This document shows positions 1 to 64,000 of a stretch of 64,000 bases of DNA, in pieces. Source of the stretch: Spartobacteria bacterium (lineage in GTDB: Bacteria > Verrucomicrobiota > Verrucomicrobiia > Chthoniobacterales > UBA10450); assembly GCA_003167365.1 (NCBI GenBank), contig PMTM01000007.1, forward strand, positions 1 through 64,000, read 5' to 3'. How positions within the stretch are numbered: position 1 is the first letter of the stretch; each line of letters starts with the position of its first letter. A program made the translations under genes and the position numbers. The notes under the pieces were generated by a model. That model saw only the letters and a program-made list of their open reading frames with translations, had not been told where the DNA came from and made no database searches.

Positions 1-2
1 TC

Positions 3-584
3 GCTGAGCTAATCGCTCGCTCTAGGCGTTACAAAGTCACGCCGGAAAAAAGCATCCGCCCGTTCGATGCGCTCGCCGAATCGATCGCTTATCAGCAATT
101 TAGCGGCAAAGCCGCCGCGACAATCTGGGGCAGAGTTCGCGCGCTTTTTAAGGAAAAGTATCTCGATCCGAAATTGGTCCTGGAGACGCCGGATGAAACT
201 TTGCGCGCGGCCGGTTTATCACGCAGCAAAGTGGCCGCGCTCAAAGATCTGGCGGCGAAAACCCTCGACGGCACGGTTCCGTCGGCACGCGTCCTCGCTC
301 GTATGAGCGACGAAGAAATCATCGCGCGCCTCATCACCGTGCGCGGCATCGGTCGCTGGACCGCCGAGATGCTGTTGCTCTTCGATCTCGGACGGCCCGA
401 CGTCTGGCCGGTGGACGATTACGGCGTGCGCAAAGGTTTCGCGAAAACTTTTGGCCGCAGAAAACTTCCGACCCCGAAGCAACTCCGGAAGTTGGGCGAG
501 AAATGGCGTCCGTACCGCTCGGTCGCGGCCTGGTATTTCTGGCGCGCGCTGGACGCGCCCGAGAAAACGAATCGGTTCGATTAG
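3..584 (+). CDS. DNA-3-methyladenine glycosylase (AlkA-like, HhH-GPD), 5' end outside window
   Basis: Base-excision repair glycosylase that removes alkylated purines. The reading frame is open from base 3, so the start lies upstream of the window. Visible family marks are an N-terminal SIAYQQFSGKAA helix, a helix-hairpin-helix VRGIGRWTAEM, and PVDDYGVRKG, which holds the expected catalytic Asp. There is no C-terminal iron-sulfur Cys cluster, which separates it from the nth product encoded at 8282. The gene following on the same strand encodes an unrelated membrane protein. Family assignment is secure; the exact substrate range is inferred. Confidence 0.88.
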   Translation, partial: AELIARSRRYKVTPEKSIRPFDALAESIAYQQFSGKAAATIWGRVRALFKEKYLDPKLVLETPDETLRAAGLSRSKVAALKDLAAKTLDGTVPSARVLARMSDEEIIARLITVRGIGRWTAEMLLLFDLGRPDVWPVDDYGVRKGFAKTFGRRKLPTPKQLRKLGEKWRPYRSVAAWYFWRALDAPEKTNRFD

Positions 585-642
585 TTGCCGCGGCAACACG
601 CACATTGACTTCGGCACCGCGACTTACTAAAACGCCAGCGTT

Positions 643-1515
643 ATGGCGACCATTCACATTACTCGCGGGACAACGAGCCTCGGCACGTTTTCGGAAGAAG
701 AAGTGCGCGAAGGACTTCGCAGTGGACGTTTCGCTCTCACGGACCTGGGTTGGCGTGAGGGGATGGCAAGCTGGGAAGCGCTTTCAAAATTTCCGGAGTT
801 TGGCGGAGGCGCGTCTCCTCCTCCTGTAGCATCGACCATCGCACCATCGACCGCTGCGCCGAAGGCGGACGCACCGGCGCCGCGCAGTGGATTGCCCTGG
901 GAAAACCGTCAGGGCCGCCCGTTTTTAAGCGCGTTCATTGAAACTTTGCAGATGATTTTAAGCAGACCAGCCGAGGCTTTTACCGCCATGCGGCGTGAAG
1001 GCGGCTTGGTCGATCCGCTGCTTTATGTGCTAATCGGCGGGACCTTTGGTCTCATCGTTCATTTTATTTACAGATTCTTATTCATTTCACTCAACATTTT
1101 CGCGGACCGGAGCGATCCTTTCGCGCATTTAGGAATAGTAGGAATTGGATGGATTTTTCTGCTGATTTTCACACCGGTTCTCATTGTCATCGGGGTTTTT
1201 ATCAACGCGGCGATCATTCATCTGTGTTTGATGCTCGTTGGCGGGGCGAAGCAATCATTTGAAACCACGTTTCGGGTTATTTGTTTCACATGTGGATCGG
1301 TCTATCCCCTGCTGATTGTTCCGGTTTGTGGTAGCCTCATCGTCGGCATTTGGGGTCTGGTTTTGTATTGCATCGGTTTGGCGCGCGCGCACGAAACCGA
1401 CACTGGCCGCGCGGTTCTGGCGGTGCTCCTGCCTCTGATTTTGTGCTGCGGCGGCCTATTTTTGCTGATCATGTTGGGTGCGTTCGGCGCCATGACCGCG
1501 CTTTCGCATCATTGA
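643..1515 (+). CDS. GYF_2-domain membrane protein with Yip1-like C-terminus
   Basis: 290 aa. Residues 1-50 match the GYF_2 (DUF4339) pattern, with LGTFSEEEV, a conserved W and the GMASWEAL end. A Pro/Ala-rich linker follows (about 60-90), then roughly five hydrophobic segments (about 125-285) typical of Yip1-like integral membrane proteins. This combination is frequent in Verrucomicrobia and Planctomycetes. The GYF_2 module is thought to mediate protein contacts; the actual role is unknown. The next gene begins 9 bp downstream on the same strand, so the two may be co-transcribed. Confidence 0.75.
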   Translation: MATIHITRGTTSLGTFSEEEVREGLRSGRFALTDLGWREGMASWEALSKFPEFGGGASPPPVASTIAPSTAAPKADAPAPRSGLPWENRQGRPFLSAFIETLQMILSRPAEAFTAMRREGGLVDPLLYVLIGGTFGLIVHFIYRFLFISLNIFADRSDPFAHLGIVGIGWIFLLIFTPVLIVIGVFINAAIIHLCLMLVGGAKQSFETTFRVICFTCGSVYPLLIVPVCGSLIVGIWGLVLYCIGLARAHETDTGRAVLAVLLPLILCCGGLFLLIMLGAFGAMTALSHH

Positions 1516-1524
1516 CCGCGAGCG

Positions 1525-1947
1525 ATGCAGTTCTTACGCCGTCGTCTCGCTCCGGGTGAGACGGACCATGAACTGCTTTGGCTGAGTGTATCGGCGGGAT
1601 CGCTCGCGTGCGCGGCGGTTTGGCTTGCCCTGGGTTTGCCGTGGCCGCGCTGCGTATTCCACGATCTCACCGGATTACCATGCCTAACTTGTGGCGCGAC
1701 GCGGTGCACGATCGCGTTTTTGCATGGGAATTTCCTCGCCGCGTGGACTTGGAATCCTTTGGCCTTTCTCGCTCTAGGCGGCGTGGCGCTATTTGATCTT
1801 TATGCTCTCATTGTTCTCGTCTTCCGCGCGCCGCGTTTGCGAATTGTCGCGTTCACACGACGGGCAAAAAACTTCGCGCGACTCGCGGCGGTCGCCACAC
1901 TCGCGCTCAATTGGATTTTTCTGCTGTCGCACTGGCGTGATTTCTAA
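1525..1947 (+). CDS. DUF2752 family membrane protein
   Basis: 140 aa with about three membrane segments. The signature FHDLTGLPCLTCGATR (residues 45-60) is the DUF2752 hallmark of paired Cys and a TCG.TR motif. Members occur widely in Bacteroidetes and Verrucomicrobia; no biochemical role is established. It lies 9 bp after the GYF/Yip1 gene, suggesting an operon. Its last 4 bp overlap the end of the convergent M23 peptidase gene. Confidence 0.8.
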   Translation: MQFLRRRLAPGETDHELLWLSVSAGSLACAAVWLALGLPWPRCVFHDLTGLPCLTCGATRCTIAFLHGNFLAAWTWNPLAFLALGGVALFDLYALIVLVFRAPRLRIVAFTRRAKNFARLAAVATLALNWIFLLSHWRDF

Positions 1948-2621
1948 CGAATTGGTCGTCGTCCCACATCGTCCAATGGCGCGCCGCGATGCTGCTCGAT
2001 GAATGCGGTCGGATTGAGCCAGCCGCGAGTGTCTTCACGATAACCCGGACCGATGAACGGCGTGATGAACTCGCGCATCTCGAAATGCAGATGCGCGAAA
2101 TAGCGGCCGTTAGCCGTCCCGACGGTCGCGATCTGTTGGCCGCGGCGGACGTCATCGCCAACGTGCACAAGCATCGACTCGACGTGCCCGTAATACGACT
2201 GCACGTACTTTCGTTCGCCATTCTCAATGTACGCGTGCAGCACAATAACCACGTTGCCCCAGCCCGGGCCGGCGGCGCGCGCCAGCAGGACGCGTCCATC
2301 CGCTACCACGTAAATCGGATCACCGAGATCGCTGTTTTCACCGCCAATACCGTTTAGGTCGTCACCGAGGTGGCGATTCTCGGTGAAACGTTGCGCGTTG
2401 TACGACATCGCGCCGTTTTCACTTCCGAGCGGAAAATCGAAGCGCGTCGCGGTTGGAATGGAAGCGAGCTCAAGCGGCGAAAGAAGTTGAAAGGCTGGAT
2501 CGAGTTTCTTCGGGCGCGTCAACTCCGGCCAAAGTTTGATGAAGAGGGTGGCGAGAAATGCAATCGCAAACACGGACAAGATCGACAATGCGAACTTCAG
2601 GCTGGCGATTCGCAATTTCAT
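1944..2621 (-). CDS. M23 family zinc metallopeptidase (LytM-like)
   Basis: 225 aa from ATG at 2621. A GTG at 2630 is also in frame but lies inside an inverted repeat, so the ATG is preferred. An N-terminal membrane anchor (about 10-30) is followed by the peptidase domain with HLGDD (zinc His plus Asp), YYGH and the final AHLHFE motif, which supply the expected zinc ligands and catalytic His. It is likely a cell-wall endopeptidase or regulator acting outside the cytoplasmic membrane. It is transcribed away from the epimerase gene. Confidence 0.88.
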   Translation of the reverse strand: MKLRIASLKFALSILSVFAIAFLATLFIKLWPELTRPKKLDPAFQLLSPLELASIPTATRFDFPLGSENGAMSYNAQRFTENRHLGDDLNGIGGENSDLGDPIYVVADGRVLLARAAGPGWGNVVIVLHAYIENGERKYVQSYYGHVESMLVHVGDDVRRGQQIATVGTANGRYFAHLHFEMREFITPFIGPGYREDTRGWLNPTAFIEQHRGAPLDDVGRRPIR

Positions 2622-2624
2622 TCG

Positions 2625-2716
2625 AGCCACAGATTAACACGGATCAAACACAGATAAGAAATGCATACGGTTCCAATCGGAAATCTGTGTCGATCTATGC
2701 TTATCTGTGGCTAATC
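2625..2716. repeat. Imperfect inverted repeat with CACAGAT arms
   Basis: Arm 1 (2625-2660) begins AGCCACAGATTAACACGG. Arm 2 (2681-2716), read on the opposite strand, begins AGCCACAGATAAGCATAG. Both arms contain ACACAGAT further in. The pair sits between the divergent M23 and epimerase genes and reaches to within 8 bp of the epimerase ATG. It could form a long hairpin or be a mobile repeat; function unknown. Confidence 0.7.
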
Positions 2717-2723
2717 TAAGGGA

Positions 2724-3671
2724 ATGCGGATTCTCGTCACCGGCGGCGCGGGTTTCATCGGTTCTCATCTGGTTGAGAAATTACTCGCGACTGGACACAG
2801 CGTCGCCATCCTCGACGACTTCAACGATTATTACGATCCGAAAATCAAGCGTGAAAACATCGTTGGCGTTTTGAAAGACGTCGCTGTTTACCATGTCGAT
2901 CTTCGCGAAAACGGCGCGGTGCGGGATTTGTTTCACCGGGAAAAATTCGAAACCGTGGTGCACCTGGCTGCGCGCGCGGGCGTTCGTCCATCGATTCAGC
3001 ATCCGCAGCTTTATTACGACACCAACGTCAACGGCACGCTTCATCTTCTGGAAGCGGCACGCATGACCGGCGTTGGGCGCTTCATTTTCGCATCGAGTTC
3101 TTCCGTCTACGGCATGGCCAAGACGGTTCCGTTCTCGGAAGACTTGCATCTTACCCAGACGATCAGTCCGTACGCCGCGACCAAGATTTCCGGCGAATTC
3201 CTCTGTTCCACTTACTCGCATCTTTACCAAATGCGGGTCGTCGCGTTGCGTTACTTCACCGTTTATGGCCCGCGCCAGCGTCCCGATCTTGCGATCCATC
3301 AATTCGCTAAGCGGATTCATGCCGGTAATCCGATCGATCAATTTGGCGATGGCACAACGCGTCGCGATTACACTTACATCGACGATATCGTTCAAGGAAC
3401 GATCGCTGCGCTCGAATACAACGGACCGTTGTTCGACATTTTCAATCTGGGCGAAAGCGAAACGATTCAGCTCAAGGATTTGATTTCGGCGATCGAAAGC
3501 GCGCTGGGCAAGAAAGCGAAGATCAATCGTTTGCCCGAACAGCCGGGGGATGTGCTGCTAACGTGCGCGGATATTTCCAAAGCTCGGCGATTGCTCGGTT
3601 ATAAACCAACGACGCAGCTTAACGAAGGTCTGCCCCGTTTCATCGATTGGTTCTTAACCAAGGTAGCGTAA
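2724..3671 (+). CDS. NAD-dependent epimerase, UDP-glucuronate 4-epimerase-like
   Basis: 315 aa extended short-chain dehydrogenase. The nucleotide site GGAGFIGSH is at 7-15, the SSSSVYG strand at 124-130, and the catalytic Tyr150/Lys154 pair in SPYAATKISGE. The LDDFNDYYDPKIKREN stretch (30-45) is typical of UDP-glucuronate/UDP-galacturonate epimerases rather than GalE. It would supply nucleotide sugars for surface polysaccharide. The stop codon TAA lies within a palindromic repeat that starts at 3663, so the last Val-Ala are repeat-encoded. A sulfotransferase gene follows 60 bp later. Confidence 0.85.
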   Translation: MRILVTGGAGFIGSHLVEKLLATGHSVAILDDFNDYYDPKIKRENIVGVLKDVAVYHVDLRENGAVRDLFHREKFETVVHLAARAGVRPSIQHPQLYYDTNVNGTLHLLEAARMTGVGRFIFASSSSVYGMAKTVPFSEDLHLTQTISPYAATKISGEFLCSTYSHLYQMRVVALRYFTVYGPRQRPDLAIHQFAKRIHAGNPIDQFGDGTTRRDYTYIDDIVQGTIAALEYNGPLFDIFNLGESETIQLKDLISAIESALGKKAKINRLPEQPGDVLLTCADISKARRLLGYKPTTQLNEGLPRFIDWFLTKVA

Positions 3672-3718
3672 GCCTCCGGCTTGTGCCTTACCGGTCGCAG
3701 GCGAGACGCTTGTGCTAC
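3663..3718. repeat. gtag...ctac palindromic repeat (copy 1)
   Basis: Starts GTAGCGTAAGCC and ends CGCTTGTGCTAC. It overlaps the last codons of the epimerase. Same subtype as the copy at 50450-50506 (GTAGCGCAAGCC...GCTTGCTCTAC). Confidence 0.65.
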
Positions 3719-3731
3719 TTTTTAAACCGCG

Positions 3732-4742
3732 ATGAATTCATCAACCCCGTTGCCGTTTGAGCAACGCGCCTGCTTTGTCGCCGGCCAGGCCAAATCCGGC
3801 ACCACGTTGCTGACCGCTTTGCTCGACAATCACCCGGAGTTGCTCGTGCTGCCGGAAGAGACCGCGTATTTTCCGACTGTCCTGACAAAATACGGATCGC
3901 GCGGCCGGCGCGCGCAGTTCGATTACCTCACCACGGAATCCCGCTCGAACGTGCTCTTCGGCGGTACCTCCAGGCGCGGCAAACGCGATTACTCTGATTT
4001 TCCCCGGGCAAGCCTTCTCAACACATTCGAACACGCCGCTTTCGATCCTGCCAAGATCGACCGCGATCTTTTGGTATTAATGGCCGAATCCTACGCAACG
4101 ACTCTCGGTCTTTCGCTCGACCGCATCAAAAGATGGGTCGAAAAGACGCCAGCCAATCGCGATCACGTCCCGGCGATTCTTTCCCGATTTCCGCACGCAA
4201 AGATTTTGGTCACGATGCGCGATCCCCGCGCGATTCTCGCGGCGCAAATCGCGTTGACTGCGAGAAAGGCGAGAAATTTTTCCGTTTACTATGTGATCGC
4301 GCATTGGCGCGCGGCGGCGAAGCTCGCGAAACGCGTGTTGAATGGCGAGGTGGTTGGATTGGTTGTTCCGTACGAGCAACTCGCGCGTGAACCGTCGATC
4401 TCGATGAAAAGAGTCTGCGATTACCTCGAAATCGCGTTCGACTCGGAAACCGTGCTCACGCCAACGAAGGCGGGTCTTTCCTGGTCCGGCAATTCCGCCT
4501 CGCAGGCCGATTTCTCCCAGATCAGTGCTGAGCCGATCAATCGCTGGGAGCGCGAGTTGTCTGAGGACGAGATCGGATGGGTTGAGTGGCATTGCCGCGA
4601 TCTCATGTCTGAATTTGGATATGAGCTTCGGCTTGAGGGTCGTGCCTTGCGCCATTGGACGAAACCGATTCGCGGCGAGCGACCGCGCGAGTATTTGAAG
4701 TCGCGTGCTTACTCGTTGCGAGACGATTGGATCCGCCGCTAG
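3732..4742 (+). CDS. Sulfotransferase family protein
   Basis: 336 aa. The PAPS 5'-phosphosulfate loop GQAKSGTTLLTALLDNHPEL starts at residue 18, and a 3'-phosphate loop LVTMRDPRAILAAQ is at about 159-172. Both are hallmarks of the sulfotransferase family. It probably transfers sulfate from PAPS to a glycan or other acceptor; the substrate is unknown. Proximity to the upstream uronate-type epimerase suggests a surface polysaccharide role, but that link is inference. Start ATG is the first in frame after the repeat. Confidence 0.85.
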   Translation: MNSSTPLPFEQRACFVAGQAKSGTTLLTALLDNHPELLVLPEETAYFPTVLTKYGSRGRRAQFDYLTTESRSNVLFGGTSRRGKRDYSDFPRASLLNTFEHAAFDPAKIDRDLLVLMAESYATTLGLSLDRIKRWVEKTPANRDHVPAILSRFPHAKILVTMRDPRAILAAQIALTARKARNFSVYYVIAHWRAAAKLAKRVLNGEVVGLVVPYEQLAREPSISMKRVCDYLEIAFDSETVLTPTKAGLSWSGNSASQADFSQISAEPINRWERELSEDEIGWVEWHCRDLMSEFGYELRLEGRALRHWTKPIRGERPREYLKSRAYSLRDDWIRR

Positions 4743-5131
4743 GATCGACGTCTTACTAGTGGAGACAGCGCGTTGGCTGTTCGGATCCAGCGGCGTGGCA
4801 TCCCTACCGCCATTTTCCTTATACTTGCAATCGGCTAGGCGCGGGCGATAATCCCGGCCAGATGTCGGGAATCTTCTTCGATGATCCGGACCTCCGCTTC
4901 TAACAACGACTCAGATTTTTGTGATTATGATGCGAACTTTTGCATCTTGGCTGTTTCGTTGGCCAACCATGGCGGTTTACGGTTCGAGACGAGTTCATTT
5001 CCAGCATGACAGGACGGAGTTTCCGATGGCGTGGCCGAGTGCTTGCAATTTTAAAGGTTCGCGCGCCGCGGACTGTGCATCAATCGATGCGCTCCGCCCA
5101 TTTTTTAACTGGGTAAAATTCAAGGATATAT
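4743..5131. other. 389-bp gap between sulfotransferase and RNA-binding protein genes
   Basis: Holds a degenerate palindromic element (about 4756-4806, CTAGTGGAGACAGCG to ATCCCTAC). No RNA gene or convincing coding sequence was seen. A possible reading frame from 4921 overlaps the RNA-binding protein gene and has no protein-like composition. The last 60 bp probably form the leader of the RNA-binding protein gene. Confidence 0.5.
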
Positions 5132-5629
5132 ATGAGACCTCATTCATCCGGGAGAGGCGGCCGGCGTTCGCGCGGCGGATCCCGCCGGCGCGGCGATCGT
5201 CCGCGTTATCAAGACGCGGGCGCGAAAGCTCCCAAGAAAACATTCTGGCAGCGACTGGCTGCATTTTTCGGAAACGGACAAAAAAAGCAGAAGCCGATGC
5301 AGGCGGGGCGCAACGGCACGCAGCCATCGCGTCCAGCGCGCAAACCTGAAGCGATCGAAGTCACTTCACCGCGTCTTTACGTCGGCAATTTGTCGTTCGA
5401 CGCCACGGAGAGCGATCTCTTCGAATTGTTCAACGGTGTTGGCCATGTGCAAAACGCCGAGGTCGTGAGCTACCGGCACAATCAGCGCTCGAAAGGATTC
5501 GCTTTCGTGCATATGCAAACGGTCGACGAAGCGAAACGCGCGGTGGACGAATTGCATGACAAAGAGTTCCTCGGTCGCAAGCTCGTCGTGAGCGGCGCGA
5601 AAACGAGCGAGCATCAGCCGCGAGATTAA
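5132..5629 (+). CDS. RRM-type RNA-binding protein
   Basis: 165 aa. A basic Arg/Gly-rich N-terminus (1-75) precedes a single RNA recognition motif with RNP2 LYVGNL (82-87) and RNP1 KGFAFVHM (121-128). Similar single-RRM proteins in cyanobacteria and Verrucomicrobia bind RNA, often in cold response, but nothing here proves the role. An AAGGA ribosome site at 5122-5126 sits 5 bp before the ATG. A strong terminator follows directly, so it is probably a single-gene transcript. Confidence 0.88.
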   Translation: MRPHSSGRGGRRSRGGSRRRGDRPRYQDAGAKAPKKTFWQRLAAFFGNGQKKQKPMQAGRNGTQPSRPARKPEAIEVTSPRLYVGNLSFDATESDLFELFNGVGHVQNAEVVSYRHNQRSKGFAFVHMQTVDEAKRAVDELHDKEFLGRKLVVSGAKTSEHQPRD

Positions 5630-5646
5630 ATAACTAGTTGGTTTTC

Positions 5647-5692
5647 AATCGGGAGATGTTGCGCTTTGGGCGGGCATCTCCCGATTTTGTTT
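5647..5692 (+). terminator. Rho-independent terminator after the RRM gene
   Basis: A perfect 12-bp stem, AATCGGGAGATG (5647-5658) with CATCTCCCGATT (5675-5686), has a 16-nt loop and is followed by TTGTTTG. It is placed 17 bp after the stop codon. Confidence 0.88.
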
Positions 5693-5694
5693 GT

Positions 5695-5752
5695 GTAGAG
5701 CGCGTGTTCTCACGCGAAGCTAAGAATTGCGGCTGGGGATAGCCGCCACTAC
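5695..5752. repeat. gtag...ctac palindromic repeat (copy 2)
   Basis: Two nested inverted pairs (GCGCGTG...CACGCG and GCGGCT...AGCCGC) between GTAG and CTAC ends. It fills the space between the terminator and miaA. Confidence 0.7.
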
Positions 5753-5761
5753 ACCTGATTT

Positions 5762-6670
5762 GTGAGGAATGTCTTTTTCATCGTCGGCCCGACCGCTACA
5801 GGAAAATCTGAGCTCGCCGCGGACGTAGCGCGCGCGATCGGCGCGGAAATTGTCAACGCAGACGCGTTTCAAATTTATCGTGGCCTCGATCTTCTCACGG
5901 CGAAACCCGACGCGGCCACGTTAGTAAAAGCGCCGCATCACTTGCTCGGGACGATGCCGATCTTTGAAGAGATGAACGCGGAAAAGTTTCGCCGCGAAGC
6001 ATTGCGCGTCATCGAAGAAATTCACGCACGGGAGAAATTGGCCATTATCGTTGGCGGCAGCGGTCTCTACATCAAGGCGCTGACGCACGGTTTGTCCGCC
6101 GCGTCGGCGCCCGATCCGAAACTGCGGGCAGAGCTTGATGAGTTAACGCTTGAGCAGTTGCGAAGCCGGCTGGTCGATCTTGATCCGAAAATCGCGGGCA
6201 AGATCGATATGAAGAATCGACGCCGGATTGTGCGCGCGCTGGAAATTTGTTTGGCTACGGGCAAAACTGTAGCCGCGGTCGCTGACCGCGGCCCGCGACC
6301 ACCGGTCGCGGCTACACCAGACGGCGTATTTGTTTTTCGAAACCGCGAGGAGCTTCATGCGCGAATCAATCAGCGCGTGGAAGCGATGTTTGAAAAAGGC
6401 GTGATCGAAGAAGTGCGAGCAATTGCGGAGGTTGGAGCGACGGCGGCCAAGACAATCGGCTTGCGCGAAATTCGCGAACATCTCGAAGGGAAGACGTCGA
6501 TTTCGCAATGCATTGCCGCCATTCAACAGGGAACCCGCCGTTATGCCAAAAGGCAATTGACCTGGTTCCGTCACCAAACTAGCTTCGAACAGCTGAACTT
6601 ATCGCTTCTAACTCACGAAGAAGCCGCCGAAGGGATTTCGCAACGAGCGTCGCTCGTAGCCAAGGGATGA
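5762..6670 (+). CDS. miaA: tRNA dimethylallyltransferase
   Basis: 302 aa, GTG start. It adds a dimethylallyl group to N6 of A37 in tRNAs that read UNN codons. P-loop GPTATGKSE is at 9-17, followed by NADAFQIYRGLD and GGSGLYIKAL, all typical of MiaA. The C-terminus has RRYAKRQLTWFRHQ. Residues 170-186 (VAAVADRGPRPPVAATP) are encoded by a copy of the gtag...ctac palindrome sitting in frame, in the region between the conserved RRIVRALEI and the RINQRV segments where MiaA proteins vary. The stop overlaps the hflX ATG (ATGA), giving a miaA-hflX operon. Confidence 0.93.
   Translation: MRNVFFIVGPTATGKSELAADVARAIGAEIVNADAFQIYRGLDLLTAKPDAATLVKAPHHLLGTMPIFEEMNAEKFRREALRVIEEIHAREKLAIIVGGSGLYIKALTHGLSAASAPDPKLRAELDELTLEQLRSRLVDLDPKIAGKIDMKNRRRIVRALEICLATGKTVAAVADRGPRPPVAATPDGVFVFRNREELHARINQRVEAMFEKGVIEEVRAIAEVGATAAKTIGLREIREHLEGKTSISQCIAAIQQGTRRYAKRQLTWFRHQTSFEQLNLSLLTHEEAAEGISQRASLVAKG
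6269..6315. repeat. gtag...ctac palindromic repeat inside miaA (copy 3)
   Basis: 47 bp, GTAGCCGCGGTCGCTGACC at the left and CCGGTCGCGGCTAC at the right, lying in frame in miaA. The flank CTACACCAGACGGC is shared with the intergenic copy at 26280-26340. Confidence 0.75.
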
Positions 6671-7938
6671 TCGAGACACGCCCGCAAAAAACACACGAGC
6701 GCGCAATCCTGATTGGACTGGAACACGGAGGTGTTTCGAAATGGGATTTGCGCGATTCGATGGAAGAACTAGCGGAGCTGGCCCATTCGGCCGGTGCGGA
6801 AGTGGTTGATACGGTCACGCAAAAATTACAGAAACCGACCGCGCCTTATTACATCGGCAAGGGCAAAGCCGAATCGATCAAGGATTCCATCCAAGATCGA
6901 CAAGTGACTTCGGTGATTTTCGATGACGAACTTTCACCGGCGCAGGGGCGCAATTTGGAAACCTTGCTCGCGCGCAAAGTTCTCGATCGTACGCAACTGA
7001 TTCTCGACATTTTCGCGCAACGCGCGCGCAGCCGTGAGGGCCGCTTGCAGATCGAGCTCGCGCAGTTGCAATATCTTTTGCCGCGGCTAACTCGGATGTG
7101 GCATCACCTCTCGCGGCAGACCGGCGGTATCGGCACACGCGGTCCCGGTGAAACGCAGTTGGAAGTCGATCGTCGCCGCGTCCAGGAACGGATCTCGCGT
7201 TTGGAACGCGAACTCGAATCCGTGCGCAGAACCCGCGCGGTGCAACGGCAAGGCCGCAAGCGTCATCAATGGCCGGTCGCGGCGGTGGTTGGTTACACGA
7301 ACGCGGGCAAATCGACCCTGCTAAATTTGCTCACCGGCGCGGATGTCGTGGCCGCGGACAAACTTTTCGCCACGCTCGATCCGACCACTCGGAGTTTTAC
7401 TTTGCCGAACAAGCAGCGTGTCCTGCTCACCGACACGGTCGGTTTTCTGCGGAAACTTCCGCACACATTGATCGAGTCGTTCAAAGCGACGCTCGAGGAA
7501 GTAAGCGAAGCCGACTTACTGATTCACGTTGTCGATCTTAGCCATCCGCGCGTGGACGAACAGATGGAAGCGGTCGATAAAGTAATCAAAGAACTCGACG
7601 CATTTGGAAAACAGACGCTGATTGTTTTTAACAAGATCGACAATCTGGCGAACAGGGAGCTGGCGGAAGCTTATGTGAGCAGGTTCCACAACAGCGTCGC
7701 GATCTCCGCGCGCACCGGCGAAGGCGTGAGCAAACTCGTGAGCGCCTTGCAAGAGGCGCTTAGTTCCTGGCGATTGCGGTTACAGTTTCGCCTTCCCGCG
7801 AAAGAATCGGCATTGATGGCCGAAATTCATCGCGTCGGCCACGTGCTTGAGTTGCGTTACGAAGACGAGAACGCGTTGATTGTCGCGCATGTTCCGCCGC
7901 ATCTCGAAGCGAAGCTCGCGCCGTTCTCTGAACCGTAG
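6667..7938 (+). CDS. hflX: GTPase HflX
   Basis: 423 aa. The N-terminal HflX domain contains YYIGKGKAE and FDDELSPAQGRNLE; a Gly-rich GGIGTRGPGETQLE segment then leads to the GTPase with G1 GYTNAGKST (209-217), G3 DTVGF and G4 NKID. HflX is a ribosome-binding GTPase that splits stalled or stress-inactive 70S ribosomes. The ATG overlaps the miaA stop, so translational coupling is likely. A palindromic repeat starts just after the stop. Confidence 0.93.
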   Translation: MIETRPQKTHERAILIGLEHGGVSKWDLRDSMEELAELAHSAGAEVVDTVTQKLQKPTAPYYIGKGKAESIKDSIQDRQVTSVIFDDELSPAQGRNLETLLARKVLDRTQLILDIFAQRARSREGRLQIELAQLQYLLPRLTRMWHHLSRQTGGIGTRGPGETQLEVDRRRVQERISRLERELESVRRTRAVQRQGRKRHQWPVAAVVGYTNAGKSTLLNLLTGADVVAADKLFATLDPTTRSFTLPNKQRVLLTDTVGFLRKLPHTLIESFKATLEEVSEADLLIHVVDLSHPRVDEQMEAVDKVIKELDAFGKQTLIVFNKIDNLANRELAEAYVSRFHNSVAISARTGEGVSKLVSALQEALSSWRLRLQFRLPAKESALMAEIHRVGHVLELRYEDENALIVAHVPPHLEAKLAPFSEP

Positions 7939-7940
7939 TT

Positions 7941-7990
7941 GTAGCCACCGGCCTGTTGCCGTTTCTGACGGCGCATAGCGCTGCGGCTAC
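7941..7990. repeat. gtag...ctac palindromic repeat (copy 4)
   Basis: GTAGCCACCGGCCTG to GCTGCGGCTAC, 3 bp after the hflX stop. Its presence is why an upstream in-frame ATG at 7956 is not used as start of the following gene. Confidence 0.6.
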
Positions 7991-8033
7991 ATCCATATTG
8001 CGCGTCTCCGCGCGTTCGAGCATCTTGCGCGCG

Positions 8034-8285
8034 ATGAAGCTGATGCGGCGAATCTTGACGCGTGCCGGGCTCGATCGCGTGCCGCCGGCTGTGCGCAAGA
8101 TCGTGATCGCAGTCATTGGAGCGACGATTTTTCTCATCGGCGTTGCGCTGATCGTTTTGCCTGGGCCAGCGTTTATCGTCATTCCGATCGGCTTGAGCAT
8201 CCTCGCCAGTGAATTCATCTGGGCGCAACGGGTGATAAAGCGTGGTCGAATCTTCCTGGAGAAAGTTGTAAGAGTCGCAAAATGA
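8034..8285 (+). CDS. PGPGW-family small membrane protein
   Basis: 83 aa from ATG at 8034 (MKLMRRILTRAG). Two membrane segments flank LPGPAFIVIPIGLSILASEF, the PGPGW-family core. The earlier in-frame ATG at 7956 lies in a repeat and is rejected. The role is unknown. The last four bases overlap the nth start (ATGA), so the two genes are translationally coupled. Confidence 0.72.
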   Translation: MKLMRRILTRAGLDRVPPAVRKIVIAVIGATIFLIGVALIVLPGPAFIVIPIGLSILASEFIWAQRVIKRGRIFLEKVVRVAK

Positions 8286-8956
8286 CTGCTCGCGAACGCG
8301 TCGCACAACTTGTGCAAGTTTTTCCCGAGATTTATCCGGGGGCGCATTGCGAACTGATTTTCAAGGATCCATTGCAACTGCTAATCGCGACAATTCTTTC
8401 GGCGCAATGCACCGACAAACGCGTGAACATGGTCACGCCCGCGTTGTTCAAGAAATATCCGACGGCCGTTGATTACGCGAAAGCGCCCGCGGCCGAACTC
8501 GAAAATGCGATCAAATCGACGGGCTTCTTTCGAAACAAGACAAAGAGTATTCGCGCGGCAACATTGAGAATTGTCGAGCGCTACGACGGCCGCGTTCCCG
8601 ACACAATGGAGCAGTTGCGCGAATTACCAGGAGTCGGGCGCAAGACAGCGAACGTTGTTCTCGGAAACGCCTTTGGAAAAGGCGATGGAATCGTGGTGGA
8701 TACGCATGTCGCGCGGCTCTCGCATCGGCTTCGCCTGACGCGACATGTCGATCCGGAAAAGATCGAGCGCGACCTAATGAAGCTGGTGCCGCGCGAATAC
8801 TGGACAGTTTGGAGCCATTGGCTCATCTGGCACGGACGCCGCCGCTGCTTTGCGCGCAAACCCGATTGCAGTCAGTGCGAAATCTTTCGGCTTTGCCCGA
8901 GCGGCAAGACTTTTCTGCGAACCGGCGAAGCGCGCAAGCCCGAAGCGACCACCTGA
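8282..8956 (+). CDS. nth: Endonuclease III
   Basis: 224 aa DNA glycosylase/AP lyase for oxidised pyrimidines. Helix-hairpin-helix LPGVGRKTANVV carries the catalytic Lys121, and VVDTHV the catalytic Asp140. A [4Fe-4S] cluster motif C189-x6-C196-x2-C199-x5-C205 is complete. The length is normal for the family. It starts inside the stop of the preceding PGPGW gene. Confidence 0.94.
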   Translation: MTARERVAQLVQVFPEIYPGAHCELIFKDPLQLLIATILSAQCTDKRVNMVTPALFKKYPTAVDYAKAPAAELENAIKSTGFFRNKTKSIRAATLRIVERYDGRVPDTMEQLRELPGVGRKTANVVLGNAFGKGDGIVVDTHVARLSHRLRLTRHVDPEKIERDLMKLVPREYWTVWSHWLIWHGRRRCFARKPDCSQCEIFRLCPSGKTFLRTGEARKPEATT

Positions 8957-9040
8957 TGAACGGCGTTGGCGTCGCAGATTGGAAAATGCGCGCATGCAGA
9001 TGTTGATCTTTCGACGGAACGTTGAAGCAATTGATTTCGG

Positions 9041-9880
9041 ATGACCTACACAGTGCAAGTCAATTTGGATGACCCTTGGTTCGATCGACCGGTCGGTGTG
9101 CCGGTGTTGGATGCAAGGCAGTGGGGACCGCAACTGCGTTTCTCCGCTCCGCCGCGTTTAATCGAAGAATTTTATCGCGAATACGAATCGCAGATCGCGC
9201 CGTTCGTGCTTTACGGATCGGGTGATTTCCATCATCTGAGCGCGCTTTGGATTCGTCGCGTCACTCAATCCATTGTCGTCGTCTCTTTCGATAATCATCC
9301 GGATTGGGACATTCGTCCGCCGAAATGGGGTTGCGGCGGCTGGGTGAATCGCGCGCTGGAGTTGCCGAACGTGCAACGCGTGAGCGTATGGGGCTGCGGG
9401 AATTTTGAGTGCTGGTGGCCGCGACAAATTTTCGGCAATCGACGCGCTGAGCGGGAAGGAAAATTAGATGTACATCCTTGGGCGGACGAACGTCCAGTGG
9501 AAGATCGACGACGGCGCGGGGCGATCTTGCGCGAGAATTGGCAAGAGCGTTTCGAAAAATTCGCAAGCGATCTGCGAGGCGAGAACGTTTACGTCACAAT
9601 TGATCTCGATTGTATGTGCGCGGAAGAGGCGGCGACCAATTGGGAAAGCGGCCGATTCACGATTGTCGATCTTACATGGGCGTTGGGAAAACTGCGCGAA
9701 TCCTCGCGGATTATCGGCGGCGATATTTGCGGCGCGTATTCACCGCCAAGTTACGCGCGCTTTAAACAGCGCCTCGCCGCGGGATTCGATCACCCGAAAC
9801 TTAACCTGCCGAGCGCCGAGCAAATTCGAAGAATCAATTCAACAACGCTGGAAAAACTTTGGCCGGCGTTAGCTCAGTGA
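9041..9880 (+). CDS. Arginase/agmatinase-like (ureohydrolase) family protein
   Basis: 279 aa. Manganese-ligand motifs of the ureohydrolase fold are present in variant form: GSGDFHH (His64/65), SFDNHPDWD (Asp84, His86, Asp88) and TIDLDCMC (Asp188, Asp190). Canonical arginases have DAHxD and SxDxDxxDP; here the last motif lacks the DP end and carries two Cys. The substrate cannot be named. The gene stands alone, convergent with the transporter pair, overlapping it by 12 bp. Confidence 0.72.
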   Translation: MTYTVQVNLDDPWFDRPVGVPVLDARQWGPQLRFSAPPRLIEEFYREYESQIAPFVLYGSGDFHHLSALWIRRVTQSIVVVSFDNHPDWDIRPPKWGCGGWVNRALELPNVQRVSVWGCGNFECWWPRQIFGNRRAEREGKLDVHPWADERPVEDRRRRGAILRENWQERFEKFASDLRGENVYVTIDLDCMCAEEAATNWESGRFTIVDLTWALGKLRESSRIIGGDICGAYSPPSYARFKQRLAAGFDHPKLNLPSAEQIRRINSTTLEKLWPALAQ

Positions 9881-10213
9881 AACCAAAACAATTCCGGCAC
9901 TGATTAGCAGAGCGCCGATCGTCAATTGAAGAGTGAGTTTCTCACGAAGCACGACGGCGGCTGCGACGCTGATAAAAATGACGCTCAGTCCCTGGAACGG
10001 ATAGAGATAGCTGAGATCGAAATGTTGAAGCAGGCCGAGCGTTAGAAAGAACGAGATGGTCATGCAAGAGGTTCCGCAGCTCAAAAGCGAAATGACTTTG
10101 GCATTCCGAAAACCATTCGCGGTGGTCGATTCCATTGCGTGTTTCAAAAGGAGCTGACCGGCAACGAATGCAATCAGCGAAATCAGAATCAGAACGAACG
10201 ACCACAAAGTCAT
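9869..10213 (-). CDS. Small EamA/SMR-type transporter, subunit B
   Basis: 114 aa from ATG at 10213 (MTLWSFVLILISLIAF), four membrane segments, half the size of a standard EamA protein. The longer in-frame extension upstream is an antisense reading of the preceding gene and is dropped. The start overlaps the stop of the partner gene at 10210 (ATGA), so the two are probably translated as a pair. Such pairs form heterodimers, as in ArnE/ArnF lipid-sugar flippases; the substrate here is unknown. Confidence 0.72.
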   Translation of the reverse strand: MTLWSFVLILISLIAFVAGQLLLKHAMESTTANGFRNAKVISLLSCGTSCMTISFFLTLGLLQHFDLSYLYPFQGLSVIFISVAAAVVLREKLTLQLTIGALLISAGIVLVSLS

Positions 10214-10614
10214 AAACGTTCTTCTAAACGCGCGACTGGTTTGGCCACGACCGCCAGCCCAACAACGACCAGGGCGATGCCGCACCACCGTCGCGGTGAA
10301 ATCGTTTCGCCGAGAATGAACCAGCAACTCAGCGGCACGAGAACATCGACAACGCGCGACAACGGAAATGCGACCGAGAGCGGAATGTATTTGAGGACAT
10401 AAAGCCAGCTGAGAAAGCTGATGATCACGAAGACGATCGCCACCCACACCAGCGGCGAAGCCAGACCGGTTATTCCCGTCCATGACCAATTTTCCGCAAG
10501 ATGCGCCGTGGCCGATGCACCGCGTTTCAGAAGTAATTCCGAAACGAGCACGCACAGGACGCTTAGCCAAAGCTGAAACCAGGGATTGGCAAAACCGGAA
10601 GGTCGGTCGCGCAT
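10210..10614 (-). CDS. Small EamA/SMR-type transporter, subunit A
   Basis: 134 aa, four membrane segments, with SELLLKRGA near the N-terminus and PLSRVVDVLVPLSCWFILGE in the third-fourth segments, the usual SMR/EamA pattern. It precedes and overlaps its partner by four bases. The GNAT-like gene at 10633-11796 lies 18 bp upstream on the same strand, so all three may form one operon. Confidence 0.72.
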   Translation of the reverse strand: MRDRPSGFANPWFQLWLSVLCVLVSELLLKRGASATAHLAENWSWTGITGLASPLVWVAIVFVIISFLSWLYVLKYIPLSVAFPLSRVVDVLVPLSCWFILGETISPRRWCGIALVVVGLAVVAKPVARLEERL

Positions 10615-10632
10615 GAGTGGCCGTGGTGGGGT

Positions 10633-11796
10633 CTAAAGCTCGTGGGCGTTTGGAAAACGGCGCAGCACGGGATCATGCCGCGTCGGCTCCAGATATTTTA
10701 CGACGCGGCGAAAGATCGGATTCAGGAATGCGGCGGTATGCATGACGTAAAGATCGAGCGGCATCAATTCGCAGCCAAGATGCAACTTTGGGTCGTAATT
10801 TAATGGGCCGCTTACGTACTCATCGAGTCCTTGCTCCATCGCCCAAGTAAGAACGTCACGCAGCGTGTAAAAGTAGAGATGCAGGTCCAGCGCCACCTTG
10901 TAATCCAAACCGAGACACTCGTCGTAAAGCTTGCCGTCGTGCACGAGACAGCAACTAAACGCAATGATCTTGCCTTCCAGTCGCCAAATGAAAAAACGGA
11001 CGCGGTCCGGCATGCGTTGACTAAGGCTTCGAAAATAATCTTTGGTCAGGTGCTCGAACTTTAACGGCGAACGTTCGTGGACTTGCAAGTAGAGCGGATA
11101 AATCTCATCGACGGACGGTGTAATATCGGTGACGACCTCCATGTCGATCTTGGCCGTGCGTTCTGTCTTCCGAAATTTTCGCCGGAGACCTTTCCGCGTG
11201 ATGTAACCCAGTGTGGCGAGATAATCGTCGAAGCTCGCATGTTTCAGTGAAAGCCGCGTCATGGGCATGCTCGGCACGCGCGCGTAACCGTTAACCGAAA
11301 AATTTTCGAGCGTTTGGCGATAGTTCGCGGAAAAATCTTTTAAGACAACGAGAGACGCTTTGTTTTGCTTGGCGTATGTTTTGAGACAGGCGTGCAACGA
11401 TTCTGCCACCCAGGATTCGTCTTCCCGCTTGCACGCGGCGAGATGACCTTCGCCGGCTGCGCAACCAACCATCAGGATGCGCATGGTCAGGAACCGCGGG
11501 AATTTTCTTCGGACAAAATCGACAACCGTTCTGATTTTGCCGGGAACGCCTTCGACCAAATTCTGTCGGACAAAGAAAACCGGCTGTGCCGCGCGAACAA
11601 CGCCCGCGGAATCCTCCAGCATCAAGTAATGAAATTCGAAGTCGTTGTCCAAAGTTCCTTCGAGCATCTCGTAATAGCGATGGTCTTTGTAATGGCCTTG
11701 AAACGCCTGCCGCCAGGCGTCGTGGTCCTGTAACTCGGCGCGCGTCAGAATCTTGGCAACGCCGTTTGGAACGGGAATGGTAGTGCAGACTTGCAT
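10633..11796 (-). CDS. FemAB/GNAT-like acyltransferase-fold protein
   Basis: 387 aa from ATG at 11796 (MQVCTTIPVPNG). An extension to 11886 would read through Arg/Asp-rich repeat-like sequence and is rejected. The C-terminal half (about 190-370) resembles FemAB/BioF2-like acetyltransferase folds: KGLRRKFRKTER, IYPLYLQVHERSP, IAFSCCLVHDGKLYDECLGLD. Related proteins are annotated as peptidoglycan-bridge or lipid N-acyltransferases. The substrate is unknown, and membership is judged from pattern only. Confidence 0.6.
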   Translation of the reverse strand: MQVCTTIPVPNGVAKILTRAELQDHDAWRQAFQGHYKDHRYYEMLEGTLDNDFEFHYLMLEDSAGVVRAAQPVFFVRQNLVEGVPGKIRTVVDFVRRKFPRFLTMRILMVGCAAGEGHLAACKREDESWVAESLHACLKTYAKQNKASLVVLKDFSANYRQTLENFSVNGYARVPSMPMTRLSLKHASFDDYLATLGYITRKGLRRKFRKTERTAKIDMEVVTDITPSVDEIYPLYLQVHERSPLKFEHLTKDYFRSLSQRMPDRVRFFIWRLEGKIIAFSCCLVHDGKLYDECLGLDYKVALDLHLYFYTLRDVLTWAMEQGLDEYVSGPLNYDPKLHLGCELMPLDLYVMHTAAFLNPIFRRVVKYLEPTRHDPVLRRFPNAHEL

Positions 11797-11929
11797 GAAA
11801 CAGGGGCGACCCCGCGAAGGACGAAGGTCGACCGAATCTCGCCGGTCGGCAACCCGGCTCAAGCGGGTCGACTTGGCGTCGTCCACAACCCGCTAAACAA
11901 AAAACACGGCCGAAGCCGCTCTGTTTTTG

Positions 11930-11984
11930 GTAGCGACAGCGCGACGCGTTGTCTTAGACGCCGCTGCGCAGCGTCCCCAGCTAC
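11930..11984. repeat. gtag...ctac palindromic repeat (copy 5)
   Basis: GTAGCGACAGCGCGACGCG to GCGTCCCCAGCTAC. Its right end overlaps the acpP stop codon (TAG on the minus strand, 11981-11983). Confidence 0.65.
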
Positions 11985-12238
11985 GGGCCTTGCTGCTTGG
12001 CGCGTTCTTTGATGTAATTGATCACATCGCCGACCGTTTGCAGCTTCTCCGCGTCTTCATCCGGAACTTCGACGGAAAATTCTTCTTCGAAAGCCATGAC
12101 GAGCTCGACGATGTCGAGAGAATCCGCGCCCAGGTCTTCAATGAAAGATGCCGTCGGCGTCACCTGCTCTGGATTTACGCCGAGTTGTTCGACGATAATG
12201 TCCTTAACTTTCTCTTCGATGGGTTTGTCGTTGGCCAT
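11981..12238 (-). CDS. acpP: Acyl carrier protein
   Basis: 85 aa from ATG at 12238. Phosphopantetheine attachment Ser40 is in [11 protein letters not shown], with the usual acidic helices ([21 protein letters not shown]). It carries fatty-acyl chains for FabI (encoded at 26389) and related enzymes. It stands alone rather than in the common fabD-fabG-acpP-fabF cluster. A longer in-frame start at 12289 is not supported by the family. The stop codon lies in a palindromic repeat. Confidence 0.93.
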
Positions 12239-12328
12239 AAATTTTGGTTGGTTGCGAGGACTTAAAGCAGTCCAAACACAGCATGGCAAGTAAATGAATT
12301 AAACAGGTTGTCAATCAATTTCCGGTAT

Positions 12329-12397
12329 GTGGAGGCGCATGTCCTTATGCGCGGGCTTCTTGTGCGATCAGCTGCGGCTGAGGACAGCCGCCGCTAC
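12329..12397. repeat. gtag...ctac palindromic repeat (copy 6)
   Basis: Contains GCGCATGTCCTTATGCGC and GCGGCTGAGGACAGCCGC, two hairpin-forming halves; left end GTGG, right end CTAC. It lies between acpP and the next gene. Confidence 0.7.
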
Positions 12398-12436
12398 AGC
12401 CCGAGTTTACTTCCGGCGCGCTTAGCGTAGAAGAGG

Positions 12437-13939
12437 ATGGTGCCTTCTTCCGCCGCCGAGCCGGGCGATTTGCTCGATCTGAAATTGTTGCCCGCGTGGC
12501 TAAAAGAACCCGCGGATGCGAAGCGGTTCGAGCATTACCACGGGGAAGAAAGCCACGAACGAACCCGCGACAGGCGTGACCCCGGTCAACGCTTCGGAAA
12601 AGCGAAACCGCCCCGCCGGCTCGAACAGAAGCGCGACACAGATCGAGGTTCGCGCCCGCAACGGCCACAGGATCGGCACAGACAGCCGCGACAGCAAAAA
12701 GATCGACCTACGGGAGATCGATCGCCAGTTATTCAGCCCAAGCCGCTGGCCGTGGATGTTACATTCCTGCCATATGCTCAGGCGCTTGAAAATGTCACCG
12801 CGCAAATCAAGTCGGGCTCGGTCGCCTATTCGCTGTTTGCGCTCGCGCGCCTCTTTCTTGAGAAACCGGAACGTTACGATGTTCGTCTGAAATCGAAGCC
12901 TGAAGCGCCTCTCTATCAACTCGGAGAAAGCGGCGTTCTTTCATCGGATCGGCAATTTCTCGAAAACAGCGCTTTTCGCTTTGCTCGAGAAGATTTTTAC
13001 AAGATCGACATCACTGAGTCGGAGCCGATCAAAGGCAATTTTACCAACGTCGCGCGCTGTAAGTTGAGCGGTACGCTGCTCGGCCCGACGAACCATCATA
13101 GCTATCAAGCGCGTTTGCGAAATTTGTACGAACAGCGCTTTAGCCGGCGAATGAGTTTTGCCGATTACCAGCGCCAGATCGAAATTATTAGCGATCCGGC
13201 AGCGGTCGAGCAATGGAAGGAAGAAGCGCGCAAGGTAACGACGTTCACGACACTACGCGAAGAAACTCCGGCGACGTTTTCCTCTGCGACCGAGGCGGAA
13301 CGGCATTTCCGACAAAATTATCTGCCTGCGCTCGTGCGAGGCGTCGACGAAGTAACCATTCGCGGCGTCGCGAGCCGCGGTTTGCCGGATCGCGCGCTGC
13401 ATCGCGCGATCGAGAATGCTTGGGTCCATGAGACGCGCTCACCGTCGCGGATGATGCAGGAATTAGCTGGGCACTTGCGTGAAGAGGGTTTGCACATTTT
13501 CCGGCATCGCCGCGGCATGCTTTTCGTTTCGCCGATTCGCACTCGGCCTTTCGCGCGGGAAGGGGTCGAGCTTTCGCCGACGGTTCGCATGATTCTCGAG
13601 ACGGTGGGTGCATCGCCCGGCATCAATCGCAAGGAGTTTGCGGAAAAGGTGATCGTCGATCTGCCAAGCGAGGAAGCGGAGATCCGTAAACGCGCGCTCG
13701 CTTCGGATCTTCATTGGCTGATCAGCGAAGGTTATGTCATTGAATTTAACGACAATTCGCTCGATCTGCCGCGCGTGAAGCGGCCAAAGCCTGAAGCCGA
13801 GCCGAAAAAGACCGAATTAGCTAACGAATCGGGCGAACCGGAAACGAACGTCGCACAAGATCAATCGGCCGATCTCGTCGAAGCGCCGGATCAATCGCCA
13901 ACGACTCTGAGCGCGGGTTCGGCATCTCCGCCTTCGTAG
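12437..13939 (+). CDS. Uncharacterised protein with basic disordered N-terminal region
   Basis: 500 aa, not recognised. Residues 1-35 are ordered (LLDLKLLPAWLKEP). Residues 38-100 are strongly Arg/Asp/Gln-rich and look disordered. Residues 105-420 appear globular, with a possible winged-helix-like segment near 395-445 (INRKEFAEKVI to LHWLISEGYVIEF). The tail is Glu/Pro/Ser-rich. The mix suggests nucleic-acid or ribosome contact, but that is a guess. The 3' end overlaps panD on the opposite strand by 49 bp. Confidence 0.7.
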   Translation: MVPSSAAEPGDLLDLKLLPAWLKEPADAKRFEHYHGEESHERTRDRRDPGQRFGKAKPPRRLEQKRDTDRGSRPQRPQDRHRQPRQQKDRPTGDRSPVIQPKPLAVDVTFLPYAQALENVTAQIKSGSVAYSLFALARLFLEKPERYDVRLKSKPEAPLYQLGESGVLSSDRQFLENSAFRFAREDFYKIDITESEPIKGNFTNVARCKLSGTLLGPTNHHSYQARLRNLYEQRFSRRMSFADYQRQIEIISDPAAVEQWKEEARKVTTFTTLREETPATFSSATEAERHFRQNYLPALVRGVDEVTIRGVASRGLPDRALHRAIENAWVHETRSPSRMMQELAGHLREEGLHIFRHRRGMLFVSPIRTRPFAREGVELSPTVRMILETVGASPGINRKEFAEKVIVDLPSEEAEIRKRALASDLHWLISEGYVIEFNDNSLDLPRVKRPKPEAEPKKTELANESGEPETNVAQDQSADLVEAPDQSPTTLSAGSASPPS

Positions 13940-14286
13940 CGGACGATTTCGTTCTTTTCGTTAAGAACGACGATGCGCGGCTGGTGCTGCGCAGCTTCTT
14001 CCGGGGTGAAACGGGCGAAATTCATGATTGTGACGCGGTCGCCAATCTTACCGAGGTGCGCCGTAGCGCCGTTGAGTTCAATGGTTCCCTTTCCCGGCTC
14101 GCCGTAAATCACGTAAGTCTCGAAACGTTCGCCATTTTTTAGGCTGCCGACGAGAATTTTTTCATACTGAAGCAAGCCGACAAGCTTGGCGAGATCGGAT
14201 GAAATCGTCAGGCTGCCTTCGTAATGGAGGCTGGTGCCGGTAACGGTCGCGCGATGAATCTTCGATTTGAGCAGAGTGAGTTGCAT
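13891..14286 (-). CDS. panD: Aspartate 1-decarboxylase
   Basis: 131 aa from ATG at 14286. It makes beta-alanine for pantothenate/CoA. The self-cleavage site Gly24-Ser25 is in HYEGSLTIS, which produces the pyruvoyl cofactor. The IHRATVTG N-terminus and YGEPGKGTIELNGATA core are typical. A TTG two codons upstream is possible but less likely. rpmB lies upstream on the same strand, 27 bp away. Confidence 0.92.
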   Translation of the reverse strand: MQLTLLKSKIHRATVTGTSLHYEGSLTISSDLAKLVGLLQYEKILVGSLKNGERFETYVIYGEPGKGTIELNGATAHLGKIGDRVTIMNFARFTPEEAAQHQPRIVVLNEKNEIVRYEGGDAEPALRVVGD

Positions 14287-14313
14287 CGGCAATCGCCCGC
14301 GCCCCGCAATGGA

Positions 14314-14580
14314 CTAAGCGATTATGCCGGCTTTCTTGAGCGCCGAATAGGCGCCGTTCTTATTAATCGTCTTCAAGCCACGAGCAGTGACGCGGATACG
14401 CACAAATTTCTTGAGCTCCGGCACCCAAACACGATGCTGGTGCAAATTCGGAGAGAACACACGCGGGACGTTTTTCGTGACGTGACGCCCGACGCCGCCC
14501 TTTTTCTTGGCCATACCGCGTCGGTGAATCACGCTGCCGCGTGTGACTCTTGATCCTGTGATGCTGCAAACTTTGGACAT
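14314..14580 (-). CDS. rpmB: 50S ribosomal protein L28
   Basis: 88 aa from ATG at 14580 (MSKVCSITGSRVTRG). Conserved NVPRVFSPNLHQHRVWV and IRVTARGLKTI identify L28. It is usually paired with rpmG (L33) but not here; the next gene on the strand is panD. Upstream in-frame codons to 14622 are not needed. It is transcribed divergently from the oxidoreductase gene. Confidence 0.92.
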   Translation of the reverse strand: MSKVCSITGSRVTRGSVIHRRGMAKKKGGVGRHVTKNVPRVFSPNLHQHRVWVPELKKFVRIRVTARGLKTINKNGAYSALKKAGIIA

Positions 14581-14720
14581 AACGTGCGGAAAAGCCGCGA
14601 AACGTGCCGTGCGTCGCACCATTGGTCAAGCGAATCTTGAACGGTATCCGTGGACGATGGTCAAAATCTGACTCGCGCAATGCCCAGAGCGCGTACAAAA
14701 TCGACAAACGCATTTGAGGC

Positions 14721-15761
14721 ATGACGCAAAAGAATAATCAGAAGCTGCGAATCGGTATCGTCGGAGCAGGGGGAATTGTTCGAAAGAGACACCTGCCCGC
14801 GCTAAAAAAACATCCGGACGTCGAAATCGTGGCGGTTTCGAATTCGAATTACGAAAGCGCGGAGAAGTTTTGCCGGGAAGAATTGCCCCAAGCCACGCCG
14901 ATGCGGAACTGGGCCGATCTGCTCGCAGTGCCCGACCTCGACATCATTTGGATCGGCACGCCGCCCTACATGCATTCCGCGGTGACCATCTCCGCGCTCG
15001 AAGCGGGCAAACATGTTTTCTGTCAGGCGCGGATGTCGATGGATTTGGCTGAAGCGAAAGAGATGCTCGCGGCCTCCAAGCGTTATCCAGAACTAGTGAC
15101 AATGCTTTGTCCTCCGCCGTACGGGATGCGCGCCGATTTGTTGGTAAAGAAATTTCTCGCGGAAAATCACATTGGAAGGCCGCATCATGTGCGCTTGCAG
15201 AGTTTCATAAGCGCCTATCTCGATCCAGACGCTCCTGCGCATTGGCGGCAAAGAATCGAGATCAGCGGCCTAAACGTGCTCACGCTCGGAATTTACGTCG
15301 AAGTATTGCAACGCTGGCTGGGCGATATTACCGGAGTCTTTGCGCGCGGCAAAATAGTGCATGCGATTCGTCAGGGCTATGAGGTGATCGTTCCCGACGT
15401 ACTGACCGTCCTGTGCAGTTTCGCAAATGGCGCCGAAGGCGTTCTGGAATTCAGTGGCGTGAATGCGTTTGCGCCGGGGGATCGGTGTGAGATTTACGGA
15501 CATCGCGGCACGCTCACTTACGATTTCGCCACCGATATCGTGCAGGCCGGAAAAATCGGTGATAAGGAAATGCGGGTTGTCGATCTAACACCGGATTTAG
15601 TGACTGAATGGCACGTCGAAAACGATTTCATCGCGGCGGTGAAATCGAAAGGCCGCGTGCGTCCGCATCCCGATTTCGAGGACGGACTGCGTTACATGAG
15701 CGTGGTTCAGGCAGTGGCCGATTCGCGCGCGCGGAACGAGTGGGTGGCGATAAAGAGCTGA
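14721..15761 (+). CDS. Gfo/Idh/MocA family oxidoreductase
   Basis: 346 aa. The N-terminal Rossmann fold carries GIVGAGGIVRKRHLPAL; the VDI-like IWIGTPPYMHSAVTISALEAGKHVFCQ stretch (about 75-100) is typical of the family, although the usual EKP is replaced by CQA. These enzymes oxidise or reduce sugars and related polyols using NAD(P). The substrate is not predictable. Confidence 0.85.
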   Translation: MTQKNNQKLRIGIVGAGGIVRKRHLPALKKHPDVEIVAVSNSNYESAEKFCREELPQATPMRNWADLLAVPDLDIIWIGTPPYMHSAVTISALEAGKHVFCQARMSMDLAEAKEMLAASKRYPELVTMLCPPPYGMRADLLVKKFLAENHIGRPHHVRLQSFISAYLDPDAPAHWRQRIEISGLNVLTLGIYVEVLQRWLGDITGVFARGKIVHAIRQGYEVIVPDVLTVLCSFANGAEGVLEFSGVNAFAPGDRCEIYGHRGTLTYDFATDIVQAGKIGDKEMRVVDLTPDLVTEWHVENDFIAAVKSKGRVRPHPDFEDGLRYMSVVQAVADSRARNEWVAIKS

Positions 15762-15774
15762 TTAAGAAGTTCCT

Positions 15775-15833
15775 GTAGCGGCGCGCTATGAGCGCCGAAT
15801 CCGAAAACAACGGTGGTCATAGACCGCCGCTAC
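15775..15833. repeat. gtag...ctac palindromic repeat (copy 7)
   Basis: GTAGCGGCGCGCTATGAGC at the left and ATAGACCGCCGCTAC at the right. It lies between the convergent oxidoreductase and rpmI genes, 3 bp from the rpmI stop codon. Confidence 0.7.
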
Positions 15834-15835
15834 AG

Positions 15836-16045
15836 TTAACCGTACGGCAGGTTCGCCTTAATTCGTGCGACATCGGTCTTATCGACCAGCATCATTTTTG
15901 CCAAATGCCGTTTTCGCTTGGCGCTCTTAGACGACATCAAATGCCGGCGTGAGGATTGCGAACGCAAAATTTTGCCGCTCGCAGTGATCTTGAATCGTTT
16001 CGCAACCGCTTTCCGTGTCTTGCTTCGAGCGATGGACTTCGGCAT
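15836..16045 (-). CDS. rpmI: 50S ribosomal protein L35
   Basis: 69 aa, very basic, with MPKSIARSKTRKAVAKRFK and RRHLMSSKSAKRKRHLAK, clear L35 marks. In most bacteria it lies between infC and rplT; neither is adjacent here, so the operon is broken. Confidence 0.92.
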   Translation of the reverse strand: MPKSIARSKTRKAVAKRFKITASGKILRSQSSRRHLMSSKSAKRKRHLAKMMLVDKTDVARIKANLPYG

Positions 16046-16091
16046 AGGGCGCGAAAGATAGGGAAAGTTCCGGCCCTGACAACTGCTTTCG

Positions 16092-16157
16092 CTCTAGAGG
16101 CTGGCGTCTCGGCGGTAATCTTGAGCTGCGTGCCGCCGAGGACAGCGGCCGTTACAA
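16092..16157. repeat. Degenerate palindromic element near rpmI
   Basis: CTAGAGGCTGGCG to AGCGGCCGTTAC with GCCGAGGAC/GTCTCGGC internal complementarity; a diverged relative of the gtag...ctac family in the rpmI-ndh intergenic space. Confidence 0.4.
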
Positions 16158-16200
16158 CAAAATCCTCGCATCCCATTTCGTTGCTGGAACATTCCTGGAA

Positions 16201-17481
16201 ATGCAAGTCTTGGCGAAGAGCAAACCCCGTGTCGTCATTGTCGGCGCCGGCTTTGGGGGACTTGAAGCGGCGAAGAAACTTTGCGGCAAAGATGTGCAAG
16301 TAACGGTGATCGACTGGACGAATCACCATCTTTTTCAGCCGCTGCTGTATCAGGTAGCGACTGCTGCGCTTTCGCCGGCGGACATCGCCGCACCGGTGCG
16401 TGCTGTTCTGAGCGAATGCAGAAACATGGATGTGATGCTCGCGGAGGTGCAATCGGTGGATGTCGACGCAAAAACGGTGAAGACGGGCGATCTCCAGGTC
16501 AGCTACGACTATTTGATTTTGGCGACCGGCTCGCGCCACTCATATTTCGGTCATCCGGAATGGGAACCGTTGGCGCCCGGGCTCAAGAGTTTGGAAGATG
16601 CAATAGAGATTCGCCGCCGGATCTTGATGGCCTTCGAGTATGCCGAGAAAATTACGGATGAAGTGGCGCGTCGAGCGGCGATGACATTCGTGATTGTTGG
16701 CGGCGGACCGACTGGCGTTGAAATGGCCGGAGCGATCGCCGAGATCGCGCGTTACACGCTGGCAAAAGATTTCCGCCACATTGATCCGTCGCAGGCGCGC
16801 GTGATTTTGATCGAAGGGGAGCCGCGCGTTCTCGCTGCCTTTCCAGAAGATCTATCCGCGAAAGCGCTGAAACAACTTATCGATCTTGGCGTCGAAGTTC
16901 GCACCGGAATACATGCCGCGAATTTGACCGACGCCGGTTTGCAGGCCGGTGACGAATTCATTGCCTGTCGCGTGAAAGTTTGGGCGGCGGGCAACGAAGC
17001 ATCGTTCGTCGGCAAATCGCTTGGCGTGGAACGGGACGGAGCGGGTCGCGTAATTGTGAACGACGATCTCACGATTCCGGGGCATCCCGAAGTCCAGGTG
17101 ATTGGCGATCTTGCGAATTTTTCTCATCAGACCGGGAAACCGTTGCCCGGCGTTTCACCGGTGGCGATGCAGCAAGGACGTCACGCCGCGCGAAACGTTC
17201 TGGCGATGATCGGCAATCACAAACCGCAGCGCTTTCACTATTTTGACAAAGGCCGCATGGCGACGATTGGCCGCAACAAAGCCGTGGCTGATCTAAGAGT
17301 CGTGCATCTCAGCGGATTGCCCGCGTGGCTCGCATGGTTGTTTGTCCACATCATGTTCCTCGTCGGCTTCCGTAATCGCCTGGCGGTGCTTTTCCAATGG
17401 GGATGGGTCTATTTGACGTTCAACGCCGGCGCGCGATTGATTACGCGAAATTTCCAGGCGGAGCATCGGCCGCCGGCATGA
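16201..17481 (+). CDS. ndh: Type II NADH:quinone oxidoreductase
   Basis: 426 aa flavoprotein that passes electrons from NADH to quinone without pumping protons. An FAD site VVIVGAGFGGLEAAK is near the start, the quinone-site-like QPLLYQVATAALSP follows, and the NADH site VIVGGGPTGVEMAGA is at about residues 162-176. The C-terminus has a hydrophobic LAWLFVHIMFLVGF anchor. It lies 7 bp ahead of panE in a likely ndh-panE-ybeY operon. Confidence 0.9.
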   Translation: MQVLAKSKPRVVIVGAGFGGLEAAKKLCGKDVQVTVIDWTNHHLFQPLLYQVATAALSPADIAAPVRAVLSECRNMDVMLAEVQSVDVDAKTVKTGDLQVSYDYLILATGSRHSYFGHPEWEPLAPGLKSLEDAIEIRRRILMAFEYAEKITDEVARRAAMTFVIVGGGPTGVEMAGAIAEIARYTLAKDFRHIDPSQARVILIEGEPRVLAAFPEDLSAKALKQLIDLGVEVRTGIHAANLTDAGLQAGDEFIACRVKVWAAGNEASFVGKSLGVERDGAGRVIVNDDLTIPGHPEVQVIGDLANFSHQTGKPLPGVSPVAMQQGRHAARNVLAMIGNHKPQRFHYFDKGRMATIGRNKAVADLRVVHLSGLPAWLAWLFVHIMFLVGFRNRLAVLFQWGWVYLTFNAGARLITRNFQAEHRPPA

Positions 17482-17488
17482 GAAACCG

Positions 17489-18436
17489 ATGAATTATCGC
17501 ATTGCGGTCGTGGGAGCTGGCGCGATCGGTCTTTATTACGGTGGGAAACTCGCGCATGCGGGGCTCGACGTGCATTTCCTAATACGCGGCGATTTGGCGG
17601 AAATTCGACAAAACGGTCTCACTATTCGTGGCAAAGATGAAAATTTCCATATCGCGAAAGTTAATTGCTACAACTCGACCAAGGAAATTGGGCCGTGCGA
17701 TCTGGTGCTGATCGCGGTCAAGGCAACGTCGAACGAGGGGATTGTCGATCTTATCCCGCCGCTTCTGCACGAGCGGACGATGTTGATGACTTTGCAGAAC
17801 GGTCTGGGCAACGAAGAATTTCTCGCCGGACATTTCGGCGCGGAGCGTGTGCTAGGTGGACTTTGTTTCATCTGTCTCAATCGGGTCTCGCGCACGGTGG
17901 TGGAAAGATTTGATTACGGTCACGTCGTGATTGGCGAATACGGGCGGCCTCCGCAAGCGCGCACGCATGACATCGCGTCGAAATTCAAAGAGTGCGGAAT
18001 CAAATGCAGCATCGCCGAAGACCTGGCGTTGGAGCGCTGGCGCAAACTGGTCTGGAATATTCCATTCAATGGATTGTCGATCCTGGCCGGCGGAATCGAC
18101 ACCGCCGCAATTCTGGCGGATAAAGACTTGCACCGGTCGACCACCGCGCTCATGCAGGAAGTGATCGCGGCGGCAAACCAGTGCGGTCACGCGCTGCCTA
18201 TTACTGTTGCTGCCGAACAAATGAAACGAACGGAAACGATGGGCGCGTACAAGCCTTCGACGCTGCTCGATTTTGAGTCGACCAGGCCGTTGGAGATCGA
18301 AGCGATTTGGGGCGAGCCGCTCCGTCGCGCCGCTGCGGCGGGCGCGCAAGCACCGCGACTTCAAGTTCTCTATTCGCTGCTCAAATCGATTGATCGCGTG
18401 CGGCAGGCGCACGAGATCGAGAAGCGTTCGTCATGA
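17489..18436 (+). CDS. panE: 2-dehydropantoate 2-reductase
   Basis: 315 aa. It reduces ketopantoate to pantoate with NADPH. The Rossmann motif VVGAGAIGLYYGGKLA is at the N-terminus; LMTLQNGLGNEE and WRKLVWNIPFNGLS (catalytic Lys) follow in the right order. The paralogue group includes enzymes with other ketoacid substrates, so pantothenate synthesis is likely but not proved. The stop overlaps the ybeY ATG by 4 bp. Confidence 0.85.
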   Translation: MNYRIAVVGAGAIGLYYGGKLAHAGLDVHFLIRGDLAEIRQNGLTIRGKDENFHIAKVNCYNSTKEIGPCDLVLIAVKATSNEGIVDLIPPLLHERTMLMTLQNGLGNEEFLAGHFGAERVLGGLCFICLNRVSRTVVERFDYGHVVIGEYGRPPQARTHDIASKFKECGIKCSIAEDLALERWRKLVWNIPFNGLSILAGGIDTAAILADKDLHRSTTALMQEVIAAANQCGHALPITVAAEQMKRTETMGAYKPSTLLDFESTRPLEIEAIWGEPLRRAAAAGAQAPRLQVLYSLLKSIDRVRQAHEIEKRSS

Positions 18437-18888
18437 GTAGTTGCGGCCGTTCGGCGGAGATCAGAGTCCGCAATCTCCAGCGCATCGTCCCGATCAATGC
18501 CGCCGCTCTCGAGAAATTTGCTGGCAAAGCTTTGCCGCTTTGTCTCGCCCTGCACAAAACGAAGACGACCGATCTAACCAGCCTGCGGGAAATATCTGTC
18601 CTGATTGTTTCCGATCGCCGGATCGCGTCGTTGCATCGACAATTTCTTAACGAAAGCGGCGCGACGGATGTGATTACTTTTTCGCACGGTGAGATTTTCA
18701 TCGGCGCCGAAACCGCGCGGCGCCATGCCCGCGAATTTGGAAATCCGCTGACGCACGAATTGCGGTTGTACGTCATCCACGGGCTATTGCATTTGCACGG
18801 CTTTGATGACAGCGACCGAGTCGCGGCGCGCAAAATGGAAAAGGCGCAGGGGGGAATTTTGAAACGAGCGGAACTGCGGCTTGTTTGA
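18433..18888 (+). CDS. ybeY: Endoribonuclease YbeY (rRNA maturation factor)
   Basis: 151 aa. The ISVLIVSD and ATDVITF motifs are typical, and the zinc site reads HGLLHLHGFDD. His116 and His120 match the usual ligands; the third position (126) is Asp instead of the more common His, a change also known in some other phyla. It takes part in 16S rRNA 3'-end processing and ribosome quality control. It starts inside the panE stop. Confidence 0.9.
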   Translation: MSSCGRSAEIRVRNLQRIVPINAAALEKFAGKALPLCLALHKTKTTDLTSLREISVLIVSDRRIASLHRQFLNESGATDVITFSHGEIFIGAETARRHAREFGNPLTHELRLYVIHGLLHLHGFDDSDRVAARKMEKAQGGILKRAELRLV

Positions 18889-18902
18889 ACTGACGACTTC
18901 GT

Positions 18903-19295
18903 ATGTTAGCGTCCAAGATGAGGCGGCAGCCACACTGGGGCGGGGCATGGGTGGCGCAGAGGGGGAGATTCGCAGGCTCGATTCACATTGATGCAAATCC
19001 GGTGTGCGCGGCGATAGCGAATCCCACGATTGAAGAGGAAATACAAACCGAGGAGTCGCTGGATCTGCCATGGCAAGTGGTGGTGCACAACGATCCAGTT
19101 AATCTCATGACGTACGTGACGATGGTCTTTCAGCGAGTTTTTGGGTATCCGCGCGAGAAAGCGGAGCGGCACATGCTGGAAGTGCATCGCAAGGGGTACT
19201 CGATTTTGTGGAGCGGCGTTCGCGAACGCGCCGAGCTCTACGTCCAGCAGTTGCACGGTTATCTGTTGCTGGCGACGCTCGAGAAAGTCGATTGA
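18903..19295 (+). CDS. clpS: ATP-dependent Clp protease adaptor ClpS
   Basis: Delivers N-degron proteins to ClpAP/ClpCP. The C-terminal 85 aa match ClpS closely: WQVVVHNDPVNLMTYVT, FGYPREKAERHMLEVHRKG, RERAELYVQQLHGYLL. The first 33 residues do not look like ClpS, so an in-frame GTG at 19002 (97 aa product) may be the true start. The gene following encodes a DUF2017-like protein that begins 2 bp after the stop. Confidence 0.88.
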   Translation: MLASKMRRQPHWGGAWVAQRGRFAGSIHIDANPVCAAIANPTIEEEIQTEESLDLPWQVVVHNDPVNLMTYVTMVFQRVFGYPREKAERHMLEVHRKGYSILWSGVRERAELYVQQLHGYLLLATLEKVD

Positions 19296-19296
19296 T

Positions 19297-19809
19297 ATGG
19301 AGATTTGCCGGGGGGATGACGAGCTGGAAATATCGGAGCTCGATCCATTTTTGGCCGAGCTTCTCCGGCAGATTCCAGCCAGCACGAATCCGGAAGAAAG
19401 TCCCGCGGCCGAGCAGCGTCTCTTCAGCCGGCCCGCCGACAAGGGCGAGAAAGAAAGTTGCGCCGAGTGGAAACTTTACGTCGAACCGGAACTGCGAAAA
19501 CTTTTCCGCACCGCGACAGAAACGGTGGCGTCGGATCTTCAGCAATTAAATGGGAACGAACGGCCCTTCGCCAATCGCACGCTGCGCATTCCGGCCAAGC
19601 ACGCGGACGCATGGCTGAGCGCTTTAAACCAGGCACGTTTGGTCATCGCGGCGAAGTATGATTTCACGGAGGGCGAGCTTTGCGATCATTATCGCTCGCC
19701 GATTGGCTCGCGGCGCGACCTGAGCCTGTTTCAGGTAAACTTCTACGGTTTTCTCCAGGAATTTATCCTGCGCGAAATAAGCGGCTGCGGCGAGAAGCGT
19801 TCCGATTAA
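19297..19809 (+). CDS. DUF2017-like protein, clpS partner
   Basis: 170 aa from ATG at 19297, all-helical, acidic N-terminus (MEICRGDDELEISELDPFLAE). A position straight after clpS and a C-terminal region ending in SLFQVNFYGFLQEF agree with DUF2017, known next to clpS mainly in Actinobacteria. Its role is unknown but probably linked to ClpS. Family membership is inferred from context and weak pattern. Confidence 0.6.
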   Translation: MEICRGDDELEISELDPFLAELLRQIPASTNPEESPAAEQRLFSRPADKGEKESCAEWKLYVEPELRKLFRTATETVASDLQQLNGNERPFANRTLRIPAKHADAWLSALNQARLVIAAKYDFTEGELCDHYRSPIGSRRDLSLFQVNFYGFLQEFILREISGCGEKRSD

Positions 19810-20042
19810 CGCTGCTGCTTTTCCCGCACCATCGACATCAACCGGTTCTTGATGGCGGAAGACGATTTTGCGGGCTGCAAGCTGAGAGCGAAAGCTTCGT
19901 GGAGAGCGTAGCATTCTCCGATGAAGTCTTCGGCTTTTTGCCCGAATTTTTTCCGCGCCTCTTCGAATTCCTCGAGCTCGTCGGATTCGAGCGCTCCGAT
20001 TACGTAAAGCCGCGAGCGGTTCTGGAATTCTTCAAAGTTCAT
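19806..20042 (-). CDS. Soluble anti-sigma-like domain protein
   Basis: 78 aa. FQNRSRLYVIGALESDELEEFEEARKKF resembles the N-terminal domain of RskA-type anti-sigma factors. There is no membrane segment and no Cys/His zinc motif, so it is only the sigma-binding module. It overlaps the end of the preceding sigma gene by 11 bp, supporting a sigma/anti-sigma pair. Confidence 0.68.
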   Translation of the reverse strand: MNFEEFQNRSRLYVIGALESDELEEFEEARKKFGQKAEDFIGECYALHEAFALSLQPAKSSSAIKNRLMSMVREKQQR

Positions 20043-20697
20043 GTCTCAATTCCTTCAGGCCGTCATAGATTTTTTTAAGCCCTAACTCAAGCCGCGTCTT
20101 GACGGTTCCCAATGGTGTATTCGTATTTGCCGCGATTTCGCGCTGACTCATACCGCGAAAAAATGCAAGTTCAATGGCCTGCTTCTGAGCGGGCGGAAGG
20201 GAGTTAATGACCTCGCGCACAAGCACTCGCGTGTCGGCAAAGTCGATTTCTCGTTCGGTGGCGTTTTGCACCCAGGTTTCCGGTTGCAGTTCTGTTTCGG
20301 CCTGGAGGCGTTCCCCCGCGCGAGCATAAGCCTGCTTTTTGCGCAAGCCGTCGATTGCGCGACGGCGCGCCAAGGTGACCATCCAGCCCAGAGGTTTCCC
20401 CTTTTGCGCGGAAAAATTTTTCGCCTGGTTCCAGATTTCCATGAAAATTTCTTGAAGGAGATCATCTGCTTCAGCCTCGTTGTGGATTACGCGGAGGATA
20501 AGAGCCTTTAGGATGCCACTGTAGCGATCGTAAAGCTGGGAAAGTGCATCGGGATTCTCTGCCTGGATGGCGAGCATCAGGTCCAGGTCGCTCGGCGCGC
20601 CCGGCTCGAGCTCGGACACAGTTGCCGGCGGTCGCGGCTTGGCCTCGCCGTCGGCCTCGTTGTCGAGATTCAAGATGTCCTTGGGTCCTCGATTCAT
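20032..20697 (-). CDS. ECF-family RNA polymerase sigma factor
   Basis: 221 aa. Region 2 includes LYDRYSGILKALILRVI and EADDLLQEIFMEIW; region 4 has SQREIAANTNTPLGTVKTRL as the -35 binding helix. The 45-residue N-terminal extension is acidic and Pro-rich. SigK-like ECF groups have similar region 2 sequences. It is probably controlled by the small anti-sigma-like protein encoded just downstream. No target promoter could be assigned. Confidence 0.9.
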   Translation of the reverse strand: MNRGPKDILNLDNEADGEAKPRPPATVSELEPGAPSDLDLMLAIQAENPDALSQLYDRYSGILKALILRVIHNEAEADDLLQEIFMEIWNQAKNFSAQKGKPLGWMVTLARRRAIDGLRKKQAYARAGERLQAETELQPETWVQNATEREIDFADTRVLVREVINSLPPAQKQAIELAFFRGMSQREIAANTNTPLGTVKTRLELGLKKIYDGLKELRHEL

Positions 20698-20941
20698 ACA
20701 GACGCGCGCTGGGTCGACGTCGGCGCGGCCACTGAATCTGCCAGAACGGGCGCAGGCGGGCGAGTTGAAGGCATCCGAGAGTTTTAGTCGGCGTAGTAGC
20801 TTCGTCCAACGGTTTCACGGCGACGATAAGCCTTGACCAAAGAAGTGCCGGGCAAATACGATCCCCGCCACTAACGCGAGTCGCCGCGTCCCTGTGCGCG
20901 ATCGTCACCGTTTAAGCCAAACTTAGGAAAGGAAAACTGAA

Positions 20942-21580
20942 ATGAAATTCATCATGTCGCTTCTTGCCATAACCGCATTGAGCTTTGTCACATCGGCGTT
21001 CGCCCAGGAGGAATCGCCGTCTGCCACTCCTCCGGAGAACCCGTCCACAACGATTGAGGAAAAGCCTTCGACCACTATTGAGGAGCCCAAAGCGCAGAAA
21101 AAAGAAGAGCCTGTCGCGCAAAAGAAAGAAGCGCCAACGGCGCAGAAAAAAGAGGCCGTTGCTACAACCGCCGCGCCCGCTTCTGGAAAGAAAATGAGTC
21201 CCGATGCTGCGTTGCGAGACATGGAAAACAAATGGGAGGGCGCATATGCAAAGCATGACTTCGCAACCGTGGAGACAATGGTGGCCGATGATTTTGTCGG
21301 CGTGAGTTCCAAGCCGGGCGCTAAAGTTCAAAACCGTCGCGCGATGTTGTCCGATATGAAAGCCGACAAAGACACATATACATCGACGAAGAACGAGAAG
21401 CTCGATGTCCGTATGTTTGGAAACGGCTTTGCTGTTGTCGTCGGAACCGCGCGTGAAAAGGGCACCGGCAAAGACGGCAAGGCGTTCGATCGTGCTTATC
21501 GTTTCACTGACACGTGGGTGGATCGCAACGGCAAATGGCAGTGTGTTGCCAGTCAGGCATCATTGGTGTCGGGAAAGTAA
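20942..21580 (+). CDS. Secreted DUF4440/SnoaL-like (NTF2 fold) protein
   Basis: 212 aa. A signal peptide ends at VTSAFA-QE (about residue 21). A low-complexity linker with repeats of STTIEE and AQKKE (about 30-75) follows, and then the NTF2-like domain, with DMENKWEGAYAKHDFATVETMVADDFVG as the typical opening. Ligand unknown. An AGGAAAGGA ribosome site (20926-20934) precedes the ATG. It is divergent from the ECF sigma gene with 244 bp between. Confidence 0.78.
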   Translation: MKFIMSLLAITALSFVTSAFAQEESPSATPPENPSTTIEEKPSTTIEEPKAQKKEEPVAQKKEAPTAQKKEAVATTAAPASGKKMSPDAALRDMENKWEGAYAKHDFATVETMVADDFVGVSSKPGAKVQNRRAMLSDMKADKDTYTSTKNEKLDVRMFGNGFAVVVGTAREKGTGKDGKAFDRAYRFTDTWVDRNGKWQCVASQASLVSGK

Positions 21581-21607
21581 TTTCGATCGCAGTTAGCATT
21601 TGAAGCT

Positions 21608-21637
21608 GGAGTCGTGCGGTCCAATCCGCACGACTCC
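21608..21637. terminator. Perfect 12-bp hairpin after the DUF4440 gene
   Basis: GGAGTCGTGCGG (21608-21619) pairs fully with CCGCACGACTCC (21626-21637), 6-nt loop. There is no T-tract on either side, so termination is likely but not certain. The treS-mak gene starts 72 bp later. Confidence 0.6.
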
Positions 21638-21709
21638 GACGCGCCGTAAGATCGGCAACAGACAATCGACCGCTTGCTGTGAGGCGATTGTGCGCCAAAG
21701 GTTAGTAGC

Positions 21710-24700
21710 ATGGCGCAATCGTCCGGCGAAACAATCGCCGACCCTCTTTGGTACAAGGACGCGGTCATTTATGAGCTGCACGTCAAGACCTTTCATGACA
21801 GCGATGGCGACGGCATCGGCGATTTCCGTGGACTGATCGAGAAGCTCGATTATCTGCAGGAGCTCGGCGTCACCGCGATCTGGCTCCTCCCGTTTTATCC
21901 ATCGCCAATGCGCGACGACGGTTATGATATTGCCGATTACTACAACGTCAATCCGACCTTCGGGACGTTGCAGGATTTTCAGGCGTTTCTCGCCGCCGCG
22001 CATGGGCGAGGGCTGCGCGTCATCACTGAATTGGTGATCAATCACACGTCCGATCAAAATCCCTGGTTCCAAAAATCGCGGCGCGCGGCACTGGGTTCGC
22101 CTGAGCGCGAGTTCTACGTCTGGAGCGACACGCCGGAGAAATACCAGGATGCGCGAATCATCTTCAAAGATTTCGAGACTTCGAATTGGGCGTGGGATCC
22201 GATCGCGAAAGCATATTACTGGCACCGGTTCTATTCGCATCAACCCGATCTCAACTTCGAAAATCTGGCCGTGCACGAAGCGGTCGAAAAGGTTTGCGAC
22301 TTCTGGCTGGATCTCGGCGTCGATGGACTGCGGCTTGACGCGATTCCCTATCTCTATGAGCGCGAGGGGACGAATTGCGAAAATTTGCCCGAGACGCATG
22401 TGTATCTGAAAAAGCTGCGCGCGCATGTCGATCTAAAATTTCCCGGTCGCATGTTGCTCGCGGAGGCGAACCAATGGCCGGAGGACGCCGTGGCCTATTT
22501 CGGAGACGGCGACGAGTCGCACATGAATTTTCATTTCCCGCTCATGCCGCGAATGTTCATGTCGTTGCAGATGGAGGACCGTTTCCCCATCATCGACATT
22601 CTCGACCAAACCCCGCCCATCCCTGAAAACTGCCAGTGGGCGATGTTTCTGCGCAATCACGACGAGTTAACTCTCGAAATGGTGACTGATGAGGAACGCG
22701 ACTACATGTGGCGCGTTTACGCGAACGATCCGACTGCGCGCATCAATCTCGGCATTCGCCGCCGCCTCGCGCCCTTGCTCGCGAATAACCGGCGCAAGAT
22801 CGAGCTGCTCAATACCCTTCTCTTTTCCATGCCCGGCACGCCGATCATTTATTACGGAGATGAAATCGGGATGGGCGACAATTTCTATCTCGGGGATCGC
22901 AACGGATGTCGTACGCCGATGCAATGGAGTCCGGACCGCAACGCTGGTTTTTCCAAGGCGAACCCTCAGCGGTTATTTCTCCCGGTCATTATCGATCCCG
23001 AATACCACTACGAAGCGAGCAACGTCGAGAACCAGCAGAAGAACTTGTCGTCGCTGCTTTGGTGGATGCGGCGTGTTATTGCCATGCGCAAGAACTTCAA
23101 GGCATTCTCGCGCGGCTCACTCGAGTTTCTTTATCCGGACAATGCCAAGGTCCTCGCATTTCTTCGTCGGTTGGAAAACGAAACTATCGTTGTGGTAGTC
23201 AACCTTTCGCGCTTTTCGCAATCGGCCGAGCTCGACTTGTCGCAATTCTCCGGTTGCGTCCCAATGGAAGTTTTCAGCCGCAATCTTTTCCCCGCGATCA
23301 GGAAGTCGCCGTATCCGATGACGTTGAATCCGCATGCTTGTTACTGGTTTGTCTTGCAAGCGCAGAGCGACACCCGGCGCATTTCCAAGAAACGTGTTGT
23401 GCCGGCAATCAATGCGCGTGCGGAACTGGAAACCTTGCTGGCGAACGGTCAGCGGACGCAAATCGAGCGCGACATCCTGCCTAATTACCTTCGGGGTTGC
23501 CGCTGGTTTGGCGCGAAGGCGAGGACTGTTCGCGAAGTGAAGGTCAGCGAGGAGATCCCAATTTCCGCGGCAAGCGACGCTGCGCGTTTTTGGTTTGTGG
23601 AAGTTCATTACACTGACGGCACACCGGAAACCTATACTCTGCCTGTTCAGGTCGCTTCCGGTGATGCCGCGCACGCAGTCGAGCGCAACGCGCCGCATGC
23701 CGTGATCGCACGGTTCAACGGTGCGAAGGATGCGATCTTGTTCGACGCTGTTTGGGACGCAGGTTTTCGCGAAAAGCTTTTCCGGCTCATGCAAGATCGA
23801 CATCGAACCAGCGGGAAAGCCGGCGACCTTGTGGGGACCGCGAACGAATCGCTCACCCAAAACATCAGATCCGTTGTCCCGTCGGAAGTTCTCAGCGTCG
23901 AACAGAGCAATTCCTCAATGTTGTTTGAGGACAAATTTTTCCTTAAACTTTATCGCAAACTGGAGGATGGCGTGAACCCCGATGTGGAAGTCACTCGTTT
24001 TCTTACCGAGCGCTCAACTTTCCAGAATGTTCCGGCGTTTGGCGGCGCGATTGAATATCGCCGAGCCCCCAATAACGAGCCGACGGTTGTTTGTTTGCTG
24101 CAAAGCGCGGTTGCAGCCGAATGCGACGCTTGGAAACTGACGCTCGATTCCGTCGGCCGCTATTACGAGCGCGTCCTGGCCAAGAAAGGCGATTTGCAAA
24201 ATCAAATCACGCCCGAGGCGACGCTGCTCGATGAATTGATCGGCGGCATTTACCCCGAGAAAGCGAAGTTGCTTGGACAGCGTACCGGCGAGCTGCATCG
24301 CGCACTCGCCTCGGACACGGATGATCGCGCTTTCTCGCCCGAGCCGTTCAATGCCATGGCGCAGCGCTCCGTCTATCAAAACATGCGTGCTTCTTTGCGA
24401 CGCGCCTTCACGTTGCTGCAAAAGAAATTGCCGGATCTGCCCGAAGCTTTTCGCGAAGAAGTCAGAGAAGTTCTCGGCTCCGAGAAAAAGATTCTCGCCC
24501 AGGAGAAGTTGATTCTCGATCGCCGTTCCGGAGCCGCGAAAATCCGGATCCACGGCGATTATCATCTCGGCCAGGCCCTCTACACCGGAAAAGATTTTAT
24601 CATTCTCGATTTTGAAGGCGAACCGGCGCGCGCGTTGAACGAGCGAAAACTAAAACGCTCGGCCTTGCGCGATGTCGCCGCCATGATGCGCTCATTCCAA

Positions 24701-24994
24701 TACGCCGCTTACAGCGCGCTCTGGCAGCCGGCCATGCGCAGCGAAGATGTGCCATTTCTCGAACGGTGGGCCGATCTTTGGTATTGCCAGATGAGCAGCG
24801 TTTTCCTGCAGAGTTACTTGGTGACAACGTCCGGCGCGATCTTCGTCCCGCAAAATGAAGAAGACCTCCAAGTCCTGCTCGAAGCATACCTGCTCGACAA
24901 AGCCGTCTACGAAATCGGCTACGAATTAAACCATCGCCCCGACTGGGTCGTCATCCCCATCCGCGGGATCAAACATATTTTGCGCTCGGCGTAG
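21710..24994 (+). CDS. treS: Trehalose synthase-maltokinase fusion
   Basis: 1094 aa. Residues 1-560 form a GH13 trehalose synthase (maltose/trehalose interconversion): nucleophile Asp210 in [10 protein letters not shown], acid/base Glu252 in [10 protein letters not shown], and FLRNHDEL with Asp318. Residues 580-1094 form a maltokinase with a kinase-like [12 protein letters not shown] loop and ILDFEGEP metal site (about 945-970). Together they turn trehalose into maltose-1-phosphate, the donor for GlgE alpha-glucan synthesis. No glgE or glgB lies in the window. The fused form is known in several phyla. Confidence 0.93.
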
Positions 24995-25007
24995 GACGCT
25001 AAGGCGA

Positions 25008-25549
25008 ATGTTCTCTTTTGTGTATCGACATCGAGTTTGGCTGATTGCTTTTTATTTAGTTGGCGCGGGCTTCTTCCTGATTGCGACACAATCAGTCTTC
25101 AACGGAGGACTAAGTTTTTCAGTTCGGATTCTTTGGTTCCCGTTAGCTCTTTTGATCTTTGGGTTCACATGGCTTAACCGTCGTTTTTTTTACGCAATGC
25201 AAAGTCGCTGGAAGACATGGTTAGCTGCGCTTGCATGGTACCCCGTGTCGCTCCTGCTGACTTGGCCTTATGTGATGGCCTTGAATGCGGCCACGAGCAC
25301 AGGCGACCGGATGGCCTGCAGTGGGCCAATTCAGAGAAAATGGATTCTTCGGGAAGAGGAAAGTCTTACCAGATTGATGTATTGGATTCGTCAACCGCGC
25401 ACATGGTTACGTTCATCATTCCGCCCCAGAAATATAATTCGCTGAGCGAAGGAGACATTTTCACCGCAGAGTTTATCCGAGGCGGATTTGGAATTCCCTA
25501 TCGCTGGAGAATTGGTTCGCAAAGTGAGAGAAACAAATTGCCAGATTAA
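25008..25549 (+). pseudogene. Small membrane protein gene split by a frameshift
   Basis: The first frame (25008 onward) gives three membrane segments (MFSFVYRHRVWLIAFYLVG...) and then loses protein character after SGPIQRKW. From about 25350 the frame one base back reads GKSYQIDVLDSSTAHM...GFGIPYRWRIG with normal composition to a stop at 25549. The two halves look like one protein of about 180 aa that has lost a single base near 25350-25358. This may be a true mutation or a sequence error. Family not recognised. Confidence 0.6.
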
Positions 25550-25604
25550 AGGTTGGCGGCACGCGAACTCGCGTTTATAAACAGCTTCAAATTCGGAAAA
25601 GATT

Positions 25605-26276
25605 ATGAATCAACATCTTGACAAAATCGACAGCGACATCGCAGGCAAAAATCTATTAAAGCATCCGTTTTATCTGGCGTGGACGCGCGGGGAACTTAGC
25701 AAGGAGGCGCTGACGGATTATGCGCGGCAATACTATCATCATGTGGCGGCGTTCCCGACGTATCTATCGGCCGTGCACGCAAAGTGCGACGATCAACCAA
25801 CGCGGAAACAGTTGCTCGACAATTTGGTCGATGAAGAAGCCGGCTCACCGAATCACCCGGATTTGTGGGTGAAGTTCGCCGAAGGCCTTGGCGTTTCCGA
25901 TGTTGATGTTCGGAGCGCGGAGAAAGAGCCGGAGACAAAGAATTTGATTGGAACATTTCGATCCGTTTGTGGCGAAGGATCGACCGCGGAAGGTTTGGCC
26001 GCGCTCTATGCTTATGAGAGCCAGATTCCGCCAATCTGTGAATCGAAGATCGATGGATTGAAGAAGCATTACGGCTTTAACGATCCGGAACATTATCGTT
26101 ATTTCAGTGTTCATATCGAAGCTGACCGTGAGCATTCGGCCGCCGAGCGCAAAATGCTTTCTGGGTACGTCGACGATCGCAATTTCGATTCAGTGAAAGA
26201 ATCCGTGAATCGCGTGCTCGACACGCTTTGGGAAATGCTCTCTGGCGTTTGCCGGCGGCACGCGATCGCGTGCTGA
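25605..26276 (+). CDS. CADD-family (TenA/PqqC fold) folate-related diiron protein
   Basis: 223 aa, very close in pattern to Chlamydia CADD. That protein makes p-aminobenzoate for folate by sacrificing its own Tyr27 and a Lys. The equivalent residues are kept here as Tyr23 (HPFYLAW) and Lys148 (ESKIDGL). The diiron ligands are also kept: Glu77, His84, Glu138, His170, Asp174, His177. It is therefore a likely alternative to PabABC, although no other folate gene is nearby. A palindromic repeat follows 4 bp after the stop. Confidence 0.85.
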   Translation: MNQHLDKIDSDIAGKNLLKHPFYLAWTRGELSKEALTDYARQYYHHVAAFPTYLSAVHAKCDDQPTRKQLLDNLVDEEAGSPNHPDLWVKFAEGLGVSDVDVRSAEKEPETKNLIGTFRSVCGEGSTAEGLAALYAYESQIPPICESKIDGLKKHYGFNDPEHYRYFSVHIEADREHSAAERKMLSGYVDDRNFDSVKESVNRVLDTLWEMLSGVCRRHAIAC

Positions 26277-26279
26277 GGT

Positions 26280-26340
26280 GTAGAGGCGGCTGTCCTCAGC
26301 CGCAGAACTAAAGCCTGCGCGTGGGGACACGCGCCACTAC
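26280..26340. repeat. gtag...ctac palindromic repeat (copy 8)
   Basis: The clearest copy: GGCGGCTGTCCTCAGCCGC and GCGCGTGGGGACACGCGC hairpins between GTAG and CTAC, followed by ACCAGACGGC as in the miaA copy. Confidence 0.8.
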
Positions 26341-26388
26341 ACCAGACGGCTTTGCCGCACGCTAATCCTGCGTATTGTCGGAACAGTT

Positions 26389-27165
26389 ATGCAGCAACAA
26401 GTTTTGGCAGGAAAAACGGGTCTCGTTTTTGGCGTGGCGAATAAGCGCAGCATCGCGTGGGCGATTGCGAAGGCGTGGAAAGAAGCTGGCGCGCGCCTGA
26501 TTTTCAATTATCAGGCGGAACGAATAAAGGAGAACGTTGAAGAACTCGTCGGTGAATTCGGCGACAAGACGCCGTTTTTTCCCTGCGATGTTTCCAAAGA
26601 CGACGAGATCAAAACTTTCTTCGAGAAAGTGAAAGGCGAAACTGACCATGTCGATCTTATGCTCCACTCGCTCGCCTTCGCGCCGAAGGAAGCGCTGGAA
26701 GGCGATTTCTTAAGCACAACGCGCGAAGCATTTCGCACCGCGCACGACATCAGCGCTTACTCGCTCGTTGCGCTGGCGCGTGAGGCTGCGCCGATGATGA
26801 CCAACGGCGGCAGCATCGTCGCAATGACTTACTATGGCGCCGAAAAAGTTGTGCCGCACTACAACGTGATGGGCGTAGCTAAAGCGAGTCTCGAAGCGAG
26901 CACGCGTTATCTTGCCTACGATCTCGGGCCGAAAAAAATTCGAGTGAATTGCATTTCCGCGGGACCGGTCAACACGCTGGCCGCGCGCGGAATTAGCGGC
27001 TTCAGTTTGATGTTAAAACATTATCAAGAACGAGCGCCGTTGAAGCGAAGTTGTGATCCGTCCGAACTGGGCGCGACCGGCGTTTTCCTGGCCAGCGATG
27101 GCGCGGCGGCGATCACCGGCCAGGTCATTTATGTCGATGGCGGCTATCAGATCATGGGGCTCTAG
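26389..27165 (+). CDS. fabI: Enoyl-[acyl-carrier-protein] reductase (NADH)
   Basis: 258 aa. Last step of the fatty-acid elongation cycle, acting on acyl-ACP. GVANKRSIAWAIAKA is the FabI cofactor loop, and the catalytic pair is Tyr158 and Lys165 (Y-x6-K) in VVPHYNVMGVAKAS. The C-terminus ITGQVIYVDGGYQIMG is typical. It stands alone, far from acpP. Confidence 0.93.
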   Translation: MQQQVLAGKTGLVFGVANKRSIAWAIAKAWKEAGARLIFNYQAERIKENVEELVGEFGDKTPFFPCDVSKDDEIKTFFEKVKGETDHVDLMLHSLAFAPKEALEGDFLSTTREAFRTAHDISAYSLVALAREAAPMMTNGGSIVAMTYYGAEKVVPHYNVMGVAKASLEASTRYLAYDLGPKKIRVNCISAGPVNTLAARGISGFSLMLKHYQERAPLKRSCDPSELGATGVFLASDGAAAITGQVIYVDGGYQIMGL

Positions 27166-27189
27166 CAATTTCGGATTGCAGATGGCGGA

Positions 27190-28578
27190 TTGCGGAAAGA
27201 AAAAGGTGACGGCCTGAAAAACCAACTCACCGAGTTATTAGGAAGGGATTGCGTAAGCGACGATCCCGAAATTCTTGCGGCGCACAGCGGCGATAAATGG
27301 ATTGCGGCGCAAACGCCGGAAGTTGTTGTTTTTGCAAAATCACCAAACGATGTCAGCAACCTGCTGAAATTCGCATCGCGCCAGAAGATTCCAGTGACCG
27401 CGCGTGGCGCTGGTTACGGCTATGTCGGCGGCTGCGTGCCGGTGCGGAAAGGAATCGCGCTTTCGCTGATGCGCATGAATCGCATCAAAGAAGTTAACTT
27501 CGAAGACGCGATTGCGATTGTTGAACCAGGAGTGATCACCGCCGACCTGAAAGCGGCCGCGCGCGCCAAGAAATTATTTTATCCGCCCGATCCGGCGAGC
27601 ATGAAAGATTGCAGCCTTGGCGGAAATATCGCGACGAACGCGGGTGGACCACGTTGTTTGAAATATGGCGTGACGCGAAACTATGTAACCGGTCTGGAAG
27701 TTGTGCTGGCGAACGGCGAAATTTTGCGAACCGGCGGACGCGTGCACAAAAACAAAACCGGTTTCGACTTGATCGGATTGTTCGTCGGCTCGGAAGGAAT
27801 GCTCGGCGTCGTAACAGAAATTACTTTGCGCTTGCTCCCGCTGCCGCCGGCGCGCGCGACTTTGTCAGCCGCGTTTGCCAAGATGTCGCAAGCGGCCGCG
27901 GCAGTGCAGGAAATTTTCGCGGCAGGATTTCTGCCGTCATCGCTGGAAATTGCCGACAGTTTTACTTTGGAAGCAGCGCGAGAGAAAATGGGAAAAGCGA
28001 TTGTCCCACCGGGAAGTGCACATCTGCTGGTCGATCTTGATGGACAAGAGGAAAGCGTGCGGAGCGAAGCGGCCGCAATCCGGGAATTGTTGGCGAAGAA
28101 AAAACCGAACACGCTGGAAATGGCGACCGGCGAAACGGATTGCGAAAAACTTTGGGCGTTGCGTCGCGAGTTCAGCAATTCACTGCGCGCAACCGGTCTG
28201 ACGAAATTGAATGAAGATGTGGTCGTGCCGCGTAGTCACATTGTCGATCTGATCGAGTTCGCGGAAAGGCTTCAGGCGAAGCATGGATTTCCGATTGCGT
28301 GTTTTGGTCACGCCGGTGATGGAAACATTCACGTCAACCTCATGGCAAAAGATTACGCCGATCCAAAAATACGCGAGCAGGTTGATCGAGCACTCGACGA
28401 TCTATTCGAGCAAGTCTTGGCGTGGGGCGGGGTGATTACTGGCGAACATGGGATCGGCCTAGCCAAAAAACACTGGTGGCCGGAGGCGACGAGCGAAGTG
28501 GCGCGCGATCTGCATCGCAAGATCAAAAAGATTCTCGATCCGGATGGGATTTTGAATCCGGGAAAATTCTTGGATTAA
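27190..28578 (+). CDS. FAD-linked oxidase, GlcD-like (glycolate/lactate dehydrogenase)
   Basis: 462 aa. FAD-binding 4 motifs are clear: TARGAGYGYVGGCVPVRKG and GGNIATNAGGPRCLKYGVTR. The C-terminal substrate domain has GHAGDGNIHVNL and GVITGEHGIGLAKK. Members oxidise 2-hydroxyacids such as glycolate or D-lactate. The TTG start at 27190 lies within a GCGGATTGC-like repetitive stretch, so the true start is uncertain. No glcE/glcF partner follows. Confidence 0.85.
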   Translation: MRKEKGDGLKNQLTELLGRDCVSDDPEILAAHSGDKWIAAQTPEVVVFAKSPNDVSNLLKFASRQKIPVTARGAGYGYVGGCVPVRKGIALSLMRMNRIKEVNFEDAIAIVEPGVITADLKAAARAKKLFYPPDPASMKDCSLGGNIATNAGGPRCLKYGVTRNYVTGLEVVLANGEILRTGGRVHKNKTGFDLIGLFVGSEGMLGVVTEITLRLLPLPPARATLSAAFAKMSQAAAAVQEIFAAGFLPSSLEIADSFTLEAAREKMGKAIVPPGSAHLLVDLDGQEESVRSEAAAIRELLAKKKPNTLEMATGETDCEKLWALRREFSNSLRATGLTKLNEDVVVPRSHIVDLIEFAERLQAKHGFPIACFGHAGDGNIHVNLMAKDYADPKIREQVDRALDDLFEQVLAWGGVITGEHGIGLAKKHWWPEATSEVARDLHRKIKKILDPDGILNPGKFLD

Positions 28579-28584
28579 TTCCGC

Positions 28585-29481
28585 TTATTGCGCCGCTGGA
28601 AGATCGAGAGTCGCGGCGATCGCATGGTGATCGCTCGATTGTGCACTGGTATTTGCCATCCAAGCCCGGCGCAGTGTCGCGCCGCGATAAAAAATGTGAT
28701 CGAAGCACGCAGCAGGAAAGTCTCTCCCCGGAGGCAATGTTGCGCGGGAGGTCGCCGGTATGTTTTGCCACGCCCACGAGAAGCCGTTGTTGATCAAAGC
28801 TCGGAGAGTTGCCTCGCGTGCAAACCGATTGTCATCCAGTGAAGTGTTAAAATCGCCTCCGACCACCCAGGCAATCGCGCCGAGTTGTCCATATGCGGCT
28901 TGCATAGCGTCCATATGAGAACGCAATTGGCGGATCGATTCCTGGCGAATGGGAATGTCTTCCCGAATATCGCCGCGATTGCTCTTCAAGTGTACCGCGT
29001 AAACGAGCAGTAATTGCCGCGGCGCGCATTCGTAGGCGGCAAAGGCGAAACCGCGCGGCGGCGTCATGGCTCCGGCCGATTTCCATTCTTCAACCCATGC
29101 GCTCAACGGTTGAAGCCGGCTGGCGATTGCGATCTGTTGCGTCTCGCTCTGGCCTTCACGCGGAGAAAAATTCGCACAAACATCGACCTTGAATCCGGCG
29201 AGAGGCGCAACGGCAATGCTGGCGTGCGCAAAATCGCGCACTTCTTCCATGCCGATAATATCGGCGTTGAACTGCACGACGTCGCTATGAACGGCTTTGA
29301 TCTGGCGAGATTCTTCACCGCGCGTCGCATTTGGCCTTCGGCCGGGAAACCATTGGATGTTCCAGAATGCGACGGTGACGCTGTGCGGCGAGGAATCAGT
29401 CGTAACCGGAGAAGACCAGGAATTTGGTTCGGCGATAAACGCCGCGATGACCAAGAAGAGGGAACAGAATTTTCGCGACAT
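28585..29481 (-). CDS. Secreted endonuclease/exonuclease/phosphatase-family protein
   Basis: 298 aa with a signal peptide (about 1-24). Catalytic motifs of the EEP fold appear in order: FWNIQWFPG, IGMEEVRD (metal Glu), VHLKSN, VGGDFNTS, FDHIFYRG and SSDHHAI (catalytic His). It could be an extracytoplasmic nuclease or phosphodiesterase; the substrate is unknown. It is convergent with glcD, 6 bp apart. Confidence 0.85.
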   Translation of the reverse strand: MSRKFCSLFLVIAAFIAEPNSWSSPVTTDSSPHSVTVAFWNIQWFPGRRPNATRGEESRQIKAVHSDVVQFNADIIGMEEVRDFAHASIAVAPLAGFKVDVCANFSPREGQSETQQIAIASRLQPLSAWVEEWKSAGAMTPPRGFAFAAYECAPRQLLLVYAVHLKSNRGDIREDIPIRQESIRQLRSHMDAMQAAYGQLGAIAWVVGGDFNTSLDDNRFAREATLRALINNGFSWAWQNIPATSRATLPPGRDFPAACFDHIFYRGATLRRAWMANTSAQSSDHHAIAATLDLPAAQ

Positions 29482-29676
29482 CGTATGATTTTCGACCAGG
29501 CCTTAATTCATTCCGAGTAAAAACGGTTGACTAATTAGCAATCGAAGGAAAAGTGCGGGACATCTTGCTACCGCTTCAAGTCTTTTGCGGTTTACGCGCA
29601 TTCGCGTGTCCATGAACGAATTAATTAAAGAGAGATCACGTCTAATTTTGGTGGATCGCATTGCGGCTATTTAAAA

Positions 29677-30546
29677 ATGAAACCTGGAACTATCACTCAC
29701 ACGATCGCTGTTTTACTTTCATCGGTCACTTCATTGTTTTCGGCGGCAGCCCCAACTGCTCCCGCCACGGTCAAAATGAAGCTGAGCAAAAAATCTACGG
29801 ATAACAAATCATCGGATGATGGACGAGTCAGCGTCGATTCGCTGGCCTTTGCGCCACGGCATTTGAAATCCGGTCCAGCGAAAGCCGGAGAACGCTATTC
29901 CTGGAAGAAGGATATCGTGACCACTATCTTTTGGATCGGTGAGAAACCAAGCGGGAACAATCCGACGCCGAATCGGTCGAGTTCCTGGGACAAAGATTGG
30001 ACGAAGAACTACGGCGGTTTCGACGATCCGAACCCAGCGAATAGGAGCAATTATATCCCGGTCGGTTTCACGCCGCGCCAAAATCCGTTTTACTGCGCGC
30101 TTCCTTACAACGACAAGGCGTCCACCGGTCATCGGCCGGAAGCGCCGGAGGTCGTGCCATGGTTCAAGGAAGCGTATCAGGGTCCAGCGGTTTCCACGTG
30201 CAAGGGCCGTTGGGTCGCGATTCGAAGAGGGAACAAGACAGTTTACGCGCAATGGGAGGATGCCGGACCTTTTCGGACCGACCACTGGCAATATGTCTTT
30301 GGGAACGAGCGTCCGAAACCAAATCTAAACAGAGGCGCCGGTCTGGATGTTTCGCCGGCGGTGCGCGATTGCCTCGGACTGCGAGAGACCGACGTGACGG
30401 ACTGGAAGTTTGTCGAGTTCAGTGAAGTGCCGCACGGCCCGTGGTCTCGATTTGGCGACAATAACACTTTTGTGATCAACGATCGCAAATCCGCTCATCC
30501 GGTTGCCGAAGTGAAGCGCGGCGCCTCGGTGCCGGTGGCGCGATAA
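29677..30546 (+). CDS. Secreted protein with RlpA-like double-psi beta-barrel
   Basis: 289 aa. A signal peptide (about 1-25) is followed by a Lys/Ser-rich stretch. The segment VYAQWEDAGPF...GAGLDVSPAVRDCLGL (about 188-240) follows the DPBB pattern of RlpA and expansin-like proteins (N/D-x-GPF, then D-S-x-A-A-x-x-LG). The rest, including NPFYCALPYND, is not recognised. Cell-wall glycan binding or cleavage is plausible but unproved. Confidence 0.6.
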   Translation: MKPGTITHTIAVLLSSVTSLFSAAAPTAPATVKMKLSKKSTDNKSSDDGRVSVDSLAFAPRHLKSGPAKAGERYSWKKDIVTTIFWIGEKPSGNNPTPNRSSSWDKDWTKNYGGFDDPNPANRSNYIPVGFTPRQNPFYCALPYNDKASTGHRPEAPEVVPWFKEAYQGPAVSTCKGRWVAIRRGNKTVYAQWEDAGPFRTDHWQYVFGNERPKPNLNRGAGLDVSPAVRDCLGLRETDVTDWKFVEFSEVPHGPWSRFGDNNTFVINDRKSAHPVAEVKRGASVPVAR

Positions 30547-30650
30547 AGGATCTCCGGGTCCCTGGTTGGACGGAATGATGTTTCAATGCTTGCCGAAGTG
30601 GAGCTGCGCGGCATTGATCGTTACGGCAAGTGAAACGCGCGGATAACGCC

Positions 30651-31988
30651 ATGGCGAGCAAAGATCCGAGGCTCGCGCGGCAGTTAGGAGTCTTTGACGC
30701 CACCATGATCGTGATGGGCGGAATCATCGGTTCCGGCATCTTTATCAATTCTTACGTCGTCGCACGACAGGTGCACACGCCGTTTCTGATTTTAGGCGCG
30801 TGGCTCGCCGGCGGCGCGGTTGCGCTCCTGGGCGCCTTCATTTACGCGGAGCTTGCGGACCGGTACCCGAATGTTGGCGGCCAGTATGCTTATTTGCGCG
30901 AGGCGTATCACCCTTCAATCGCTTTCATCTACGGCTGGGCTTTGTTGCTCGTGATCCAGACGGGCGGGATGGCGGCCGTTGCGATCACCTTCTCGCGTTA
31001 CTTTCTGGAAATCACGCATGCTCCATGGTCTGCCCCCGCTGTTGCTACGCTTGCGCTGGGATTGTTGACGATCGTCAATTGCTTGGGAGTCCGCGCCGGA
31101 ACCAGCGTGCAAAACACGTTGATGGCGCTCAAGATTGTAGCGATTTTGGCGCTCGTTGGGTGTGGAATGTTTTTCGTCGGAGCCCCGCATGGCGTTATAG
31201 GTCCGGCGTTGGACCAGCCCTTCTCTTTGAGTTTACTCACGGCGATGGGCGCGGCGATGACGCCCGTGATGTTCGCTTATGGCGGATGGCAGACGGCGAG
31301 CTTCGTGGCAGGCGAGATGCGCGAGCCGCGCCGCGATCTGGCGCGCGGATTGTTGATAGGGGTCTGCGGCGTCGTGGTGTTGTATCTGGCCGTTAATTTC
31401 GTGTATCTCTACGCGTTGGGCCCACGCGAACTGGCGGCGACTGAGACGCCCGCTTCGTCTGTGATGCGTCTGGCGTTCGGTGAACGCGGGGCGACGTTGA
31501 TCGCACTGGGCGTCGCCATTTCGACGCTCGGTTTTTTGAGTCAGGGAATGCTGACCGCGCCGCGAGTTTATTTTGCGATGGCCAAAGACGGTCTTTTTTT
31601 CAAGAGCGTCGCGTGGCTCGACCCGCGCACGCGGGTGCCGGTGCTGGCGATTGCTCTACAGGGAGTGCTGGCGGTTGTGATTGCCGTTTCGGGAAGATAT
31701 GAGCAGATACTTAATTACGTGGTCTCGGTTGATTTTATCTGGTTCGGATTGACCGCAGCCTCTCTCTTCGTCTTCCGAAGTCGAACGTTGAATCGCGAAA
31801 CGAATTTGGTGAGCGGCGGTTTTCGCGTACCGGGACATCCTGTAACCACCGGATTGTTCGTCGCGGCCTGTGCGTTGACTGTGTTGAGCACGATTTATAA
31901 GTATCCGCATAACAGCGCCATCGGAATAGGGATCGTCGTAGCCGGAATTCCTGCTTACTTTTTCTGGCGTTGGTGGGGACGCAAATGA
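30651..31988 (+). CDS. APC-family amino acid permease
   Basis: 445 aa from ATG at 30651; a GTG at 30630 is an alternative. About twelve membrane segments. The first holds IVMGGIIGSGIF, the substrate-binding loop of APC transporters; GGQYAYLREAYHPSIAFIYGW follows. It is closest in feel to LAT-type permeases. The stop overlaps the aminotransferase ATG (ATGA), suggesting that the transported amino acid is the aminotransferase substrate. Confidence 0.85.
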   Translation: MASKDPRLARQLGVFDATMIVMGGIIGSGIFINSYVVARQVHTPFLILGAWLAGGAVALLGAFIYAELADRYPNVGGQYAYLREAYHPSIAFIYGWALLLVIQTGGMAAVAITFSRYFLEITHAPWSAPAVATLALGLLTIVNCLGVRAGTSVQNTLMALKIVAILALVGCGMFFVGAPHGVIGPALDQPFSLSLLTAMGAAMTPVMFAYGGWQTASFVAGEMREPRRDLARGLLIGVCGVVVLYLAVNFVYLYALGPRELAATETPASSVMRLAFGERGATLIALGVAISTLGFLSQGMLTAPRVYFAMAKDGLFFKSVAWLDPRTRVPVLAIALQGVLAVVIAVSGRYEQILNYVVSVDFIWFGLTAASLFVFRSRTLNRETNLVSGGFRVPGHPVTTGLFVAACALTVLSTIYKYPHNSAIGIGIVVAGIPAYFFWRWWGRK

Positions 31989-33103
31989 CAGATCGCGTGA
32001 TGAGTTCCGGTTACATGCAGTGGGCCAAGACCCACTTGCAGGCGCAATTCAATCTCGCATCGAGCGGACTCGAGCCTTATCCGCTTGCCAAACTTCCCGT
32101 TAAGATTGAAGACCTCGAACTAACGGGCCCGAGCTTCTATGGCTACGAGCCTTTGCAGAAGGCCTTGGCGAAAAAATGCGGTGTGTCGTCGGATTGTGTC
32201 GTCGCCGCGGCGGGCACTGCGATGGCGAATCATCTGGCGATGGCGGCCACGCTCAAGCATGGCGACGAAGTGCTCATCGAACAGCCGGCCTACGAATTGC
32301 TCGCATCGACGGCGCAGTATCTCGGCGCGGATGTGAGGAGATTCGTGCGGTCGTTCGATAACGGTTTTCGACTCGATCCAGACGAAATCGCGCGCCAGAC
32401 AAGCACGCGCACGCGTTTGATCGTCTTGACCAATTTGCACAATCCTTCGAGCGCGCTGGTCCAGAATGAAACGCTCAAACAAGTTGGGGAGATTGCGCGA
32501 CGAGTCGGAGCCCTGGTTCTCGTCGATGAAGTTTATCTTGATGCGCTCTTTGAAGACGCGCCGGCGACGGCCTTCCATCTTGGAGAGGAGTTCATCACGA
32601 CGAACAGTTTGACGAAGGTTTACGGCCTGAGCGGGCTGCGTTGCGGATGGATCCTAGCGGAGCCTTCACTGGCGAAAAAGATGTGGTATCTCAACGATCT
32701 TTTCGGCGTTATTCCGGCCCACGCAGCCGAGCGCTTGAGTTGCATTGCATTAGAGAACCTTGATGAAATCGCCGCTCATGCGCGCCGTTTGTTCGAAACG
32801 AACAAGCATCTGCTTAACGCTTTCTTTAAATCGCGCGACGATCTCGATTGGACGCCGCACAAGTTCGGCACGGTTTCGTTCCCGCGTTTGAAAAAAGGAA
32901 ACGTGGATAGTTTGTGCACCCTGCTTGCGGAGAAATACGAGACTTCCATTGTGCCCGGAAAATTCTTCGATATGCCGCAGCACTTTAGAATCGGAATAGG
33001 CTGTGAAACAGCCACTCTCACCGAAGGCCTTGCTCGCTTGGGTAAGGCGCTTATTGCGATCAACGGCCGGCGCTATTCGAAATCGTCGGGCTCCGGGGAT
33101 TAG
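31985..33103 (+). CDS. PLP-dependent aminotransferase (class I/II)
   Basis: 372 aa from ATG at 31985, coupled to the permease stop. GTAMANHLAMAA binds cofactor phosphate, TNLHNPSSALV is the aspartate-aminotransferase-type NP motif, LVDEVYLD holds the cofactor Asp, and NSLTKVYGLSGLRCGW the Schiff-base Lys. The substrate is unknown; pairing with an amino acid permease points to amino acid use or synthesis. Its 3' end overlaps a small antisense gene by 44 bp. Confidence 0.87.
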   Translation: MTDRVMSSGYMQWAKTHLQAQFNLASSGLEPYPLAKLPVKIEDLELTGPSFYGYEPLQKALAKKCGVSSDCVVAAAGTAMANHLAMAATLKHGDEVLIEQPAYELLASTAQYLGADVRRFVRSFDNGFRLDPDEIARQTSTRTRLIVLTNLHNPSSALVQNETLKQVGEIARRVGALVLVDEVYLDALFEDAPATAFHLGEEFITTNSLTKVYGLSGLRCGWILAEPSLAKKMWYLNDLFGVIPAHAAERLSCIALENLDEIAAHARRLFETNKHLLNAFFKSRDDLDWTPHKFGTVSFPRLKKGNVDSLCTLLAEKYETSIVPGKFFDMPQHFRIGIGCETATLTEGLARLGKALIAINGRRYSKSSGSGD

Positions 33104-33314
33104 TTCTCTCCTCGTTCGCCTGGGAAAAGAGAAAGAAAAGGGCAAGGAAGGCCGCTGCGATTACGATGAAGATGGAAAAGAGCCCTACCATCCGCGAAGT
33201 GCGATGGCGCGCGGCGGCCCGTTGCCACAACGCGCGTTTCTGCCGCAATTCCAAATCAAGAAGACGAAGGAGTGCTTCGGGATCCTGTTCGGGCTTGCTA
33301 ATATCAGCGTGCAT
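33060..33314 (-). CDS. Small single-span membrane protein
   Basis: 84 aa from ATG at 33314 (MHADISKPEQDPEALL). A charged helical N-terminus precedes one membrane segment (MVGLFSIFIVIAAAFLALFFLF). Family not recognised. It is convergent with the aminotransferase gene and overlaps its last 44 bp; composition supports it as real. Confidence 0.5.
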   Translation of the reverse strand: MHADISKPEQDPEALLRLLDLELRQKRALWQRAAARHRTSRMVGLFSIFIVIAAAFLALFFLFSQANEERTNPRSPTISNSAGR

Positions 33315-33337
33315 CGTTGAAAAACACTGCAAGTAAT

Positions 33338-34012
33338 ATGCCGAACCGGAGAAAATTAGCCGCTTATGCGCTGCCGATGTTGTCGTTCATCGCGCTGCTC
33401 GCGCTGAACGGTCTGCTCAAGAAGATCGACAATCGCTTTTGGCTAAGCTCGGCTGAATATTGGATCTACCCGTTGCAAACGATTTTGTGCGGCAGTTTGG
33501 TATTTTGGTTTCGCCGCGAATATCAATGGCATCGGTTGTCGCGCGCCGGTTTCGCAATCGCGGTTGCCGTCGGCGTTTTTTTTCTTTGGATTTCGCCGCA
33601 AGCCTTTCTCGGATTCTCGCCGCGCACGGAGGGTTTCGATCCGGGAGTATTTGGAAGCCAGTCAGCACTTTATTGGTCCACGGTCGCGTTTCGCTTTCTA
33701 CGGCTGGTGGTGGTGGTCCCATTGATCGAAGAGATTTTCTGGCGCGGATTTTTGCTTCGTTATCTGATCGCCGAGGATTTCGAGCGTGTCTCGTTTGGAA
33801 GCTTTTCGTGGCTTTCGTTCGGAGCTGTAACATTGCTCTTCGCGCTTTCGCATTCGAAAGCTGATTGGGTAGCGGCACTGCTGACCGGCGCTCTCTATAA
33901 TTTGGTGGCGTATCGAACGAAAAGCTTGTCTTCGTGCATTTTGACCCATGCCGTTACAAATCTGCTTCTCGGACTTTGGATTATGCAGACCCGACAGTGG
34001 GGATTCTGGTAA
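33338..34012 (+). CDS. CPBP-type intramembrane protease, exosortase-associated subtype
   Basis: 224 aa from ATG at 33338. Multispan protein with the CPBP motifs EEIFWRGFLLRYL (EExxxR), a conserved FALSHSK His and LTHAVTNLLLG. The spacing and the DFERVSFGSFSWLSFG stretch resemble the CAAX-protease-related proteins that travel with exosortase/PEP-CTERM systems. A PEP-CTERM-like protein is encoded at 56781-57452; no exosortase is in the window. Confidence 0.75.
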   Translation: MPNRRKLAAYALPMLSFIALLALNGLLKKIDNRFWLSSAEYWIYPLQTILCGSLVFWFRREYQWHRLSRAGFAIAVAVGVFFLWISPQAFLGFSPRTEGFDPGVFGSQSALYWSTVAFRFLRLVVVVPLIEEIFWRGFLLRYLIAEDFERVSFGSFSWLSFGAVTLLFALSHSKADWVAALLTGALYNLVAYRTKSLSSCILTHAVTNLLLGLWIMQTRQWGFW

Positions 34013-34052
34013 ACGAGACCGCTCTGGCATCGCGGCTGCTGCTACAGAGAGC

Positions 34053-34205
34053 GTGCACGCGACGTTTATTCAAAAGGTGTTGATCTGTATGTTCGCCGGT
34101 TTTTTGGCCGCGAGCCTCTATCAATGGGGCAAGGTGTTTATCGAAGGAGCTGATGACGCTTTGAACAAAGGATACGAGCACCATTCGGTCGCGGGTAAGC
34201 CCTAA
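34053..34205 (+). CDS. Possible 50-aa membrane peptide
   Basis: From GTG at 34053: FIQKVLICMFAGFLAASLYQW forms one membrane segment, then GKVFIEGADDALNKGYEHHS. An ATG at 34090 is an alternative start. Sequence just upstream (GCATCGCGGCTGCTGCTAC) looks like a decayed palindromic repeat. Composition suggests coding, but there is no family support. Confidence 0.4.
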   Translation: MHATFIQKVLICMFAGFLAASLYQWGKVFIEGADDALNKGYEHHSVAGKP

Positions 34206-34261
34206 GCCTGACAAAAGAGGATTGCTGAGTGCCGTGCTGCGCATACTCTGCGTAGTCCAGC

Positions 34262-35890
34262 ATGAAGATCGGCTTAGCCCAGCTTAATCCAACCGTTGGG
34301 GATCTGCGCGGCAATTTTGAGAAGATCGCGAGCGCGTACGATCGACTCGTCGCCGCAGGCGCGGACCTTGTTCTTACTCCGGAATTGGCAATCACCGGTT
34401 ATCCGCCGCAGGACCTGGTTTTCAAATCACGCTTCGTTCCCGAAACTCTGGCGACGCTCGAAAGACTGCACGCACGAGTCTCGAAGGCACCGTTGCTCGT
34501 CGGCTTTGTCGATCGAAACGAGGGACGCGGCAAACCATTTCACAACGCGGCCGCTTTACTGGAATCCGGTCAACCGATTCGCAAGACCTACAAGTCGCTG
34601 CTCCCGACCTACGATGTTTTCGATGAAGATCGCTATTTCGAACCCGGTCGCGGCGCCGAGCCGTTTGCTGTTTGCGGGAAGAAGGTCGGCGTGACCATCT
34701 GCGAAGATATCTGGACCGAGCATTATCTTCCGCGACCGCTTTACGATGTCGAACCTGTCCGCGGGCTGATTGAAAGAGGCGCGGAAATTATCGTGAACTT
34801 AAGCGCGTCGCCATTTGGTTTGCATAAACCAGCGGTCCGTCACGAAATGGTGGGCGCATTGGCGCGGACATATCAGCGGCCGATCTGTTATTGCAACGCC
34901 GTCGGCGGCAACGATCAACTCGTCTTCGATGGAACTTCGATTGCGGTGAATTCTTCCGGCGCGTTAATCGCGCAGTTGCAAAGTTTTCGCGAGGATGAAG
35001 CGATCGTCGATACCGAGGCCGGAGCGACCATCGAATTCCGAGAAGGCGAAATGCCGGAAGCCCTTTTCGCCGCGCTTTCTCTCGGAGTGCGCGATTATCT
35101 GCGAAAGTGCGATTTCAAATCCGCCGTCCTCGGTTTGAGCGGTGGAATTGACTCGGCGGTGGTGGCGACCATCGCCGTCGATGCGCTGGGCGCGGAAAAC
35201 GTGGTTGGCGTTTCAATGCCCACCCAGTACTCGTCCCGCGGCAGCATTGACGACGCGCTCGCGCTTGCGCGTAATCTCGGTATCAAATGTTTTCAGATTC
35301 CGATTGGGAAGGCATTCGAAACGTTTAGGGCGCAATTCAGCGAGATCTTTTCCGGATTGCCCGAAGATACGACCGAGGAAAACATGCAACCGCGACTACG
35401 CGCCATGACTTTAATGGCGCTCTCGAACAAGTTCGGGCACCTGCTCTTGACGACTGGAAACAAGAGCGAGCTCGCGGTCGGCTATTGCACCATTTACGGC
35501 GACATGGCCGGAGGCTTGGCTGTGATCAGCGATGTGCCGAAAACATTGGTTTACCAATTGGCGCGTTGGATCAATCGGAAGCGTGAGATCATTCCAAGAT
35601 CGACCATCGACAAGCCGCCCAGCGCCGAGTTGAAGCCGAACCAAACCGATCAGGACACACTTCCACCCTACGAAATTCTCGATGAAATTCTACGGCTCTA
35701 TGTCGAAGAGAATCTGAGCGCGCGCGACATCGTCTCGCGTGGTTTTGACGAGAAGACCGTGCGATGGGTTCAACGCCGCGTCGATCTCAACGAGTATAAA
35801 CGAGAGCAAGCTGCGCCCGGTCTCAAAGTAACCTCGCGCGCTTTTGGTTTGGGCCGGCGCATGCCGATCGCGCAAAAATTTATCGGTTAG
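34262..35890 (+). CDS. nadE: Glutamine-dependent NAD synthetase
   Basis: 542 aa. The nitrilase-type amidase domain (1-265) has the triad Glu41 (LTPELAITGYPP), Lys111 (YKSLLP) and Cys147 (VTICEDIW). The synthetase domain starts near 285 with the ATP loop GLSGGIDSAVVAT. It converts nicotinate adenine dinucleotide to NAD using ammonia from glutamine passed between domains. Length and domain order are normal. Confidence 0.94.
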   Translation: MKIGLAQLNPTVGDLRGNFEKIASAYDRLVAAGADLVLTPELAITGYPPQDLVFKSRFVPETLATLERLHARVSKAPLLVGFVDRNEGRGKPFHNAAALLESGQPIRKTYKSLLPTYDVFDEDRYFEPGRGAEPFAVCGKKVGVTICEDIWTEHYLPRPLYDVEPVRGLIERGAEIIVNLSASPFGLHKPAVRHEMVGALARTYQRPICYCNAVGGNDQLVFDGTSIAVNSSGALIAQLQSFREDEAIVDTEAGATIEFREGEMPEALFAALSLGVRDYLRKCDFKSAVLGLSGGIDSAVVATIAVDALGAENVVGVSMPTQYSSRGSIDDALALARNLGIKCFQIPIGKAFETFRAQFSEIFSGLPEDTTEENMQPRLRAMTLMALSNKFGHLLLTTGNKSELAVGYCTIYGDMAGGLAVISDVPKTLVYQLARWINRKREIIPRSTIDKPPSAELKPNQTDQDTLPPYEILDEILRLYVEENLSARDIVSRGFDEKTVRWVQRRVDLNEYKREQAAPGLKVTSRAFGLGRRMPIAQKFIG

Positions 35891-35898
35891 GCATCCGC

Positions 35899-36588
35899 CT
35901 ACGGAAACAGGTTGTAACGCAAGATCGCGTAGATGGCGCGCACGCCGTCCTTCCAGTTTACTTTTTTTCCTTCGGCGTAAGTGCGGCCGCTATAAGAAAT
36001 GCCGACCTCATAAATTCGGCAATGGGTCTTGGCCAGTTTGGCCGTTACCTCGGGTTCGAATCCGAAGCCATTTTCGCGAAGGTCGAGATTCTTGAGCAGC
36101 GACGCGCGGAAAACTTTGTAGCACGTCTCCACGTCGGTCAGGTTGAGATTCGTGAACATATTGGAAAGCAGCGTCAGGAATCGATTGCCCACCATGTGCC
36201 AGAAATAAAAAACGCGGTGCGGCCGGCCTCCGAGAAAACGAGAACCGAATACCACGTCGGCATTTCCCGAAAGAATGGGCGCGAGGAGAACAGGATATTC
36301 GGTGGGATTATACTCAAGGTCCGCATCCTGTATCAGAATGATGTCGCCAGTGGCAACGGCAAAACCGGCACGCAACGCCGCGCCCTTTCCCTGATTGCGC
36401 GGCTGGTAAAGGATGCGGTTCGCGCGCTGGGCCACCTTTTCTTTCAGAACGTCGATCGTTCCATCAGTCGATCCATCATCAACGATTACGATTTCGATAT
36501 TCTCGATCGGCGCAGCGCGGACCGCATCGACGACCTGCTCGATGGTCCCACGCTCGTTAAAACAAGGTATGATGACAGAGACTTTCAT
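35899..36588 (-). CDS. Family 2 glycosyltransferase (dolichyl-phosphate mannose synthase-like)
   Basis: 229 aa from ATG at 36588. [19 protein letters not shown] and [10 protein letters not shown] begin the GT-A fold; [13 protein letters not shown] holds the metal-binding DxD-like motif. It probably transfers a sugar from a nucleotide donor to a polyprenyl phosphate at the membrane. A longer frame reaching 36642 would run into the tRNA and is rejected. Confidence 0.87.
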
Positions 36589-36638
36589 CCGTTCAAAAAT
36601 GCGATTGTCGATCTTGGCGCCGGGATAAACAAGATATT

Positions 36639-36710
36639 GCACCGTGCTGGAATCGAACCAGCAACCCAGTGATTAAGAGTCACTTGCTCTGCCAATTGAG
36701 CTAACGGTGC
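36639..36710 (-). tRNA. tRNA-Lys (anticodon CTT)
   Basis: 72 nt. The acceptor stem GCACCGT/ACGGTGC pairs fully. The D arm is GCTC...GAGC, the anticodon stem AGTGA/TCACT with loop CTCTTAA (anticodon CTT), and the T arm GCTGG TTCGATT CCAGC. CCA is not encoded. It marks one edge of the cassette array. Confidence 0.95.
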
Positions 36711-36770
36711 GTTTGAAGGGACGAAAACTACTCAGACCAGTCCGCTGCACAACGCGGAAGTTCGCAATTA

Positions 36771-36797
36771 CTAATTGGCTGCATCGCCCGATCAGGC
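36771..36797 (-). other. Degenerate attC-like remnant at array edge
   Basis: Minus strand reads GCCTGATCGGGCGATGCAGC then CAATTAG; the GNAT gene stop TGA is inside GCCTGAT. Compare GGCTAATCAAGCTATGCAGC at 37332-37313. Confidence 0.35.
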
Positions 36798-37265
36798 TTC
36801 GCACGGCAACTCAAGTTCTTTAGTCATGAAGATGCTATTTGCATCTTCCGTGTAGGATCCAAAAGGCCCGCAATATTCAAACCCAAAACCGGCGTATAAC
36901 CTCCGCGCCGGCTCGAAATACTCCATCGAACCTGTTTCCAAGCTTACCCGGCGATATCCTCGGCGTTTCGCTTCTTCCAGGAGATGTCGAAGCATTTGGG
37001 ATGCGACCCCTTTTCTTTGGTAGGCATAGGCCGTTCGCATCGATTTGATCTCTGCCTGCTCTTCATTCAGTTCTTTGATTGCGCCACAGCCGGCCAGGTC
37101 CGCTCCGTTCCATATGCTCCAAAAAGTGACATCCGCCTTTCGCAACCCGTCAAGATCCAAGGCATGACGGCTTTCCGGCGGGGAAACCAGCGCCATACAA
37201 CGGAGATGCTCGTCCAGCAGTGCGATTATCTCCGGACCGCTAAGATCATCTACTCGAATCTCCAT
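36792..37265 (-). CDS. GNAT-family N-acetyltransferase (cassette gene)
   Basis: 157 aa from ATG at 37265 (MEIRVDDLSGPEIIALLDEHL). The acetyl-CoA loop YAYQRKGVASQML (RxxGxA-type) and RRLYAGFGFEYCGPFGSY are typical GNAT marks. GNAT proteins are among the most common integron cassette products. The substrate is unknown. It is the last cassette before tRNA-Lys. Confidence 0.87.
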   Translation of the reverse strand: MEIRVDDLSGPEIIALLDEHLRCMALVSPPESRHALDLDGLRKADVTFWSIWNGADLAGCGAIKELNEEQAEIKSMRTAYAYQRKGVASQMLRHLLEEAKRRGYRRVSLETGSMEYFEPARRLYAGFGFEYCGPFGSYTEDANSIFMTKELELPCEA

Positions 37266-37301
37266 CGCAGTGTTTGGTGTCCACGTCGGCATCTGGGCTA
37301 A

Positions 37302-37332
37302 ACTAACGAATTGCTGCATAGCTTGATTAGCC
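37302..37332 (-). other. Short attC-like site between cassettes
   Basis: Minus strand: GGCTAAT (holding the stop of the 37327 gene) then, 18 bp later, CGTTAGT. Much shorter than a full attC, so probably deleted or not functional. Confidence 0.4.
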
Positions 37333-37725
37333 CTTTGGCCACCAATATCTCCAGGCAAAGACAAGCACGCCGACGGAAAAAATGCAGCTGATGATGGAGG
37401 TCACAACGAGCAGCGAAAACGGAAGTGTGGTGCCTGTGTAAGGCAGCCACAAGGGAGACGAGAGCGAGCCAACCACAACAACCGACAGCAACAGCCAAAA
37501 CCTGCTGTTGGGTGGACGCGTCCGCGCCGCAGCAGGATCACCCGCGAGTCGAGCAGTCCTGCGGCGTCTCTGCAGATTCAAAAGCGGAATCAGGAAAACC
37601 CAAACGAGAATGAATGCACACCACTGCCACGGTTCGGGCAGGCCAAGTGGCTTGTAAAAAACGCCGATCAACCCAAACGCCGATGCGGCAAGCGATAATG
37701 CGATCTCTAACTTTGACGACTTCAT
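37327..37725 (-). CDS. Cassette-encoded membrane protein (four segments)
   Basis: 132 aa from ATG at 37725 (MKSSKLEIALSLAASAFG). Two hydrophobic pairs flank a basic LLNLQRRRRTARL loop; it ends in FAWRYWWPKG. Family not recognised. The stop TAA lies in a GGCTAAT core-like motif. Confidence 0.68.
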   Translation of the reverse strand: MKSSKLEIALSLAASAFGLIGVFYKPLGLPEPWQWCAFILVWVFLIPLLNLQRRRRTARLAGDPAAARTRPPNSRFWLLLSVVVVGSLSSPLWLPYTGTTLPFSLLVVTSIISCIFSVGVLVFAWRYWWPKG

Positions 37726-37727
37726 AG

Positions 37728-37747
37728 ACCTAATTGCCTGGTTAGAC
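37728..37747 (-). other. Minimal attC-like junction
   Basis: Minus strand GTCTAACCAGGCAATTAGGT: an R''-type core followed only 6 bp later by an R'-like ATTAGGT. This is too short to fold as attC and suggests internal loss. Confidence 0.4.
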
Positions 37748-38215
37748 CTTTGTGGCGTCCATCGCACGTTCCGCATGATCTTGGAACATTCTTCTCGCCC
37801 CGCGCAGCAAGAAACCGACAACGATGATGGTAACAAGTGTGCCTGCGACAGAGCGGGCGACAACCCATGTGTAAAGCTGCAGAACGATGACGAAGATAAG
37901 CATCGCGACGACTGCGACTCGGCTGCGCCGAAGGATGCCGAATGCAAGAACGCCGGAAACTGCGGCTATAACAACGCTGAACACGACCGTAACTGCGGTC
38001 TGAAGCGGCGTATGCTCAAGCCACTGCTGAGAGGTATAATCATGATGAAGGAAACCGCCCTGTCCCGGTGTGTGGTAGAGCATATACTGAAGCCAGGCGA
38101 ACAGTCCGGTGACCAAAGCTACGACACCATAACCGATCGCAGCGTAGCCAGCGTGTGGCACGCTTTTGTCGGAATAATCATAGAGTGACGTCGGGCGTCC
38201 TGTTGGATCATTCAT
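37742..38215 (-). CDS. Cassette-encoded membrane protein (four segments)
   Basis: 157 aa (MNDPTGRPTSLYDYSDKSVP). Four hydrophobic segments, the first YAAIGYGVVALVTGLFAWLQ, with a middle loop HTPGQGGFLHHDYTS. Family not recognised. The stop TAA is inside GTCTAAC, as expected for a cassette. Confidence 0.7.
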   Translation of the reverse strand: MNDPTGRPTSLYDYSDKSVPHAGYAAIGYGVVALVTGLFAWLQYMLYHTPGQGGFLHHDYTSQQWLEHTPLQTAVTVVFSVVIAAVSGVLAFGILRRSRVAVVAMLIFVIVLQLYTWVVARSVAGTLVTIIVVGFLLRGARRMFQDHAERAMDATKV

Positions 38216-38231
38216 GGTGAGCGGCTTTGAA

Positions 38232-38340
38232 GTCTAACGAGAATGGAACGGACTAGCCAGCCGTGACGTACACGGCAAGCCCGGAGGGTGAGCGACTCAA
38301 CAATCATCTCTCAACTCTCAACTTTCGCTGGGCGTTAGAG
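38232..38340 (-). other. attC-like site, 109 bp
   Basis: Ends are CTCTAAC (R'', with the upstream cassette's stop) and CTCGTTAGAC (R'). Inner boxes GCCCAGC and GCTGGC pair with one base bulged, but their distance from the outer boxes is unequal, so the fold is less regular than at 40364. Confidence 0.6.
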
Positions 38341-38865
38341 ACCGCCATCGAGGGTAATGATACCGCTGCGCGGACAACGAAGTCCTCCGGTGGACAGGCT
38401 GACGAATTTTGCGTTTTTCTCGTCGATCTTCCACGCGATTTTTGCCGGAAGCGGCGGCGCGCCGCTTTCTGTTTCAGCATCCAAAATCGCGACCACGATC
38501 GCTTTCGTTTCTTTCCCGTTCATATCGCCCGTCCCGATGAAGAGCGGTGATTTTTTTGAGTGCGCGGGAACTTTAAGAACGTCGCGCACAGTCGATTTAT
38601 CCTGGAGGAACATAAACTCCGATCCACAAATCAGCCACGAGATACAGGATAATCGTTCCGAAATCTCGGTTGCTCCCAGATCTTTTAGGCCCAGGTCTTC
38701 ATGTCGTTTCTCAAGATCGACCACTCTTTCATTGGACATTTTTTTGCCGATGAGCGCTTTCGCGACGTCATCAGCGCCACACCGAATAGCACTGAACCCG
38801 TCGGAGCCGGCGAAAGCAGAGTGGAAAAAGAAAAGTGAACTAAAGATGCAAATGTTTCTGTTCAC
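38335..38865 (-). CDS. Cassette-encoded secreted protein
   Basis: 176 aa, GTG start at 38865. A signal peptide (NICIFSSLFFFHSAFA) precedes a globular domain of unknown family with ISWLICGSEFMFLQD and SPLFIGTGDMNGKE. It follows the gene at 38870 by only 4 bp, so one cassette carries both. The stop TAA is in the attC R'' core. Confidence 0.68.
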   Translation of the reverse strand: MNRNICIFSSLFFFHSAFAGSDGFSAIRCGADDVAKALIGKKMSNERVVDLEKRHEDLGLKDLGATEISERLSCISWLICGSEFMFLQDKSTVRDVLKVPAHSKKSPLFIGTGDMNGKETKAIVVAILDAETESGAPPLPAKIAWKIDEKNAKFVSLSTGGLRCPRSGIITLDGGL

Positions 38866-38869
38866 CGGT

Positions 38870-39289
38870 TCAAAACCTCGGTGCGTTAATCGATCCTCCG
38901 GTCAGTTCCGGATGCGTAAGGTTCATGACTTTAACTATCTTACCGTCACGAACGACTAGGTCGATTTTCTGCAAGCCAACGTAGGCACCAAAGGTGTTCT
39001 TTCCATTGATTGCGAAAATAACTTCCCATCCATAAGTGATGGGCTTTTCTCCAAATATCCAAGCGCCCGTCACCCATCCTTTTGTCGGTTTTTGGATTGA
39101 GAGATCCCGAATGCTGTAAGGATCGCTGAAGTTTTCGTGAATGTATTTGTGCACGATCTCTTCATAGTTCTTTGGATATAATCCATGATCGGCCGCTTCG
39201 TTTTGCTTTGCGTTGGGCAGCGCAAAGGCAAGTGTCGCCGACAGTATCAAAAGCGCAGGAGTTACTGCGCAACGGGGGAGTGTTTTCAT
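38870..39289 (-). CDS. Cassette-encoded secreted protein
   Basis: 139 aa from ATG at 39289 (MKTLPRCAVTPALLILSATLAFA, signal peptide). The mature part has YKYIHENFSDP-like and GWEVIFAINGKNTFGAYVG segments; not recognised. Upstream in-frame sequence to 39388 belongs to the duplicated spacer block and is excluded. Confidence 0.68.
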   Translation of the reverse strand: MKTLPRCAVTPALLILSATLAFALPNAKQNEAADHGLYPKNYEEIVHKYIHENFSDPYSIRDLSIQKPTKGWVTGAWIFGEKPITYGWEVIFAINGKNTFGAYVGLQKIDLVVRDGKIVKVMNLTHPELTGGSINAPRF

Positions 39290-39382
39290 AATTTTTAATT
39301 GAAACTCGCTCGTTGCCCACACTTGCTCGCTGCCGCCCTGGCAGCTTTGCCTTCTATGTCGCTTATCCCATTCGCTCCATTC
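39283..39382 (-). repeat. Spacer block duplicated in the array (copy A)
   Basis: About 100 bp nearly identical to 41587-41686 in the opposite orientation; shared runs include AGCGACATAGAAGGCAAAGC and GAGCAAGTGTGGGCAACGAG. Each copy lies between an attC left half and the next gene. Confidence 0.85.
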
Positions 39383-39437
39383 ATCCATCAGCCTCTTTGT
39401 GCACCGGCCAGCGGTTGGCTGGAGCGATTGGTTAGAT
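39383..39437 (-). other. attC left half (R''-L'')
   Basis: Minus strand: ATCTAAC, CAATC spacer, then GCTCCAGCC, with a CCAGC...GCTGG hairpin beyond. No GTTAGNC right end was found before the next gene; it seems lost next to the duplicated block. Confidence 0.55.
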
Positions 39438-39673
39438 CAGTCATCGAGAGTTCGAAGAGCCGCTTTCAATCTAATCGCGGACCATGCGAGAGAGAAAAGG
39501 ATGCCTGCAACGATCCACCAATCGCCATGAGCTGCGTACATCTCGCGCGCTAACTGCCAGATGGCTACAGCTGCGCCTCGCACGCCGATCACTACGACGG
39601 CAAACAAAAAAAGAATGGCGATCAGAATAGCTGCGCAGTCGACAAATGTGAGCAGCCGCTTGAGCACGCGCAT
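39437..39673 (-). CDS. Cassette-encoded small membrane protein
   Basis: 78 aa from ATG at 39673 (MRVLKRLLTFVDCAAILIAI), two hydrophobic segments and WWIVAGILFSLAWSAIRLK near the end. Not recognised. The stop TGA overlaps the ATCTAAC core. It starts 4 bp after the stop of the gene at 39678, so both share a cassette. Confidence 0.62.
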   Translation of the reverse strand: MRVLKRLLTFVDCAAILIAILFLFAVVVIGVRGAAVAIWQLAREMYAAHGDWWIVAGILFSLAWSAIRLKAALRTLDD

Positions 39674-39677
39674 AGCC

Positions 39678-39908
39678 TTAGGAGCTGCAAAGGTACAAGA
39701 AGATGGAGATGAGCAACGCTGCAACCGAAATGAAGATGGCAATCCAAGAGCGAATAGCGTCAGGACGCCGAAGGCGACGCTGTAGCTCATGCTGGCCGAG
39801 CAGACGGAAGCCGATGCCTTGCTCGTCATTGAAGCCTGCAATCCACTGGCACACTTCCTCAGTCGTTTTCTGACGAAGCTTTCGCTCGGTATCAGACTGC
39901 GGCTTCAT
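39678..39908 (-). CDS. Cassette-encoded small membrane-anchored protein
   Basis: 76 aa (MKPQSDTERKLRQKTTEEV). The charged N-terminal part FNDEQGIGFRLLGQHELQRR is followed by one C-terminal membrane segment (WIAIFISVAALLISIFLYL). Not recognised. The ATG is only a few bases after the R' core GTTAGATC. Confidence 0.62.
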   Translation of the reverse strand: MKPQSDTERKLRQKTTEEVCQWIAGFNDEQGIGFRLLGQHELQRRLRRPDAIRSWIAIFISVAALLISIFLYLCSS

Positions 39909-39911
39909 TTG

Positions 39912-40007
39912 ATCTAACGAGAAAGAGATAAGTCACGGGCGGGGTCGATGGCAACCACGCTGAAGTTTTCTCGCAATGGGGCCGTTGGCTTCATCGTTTG
40001 GTTAGAC
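39912..40007 (-). other. attC site, 96 bp, well formed
   Basis: R'' GTCTAAC, spacer CAAAC, L'' GATGAAGCC; on the other side L' GACTTATC, spacer TCTTTCTC, R' GTTAGAT. L'' and L' pair with one extrahelical G and one mismatch, the classic attC layout. Confidence 0.75.
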
Positions 40008-40350
40008 CCTGGGAGTTCGAACGAAGCCATGAGTAGCTTCGATAGTGGCGAGAGACCTTCCAGAAGTCCGGGCTAAGGAGTGCGCTGATCAAAAGTCCGA
40101 GAGCAATTCCTGCCATGTGCGTCTTCCAGTGATCGAGGTTTACGCGCCCCTGGCCGGTGAGATGCGCGGAATAGAAAAGCCGGATAAAGCCGAGAGCGCC
40201 CCACGCAATACTGATCAAGGCCCATGCCACAAATACGGAACGAATCCATCGAGACGAGTCGCGATACCGGAGCGTCATGAAAAGTAGGAGCAATGGCCCC
40301 AAAGCACCGAGAGTGTAGCAGATCACTAATACTGTCTTGTCTGGAGGCAT
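39991..40350 (-). CDS. Cassette-encoded membrane protein
   Basis: 119 aa from ATG at 40350 (MPPDKTVLVICYTLGALGPL); GTG at 40359 is an alternative. Three to four hydrophobic segments, then WKVSRHYRSYSWLRSN. Not recognised. The stop TGA lies in the L'' box of the attC, a common cassette arrangement. Confidence 0.65.
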   Translation of the reverse strand: MPPDKTVLVICYTLGALGPLLLLFMTLRYRDSSRWIRSVFVAWALISIAWGALGFIRLFYSAHLTGQGRVNLDHWKTHMAGIALGLLISALLSPDFWKVSRHYRSYSWLRSNSQGLTKR

Positions 40351-40363
40351 CGGCGACACGGGG

Positions 40364-40486
40364 GTCTAACGAGAACAAGATGAGCCGCCGCGAGCGGGAG
40401 CGCGCGTGGCTGCAGGTTGATTGGTTGAACTCATGTGAAGCTGGATAGTACGACGGCTCGCGGTCGGCTCCATCGATTGGTTAGGC
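40364..40486 (-). other. attC site, 123 bp, best formed
   Basis: R'' GCCTAAC, spacer CAATC, L'' GATGGAGCC; L' GGCTCATC, spacer TTGTTCTC, R' GTTAGAC. L'' pairs with L' perfectly except for one extra G, the extrahelical base that sets strand choice in integron recombination. The stop TAA of the 40481 gene is inside R''. Confidence 0.85.
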
Positions 40487-40963
40487 CTTGGCTTCCTCAC
40501 ACGTAGCTTTCCAAGATAATAAACCATCAAAAACGACCGCTCCGATAGGAGGCACTGCAGCAAGCTCCTCATCTGATAGCGCAGCTCCCTTAACGTTACA
40601 CGCTACCCACCAGCCTACGGCTGTGTACGGGTGAACGCTCTCTTCTGCAATGCGACTCATGAACTTCTGGAAATCGGGGATCGCAACCCACGTCGAATTG
40701 GGCCAGTGAAGCGTAGCTCGCAAAAGCGCTGAGGTAAGTGATACAGCTTTCGTCTGACCGGACGGCAGCTCGTACATCGCCATGCCGGTCGCCAAAGCTG
40801 CGGACGTGAGGAAAAACTCCCAAAGTGCGACCGGCTTACTGGAGATCGATTTAAGTGACGCGTGGCTACGGAGCTCTTTGGCGCGGTCTGAGCTAGCGAT
40901 GATAATCGCTAGCCCGAGCAAAATCGCCGCCTCTTCATCTGCAGTTGAGGTCGAGAACACCAT
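40481..40963 (-). CDS. Cassette-encoded protein of unknown function
   Basis: 160 aa (MVFSTSTADEEAAILLGLAI). Mixed helices with one hydrophobic N-terminal stretch; WVACNVKGAALSDEELAAVPP near the end. Not recognised. Preceded by an R' core (CTCGTTAGGC at 40979) and followed by the best attC of the array. Confidence 0.65.
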   Translation of the reverse strand: MVFSTSTADEEAAILLGLAIIIASSDRAKELRSHASLKSISSKPVALWEFFLTSAALATGMAMYELPSGQTKAVSLTSALLRATLHWPNSTWVAIPDFQKFMSRIAEESVHPYTAVGWWVACNVKGAALSDEELAAVPPIGAVVFDGLLSWKATCEEAKA

Positions 40964-40978
40964 GGGAGATCGAAAGAG

Positions 40979-40989
40979 GCCTAACGAGA
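40979..40989 (-). other. attC right half (R'), leftward arm
   Basis: CTTCTCGTTAGGC on the minus strand, 16 bp ahead of the 40963 start. The matching left half is not found; a palindromic repeat begins at 40991 instead. Confidence 0.6.
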
Positions 40990-40990
40990 A

Positions 40991-41037
40991 GTAGACGGGA
41001 AAATCCCGCCTTTAATTACGGGGAAACCCCGTCTATC
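40991..41037. repeat. Palindromic repeat in array gap (GTAGACGGG type)
   Basis: GTAGACGGGAAAATCCCG at the left and CGGGGAAACCCCGTCTATC at the right. Abuts the attC half-site at 40979-40989. Confidence 0.65.
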
Positions 41038-41296
41038 ACGATTGCCTTTGGGGAAGATTATTTCCACGCTGGGGAACATGCCTCGGAATATGAATCCCGT
41101 CGTCGAGGCGAACAAGGCAAAACTCCCCGATCAGCGTTCCAGTTGATTATCTTTGGCCTAAGAAATTCTGTAGCGGCGGTCTATGACCGCCGAAAATAAA
41201 TTAGCTCCGGCGGTCGTAGACCGCCGCTATAATCAGAACGCCGACCGGCAACGCTATCTATAATAGAATTAGGCTGCAAAATGCGGCATAATCCTC
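41038..41296. other. Non-coding turn-point of the array
   Basis: Together with the repeat before it this makes a gene-free stretch of about 350 bp between oppositely directed cassettes. It holds a gtag...ctat palindrome (41170-41230), a short AT-rich part and no convincing gene. Confidence 0.5.
41170..41230. repeat. gtag...ctac-type palindromic repeat (copy 9)
   Basis: GTAGCGGCGGTCTATGACC at the left and CGTAGACCGCCGCTAT at the right; same subtype as 15775-15833. Confidence 0.7.
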
Positions 41297-41303
41297 GTTA
41301 GAC
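41283..41303 (+). other. attC right half (R'), rightward arm
   Basis: GCGGCATAATCCTCGTTAGAC, 9 bp before the 41313 start. The same GCATAATCC element precedes R' at 41708. Confidence 0.6.
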
Positions 41304-41312
41304 CTCTTTCCT

Positions 41313-41549
41313 ATGCGCAAATTATACCTTTACGAAACCTCTGCTGGCGCGTTTTACATCGCGGAGCACAACGGGCATTTCCATCCAGTCTTCCAGGAAC
41401 AGAGCCTTGGAAGTTACGCCACAGCACAGCAAGCGGCCGAAGGTCTAGCCGGTGGTCATACATTCTCGCTCCCGGGCGGAATTGATCCTTCCGAGCTCGG
41501 TGTCCCTGAAGACTTAGGGGAGTGGGTGAAAATCACCCCCAAGGCCTAA
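41313..41549 (+). CDS. Cassette-encoded small soluble protein
   Basis: 78 aa (MRKLYLYETSAGAFYIAEHN). A compact single domain with FHPVFQEQSLGSYATAQQA and a PGGIDPSELGVPEDLGEW end. Not assigned to a named family; its layout is like conserved hypothetical cassette proteins. The stop TAA lies in GCCTAAC. Confidence 0.72.
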   Translation: MRKLYLYETSAGAFYIAEHNGHFHPVFQEQSLGSYATAQQAAEGLAGGHTFSLPGGIDPSELGVPEDLGEWVKITPKA

Positions 41550-41714
41550 CCAGACGATTCAGCCAAGAATGCAAGGCCGAAGGAGTGAATGGACCGAATG
41601 GGATGAGCGACATAGAAGGCAAAGCTGCCAGGGTGGCAGCGAGCAAGTGTGGGCAACGAGCGAGTTTCAATTATGAATTATGAAACAAATTTCGCCGCAT
41701 AATCCTTGTTAGGC
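41544..41714 (+). other. Long attC-like site, 171 bp
   Basis: R'' GCCTAAC, spacer CAGAC, L'' GATTCAGCC; right end GCATAATCCTTGTTAGGC. Outer boxes are exactly complementary, inner boxes only partly. It contains duplicated block copy B. Confidence 0.6.
41587..41686 (+). repeat. Spacer block duplicated in the array (copy B)
   Basis: Plus-strand twin of 39283-39382 (minus), with only a few mismatches by eye over about 100 bp. Confidence 0.85.
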
Positions 41715-41735
41715 CAATGAGACGAGCTGCGCCCC

Positions 41736-42284
41736 ATGACGACAACGAAATACCTAGCTTGTCCTACTGAGATCGTCGAGGCGCCGGTCGGCGTTGTGTG
41801 GAAACTGCTCACCAACATCTCCGGCTGGGGCAGTTTCTTTAACCTTCGCGTCACCGGCGTCGAACCGCCGGGGCCGGCGGCCAAGGGCCAGCGATGCTCG
41901 GTTGAGTCGGGCCCACGCTGGCTGCATGTTGGTATCTCCGTCGAATACACACTCATCGACGAGACGCATTACAAGCTTGAGTTAGACGCGAGGTTTCCAC
42001 TTGGCATTACGGTACACGAGGCGCTGGACTGCGTTCCGCTTGAGGACGGGCGATGTCGCGTCAACTACCATTGCAATTTTGGTTTCCCGGGCGGCTGGCG
42101 AGGTCGGCTCATGCGCGTCCTGCTCAGCCGCAGATTGAAGGCAGGCCCGGCTGATTCGCTGTTGCGGTTGAAACGTGCCGCCGAACAAGAACATCGCAGT
42201 TGTGCGCGCGCGGCAGGTCGCGACGGCGTCCGGCTTTCGGATGCTGAGCGCGGGCTCAGCGATCCAAAGCCCAGCAGCATCTAA
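41736..42284 (+). CDS. SRPBCC (START-like) domain protein (cassette gene)
   Basis: 182 aa. Residues 1-140 follow the SRPBCC fold: EIVEAPVGVVWKLLTNISGW at the start, LDARFPLGITVHEAL in the middle and GRLMRVLLSRRLK in the last helix. These domains bind hydrophobic ligands. The tail after 150 is Arg/Asp-rich and probably disordered. The stop TAA is inside ATCTAAC, 5 bp before the next gene's region. Confidence 0.75.
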   Translation: MTTTKYLACPTEIVEAPVGVVWKLLTNISGWGSFFNLRVTGVEPPGPAAKGQRCSVESGPRWLHVGISVEYTLIDETHYKLELDARFPLGITVHEALDCVPLEDGRCRVNYHCNFGFPGGWRGRLMRVLLSRRLKAGPADSLLRLKRAAEQEHRSCARAAGRDGVRLSDAERGLSDPKPSSI

Positions 42285-42285
42285 C
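42279..42285 (+). other. attC left core (R'') at array end
   Basis: ATCTAAC then CAGAC as at 41544. No right half follows: the response regulator ATG comes 7 bp later, so the array is cut here. Confidence 0.55.
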
Positions 42286-42291
42286 CAGACA

Positions 42292-42942
42292 ATGTCCTTT
42301 GGTGTGAAAAACGTTCGAATCTTAATTGCCGACGATCACGACATCGTCCGCACGGGCGTTCGATTGCTGATCGAAAGGGAACCGGGCTGGGAGGTTTGCG
42401 GGGAAGCGGCCAACGGGCGCGAGGCGGTGGCGTTGGCGGAGAAATTCCGGCCGGACGTGGTAATTCTCGACGTGACGATGCCGGAACTGAATGGATTGGA
42501 AGCGGCCCGCCAACTCAAGCGAAGGTTGCCGGAGGTGGAGGTAGTGATGCTGACCGCTCATGAGAACGAAGATCTGGTGCATCAGCTTTTTGATGTCGGA
42601 GCGTGCAGTTATATTTTGAAAACTGAAGCCGCGGAGCATCTCATTCCTGCGATTCGCTTGGCTTGCGAACACAAGCCCTATTTCACGAGCAAGGTTTCCC
42701 AGGTTGTTTTTACCCGTTATCTGGATCGCGGGAAAGGGGAGGATAGCCGTCTAACTGCCCGTGAACGGGAACTGGTTCAACTCCTCGCCGAAGGTAGCAG
42801 TAATAAGGAAGCGGCAGGTCGATTGGGGATTAGTGTGAAAACGGTAGAGACTCATCGGGCAACGATCATGCGCAAGCTTGGTTTGAAGTCGGTGAGCGAT
42901 TTAGTCCGATACGCCATCCGAAATAAGATCATCGAGGCTTAG
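42292..42942 (+). CDS. NarL/FixJ-family response regulator
   Basis: 216 aa from ATG at 42292. The receiver domain has acidic ILIADDHD and phosphoryl site Asp60 in VVILDVTMPELNG. The C-terminal LuxR helix-turn-helix reads LTARERELVQLLAEGSSNKE and ISVKTVETHRATIMRKL. No sensor kinase is adjacent. It begins 7 bp after the last cassette core, so it has no room for its own promoter between them. Confidence 0.9.
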   Translation: MSFGVKNVRILIADDHDIVRTGVRLLIEREPGWEVCGEAANGREAVALAEKFRPDVVILDVTMPELNGLEAARQLKRRLPEVEVVMLTAHENEDLVHQLFDVGACSYILKTEAAEHLIPAIRLACEHKPYFTSKVSQVVFTRYLDRGKGEDSRLTARERELVQLLAEGSSNKEAAGRLGISVKTVETHRATIMRKLGLKSVSDLVRYAIRNKIIEA

Positions 42943-43267
42943 CCAGGCGCGATGAATCGCCCCGGCTGATCCGAAAACCCGCGCCGAGAGACGCGGACGG
43001 CGCCAGCGACGATCTACATAGAAACCCGATGCGCAAATGCAGTACGCACCCGCGGCCCGCGGCGTGGCGAGCGCTTATTTTAACAGGCAGGATGAAAAAC
43101 GTCGCCAGCTCTCCCTCGCGATGGACCTGCGTCCGACTTCACTTGAAGTCGAGGATCAGCAGGCGCCATCTGTTGCACTCCATCGCCTTCCATTTCTCTG
43201 GCATTGTCCGGGAGCTAACCCCGAATCGAGGCTATTGGGCTGCGATGTCGCCGGCCAGCCATGTTTT
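42943..43267. other. 325-bp gap before the REC-HPt-REC gene
   Basis: Reading frames extend through it in frame with the next gene (to 43037) but their composition (YAPAARGVASAYFNRQD...) is unlike a receiver protein. No RNA gene or clear promoter seen. A CCCCGGCTGATCCG element at its start is unexplained. Confidence 0.4.
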
Positions 43268-44539
43268 ATGAAGAGAATTTTTAATCCGGCAAAGCGGAAA
43301 AGGATCCTGATCGTCGATGACGACCACACTCTCGGTAACATCTACCGGGACCAACTCCGCCACGGATTCGAGGTTGAGGTCGCCGGCAACAATAGAGATG
43401 CCAGGCAGAAGATCCAGAACGGTGCGGTCGACCTTGTGATTTTGGATTTCTCCGCGCCTGGAGCGGAAAGAGTGAAAATTCTAGAGAAGATTCGCTCAGA
43501 CTCTGAGACACAGGCGTTGCCGGTTATTATCCTCTCGAACCCTTTTCTCGGCGGCTTGGTGCGGGCTGCTCGAAACGCAGGCGCGACCAGGTGCGTGACG
43601 AAAGCGGAGTGTACGGGGCACGATTTCCTCCGGATCGTGCGCGAGGTCCTTGGTGCCGATCCTGCCGCTACGACGCCGGGCGTATTTGTGACTGACGAGG
43701 CCACAACTCCGAAAGCGCAGACCATGCTGGACGCAGCTTTTCTCAGAGACGTTTCGGAAACGCTCGCGAGTTTGCGGGTCAGTCATTACGCCTTTGTTAA
43801 AGCTGAACAGGAGGATTTGCGCCGGGTTGAATTGTGCGAAATGCGCCAGCAAGTCCATTTTATGGCAGGGGTGGCTGGATTGGCTGGTTCCTGCAAAGCC
43901 GCGCAGCTGGCCAGTGCCTTGGAAGCGCTTTTCATCGATCTGCACTCCAAGCCCAGAAACATCAAATCTTCGGTAATTCGGACGATTGCCCAAGCGGTGG
44001 ACGGACTGGGTTCTTTCCTCGACGATACGAGCGCGCCGGTCAAAGCGTTAGCGCCATTGAAGGTGCTGGTGGTGGATGACGAAATCATTGCGCGCAAGAC
44101 AATCTGTTCGGCGATGGTCAAGGCAGGTTTCGCGGTGGTGAGCCTAGATAATTCGACGGAGGCGCAGCGGCTATTGGAGAAGAATCGTTTCGATCTTATT
44201 TTTCTCGACGCCGAAATGCCTGGACTGGATGGCATCGAGCTCTGTGCGCGCACCCGCAAGATGCCGACGAACCGCACAACTCCGATCGTGGTGGTGACAG
44301 CTCATGCCGACTTTGAGATTCGCGCCCGATCGATCTTGAGTGGAGGAACCGATTTCATCGCAAAGCCATTCGTCTCGGTTGAGCTGGCGGTTAAAGCCCT
44401 GACCTTGCTGCTCAAGGGAAATTGCCGGACGGTTTCAACGGCAACCCTGCGAAACAATTCTCCCGTCAAAACGGAGAATTACGAGACGGCGCTGTCCGCG
44501 GGCTATGCCACATTGAAGCTTGCCGGGTCGTTCGCCTGA
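43268..44539 (+). CDS. Hybrid signalling protein: REC-HPt-REC
   Basis: 423 aa from ATG at 43268 (MKRIFNPAKRKRILIVDDDH). First receiver (about 12-130) with VDLVILDFSAPG. A middle HPt-like helix bundle has EMRQQVHFMAGVAGLAGSCK, whose His fits the phosphotransfer position. The second receiver (about 265-385) has VLVVDDE and LIFLDAEMPG. No output or kinase domain, so it probably relays phosphate. Its neighbour is a NarL regulator, but partnership is inferred. Confidence 0.8.
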   Translation: MKRIFNPAKRKRILIVDDDHTLGNIYRDQLRHGFEVEVAGNNRDARQKIQNGAVDLVILDFSAPGAERVKILEKIRSDSETQALPVIILSNPFLGGLVRAARNAGATRCVTKAECTGHDFLRIVREVLGADPAATTPGVFVTDEATTPKAQTMLDAAFLRDVSETLASLRVSHYAFVKAEQEDLRRVELCEMRQQVHFMAGVAGLAGSCKAAQLASALEALFIDLHSKPRNIKSSVIRTIAQAVDGLGSFLDDTSAPVKALAPLKVLVVDDEIIARKTICSAMVKAGFAVVSLDNSTEAQRLLEKNRFDLIFLDAEMPGLDGIELCARTRKMPTNRTTPIVVVTAHADFEIRARSILSGGTDFIAKPFVSVELAVKALTLLLKGNCRTVSTATLRNNSPVKTENYETALSAGYATLKLAGSFA

Positions 44540-44611
44540 ATCCCGATCGCCGACAACAACAGCGCTTCGATACCTGTAACAAGTCCCAAACCTGCCGGGG
44601 CTGATCAGCAA

Positions 44612-44785
44612 TTACGCCTGCGTGTGGCGGGCGTAATGGATTTCCGCACCTTTTGGGAGCAACCGCTTGCGCCCGCGCTGGCGACGGCGGGCGAGGGTAG
44701 CCCGGCCGCCCTTGGTCTTCATCCGGGCGCGAAAACCGTGCTGACGTTTCCGGGTGCGCTTTGATCTTTGTAAAGTGCGTTTCAT
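44612..44785 (-). CDS. rpmH: 50S ribosomal protein L34
   Basis: 57 aa, found by reading the minus strand between two larger genes. [19 protein letters not shown] and [19 protein letters not shown] are textbook L34; the end is slightly longer than usual ([16 protein letters not shown]). rpmH normally neighbours rnpA and often dnaA; neither is here. A TTGACA promoter candidate lies upstream. Confidence 0.95.
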
Positions 44786-44803
44786 CGGGCCTTGGGAGCG
44801 CCT

Positions 44804-44831
44804 ACCTTAAGAGCCAGTGCCTCTTTGTCAA
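44804..44831 (-). promoter_or_regulatory. Candidate sigma-70 promoter for rpmH
   Basis: Perfect -35 TTGACA (44831-44826) and a weak -10 TAAGGT (44809-44804) 16 bp apart, about 20 bp before the rpmH ATG. The -10 matches only three positions. Confidence 0.45.
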
Positions 44832-44909
44832 TCCAGCGAAGGATCGGGGCCTCGTCTTTTTGAATCGCTGGTTGCCACTGTGCCCGCTTTCTGGAATAAG
44901 AAGTAACCG

Positions 44910-45398
44910 ATGAACGCGAAGGTTGTCATTGAGCCTGCAACGGAGGCAGACTTGGACGAACTGTCGGACCTTCTGGGCGAGCTTTTTAGCGAAGAGAAGG
45001 ATTTCCGGCCGAACAAGCAGAAACAGTTGTACGGTCTGCGTCTGATTTTCGAGGAGCCAAGTCGCGGCCGGGTGTTTGTGCTGCGCAGCGACAACGCCAT
45101 TGTCGGCATGATCAATTTGCTATTCACGGTCAGCACGGCGGAGGGCGGTTTTGTGATATTGCTCGAAGATTTGGTGGTGCATGACAAGTTTCGCGGCCAC
45201 GGCTACGGCTCGCAGTTGCTGCAGCACGCGATCGATTTCGCCAAGGAGAAAAATTTCCTGCGTATAACTTTATTAACTGACCGGCCCGAACTTCGTTCCC
45301 AGGCGTTCTTCAAGCACCATGGCTTTCACGAATCCTCGATGTTGCCGATGCGCTTGTTGCTTTCCCCAGCGGCCGATCAAACCAAAGTGACTTTGTAA
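44910..45398 (+). CDS. GNAT-family N-acetyltransferase
   Basis: 162 aa. LLEDLVVHDKFRGHGYGSQLL is the acetyl-CoA binding strand-loop; FFKHHGF the typical C-terminal element. The acceptor is unknown. It is divergent from rpmH, and unlike the GNAT at 36792 has no attC nearby. Confidence 0.85.
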   Translation: MNAKVVIEPATEADLDELSDLLGELFSEEKDFRPNKQKQLYGLRLIFEEPSRGRVFVLRSDNAIVGMINLLFTVSTAEGGFVILLEDLVVHDKFRGHGYGSQLLQHAIDFAKEKNFLRITLLTDRPELRSQAFFKHHGFHESSMLPMRLLLSPAADQTKVTL

Positions 45399-45425
45399 AA
45401 ACTTGCAGCGCTTCTCGGAAGTAAA

Positions 45426-48086
45426 CTAGCGCTTACTGGCCGAGGCGTGGTTGTCGATCCAGGTCTTCAATTGTTGCGCAAGGCGAGGCTTGAATTCGGC
45501 GCGGAATTCGACTTCATCCAACGCTTTATTGACTTCTTTTGCGCTGTTCGCGGGCAGGTTCGCTTTGGCATAAGCTTTCAATTCTCCGGCGCGCGATTTC
45601 TCGGAAAAGAACGTGAACAGGCCGGGCGCGTAGCTGTTCGCCGCCAGCGCGTCCGCTTTGGCGAGTACTGCTTTCATGTTCGCCTTGGCGAACTCCCACG
45701 CGATCTCGGGATGATCGCTATAACGCGCGACTTTCCCAACCAGAAAAAGCGCCCGGCTGGTTGGTAACTCGTCGGTCAACGCGATCTGCAGCGTCTTTTG
45801 CACGAGCTTTGGATCGATCGCGTGAGTCAGCGCGTGATAATAGTTTTGTTTCTCCTCGATGTTCGTCGTCTGGAGTCCGAGTTCATGCAGTTTGTTCCAA
45901 GTCGCCTCGTCGGCATAGCGACCGACAACGTCAAGCATCGCTGACCGGAGATCGGGCGGAATCGCGGCCGGATCGCTGAGATACTTTTGGAAGCGTTCGC
46001 GGCAACCGGCGATAATTTCCTGGTCGTTCAGTTCCCCGAGAGCAGTGATCAACCTGGCTCGCAGAGTTGATGCAGTCGGTGCTTCACCGGACTTGGTGTC
46101 CCAGCCAAGCTCGTCGAAGCTCGGGCGCAAGACCGTACGCGCATAGCGTTGGAATTTCTCGCGATCGGCATGGCCGACGAACAAACGGTTGATGTAATCG
46201 AAAACCGTAATGATTTGTTCCCGTTCGGCGGCTTGCGTCAAAGAGGGCAATTTTTCGACGAGGCCAAGATAGAGCGCGATCGGCGCCCGATCCGCTTCGG
46301 CTAGCGCCCAGGAGTCGCTGAGAAGATTCACCCGATCGGAGTAGGCGAGATTCGGCAGCGAGGTTAACAACAGATTCCACGATGCATTGTCGTATTCGGT
46401 TCGATAATTGCCGGCGCCTTCCGCGTTTAATTTGAATGCGCGATCGGCGGGAATGTTTTGGAGGTTATCGCTCTTCGCGGTCATCAACCGGCTTTCTGGC
46501 TGGGCTTGCCCGACCGAGAAATAGGTGAGCGGGATTTTCCATTGCAAAGCTGGCGCATTCGCGAAGTGAATGGTGAAGCGTTCCTGAGCGAGTGAAACTT
46601 CACCAGTCTTATCCCGTTTTACTTTTACAATCGGAAATCCGGGCTGCTGGGTCCAGGCCGCGGCAATTTCCCCAACGGGCTTATTCGAAGTTTCAGTCAA
46701 TGAATTCCAAAGATCGGCTGTCGTCGTATTCGAATATTTGTGAGCGGCGATGTATTGGCGAATTCCATCGCGAAAAGCATTTTCGCCGAGAAAACTTTCG
46801 AGCATTCGCAGGAAGGACTGGCCCTTTTGATAGGTGATGTCGTCGAAGGCGGTGGCCGCTTCCGCTTCGTTCGCAATCGGCTGCTGAATCGGATGAGTTG
46901 TCGATCGTGCATCGCCTTCCATCGCTTGCTCTTTGGCGATGCCAACGCGGCGAGTGGGATTGCGCGGCTCATTTGTGCGCAGCCAAACTTCCCACTGCGG
47001 ATTGAAATGCGCCGTGCATTTCGTCCCCATCCATGAAGCAAAACCTTCGTTCAGCCAAAGATTATCCCACCACGCCATGGTGACCAGATCGCCAAACCAC
47101 TGATGCGCCGTTTCGTGCGCGATCACCGCGAAGATATCCTGTTTTGTTTCCTCCGATGATTTCTGCGGATCGAAGAGCAGGCTGCTTTCGAAATAGGTGA
47201 TGCCGCCCCAGTTCTCCATCGCTCCGCCGAAGCCGCCGGGCAGCGCGATTTGATCAAGCTTGGGCAACGGATAGGGCACGCCAAAATAATCGTTGTAGTA
47301 CTCGAGAATTTTCGCCGTGCTTTCCAACGCGTAACGTCCCCATTCCGCTTTGCCCTTTGTCGCGATCACTCGAATCTGGACGCCAGCCACCTGCGATTCG
47401 ATCAAGTCCAATTCACCAGCCACGAAAACGTTCAGATAACTCGCCATCGGCGGAGTCATCGCGAAACGCACTTCCTTTCCCCCTTCAACTTTTCCCTCCT
47501 TCTCAACCGGCATGTTCGAGACCGCGAGCCAGTTTTCGGGAACAATGGCGGTGAGTTGAAAGCGCGCGCGAAAGCTCGGCTCGTCCCAGCATGGGAAAAG
47601 CCGGCGCGCGTCGGTCGCTTCGAACTGCGTGCCGAGTACTATTTTTTTCGCGCCGGTACCCTGTTCCTGATATGGCGCGTAAAAAAGTCCCTGGCCTTGT
47701 TGATTGATCTTTCCGGAAAAATCCAGCGCGAGAGCGTGATCCCCGACGGAGAGCTCGGAAGGCAACGCGATCGTGAGCAGCTCCTGTTTCTTGTCGATCT
47801 TGATCGCGCTTTTTGGCAACGCCTTGTCGTCGAGCGTGGCGCTCGCGATTTCCATCTCGAGCACATTGAGAACTAATTGGCGTACCGGCGAGCGCACGTT
47901 CAGCTTGACTGTTTCGCTTCCCGCGAAAGTCAACTTATCGATGTTGGGAACGATCCGAATTGAATATTCGGTCGGCACAACCTGCTTGGGCAGTTTTCCC
48001 GGCGTGGTCGCGAAATCGAATGGTTTTTCAGCGGTCAAGTTGGCTAGGAAACTAAAGAGAATCGTGAGGATTAAAGGCGGGCGCAT
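45426..48086 (-). CDS. Secreted M1-family aminopeptidase
   Basis: 886 aa. A signal peptide (1-20, LILTILFSFLANLTA) indicates export. The zinc site H324-E325-x2-H328 (HETAHQW) with Glu347 (NEGFAS) and the exopeptidase motif GGAMENWGG (287-295) define M1 gluzincins. The C-terminal helical domain (about 540-880) is complete, so it is of the ERAP/PepN-like full-length type. Likely degrades peptides in the periplasm for nutrition. Confidence 0.93.
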   Translation of the reverse strand: MRPPLILTILFSFLANLTAEKPFDFATTPGKLPKQVVPTEYSIRIVPNIDKLTFAGSETVKLNVRSPVRQLVLNVLEMEIASATLDDKALPKSAIKIDKKQELLTIALPSELSVGDHALALDFSGKINQQGQGLFYAPYQEQGTGAKKIVLGTQFEATDARRLFPCWDEPSFRARFQLTAIVPENWLAVSNMPVEKEGKVEGGKEVRFAMTPPMASYLNVFVAGELDLIESQVAGVQIRVIATKGKAEWGRYALESTAKILEYYNDYFGVPYPLPKLDQIALPGGFGGAMENWGGITYFESSLLFDPQKSSEETKQDIFAVIAHETAHQWFGDLVTMAWWDNLWLNEGFASWMGTKCTAHFNPQWEVWLRTNEPRNPTRRVGIAKEQAMEGDARSTTHPIQQPIANEAEAATAFDDITYQKGQSFLRMLESFLGENAFRDGIRQYIAAHKYSNTTTADLWNSLTETSNKPVGEIAAAWTQQPGFPIVKVKRDKTGEVSLAQERFTIHFANAPALQWKIPLTYFSVGQAQPESRLMTAKSDNLQNIPADRAFKLNAEGAGNYRTEYDNASWNLLLTSLPNLAYSDRVNLLSDSWALAEADRAPIALYLGLVEKLPSLTQAAEREQIITVFDYINRLFVGHADREKFQRYARTVLRPSFDELGWDTKSGEAPTASTLRARLITALGELNDQEIIAGCRERFQKYLSDPAAIPPDLRSAMLDVVGRYADEATWNKLHELGLQTTNIEEKQNYYHALTHAIDPKLVQKTLQIALTDELPTSRALFLVGKVARYSDHPEIAWEFAKANMKAVLAKADALAANSYAPGLFTFFSEKSRAGELKAYAKANLPANSAKEVNKALDEVEFRAEFKPRLAQQLKTWIDNHASASKR

Positions 48087-48145
48087 GCTCCACTAAACCG
48101 AGCGGCAATGAGTCCGCAATTCCCGATGGAACAATCGCCAGTCCG

Positions 48146-48589
48146 CTACTCTACGATGAGCACAAGCAACAACTGCCCTCCGCCGACCTGCGGGCCCTTG
48201 ATCACGAGCGGACTGCTCTTGCTCAGTTTCGCTTCGGTTTCGAGCAGCAGTTCTTTTTCCTTATAAAGTTTCAGGTTCAAGTGATAGCCGGCGCTGGTTT
48301 CTCCGCGCGAATCGACGTGAAGCGAAAAATACTTGCTCGAGGCAAGCCAGTCTTCTTCGCCTGTCTTCAGCGTTTTCGACGATTGCCCGATGATGTTGAA
48401 TTGGTTGTAACCGAAAAGTTCCTTGAGAGCTTGTTCGAGCCGTTTCAATTCGCTCGGAGTCGTGGACGGTTGAGCGACGTTATCGGCGATGACGAGGCCG
48501 CTCCAGACTGTTTCGGCGCCGCGGGTTGAGTTCGCCGTGCTCATCACTAGCGCGACAACAACGGTGAGAAGCAGCGAGCGCACTTGCAT
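48146..48589 (-). CDS. Secreted protein of the sigma operon
   Basis: 147 aa with a signal peptide (MQVRSLLLTVVVALVMSTANS). The mature part has LKRLEQALKELFGYNQFNIIG and a beta-rich end GPQVGGGQLLLVLIVE. Not recognised. It follows the anti-sigma gene by 5 bp, so it is probably the third gene of the sigma operon and perhaps part of its signal response. Confidence 0.65.
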   Translation of the reverse strand: MQVRSLLLTVVVALVMSTANSTRGAETVWSGLVIADNVAQPSTTPSELKRLEQALKELFGYNQFNIIGQSSKTLKTGEEDWLASSKYFSLHVDSRGETSAGYHLNLKLYKEKELLLETEAKLSKSSPLVIKGPQVGGGQLLLVLIVE

Positions 48590-48594
48590 GGTTC

Positions 48595-49107
48595 TTATTT
48601 TGCCGCGTAATCGGCCGGCAACGACTGCAAACCTTCCGTCCAGATCACCGTTACGCGATCTTTTTTTGCCTCGAAGACGGAGATCGTTGCGTTCGGGCTG
48701 ACCGCCGCATCAACGCGCATATTCAAAATTTGAGTCAGATATGCGGATTGCTCGGCCGGATTTTTTTCACGCATTACCACCAGCGCACAAATCAAGAAGA
48801 GAGAGAGTGAAGCGGCACCGGTCCAAACGAGACGAGGAATGGTCCACCATGTCGATCTTCCGCCATGCCGATCCTGTTGAGCGCTCTCGCGCGCAATTTG
48901 CTCGCGAAGCTGATTGCTAAAGAATTCCTCGTTGCTCAACGTCCGAGCCCCAAGCTCCTGCTTGAGAAACGCGCCAAGCTTCCGCGCATCGCTTTTCTCC
49001 GCTTCGGCCGCGCCCTTGTCAGGCAGGGAAGCCTCGAAATCGGCCAGCTCTTTACCCGTCAACTGGCCGTCGAGCCATGCGGTCCATTTCTCTTCAAACG
49101 TTTTCAT
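48595..49107 (-). CDS. Membrane-bound anti-sigma factor-like protein
   Basis: 170 aa from ATG at 49107 (ATG at 49113 also possible). The N-terminal cytoplasmic part FEEKWTAWLDGQLTGKELADF resembles anti-sigma domains. One membrane segment lies near 95-110 (LVWTGAASLSLFLICALVVM), followed by a short outer domain. It overlaps the sigma gene stop, the usual sigma/anti-sigma coupling. Confidence 0.75.
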   Translation of the reverse strand: MKTFEEKWTAWLDGQLTGKELADFEASLPDKGAAEAEKSDARKLGAFLKQELGARTLSNEEFFSNQLREQIARESAQQDRHGGRSTWWTIPRLVWTGAASLSLFLICALVVMREKNPAEQSAYLTQILNMRVDAAVSPNATISVFEAKKDRVTVIWTEGLQSLPADYAAK

Positions 49108-49705
49108 AAACATCTCTCAACAGATTCTGCAGCTTTTTGCGCGCATAAAACAAGCGCGACATGACCGTTCCGATCGAGCAACCGAGCGACTCGGCAATTT
49201 CGTGATACTGCATGTCTTCGGTTTCTTTCATCAAAATCACTGCGCGATGTTCCGGCGATAACTGTCCGATCGCGTCATCGATTCGCGCTCGAATCTCCGA
49301 TCTTTGCATGCGCTCGTACGGCAGGGGGTCCGCTTTCGGCAGAGTCTTGGAAGCGGGATTGATTTCCTTCAACTGGATCGCGTCATCGAACTCGACGCCG
49401 GCGCCTTTCACGTGTTTTTTCCGCAACCAATCGATCGTCACGTTCATCACGATGCGATAAAGCCATGTGTAAAACGACGAGCGTCCGTGAAAGCTTTTGA
49501 TCGATTTCCATGCCTTCACAAAACTGTCCTGGGCCAAATCCCAGGCGTCCTGCTCGTTGTGGACCATATTGTAAATCATTGCAAAAATCCGGGTTCGGTA
49601 ACGCGTGACCAGCTCATCAAACGCTTCGGCATTACCGGCCTGGCACCGTTTCACCAAGTCCAGTTCCGATACATCGGCTTGAGCCAGAGTCGCTTCCCTT
49701 TGCAT
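49094..49705 (-). CDS. ECF-family RNA polymerase sigma factor (RpoE-like)
   Basis: 203 aa. Region 2: AFDELVTRYRTRIFAMIYNM and DAWDLAQDSFVKAWKS. Region 4: LSPEHRAVILMKETEDMQYH and ESLGCSIGTVMSRLFYARKK. It belongs with RpoE/SigW-type sigmas. Operon order sigma, anti-sigma, secreted protein suggests an envelope-stress role. Confidence 0.93.
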   Translation of the reverse strand: MQREATLAQADVSELDLVKRCQAGNAEAFDELVTRYRTRIFAMIYNMVHNEQDAWDLAQDSFVKAWKSIKSFHGRSSFYTWLYRIVMNVTIDWLRKKHVKGAGVEFDDAIQLKEINPASKTLPKADPLPYERMQRSEIRARIDDAIGQLSPEHRAVILMKETEDMQYHEIAESLGCSIGTVMSRLFYARKKLQNLLRDVYENV

Positions 49706-49741
49706 ATTTGGACGGGCAAACGGCTATTTCATTCAATAGTT

Positions 49742-50407
49742 CTAGTGGCGGCCAAAGCGCCGCCGCCACTCTCTGCGGTACTCACCCATCAGCGTGATGA
49801 TTCCGTCGCGCACCTGGAAAAGACGCTTCTGCAACACGGAATGTTGCGCCGCCGTAATCCGCTTTCTGGATAAAAGCTGGAGCGCGGCCTCGATCGAAAC
49901 CGTGATCGCCTTCAACGCGCGCTTGAGATAAGCGATCGTCATTCCAATTTCATCGACATCTTCATCATTCAGCGCCGCGGCGAGTTTTGCGCTGGCGAGA
50001 GCGGCATGGGTGGCCAATTTTACCGCCGCCGGCTCATTTTGCAGGGATGCGTCGCGATCGAAAAGTTGATCGATCCAGATGGTGAGGGCGAACGCCGCGC
50101 GATACAAAGGGTGGTCTTCGAAATTTCCCGCGGGTTGAAATTCGTTTTCCCCATCGATTAACTCCTCGTCTTGACTTGATCTCGAGCCTTCGCTCAACAG
50201 CGCGTCGACCTCCGCGTTCCAATCTTTTCCCTCGAGCAAGTGAGACCAGCCCATTTCGCGTGCGATAATTTCGTCGCGCTGCGGGTCATCCAGGTATTTC
50301 TCGAGAAGCTCCATATACATCTCGGTCTTCTGGTCTTGTTGCTGGAGAAAGCGTTCCCAGTCGTATTCATCCCAGGCTCGCTCGGGCTCGTGATCGTAGC
50401 CGGACAT
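49742..50407 (-). CDS. Uncharacterised helical protein
   Basis: 221 aa. An acidic Trp/Tyr-rich N-terminus (ERAWDEYDWERFLQQQDQK) precedes a helical bundle with LYRAAFALTIWIDQLFD and LATHAALASAKLAAALN, ending in a basic REWRRRFGRH tail. Not recognised. It is 36 bp upstream of the ECF sigma gene on the same strand. Confidence 0.68.
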   Translation of the reverse strand: MSGYDHEPERAWDEYDWERFLQQQDQKTEMYMELLEKYLDDPQRDEIIAREMGWSHLLEGKDWNAEVDALLSEGSRSSQDEELIDGENEFQPAGNFEDHPLYRAAFALTIWIDQLFDRDASLQNEPAAVKLATHAALASAKLAAALNDEDVDEIGMTIAYLKRALKAITVSIEAALQLLSRKRITAAQHSVLQKRLFQVRDGIITLMGEYRREWRRRFGRH

Positions 50408-50449
50408 CGATTCGACTAAACGCAGGTTGTTACTTCACGCAAAAAAATT

Positions 50450-50506
50450 GTAGCGCAAGCCTCTGGCTTGCGTTTACGAGGCAAGCAGGCTGGAAGCTTG
50501 CTCTAC
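50450..50506. repeat. gtag...ctac palindromic repeat at rlmN 3' end (copy 10)
   Basis: GTAGCGCAAGCCTCTGGCTTG at the left and GGAAGCTTGCTCTAC at the right. Positions 50474-50506 encode the last ten residues and stop of rlmN. Confidence 0.75.
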
Positions 50507-51595
50507 TTTTTTTGTCTGCAAACGCAATTGTCCGCAGGCAGCTTGAATGTCGTGGCCTTTTTCGCGACGGAGCGTGGCGGCAACGCCATGTTCGCGTAAA
50601 ATCGACAAGAATGTTTCCTGGCGATTGCGCGACGGGCGCGACCACGGCAGTCCTTCGACCGTGTTGTATGGAATGAGATTTACCTTTGCTTTCAATCGTT
50701 GCGCATGTTTGGCGAGCGCGTGTGCCTGGTCTGCCGAGTCATTAATGTTCTCAATTAGGATGTATTCGAAAGTGATTCGCTGTTTCTTCTGTGCGACGTA
50801 GTAGTCGCAGGCTTCGAGCAATTTCTCGATGTTGTAGCGTCGATTGATCGGCATAATTTGATTGCGAACTTCATCGGTGGCGCCATGCAGCGAAACCGCC
50901 AGGCGAATCTGCAATGGCTTTTCGGCGAGTTCCCGAATTTGCGGCGCGAGTCCGCTGGTCGATAAGGTAATGTGCCGCGCGCCAATGCCCAGTCCCCACG
51001 GCGCGTTGATGATCGAAATTGCGCGCATCAAGTTATCGAAGTTGGCGAGCGGTTCGCCCATTCCCATGAAAACGATATTGTCGATCTTGCCGCCGCTCTC
51101 GCGTTCGACCGCGATGATTTGATCTACGATTTCGTTCGCGCGCAAATTACGCGAGAAACCATCCAGGCCGCTCGCACAAAATTTGCAACCGTAGGCGCAG
51201 CCAACCTGCGTCGAAATACAAATGGTTCGACGATCCGATCGCATCCCGTAGAGCGCCGACGATGCCGGGATCAGGACCGATTCGATCAAACTTCCGTCGC
51301 CCAATCGAAAGAGAAATTTTTGCGTGGTGTCGCTCGATCCCAGAAGCCGAACGACGTCGATCTTGTCGAACGAAAACTGTGCCGCGAGCTGTGCCCGCAA
51401 GCTTTGGGGCAAATCGGTCATTTCATCGAAGGATCTCGCGCGCTTTTTGTAAAGCCAGTCGGTGAGCTGACCGGCCCGATAAGACGGGGCCTGCAATTGA
51501 TTGAGTTTCTCTTGCAGTTCGTCGAAGCGCAGAGATTTGATGTCGATCTTAGCCGCGTTCGTCACGGTTGAACTTACGGGAGCATGACGAACCAT
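50474..51595 (-). CDS. rlmN: 23S rRNA (adenine-2503-C2)-methyltransferase
   Basis: 373 aa from ATG at 51595. Radical-SAM cluster Cys133, Cys137 and Cys140 in CAYGCKFCASG, with FMGMGEPLANF and HGATDEVRNQIMPIN typical of RlmN. The catalytic C-terminal Cys is in DIQAACGQL. It methylates A2503 of 23S rRNA and A37 of some tRNAs. The final VEQASSLLAS is encoded by a palindromic repeat and is beyond the normal family end. Confidence 0.93.
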   Translation of the reverse strand: MVRHAPVSSTVTNAAKIDIKSLRFDELQEKLNQLQAPSYRAGQLTDWLYKKRARSFDEMTDLPQSLRAQLAAQFSFDKIDVVRLLGSSDTTQKFLFRLGDGSLIESVLIPASSALYGMRSDRRTICISTQVGCAYGCKFCASGLDGFSRNLRANEIVDQIIAVERESGGKIDNIVFMGMGEPLANFDNLMRAISIINAPWGLGIGARHITLSTSGLAPQIRELAEKPLQIRLAVSLHGATDEVRNQIMPINRRYNIEKLLEACDYYVAQKKQRITFEYILIENINDSADQAHALAKHAQRLKAKVNLIPYNTVEGLPWSRPSRNRQETFLSILREHGVAATLRREKGHDIQAACGQLRLQTKKVEQASSLLAS

Positions 51596-51655
51596 CAAAC
51601 GGCCGGGCAAATTGCCCTGGAGATGTCATGTCGCCAGTGTTAGACTTTGTCCGCT

Positions 51656-51841
51656 ATGAAACGTTTCGGTGTTCCCGCGATGTTATTTTTCGCGACTATG
51701 TTTTTTTTCAGCTCTTGCGCATCGCAAGATGAAATGGACCAATCCGGCAGAACGAGCGGAACCGTTCCCGGGGAAAAAACGCCCAGCGACTCGTCAGTTT
51801 CTCCTGCTGGGATGGGCACCGGGGCCAAAGTAGCCTGGTAA
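51656..51841 (+). CDS. Small lipoprotein
   Basis: 61 aa from ATG at 51656. A hydrophobic signal (FGVPAMLFFATMFFFSSC) ends in a lipobox with Cys23, followed by a short Ser/Pro/Gly-rich tail. Function unknown. The stop falls at 51839-51841. Confidence 0.65.
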   Translation: MKRFGVPAMLFFATMFFFSSCASQDEMDQSGRTSGTVPGEKTPSDSSVSPAGMGTGAKVAW

Positions 51842-51863
51842 GTTGGAGCGAACTAGAATGGTT

Positions 51864-51904
51864 GTAGGAGCGGTGACCAATCTATCACATTAGATCGCCA
51901 CTAG
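51864..51904. repeat. Short degenerate palindromic element
   Basis: GTAGGAGCGGTGACC to GATCGCCACTAG with complementary GGAGCGGTGA/TCGCCACT parts; a decayed relative of the gtag...ctac family. Confidence 0.35.
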
Positions 51905-51947
51905 ATTCCACTTGATCGTTTAGCGAGTCAGAGAACTATCAGCGGCG

Positions 51948-52676
51948 ATGAAAGGACCACGCCCGCCGCTTACGCTTGGTTGGGAGGCGGCCAAAGCTAA
52001 TGCGATCCCGGCACTCATTCTCCAGGGCGCAATGCTGTCGATTCTGATTGCGTACTATCTGAGCTCGACCTTTGCGGATTGGCTTGATCGATTGGCGCAT
52101 TACAAGCAGGAGCACGGCGTCGCCTTTGTTGTCGTCGCCGGAATCTTGGCTGGTGCGGTCTTGCCGGAACTCTTCCTTATCTTTTTCTTCCAAAAAGGAA
52201 AACTGCGTCCGCAGAATTTTCGAAACCTGATCTTCACGGTTCCAACATGGGCGGCCGACGCCATTCTTGTTAATCTGATGTATCACGCCAACGCGCTGTG
52301 GTTTGGCGACATCGTCACCATTCCGGTTGTGTTGGCGAAGATTTGCGTCGATCAATTCGGATACAATCCATTTTTGGCCGCGCCGGGCGAAGTTTTGATC
52401 TACGAATGGAAAAATGACGGCTTCTCGTGGAGGTCGGTGCGTCGCGCGTTCAGTTGGAATCACTACCGTGCTAGAATTGTCCCAACATTACTCGCCACCT
52501 GGGCGGTGTGGGCGCCGCTCATGGCAATCATCTATTCATTGCCATACGCCCTCCAGTTTCCGCTCTTTAGCCTCGCACTGACTTTCTGGGTCTTGCTCTT
52601 GACCTACATGACCAACCGCTTCGCTGGGAAAATAGAAGCGGACGCGCTGCTGGCGCTATCGGTTGCTGATCAGTAG
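51948..52676 (+). CDS. Membrane protein, possibly Mpv17/PMP22-like
   Basis: 242 aa with five to six membrane segments. The C-terminal stretch TWAVWAPLMAIIYSLPYALQFP resembles the W-x-x-W-P...Y-x-x-P pattern of Mpv17-type proteins, preceded by KICVDQFGYNPF. The match is weak, so treat as an unassigned integral membrane protein. Confidence 0.6.
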   Translation: MKGPRPPLTLGWEAAKANAIPALILQGAMLSILIAYYLSSTFADWLDRLAHYKQEHGVAFVVVAGILAGAVLPELFLIFFFQKGKLRPQNFRNLIFTVPTWAADAILVNLMYHANALWFGDIVTIPVVLAKICVDQFGYNPFLAAPGEVLIYEWKNDGFSWRSVRRAFSWNHYRARIVPTLLATWAVWAPLMAIIYSLPYALQFPLFSLALTFWVLLLTYMTNRFAGKIEADALLALSVADQ

Positions 52677-52707
52677 CATCAGTCTACGTCGGATTCATAG
52701 AACACCG

Positions 52708-53490
52708 CTAGAGTGGATCGGCGAAGTAACGCAACGCTTCGTAAACTCCCGCGCCGAATTCTTTTTTTGCAATGTAACCGCCGGCAGCTCGCACGGCATC
52801 TTTCACTTCCGGGATCGCATTTGCCGGACATGACGGCATGGCAGCAAATTTTCCGTCCAACATGGAGACGTCATTGTGATGATCGCCGGCAGCGAAAACG
52901 TTTTCGCGCGGGATGTCGATTAAACGCGTGAGTTCGGCGAGCGCCGCGCCTTTGTGATAATCGGCGTGGCAAAAACGCAGGTAAACGGTGTTGCGCTGGT
53001 AATTGAACTTGGATTGCTTCGCGCGGGCCTGCTCGATGAATTTGGTCACGCGATCCATCTCTTCGTCGCTCGAAACAATCAATCCGGCAGGGCCTTCCGA
53101 TTCGTAAATGATACGCGCCTTGGTTTTTTTATTCACGAAATCGATCACCTCGGCCAGCACCGATTGCGAGGAGGAGAAAAGTTCTGCGTGCTCGCGTGCG
53201 CAACGATCGTTCCAATCGCCAAACGCCTCCCATTTCTTTCCGTTCTGCGCCGGACGAAAGATGTCGCGCTCATTTGTAAGAATGAAGTCGGGGCGGATGG
53301 GAAACGAAAAATCGGTCAAGCCGGACTCGAGTAATTCGACCGATCGTCCGGTGTTTACGGCCCAGAGTGCGCCTTCCTCCTGCAACAGCGAGATCAACTT
53401 CATGCAATCTGGGTCGAGAATCGGATCGCTATCGTGTGCCACAAGCGTCCCATCGAAGTCTGTGCTGAGGAGTCGAATCGTTGCCGCCAT
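52708..53490 (-). CDS. HAD-superfamily (Cof-type) phosphatase
   Basis: 260 aa. Motif I LLSTDFDGTLVAHD holds the nucleophile and acid Asp; motif II is the WAVNTGRS strand; motif IV GDHHNDVSML is at the C-terminus. The C2 cap domain sits between. Cof-type proteins hydrolyse sugar phosphates or nucleotides; the substrate is not defined. Confidence 0.85.
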   Translation of the reverse strand: MAATIRLLSTDFDGTLVAHDSDPILDPDCMKLISLLQEEGALWAVNTGRSVELLESGLTDFSFPIRPDFILTNERDIFRPAQNGKKWEAFGDWNDRCAREHAELFSSSQSVLAEVIDFVNKKTKARIIYESEGPAGLIVSSDEEMDRVTKFIEQARAKQSKFNYQRNTVYLRFCHADYHKGAALAELTRLIDIPRENVFAAGDHHNDVSMLDGKFAAMPSCPANAIPEVKDAVRAAGGYIAKKEFGAGVYEALRYFADPL

Positions 53491-53572
53491 CGAAGCACTA
53501 ACTTAGGAATTGATTTGACGAACGCAATCCGCCGTCACTTGGCTTCGACGGGCAGGCGCGCTAAGGTCGGCC

Positions 53573-53857
53573 ATGAAATCGGCTTACGAACTGGCGATGG
53601 AGCGGTTGGAAAAAGGTGCGCCCAGTATTGCGCTTACCGAAGAGCAGAAAAAGCAACTCGCTGACGTCGATTCAACTTACAAAGCGAAGATCGCGGAGAA
53701 ACAATTGTTCTTGCGCGGCGAAATCGAGAAAGCGCAAGGATCAGGCAATTTTGAGGAAACAGAGAAGATCGAGAAACAACTTGTCGCGGAAATTGCGCGA
53801 TTGCGTGAAGATTGCGAAGCAAAAAAGGAAAAATTGCGCGCTTCATTTGCGACGTAG
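53573..53857 (+). CDS. Small coiled-coil protein
   Basis: 94 aa, highly charged and helical: MKSAYELAMERLEKGAPSI then long Lys/Glu/Ala heptads (EEQKKQLADVDSTYKAKIAE). Not recognised. It probably forms a coiled coil. Its end is 28 bp from the convergent desaturase gene. Confidence 0.65.
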   Translation: MKSAYELAMERLEKGAPSIALTEEQKKQLADVDSTYKAKIAEKQLFLRGEIEKAQGSGNFEETEKIEKQLVAEIARLREDCEAKKEKLRASFAT

Positions 53858-53885
53858 AGTTGCTGCGCGCAGGAGACAATTACTC

Positions 53886-54824
53886 CTACGAAATCGCTTC
53901 GGTAGGCTGTTTGATTTGATCCCGGCCCCGCCGCGGCAAATTGGGATCGAGGAAGCCGAGCATGTGCGCGTGATTGATCACGCGAACGCCCTCCTGCTTC
54001 TGCAATTCGGCGATCTGGGCGTGGAAGCTTTCCATTTTCGTCCAGTGCACTTTCGGCCGGAAATGATGTTCGGCGTGGTAACCGTTGTAGAAAAAAATCC
54101 AATTGTAGATTTTGCCGTAGCTGCTCACGCCCCACGCGACCGGTTTATCCGGATTGGCGCCGTAATGCCGGTAGTAACCGTTAAGATAGCTAAAGCAGTG
54201 ACCGAGATAGAAAAACGGCAGTAAGTAAAAAACGACGTAGCGCCAATTGAAAAGAAGCATCACGACGAGAGTGGTTGCGAACGCGGCCAGCTCGATGTTT
54301 CCCCATAGGAGGTCGCGATTGCCACGCTTGCTCAGTTCTTTGCGAATGGCCGCCGGATTATCGCGAAAGAAACTGAGGAACACGTAGCTCCACGGATTTT
54401 CCGCTTCGCCGTTATGGCCATGCCGATAGATCGATAACCAATCTATGGTTTCGCCATGTTCATCCTGCCGATCGGAGTTGCCTTGGTGGTGCTGCATGTG
54501 AACGGCATTGTAGTAAGTCTGCGAAAAACAACACGCCACCGACTGAACGATTCCAAAAAGGCGATTGAGAAGCTCCGAGCGAAAGAAGGGATTGTGAATG
54601 AAGTTGTGGCCGATGCCGTTGATGTTCGCATTGATCATCAGGGCGTAGACGAATCCGAGAATCAGCATGATCCATAGCGGCGTGTGCGGGAAGAGGAAGA
54701 AGAGAGCGAAGAAGTAGGCCAGATGGAAAAGGCTCGCCAGCACCGGAATTGCATCCCAGCGCGTGTGCGCAAAAAGCTTTGACTTAGTGGTCGGCCGTTC
54801 TACTCGGATGGCGTCAGCGTTCAT
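53886..54824 (-). CDS. Membrane fatty acid desaturase
   Basis: 312 aa. The three His boxes of the membrane desaturase family are present: GHNFIHN, HMQHHQGN and HAEHHF, with four membrane segments between. The diiron centre would introduce a double bond into acyl chains or hydroxylate a lipid. Length and box spacing are normal; the exact lipid is unknown. Confidence 0.87.
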   Translation of the reverse strand: MNADAIRVERPTTKSKLFAHTRWDAIPVLASLFHLAYFFALFFLFPHTPLWIMLILGFVYALMINANINGIGHNFIHNPFFRSELLNRLFGIVQSVACCFSQTYYNAVHMQHHQGNSDRQDEHGETIDWLSIYRHGHNGEAENPWSYVFLSFFRDNPAAIRKELSKRGNRDLLWGNIELAAFATTLVVMLLFNWRYVVFYLLPFFYLGHCFSYLNGYYRHYGANPDKPVAWGVSSYGKIYNWIFFYNGYHAEHHFRPKVHWTKMESFHAQIAELQKQEGVRVINHAHMLGFLDPNLPRRGRDQIKQPTEAIS

Positions 54825-54904
54825 GAAACTCGGAGGAAATTAGTTCGGGATTATCATGCCAAGCGCGCGAGTTGGCAACTCGGAAGCCGCCGCGGGTTGA
54901 CTGA

Positions 54905-56638
54905 GTGGGACTGACACCTAGACTCTGGCCATTGGAAATTGCGCATCAAAGAATTGAGCGAGCGTACCTCAAGCTCGCGTTGGGCATCATCGTTGGATTC
55001 ATCCTGTTTGTTTTTCTTTGCTGGGGTGGCTGCCGTTCTTATAATCATTTTGAGGCGCGACATCTGGTTCGGCGGGCCGCTGGCTATCTGAGCGGCGGAA
55101 ATGTGCGAGATGCGACTTTGAGCGCGCGGCGGGCCATGCAATTGGAACGCAGCCCCGAAGCGATGCGAATCATGGCGCAAGCAGCGGAGCTTTCCAACGA
55201 TAGGATGGCTTTGGAATGGCGGCGCGAAGTTCTCGAAGATGGGCCCCGGTCGACTAAGGATCTTCTCGCTCTGGCCTTGTGCGCTTTCCAATTCAACGAG
55301 GTCGCCGAGGCGGAGAAAGCGTTGCGCTTGGTGCCAAGCGACCAGGTTGAGACGGCGCCGTTTCAGGCGGCCGCCGCGCGGATCTCCGAAGCCAAGAACA
55401 ACGTGACCGAAGCGGAGCAGCATTGGAAGCGCGCGTGCGAGCTTGATCCAAACAACAAGTCGGACGAAATGGGGCTGGCTTTCGCGCAGCTTAAGTCCGA
55501 TGTAATTGCTAAGCGTAATTCGGGACGCGCGCTCTTGGAAAAATTGCGCACGGATGACAAACTCAGAGCGCCGGCGACGCGCGCTCTCATTGCAGACGCG
55601 ATTCTCCATCTCGAAAATACGGAAGCCGCCAAGACGTTCGCTCAGGAATTGCAGGGCTACCCGGAAGCGACATTTGCCGACCGTTTGCTTTACCTCGAGA
55701 TTCTTCGCACAACGAAAGACCAGGGATTTCCAAGTTATTTAACGACGGTGGAAAATGACGCCAAGGCAAATCCTATCACGCTTGCCAGTCTGATTGCCTG
55801 GATGAACAACAGCGGAATGGCGCTGGTGGCTCTCGACTACGTCCGCGAGATCGACAAGGCAATGGTATCGAAGTGGCCGGTTCCGAGTGAACTCGCAAAA
55901 TCGTACGCGCGACTGGCAGATTGGGATGGACTCGAGCGTTTCACCAAGGATGGACGCTGGCCGCAATTGGATTTTATTCGGCGTGCGTTTCTGGCGCGCT
56001 CGTTTCGCGAGAAAAACAAACCCGAGATGGCCGATCGCGAATGGGCTGCGGCTGAAAAGGAAGCGCTGACCGATGTTCGATCTCTGGAAGCTCTGGAGCG
56101 GACGACCGTGGAGTGGGGCTGGACGAACGAGGCGGTGGAGCTGCTTTGGCAAATGGCGAAGACTCCTGAGAAGCAAGTAGACGCCTTGCATAGCTTGTAC
56201 AAACATTATGCGAAGCAGCGCGATACCCAGGGACTCTATCGCGTATTAAGCCGGCTTTCAGAGCTCGAACCGACCGATCGCGTTGTGCGGAATAATCTGG
56301 CTCAGATCGCTCTCTTGCTCAATGCGGACCCAGCCCGCGCGCGCAAGATTGCGGCGGAACTATACCGCGAAGAGCCCGGCAACGGGACTTATGCTTCGAC
56401 TTACGCTTTTGCTCTCTATTCTCAAGGTGACGTAACCCAAGCGCTCAAGATCATGAACTCGCTTTCGGCCGATCAATTGCAAGATCCAGGCACGAGCGCG
56501 TATTTCGGGATTTTTCTGACCGCTGCTGGTCGACGGCAAGATGCCGAACCTTATCTTGTGCGTGGGGCAACGGCCTCGCTGTTGCCAGAGGAGAAGGCAT
56601 TGTTGGATCGCGCGCAGGCTGCTTCGGCGAGCCAATAA
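54905..56638 (+). CDS. Membrane-anchored TPR protein
   Basis: 577 aa, GTG start (uncertain). One membrane segment near 25-45 (LALGIIVGFILFVFLCW) is followed by about a dozen helical TPR-like units, for example ALRLVPSDQVETAPFQAAAA and LKIMNSLSADQLQDPGTSAY. It probably scaffolds a complex on the outer face of the membrane. No catalytic domain. A terminator-like hairpin follows after about 90 bp. Confidence 0.72.
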   Translation: MGLTPRLWPLEIAHQRIERAYLKLALGIIVGFILFVFLCWGGCRSYNHFEARHLVRRAAGYLSGGNVRDATLSARRAMQLERSPEAMRIMAQAAELSNDRMALEWRREVLEDGPRSTKDLLALALCAFQFNEVAEAEKALRLVPSDQVETAPFQAAAARISEAKNNVTEAEQHWKRACELDPNNKSDEMGLAFAQLKSDVIAKRNSGRALLEKLRTDDKLRAPATRALIADAILHLENTEAAKTFAQELQGYPEATFADRLLYLEILRTTKDQGFPSYLTTVENDAKANPITLASLIAWMNNSGMALVALDYVREIDKAMVSKWPVPSELAKSYARLADWDGLERFTKDGRWPQLDFIRRAFLARSFREKNKPEMADREWAAAEKEALTDVRSLEALERTTVEWGWTNEAVELLWQMAKTPEKQVDALHSLYKHYAKQRDTQGLYRVLSRLSELEPTDRVVRNNLAQIALLLNADPARARKIAAELYREEPGNGTYASTYAFALYSQGDVTQALKIMNSLSADQLQDPGTSAYFGIFLTAAGRRQDAEPYLVRGATASLLPEEKALLDRAQAASASQ

Positions 56639-56721
56639 CGAAATCCGGAAGGGTCTAGCCAATCAGTCTGAAATGGAAAGTGGACACATCTGCAATCCAG
56701 CAAACTGATTTGAACAGGTAT

Positions 56722-56757
56722 AAAACCAAAGCGGCCGCCCCTTTCGGAGCGGCCGCT
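56722..56757 (-). terminator. Terminator hairpin between TPR and PEP-CTERM genes
   Basis: Stem AGCGGCCGC/GCGGCCGCT, 10-nt loop. On the minus strand it is followed by TTTGGTTTTA, fitting a terminator of the PEP-CTERM-like gene. It may also stop the TPR transcript. Confidence 0.7.
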
Positions 56758-56780
56758 GGAGAACAGGTCGCAAAAATTAG

Positions 56781-57452
56781 TTAGGCATTCGCGCGACGGC
56801 GGCGGCGGATTTCGAAGGCGGTCGCCAACGCTACCAGGCAGAGCGCCGGAATGGCACTGGCCATCTCAGGAACCGGCGTCAGGGTCATGCTGAAGGTGAT
56901 GCCATCGTTAAAGAAGTGGCATTCCGGGTCAAAACCAAAGGCAACGTCGTGATTATTGTTGATATAGTTTTGAAGAGTCACCAGTTCGGCGGCGGTGAAG
57001 TTGAAAGTATAAGTCGTCGGCGTGGTCGTAAATGACTTCTGAAAGAGCTTCGTTATTGCAGTCGAACTACTGATAAGCGATGGAATAACTGCACCGTTAG
57101 CGAAGTGGTCCACGATGTCGCCGATCGGGGATTCATCGAGCGGATGGTCTTGAAATTGAGTAACTCCCGGATGGGCCGCCGTATCCATAAGGTAAACGAA
57201 GAGCATATTCGGCGTGCTGTCCCAGTTGGCGATGTTCGAGAAGGTGAGTGTCGCGCTGGTGATCTGCACATTGCTCAAATTTAGATTGCCGATCTCCCAC
57301 GAGTAACTGTAGTGGTGATCGAGATCGTTGAGATCAACCGGATTCGGCTGGAAGCTCATGGTAGAGGTAGCTGCGCGGGAGCCGGTTGCCAGGCAGGCAA
57401 AGGCGGCAGCGCAAAGGATACCGAGGAGGAAGCGATTGATCTTAGTGCTCAT
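56781..57452 (-). CDS. PEP-CTERM-like exported protein
   Basis: 223 aa from ATG at 57452 (ATG 57473 possible). A signal peptide (ILCAAAFACLATGSRA), beta-rich core with Asn/Thr-rich strands, and the C-terminal tail VPEMASAIPALCLVALATAF followed by RRRRRANA. That is the PEP-CTERM layout (VPE motif, hydrophobic helix, basic end). Such proteins are cleaved by exosortase and exported to the surface. A CPBP protease of the associated type is encoded at 33338. Confidence 0.78.
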   Translation of the reverse strand: MSTKINRFLLGILCAAAFACLATGSRAATSTMSFQPNPVDLNDLDHHYSYSWEIGNLNLSNVQITSATLTFSNIANWDSTPNMLFVYLMDTAAHPGVTQFQDHPLDESPIGDIVDHFANGAVIPSLISSSTAITKLFQKSFTTTPTTYTFNFTAAELVTLQNYINNNHDVAFGFDPECHFFNDGITFSMTLTPVPEMASAIPALCLVALATAFEIRRRRRANA

Positions 57453-57763
57453 ATTTTTGATTGGACGATTCATTGTTGCTGGCGGAAAGCCGTTTATTTA
57501 TCTGATAGTTCTATAATTCTCATATTCGCGTCGCATTCGTCAACATAATTTTTATGCCACGCTCAAATCTTTTTCTCCGGTAAGCCTGTTCTAGGATTTT
57601 CCGAGGGCCTCCGTCAAGACAATTTTCAGGGTTTTACCTCTGGTGGCTGGAGACAAACTATGATCCGACAACGAGTGCCGGGATCCTCTTGGGCGAGAGA
57701 TCGCCCCTTTGAATTCCTACAGTCCTAGGACGAGGAAGAAAATTACTGCGCCAACCTGGGGGA

Positions 57764-58330
57764 TTACAGGTTGTGCCAGGTATACTGGCTACCGAGAAAA
57801 GCTTTCTGCAGCTCTTTGAAATCGGCCTGGCGACAAACTAACTGACAGCGAATCTGCTCGTTCCCACGGTTTAAAAAAAGAACCGAGCGATTGTAGGCCT
57901 GGCCGAACAGATTGTAACCGAGGACGACAAGAAATGTCTCTTTGCGGTTGATTAGCAGAGGATTTTTTTCTTGCGAAATGACAGTGACATTTTCACTGCC
58001 TTTCGGAGCAAGGGCGACGGTCTCATCCACAATTTTTTTTAAGCTCTCCTCATCAAACTTGCCCGGCTCCGGAAGCGGAATTCTCGTGATTGTCGCCTCC
58101 GCTTGGACCTTGTTCGGCGGATGTAAAATTAATTGGGTGGGGCTGCCGGAGTACTCCCAGCCTCGCGGAGATTGGTAAGTTATCTTTTTTTCGCCGTCGG
58201 AGAAGGCGAGTTGCTTAAATGTTACGCCATCCAGCTGATATTCAGAGATGCTTGGCGTGAGCTGCAGGTCAGCCCGCGCTGAGACGATCAACAGCGCTCC
58301 GATTAATGCCGGAGTTAGAGGAGGGACCAT
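57764..58330 (-). CDS. Secreted protein at end of minor pilin operon
   Basis: 188 aa from ATG at 58330 (MVPPLTPALIGALLIVSARA, signal peptide). The mature part has KITYQSPRGWEYSGSPTQLI and SVLFLNRGNEQIRCQLVCR. Not recognised. It overlaps the preceding PilX-like gene by 16 bp, so it is co-translated with the pilin cluster and may be part of the same apparatus. Confidence 0.68.
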   Translation of the reverse strand: MVPPLTPALIGALLIVSARADLQLTPSISEYQLDGVTFKQLAFSDGEKKITYQSPRGWEYSGSPTQLILHPPNKVQAEATITRIPLPEPGKFDEESLKKIVDETVALAPKGSENVTVISQEKNPLLINRKETFLVVLGYNLFGQAYNRSVLFLNRGNEQIRCQLVCRQADFKELQKAFLGSQYTWHNL

Positions 58331-60300
58331 TTGCCTTTGATGTAGCTGTAAACCATGATCGAGCCCGGTGGCGGATTGAATTTGAAATTGGTATCGAAGA
58401 GCCATTCCCGCGTCGGCGGATCGTAAACATTCGCCTTGCCCCACTCGCCGATTGATTGCTGGCTCTTGTAAAGCTCGACCATTGAGCCGTAGTAGGTGAG
58501 CGTGTCATTTGTCCAGTTCTCGAGAAAACGCGGGAAATTCTCTGCCCCGCCGCTGTAGGAGCCATCGCCTCCGACGGCAGCGGTCGGAACAGTCCCGGCA
58601 ATAATCGCGGTATTAACCGTAGTCGGCGAAGCGTTGGGAACGGTGCCCGATTTCGCATCGCTCCAGCTGTTGGAAAGAATAGTTACCGCGTCGGCGAGAA
58701 TCGAAGTGGGCGCGCGCTTGTAATTATTTGCAACTTCCGTGTCCGGAAGGGGCGGATTCGCAGGGTTAACGTATGTTCCATCTGCATTGAGGTTAGACGG
58801 ATTATTCGAGGGAACAGTGGCGCCCGTTCCGCCCGTATTAAAATCGCCCTGGATGTAAACTGGATTGCTGCTGGCGACGGTCAGACCGCCGACCGGAATT
58901 TTGCTTCCGTTTTTGATACGAATTGCCCGTCTTGCATTGGAAGTCGCACTGCTGTCGTACATATAAATGATAGGGGCGGTCGGGATGCCGGGTTGGTAGG
59001 TAGGATTTCCACTCGCTGCATTTTCGATCTGGCTCACATCGAGTGTTGCAACGCGAATGCTGGCGCCCTCACGGTTATCCTGAATAGTTTGATTCGTGCT
59101 GATTGCGTCAGCGAGCGCGTTGTAGAGCGCAATTTGTGATGGTGTTGATGGCCAGGAGCCCGTTATCGGCGTGGTAGCCCCAGTCGACGAATTAGTTACC
59201 GTATAGAAGTTCACGAGATCGTCCCCTTTTACGTTATCGAATCCCCTGTTGTTAGGGTTAGGGTTGTCGCTGACCTGAATAATGACGCTGGCCTGATCCC
59301 AGTAACGTTGCCCCGCCAGTGGATCGGGGTTACCTGCAACGTTAACCGGCGGTTCAATCAATTCGTGATAACTGTCGTTATTTGGATTGCTATCCGTAGT
59401 ATTGAATATCGACGTGGAATCCATACCGAATGGTTGCATCGCTTGATCGCGCGCCGGGGGAAGACCCGCTGGATAGTTAGGACTGGCAGGTACATCTGAC
59501 AAATGCTGCAGATCTCCCGGCATAAAATTAATATTCCAATCCGAACCGTATGTGACTTTGTCCGCGAAAGTGAGAGTGCTGTGCGCCGTGTAAAGATCGG
59601 AATTCGTGTGCACCCAACCATTAACGGTGAAGAGAGGGCCAGGATGAATTTCCAGAGGATCGACATAGAAGATAGCGAAGTTCCAGGGTGAAAGTTGTTG
59701 CTTCTGAAATACGCGCCGAACTTTTGCGACCACATTTCCGTTCGGTCCCAGTGCCGGCAAGGTGACGTCGGCCGAAGCGATGTAGTTGAAAGTTGCGGAA
59801 GTTGAAGGCGTGACGCTGTTCACGGTTTGGTTTTGAGCCAGTTGTCCGAGCGCCGGTTCGGGAGTTGCGCTCGCGTTGGCCAATGCCGCCCATTCAGCGG
59901 TAACCCCGACTACCTTGTAGTTGGATACGGTGTAGGTCGAGTTGTACTCATCGTTGGCCGGATCGAAGCTTACTCCTCGCTTTACGAAATTCGCGACGGC
60001 GGGCAGATTCGGAAACTGCGAGGGCGTCGGAGTGGCGATCGCGGAAAAAGAGCTCGTTGCCAACGCTAGGGTTTGGTTGCCCGGGGTCCGGCAGACTGTT
60101 CTCCAATTGTTAAATAAGACTTCTATGCAAGCGTCTCCCACGGCCACGGCACTTTCGAGGGTGGTGCCTCGCTGCACATGACGGTTGATGTTCACGGTAT
60201 ATTCAACAGCGATTCCGACGGTCACCATTAGTATAGCCGTGAGCATGATCACCACGACAAGAGTACTGCCGGACTGGTTAGCACAGGATTTCGTTTTCAT
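58315..60300 (-). CDS. PilX-like large minor pilin-type protein
   Basis: 661 aa. The N-terminus GSTLVVVIMLTAILMVTVGIA is a hydrophobic helix of PilX type, followed by VNINRHVQRGTTLE. The long remainder is beta-rich with many Asn/Thr/Pro. Position after PilV- and PilW-like genes supports a pilus or pseudopilus tip role. The ATG overlaps the PilW-like stop by 4 bp. Confidence 0.7.
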   Translation of the reverse strand: MKTKSCANQSGSTLVVVIMLTAILMVTVGIAVEYTVNINRHVQRGTTLESAVAVGDACIEVLFNNWRTVCRTPGNQTLALATSSFSAIATPTPSQFPNLPAVANFVKRGVSFDPANDEYNSTYTVSNYKVVGVTAEWAALANASATPEPALGQLAQNQTVNSVTPSTSATFNYIASADVTLPALGPNGNVVAKVRRVFQKQQLSPWNFAIFYVDPLEIHPGPLFTVNGWVHTNSDLYTAHSTLTFADKVTYGSDWNINFMPGDLQHLSDVPASPNYPAGLPPARDQAMQPFGMDSTSIFNTTDSNPNNDSYHELIEPPVNVAGNPDPLAGQRYWDQASVIIQVSDNPNPNNRGFDNVKGDDLVNFYTVTNSSTGATTPITGSWPSTPSQIALYNALADAISTNQTIQDNREGASIRVATLDVSQIENAASGNPTYQPGIPTAPIIYMYDSSATSNARRAIRIKNGSKIPVGGLTVASSNPVYIQGDFNTGGTGATVPSNNPSNLNADGTYVNPANPPLPDTEVANNYKRAPTSILADAVTILSNSWSDAKSGTVPNASPTTVNTAIIAGTVPTAAVGGDGSYSGGAENFPRFLENWTNDTLTYYGSMVELYKSQQSIGEWGKANVYDPPTREWLFDTNFKFNPPPGSIMVYSYIKGKWSLL

Positions 60301-61148
60301 TGATAAGTGGTAAGCCTGGCTTTCATCGGAACTTGTCCGTTGAGCAGGATGTTTGCGGATTTATAGCCGCGATTACTGTATTGAAGATCCGACGTGGAAA
60401 GATCGATCGCGGCCACGAACCTGTAGTAAAGCGCACCGGCGGGCGTGGTTGGTGTGCTGAACGGAGCTGGATTAGTAATGTAGTTCCCTATTGTCTTAGT
60501 GCTACCCTTCCAATTCCAACCTAACGTCGTGTTTGCGACAGTGTAAGAACAACGGTCCGTGACGAAACAGACTATGTCTCCACCGGCGCTGGCCGTTCCG
60601 AAAATCCCGATCGGAAGAGTAGATACGGGATAAGTCACCGGAGGAGTTAGCGCCGGGCCATATATGTTACCGAGCGTCACGGTAAAATTTCCGTTGCCTC
60701 CGCTGACCGCGGTGATATCCGCTTCAATTTGAACACTCGGGACAATCAGGTGTTGCCCCACAGCCGGCGTCGGGTTTCCAGTGCCAGTGGTTAGCTTTAA
60801 AACAATTTGGTTCTGCCCCGCAGCTGCGTCGTTCTTGATTTGATGAGGACCGCTCGACCATTCCTGGAACGCAATTCCCTCGGCGTTCAATGGTGCAGGC
60901 GACGCATACGGCACGCCGCTGGTATTTGCCAATGCCGGCAAGGAAACGGACGAGTGCAAATCTTGGAGCATCTCCATCATCGCCACTCGCGCCTGCTCAT
61001 GCGCAACGTTCATCGCCGCATTCTTAGCGCCAAGGACCGAGCTGGTGTACAAGATAGAATAAATGAGGAGGCCCAGAACTCCGATCAAGGCGACCGTAAA
61101 CATCAGTTCAACCAGGCTGAAGCCGCGACTTTGTGGAGAAAGTTTCAT
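60297..61148 (-). CDS. PilW-like prepilin-type protein
   Basis: 283 aa. The prepilin cleavage and methylation site RGFSLVELMFTVALIGVLG (Gly before Phe, Glu at +5) is clear. The rest is beta-rich, as in minor pilins. It is coupled to genes on both sides by 4-bp overlaps. Confidence 0.82.
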   Translation of the reverse strand: MKLSPQSRGFSLVELMFTVALIGVLGLLIYSILYTSSVLGAKNAAMNVAHEQARVAMMEMLQDLHSSVSLPALANTSGVPYASPAPLNAEGIAFQEWSSGPHQIKNDAAAGQNQIVLKLTTGTGNPTPAVGQHLIVPSVQIEADITAVSGGNGNFTVTLGNIYGPALTPPVTYPVSTLPIGIFGTASAGGDIVCFVTDRCSYTVANTTLGWNWKGSTKTIGNYITNPAPFSTPTTPAGALYYRFVAAIDLSTSDLQYSNRGYKSANILLNGQVPMKARLTTYQ

Positions 61149-61723
61149 ATATCGGAACTGCGAATGCTGCTCATCTGGAATGAATAGCTTCTTCCGAGAT
61201 AACTGTAGCTCACTTGGAAGAGAGCTTGATAAGGACCGGAACTAGGATTTGTCCCGGCAAAGTTAAGGTCGGTCACTTGGACCTGTAATTGTCCTTGAAC
61301 AACAACCACCGTCCCGCTGACAGGATCTTTATATTGGTAAACCGGCATGTTGAAAGTCGTTCCATCGACCGAAATCGAACGCCATGTTCCCGCCCCAGTC
61401 ACTGTCATATCGTAAGTTGGAAAACTTCCGTGACTGGCATCTTTAGGGATTTGCGGCGTGATGCCATCCTGATTCATCTTCTGGGGGTTGAACGGGCTCA
61501 TCGATTGGAAGAGATCGACTTGATTCATTAGAACCGCATAAGCTCCGGTCGTGTTCCGACCGGTCGCGGCCATCGCGTTGATTTTCGTAAGTGCACCGAT
61601 TGTGGTGACAACTCCGATTGCTAGCACGGCGATGGCGACGAGCGCTTCAATGAGAGTGAAAGCGGCGGCTTGCCGGATATAGTATTTATGGAAAACCACG
61701 TTTGTTGGAGTAGCAACAACCAT
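61145..61723 (-). CDS. PilV-like prepilin-type protein
   Basis: 192 aa. The motif AAAFTLIEALVAIAVLAIGV has the +1 Phe and +5 Glu of type IV prepilins, with Ala in place of Gly at -1. The order PilV-PilW-PilX matches minor pilin operons that prime type IV pili or pseudopili. No pilus motor gene is in the window. Confidence 0.8.
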   Translation of the reverse strand: MVVATPTNVVFHKYYIRQAAAFTLIEALVAIAVLAIGVVTTIGALTKINAMAATGRNTTGAYAVLMNQVDLFQSMSPFNPQKMNQDGITPQIPKDASHGSFPTYDMTVTGAGTWRSISVDGTTFNMPVYQYKDPVSGTVVVVQGQLQVQVTDLNFAGTNPSSGPYQALFQVSYSYLGRSYSFQMSSIRSSDI

Positions 61724-61763
61724 ACCAAAACAAATCTAAGTAAAAGTAATTGTCGTCATTCCG

Positions 61764-61970
61764 TCACTCATAGGGACCGAAGACGGAATAATTCAGATAA
61801 CCCATTGGAGCAAAAGACGCGCCAGTCATTATAGTGCTCGGCCCATCTCCAATTTTATAAGGTAAACCGCTGGTCCCGGAGTCGAGTGTCGCGCCGTTAG
61901 CGAGTCCGAATTGACGTTGCCAATTGGAGTATCGAGCGCCAAGGTAGCGCCCCTCGATTATGTTCGCGCT
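61764..61970 (-). pseudogene. Truncated coding-like fragment ahead of the pilin operon
   Basis: Open for 68 codons with no usable start until late: IEGRYLGARYSNWQRQFGLA, then NGATLDSGTSGLPYKIG and ending NYSVFGPYE. Composition is protein-like, but a stop lies just upstream and the prs start overlaps its 5' end. It is possibly the remnant C-terminus of another pilus gene cut off by rearrangement. Low confidence. Confidence 0.4.
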
Positions 61971-62943
61971 TCAACCAGAAATGAAGATCTTCAGCGGCTC
62001 GGCCAATCGCGAGCTCGCGGAGCGCATCTGCCAGTACCTCGGAGTGCCGTTGGGCCAGGCCACGATCAGTTCGTTCCCTGATGGCGAGACCTACGTTAAG
62101 ATTGAGGAGAACATCCGCGGTCGCGATGTCTTCATTATTCAACCGACGTGTCCTCCTACAAATCAGCACCTGATGGAGCTGCTTATCATGGTCGACGCCG
62201 CCCGCCGCGCGAGCGCCGATCGCATCACGGCGGTGATCCCGTTTTTTGGTTACGCCCGGCAGGATCGCAAAGACCAGCCGCGGGTTCCGATCACGGCCAA
62301 GCTGGTTGCGAACCTACTCTACGCCTCGGGCGTTCAGCGCGTTCTCACGATGGATCTGCACGCCCAGCAGGTGCAGGGATTCTTCGATATTCCTGTCGAT
62401 CACCTCTACTCGATGCCGGTGTTGATAAAATATCTTCGCCAGCAATTGACCAGAAAGACCGTGGTCGTCTCTCCCGACGTTGGTGGGTTGAAAATGGCTT
62501 CCGCCTATTCTCAAGCGCTCGGCGCGAGTCTTGCCATCGTGGCCAAGCAGCGGAAAAGCGCGACTGAAACAGAAGCGCTATACCTCATCGGCGAAGTGAA
62601 GGATTGTGATGTCCTGCTCGTCGATGATCTTACCGAGACGGCCGGAACGCTCGCCTCGGCGGCGGCGACATTGAAAAAGCAGGGCGCACTCGATATCTAC
62701 GCAGCGGTATCCCACGCCGTGCTTGTAGATATCGCGATTCCGCGATTGCAAAAATCTGAAATTAAAGAATTAGTTACGACTAACAGCACGCCTGTGCGCA
62801 CCGTGGATCGGTTTTCGATTCAAGTGCAATGCGTCTCCGAGCTTCTCGGTGAAGGCATGAAGCGGATTCACAACGACGAGTCCGTCTCATCGCTGTTTAA
62901 GATCGAAAACGGGACAAAGCAACAAAATGGCAAAACAAGTTAA
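61960..62943 (+). CDS. prs: Ribose-phosphate pyrophosphokinase
   Basis: 327 aa; ATG at 61981 is an alternative start. It makes PRPP from ribose-5-phosphate and ATP. FGYARQDRKDQPRVPITAKL is the ATP-binding flexible loop, and VLLVDDLTETAGTLASAA the PRPP-binding motif (commonly DDMIDTAGT). The last 17 bp overlap rplY. The C-terminal tail NGTKQQNGKTS is slightly long. Confidence 0.93.
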   Translation: MFALQPEMKIFSGSANRELAERICQYLGVPLGQATISSFPDGETYVKIEENIRGRDVFIIQPTCPPTNQHLMELLIMVDAARRASADRITAVIPFFGYARQDRKDQPRVPITAKLVANLLYASGVQRVLTMDLHAQQVQGFFDIPVDHLYSMPVLIKYLRQQLTRKTVVVSPDVGGLKMASAYSQALGASLAIVAKQRKSATETEALYLIGEVKDCDVLLVDDLTETAGTLASAAATLKKQGALDIYAAVSHAVLVDIAIPRLQKSEIKELVTTNSTPVRTVDRFSIQVQCVSELLGEGMKRIHNDESVSSLFKIENGTKQQNGKTS

Positions 62944-63628
62944 GCTCAAAGCAGAACATCGCACCGCGACAGGGCGATCCGCGGCGCGCAAATTGAAGGC
63001 GCTCGGAATTGTTCCGGCGGTTATTTATGGCGCGAAAGACAAACCGCAGCACTTGCAACTCTTCGTGCGGGACATCAATGCCATGCTCAGTCACGCCTCC
63101 GGCGAAAACATTTTAGTCGAGCTCGAGATCCCCGGTGAAAAATCGAATCGCACCGCCCTGGTGCAGGAAATCCAGCATGCGCCTCTGGGCGGCGCGGTGC
63201 TCCATATCGATTTTCATGCCGTCTCGATGGACGATACTATCCATGCGGAAGTCCCGCTCGAGTCGTTTGGTATGGCGAATGGCGTGAAGAATTTTGGCGG
63301 CTTGCTCGAGCAGAGTCTGCGCACGCTGGCGGTAGAATGTCTTCCCCGTGACTTGCCTGACCGGATCACGGTGGATGTTTCGGCCTTGGAGATTGGCGAC
63401 TCCATTCATGTGCGAGATATTAAATTGCCTTCCGGCGTCACCGCAAAAGTTCAGCTCGACCTCACTGCCTTCTCGGTTGTGGCTCCGGTGGTCGAAGAGG
63501 AACCGGTTGTGGCGGAGGCTGAAGCCGCCGCTGGGCCGGAAGTGATCAAGGAGAAGAAGGTCGAAGGCGAAGCAGGTGCTGCTCCAGTTGCCGCCGCGGC
63601 CCCGAAGGAAAAAGAGCAGAAAAAGTGA
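62927..63628 (+). CDS. rplY: 50S ribosomal protein L25 (CTC/TL5 type)
   Basis: 233 aa. The N-terminal 5S-rRNA-binding domain has RTATGRSAARKLKALGIVPA and LVQEIQHAPLGGAVLHIDFH; a C-terminal beta domain (about 95-185) is followed by an Ala/Glu/Lys-rich tail. This is the long TL5/CTC form. It is translated from inside the prs end and precedes pth, a common pair. Confidence 0.93.
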   Translation: MAKQVKLKAEHRTATGRSAARKLKALGIVPAVIYGAKDKPQHLQLFVRDINAMLSHASGENILVELEIPGEKSNRTALVQEIQHAPLGGAVLHIDFHAVSMDDTIHAEVPLESFGMANGVKNFGGLLEQSLRTLAVECLPRDLPDRITVDVSALEIGDSIHVRDIKLPSGVTAKVQLDLTAFSVVAPVVEEEPVVAEAEAAAGPEVIKEKKVEGEAGAAPVAAAAPKEKEQKK

Positions 63629-63660
63629 GCCGCGACTCGCCTCTTTGCGGCTAAGCGATT

Positions 63661-64000
63661 TTGGACGTCGAAGCTGCACGTATTCGTCTTGTTGCGGGAC
63701 TGGGCAACCCCGGTCCTGAGTACGAACTGACTCGACATAATGTCGGGTTCCTCGTCGTCGAACGGCTCGCCGCGCAGTTTGGATCGACCTGGGAAAAGTC
63801 GAGCAAATGGGACACTGCCTCCGCAAAATGCGGCGATGCTATCCTGGTTAAACCGCTAAGCTTCATGAATCGAAGCGGTCATCCTCTTTTCGCAATCGCG
63901 CAGTTCTACAAGATCGAGCCGCAAGAGATTCTCGTCGTGCTCGACGATTTCGCGCTGCCGCTGGGACGCCTTCGCCTTCGCCCGAATGGCAGCTCGGGCG
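63661..64000 (+). CDS. pth: Peptidyl-tRNA hydrolase, 3' end outside window
   Basis: Start is probably TTG at 63661, since a stop lies 9 bp upstream. VAGLGNPGPEYELTRHNVGF holds the catalytic His, and KPLSFMNRSG and [10 protein letters not shown] follow. It releases tRNA from drop-off peptidyl-tRNAs. HDDLDLP of many homologues reads LDDFALP here. The gene is cut by the window end after 113 codons. Confidence 0.93.
   Translation, partial: MDVEAARIRLVAGLGNPGPEYELTRHNVGFLVVERLAAQFGSTWEKSSKWDTASAKCGDAILVKPLSFMNRSGHPLFAIAQFYKIEPQEILVVLDDFALPLGRLRLRPNGSSG

Follow-up and report, generated by a model that had tools for sequence, protein, structure and literature searches.

A palindromic repeat that lies in frame within miaA, the gene for tRNA dimethylallyltransferase, raises the question of what this DNA is and how it became part of a protein. 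REPINs are non-autonomous elements whose mobility is attributed to RAYT transposases. Our analysis of the window, i. e. the whole stretch of 64,000 nucleotides from a Spartobacteria bacterium, together with the rest of its genome and related genomes, leads us to a reading that we hold with considerable confidence: A GTAG-tagged REP doublet (REPIN) entered the linker of MiaA, and this linker is a permissive site that recurs in the family and is filled by the palindromic DNA of each lineage.

The element in miaA

The locus has the following features, with positions counted from the first base of the window:

5762..6670, stop codon included (+): miaA, tRNA dimethylallyltransferase, 302 amino acids, GTG start, assigned by profiles, structure model and Foldseek
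6267..6268 (+): CT dinucleotide immediately 5' of GTAG
6269..6315 (no strand assigned): REP doublet (REPIN/BIME type), GTAG-hairpin-1 nt-hairpin-CTAC, in frame in miaA, residues 170-186
6269..6291 (+): REP unit 1, GTAG CCGCGGTC GCT GACCGCGG
6293..6315 (-): REP unit 2, inverse orientation, GTAG CCGCGACC GGT GGTCGCGG
6667..7938 (+): hflX, neighbour and control gene

The original prediction of a palindromic repeat in frame within miaA holds with its limits: The segment runs from the first base of GTAG at 6269 to the last base of CTAC at 6315 and reads GTAG CCGCGGTC GCT GACCGCGG C CCGCGACC ACC GGTCGCGG CTAC, and the frame is open throughout, element included. Both 23-nt units form a perfect 8-bp stem with a 3-nt loop, and the two hairpins stand head to head in the 47-nt element with a GTAG tag at the outer foot of each; the tag at the hairpin foot and the doublet of inverse units are both REP/REPIN features. 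With DNA parameters, the element strand folds with -22.6 kcal/mol (z -5.8), and none of 200 shuffles was as good. In the miaA frame, unit 1 reads GTA GCC GCG GTC, i. e. VAAV, and residues 170-186, encoded by the repeat as had been claimed, have the sequence VAAVADRGPRPPVAATP, which is rich in Val, Ala, Pro, Arg and Asp.

The host protein belongs to the MiaA family by profile (Pfam IPPT, 5.8e-74; NCBIfam TIGR00174 (miaA), 4.8e-70) and by fold: The AlphaFold2 model (mean pLDDT 93.6) matches the tRNA-bound MiaA of E. coli (3foz) with a TM of 0.85 in Foldseek. Since the frame is open and the family matches are strong, the element peptide is presumably translated within MiaA. Modelling of the loop, which had been proposed as a check, placed the element in the least confident part of the protein (residues 171-190, pLDDT 66-79), between a helix at 170-174 and a strand at 187-192.

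The repeat was surveyed by genome-wide pattern searches and in a 464-kb sample of the genome, and the claim that the segment is a repeat copy was borne out. An exact copy of the 23-nt unit 1 is present at G000:C7:78376 in the same genome, and the genome-wide search with this unit gave 59 matches at up to 3 mismatches versus none for the reversed control, i. e. the many dispersed copies typical of GTAG REPs and REPINs. In the 464-kb sample, no other tetramer precedes a hairpin as often as GTAG does (10.5 per 1000 versus a median of 0.37), and GTAG/GTGG hairpins number 31 as compared to 4 in one block-shuffled control. Moreover, a CT stands directly before GTAG in 54 of 83 units, as opposed to 17 of the 199 GTAG sites of the window; a CT beside the tag is the cleavage site of characterised TnpA(REP) proteins (PMC8266576). 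Finally, the source genome carries a RAYT (Y1 transposase) gene with REP flanks: A RAYT-like gene of about 154 amino acids at G000:C24:98514 matches PF01797 in a profile search, its product has the HUH-type motif MPDHIHLF as well as a YVRDNPTRAGF motif, and it is flanked by GTAG hairpins of a related REP type but of a different subclass from the miaA element. Because of the dispersed copies, the association of GTAG with hairpins, the CT preference and the RAYT-like gene, we identify the miaA segment as a GTAG REP doublet; it has those defining features of such doublets that were assessable.

It might be argued that this is an ordinary variable MiaA linker in which the palindrome is coincidental: The loop is variable everywhere, and its length here is similar to that in distant bacteria. 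This idea is almost certainly wrong, as it is contradicted by the fold z of -5.8 and by relatives whose short linkers are free of such palindromes, and refuted by the dispersed copies.

A further claim concerned the right flank, said to be common to the miaA element and the intergenic element at 26280. Indeed, CTACACCAGACGGC occurs exactly twice genome-wide, at positions 6312 and 26337 of the window. As evidence of origin, however, this flank is weak, because the 26280 element belongs to a different REP subclass (GTAGAGGCGGCTGTCCTCAGCCGC) and because only CTAC(A) within CTACACCAGACGGC is element sequence, the terminal GGC being a native codon, that for the Gly of the GVF motif found in relatives. 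The common flank is probably a coincidence, and we reject it as proof of a common origin.

Similarly, the description of the repeat as inserted is correct in that the element is present in the linker, but native residues have also disappeared: The linker has 25 residues versus about 22 in relatives with an empty linker, a net gain of about three, so that a simple insertion can be rejected. Since the aligned linker of E. coli MiaA has about the same length as that in the species of the window, the REP appears to have replaced the linker here rather than merely lengthened it. We propose that the REPIN entered at residues of about 168-187, which link the helical part to the strand that returns to the core. 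It would have arrived by RAYT-mediated single-strand transfer and survived since it left the reading frame open and its peptide was harmless in the loop; the displaced native residues may have been removed by a concomitant or later deletion.

The MiaA linker across the family

MiaA was recovered from most of the 83 genomes of the family. Linkers of 20-24 residues were found in the outgroups, in the genera g7, g8, g9, g10 and g12 and in most members of g6 and g4, and linkers of 25-59 residues in g1, g2, g5, g13, nearly all of g14, three genomes of g6 and one of g4. Conservation of the segment in the MiaA of distant bacteria, which would have refuted the insertion, was not observed: The short linkers of the outgroups and of several genera of the same family are non-palindromic and contain no element. 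A fold z below -3 was obtained for 0 of 30 short but 21 of 40 long linkers.

By blastn, the linker inserts fall into 12 sequence clusters. Since some clusters differ only by divergence within one REP type, we count at least six rather than twelve unrelated palindrome types in the MiaA linker; examples are CTGTAGCCGCCTCGCT...GGCTACAG, GTCATCCCGAG...CTCGGGATGAC and GGCACAGGCATCTTGCCTGT..., and the insert of G012 carries GAGCTCCTGCGA...TCGCAGGAGCTC. Some linker palindromes have neither a GTAG tag nor similarity to the other types, and four element types are multicopy in the same or in sister genomes. As unrelated palindromes, some of them devoid of GTAG, fill the same linker, what recurs is a permissive site and not one element. 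The linker may thus act as a sink for whichever palindromic mobile DNA a lineage carries: The GTAG types were probably brought by RAYT action and the remaining types by other means, elements that disrupt the reading frame or impair the enzyme would be lost, and the survivors would be inherited, decayed, trimmed or exchanged. A target preference of a transposase at the MiaA linker is a possibility, but the co-occurrence of unrelated types is better explained by tolerance than by the preference of any single transposase for this target.

Traces of such fates can be seen among the inserts. Some inserts in g14 are clearly inherited, being 81-88% identical between species; other miaA inserts look exchanged. 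In G058 and G061, the element is still preceded by the native QRTQW motif, which suggests that insertion came first and trimming later. Decayed palindromes are found at the MiaA site in G058, G061 and G074. In L018 and L029, a second sequence (SASAKATADKP-like) is apparently nested in the REP-derived linker of miaA.

On a linker-masked tree, we counted 7 gains or losses for presence and absence and 20 changes of element type; the MiaA protein tree is only partly resolved and the number of independent gains is therefore approximate. A different history would be one old insertion in the ancestor of much of the family that later diversified, was exchanged with other copies of the REP by gene conversion, and disappeared from part of the lineages. 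Several observations are compatible with this: The g14 linkers have common TGTAGCC and GGCTACAGG ends yet contain two element types, the G046 insert is 88% identical to a dispersed copy in its own genome and thus closer to it than to any match in G044, the G013 insert is equally close to dispersed copies and to the miaA insert of G016, and paired changes distinguish the hairpin arms at the same site. Nevertheless, we consider a single old insertion unlikely, as the empty state is found in basal positions and in many scattered genera, native linker sequence persists beside the inserts in G012 and G020, an empty root is favoured by the Sankoff counts with each of the three cost schemes tried, and some types have neither the GTAG tag nor any similarity to the others.

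It is also conceivable that the hairpin is kept for a role in the miaA mRNA or DNA, such as attenuation, stability or protein binding, and that the peptide is incidental. The hairpins are strong, and REPs are often transcribed (PMC3733652). This explanation is improbable, however, given that the palindromes at the site are unrelated to each other and in part decayed, that many relatives have no palindrome there at all, and that the same REP subclass is found in many unrelated genes.

A general laxity of the miaA neighbourhood is unsupported: In the adjacent hflX, only one insertion of at least 5 amino acids was found among about 45 relatives. In G046, hflX has a 25-residue insertion (GAGGSRATWTGKPERVDEPGG...; L004), the DNA of which is partly palindromic.

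REP subclasses inside and between genes

The subclass of the miaA element is intragenic in 36 of 47 units and the other main one, the TAT-loop subclass (GTAGCGGCGGTCTATGACCGCCG), in 5 of 43, with gene calls that come from a simple codon-usage score and not from a published gene finder; the Fisher p of 2.6e-10 is a guide only, since the units are paired and hence not independent. Hosts of the miaA-type subclass include RimO, PurL (twice), DnaE, a DNA ligase, IleRS, LeuRS, YchF, a UvrD/PcrA-like helicase and a pyruvate dehydrogenase fusion; three further hosts, AlaRS, a family-B polymerase and a histidine kinase, were named from their sequence only. As in miaA, the element is in frame in rimO, ychF, the ligase gene, ileS, leuS, alaS, purL and dnaE. 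In alignments with PDB chains, RimO and the ligase have gaps at the element, and YchF has an unaligned stretch there. The units oriented with the gene occupy the single stop-free frame (VAGV...), in agreement with the prediction from the unit translations.

MiaA is not the sole acceptor. Elements also recur in the linker of RimO, which carries the miaA-type subclass in at least six genomes (G000, G001, G017, G018, G060 and G063). This linker lies between two domains (loci L279-L308), and in two more genomes (G006 and G075) it contains an RPTPN-type repeat.

These observations allow a stronger reading, according to which the family harbours a REPIN lineage adapted to genes, with a few protein linkers, those of MiaA and RimO, as favoured places of docking where unrelated palindromes settle anew and replace each other over evolutionary time. 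The traits of gene adaptation would be the open frame, the linker-like peptide and a spacer that is a multiple of 3 in none of 16 doublets, the last being suggestive only as spacer lengths recur among these doublets. We regard this reading as possible but doubtful, and prefer a permissive linker.

Intergenic REP doublets of other subclasses are present in the window at 15775-15833, 26280-26340 and 41170-41232, the first and the last of which are part of the main intergenic population, that of the TAT-loop subclass. Another one (GTAG...CTAC) at 5695-5752, again of a different subclass from the miaA element, ends about 10 bases before the start codon of miaA.

Relation to known elements

Intragenic GTAG REPs have been described before, and they are most numerous in Opitutus terrae, a member of the Verrucomicrobia (Di Nocera et al. 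2013, PMC3733652). They resemble the miaA element in the GTAG tag, the short stem-loop, the head-to-head doublets and the phylum, they lie in frame within genes of repair, replication and translation, and flexible linkers were suggested for them. In that study, one common site is reported, in recB of two Xanthomonas, and most other genes have the REP at different sites; in contrast, here one site is occupied in many genomes and by unrelated elements. The main text of PMC3733652 does not mention miaA, and occurrence in miaA of Opitutus is possible.

The comparison with Rickettsia palindromic elements (RPEs) that had been drawn is apt insofar as these, too, are selfish palindromes within conserved genes that have come to be tolerated as protein (PMC2229807); for the RPE host protein Gmk, translation and activity have been shown (Ogata et al. 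2000, as reviewed in PMC2229807). It fails for the element itself: RPE-4 and RPE-6 of R. conorii are CGTC-tagged according to PMC3733652, no dedicated transposase is known for them, and other RPEs are 105-146 bp long (PMC2229807), whereas the miaA element has 47 nt, a GTAG tag and no CGTC tag, and its genome carries a RAYT gene. The REPIN/RAYT systems of Pseudomonas and E. coli are alike in doublet layout, GTAG, CT beside the tag and RAYT gene, but their REPs are extragenic as a rule, as opposed to the mainly intragenic subclass found here (PMC3116915, PMC8266576).

Our literature search for palindromes in miaA or in Udaeobacter found nothing relevant. As far as the literature searched shows, two findings are new: that across a bacterial family one MiaA linker has been filled repeatedly by unrelated palindromes, and that one REP subclass resides chiefly in coding sequence. 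The linker is a natural replicated experiment on the conversion of mobile DNA to protein, in which the same enzyme loop has been filled several times by different selfish palindromes, with empty relatives alongside, and it makes testable whether such sites are tolerant or targeted and whether some REP lineages are adapted to coding sequence. For annotators, VAGVADPG-like stretches in proteins of these bacteria can be recognised as REP-derived. The pyruvate dehydrogenase fusion (L251, G000:C14:7200-11300) is a single long open frame with parts of E1 alpha, E1 beta and E2, and it contains two closely spaced REP doublets.
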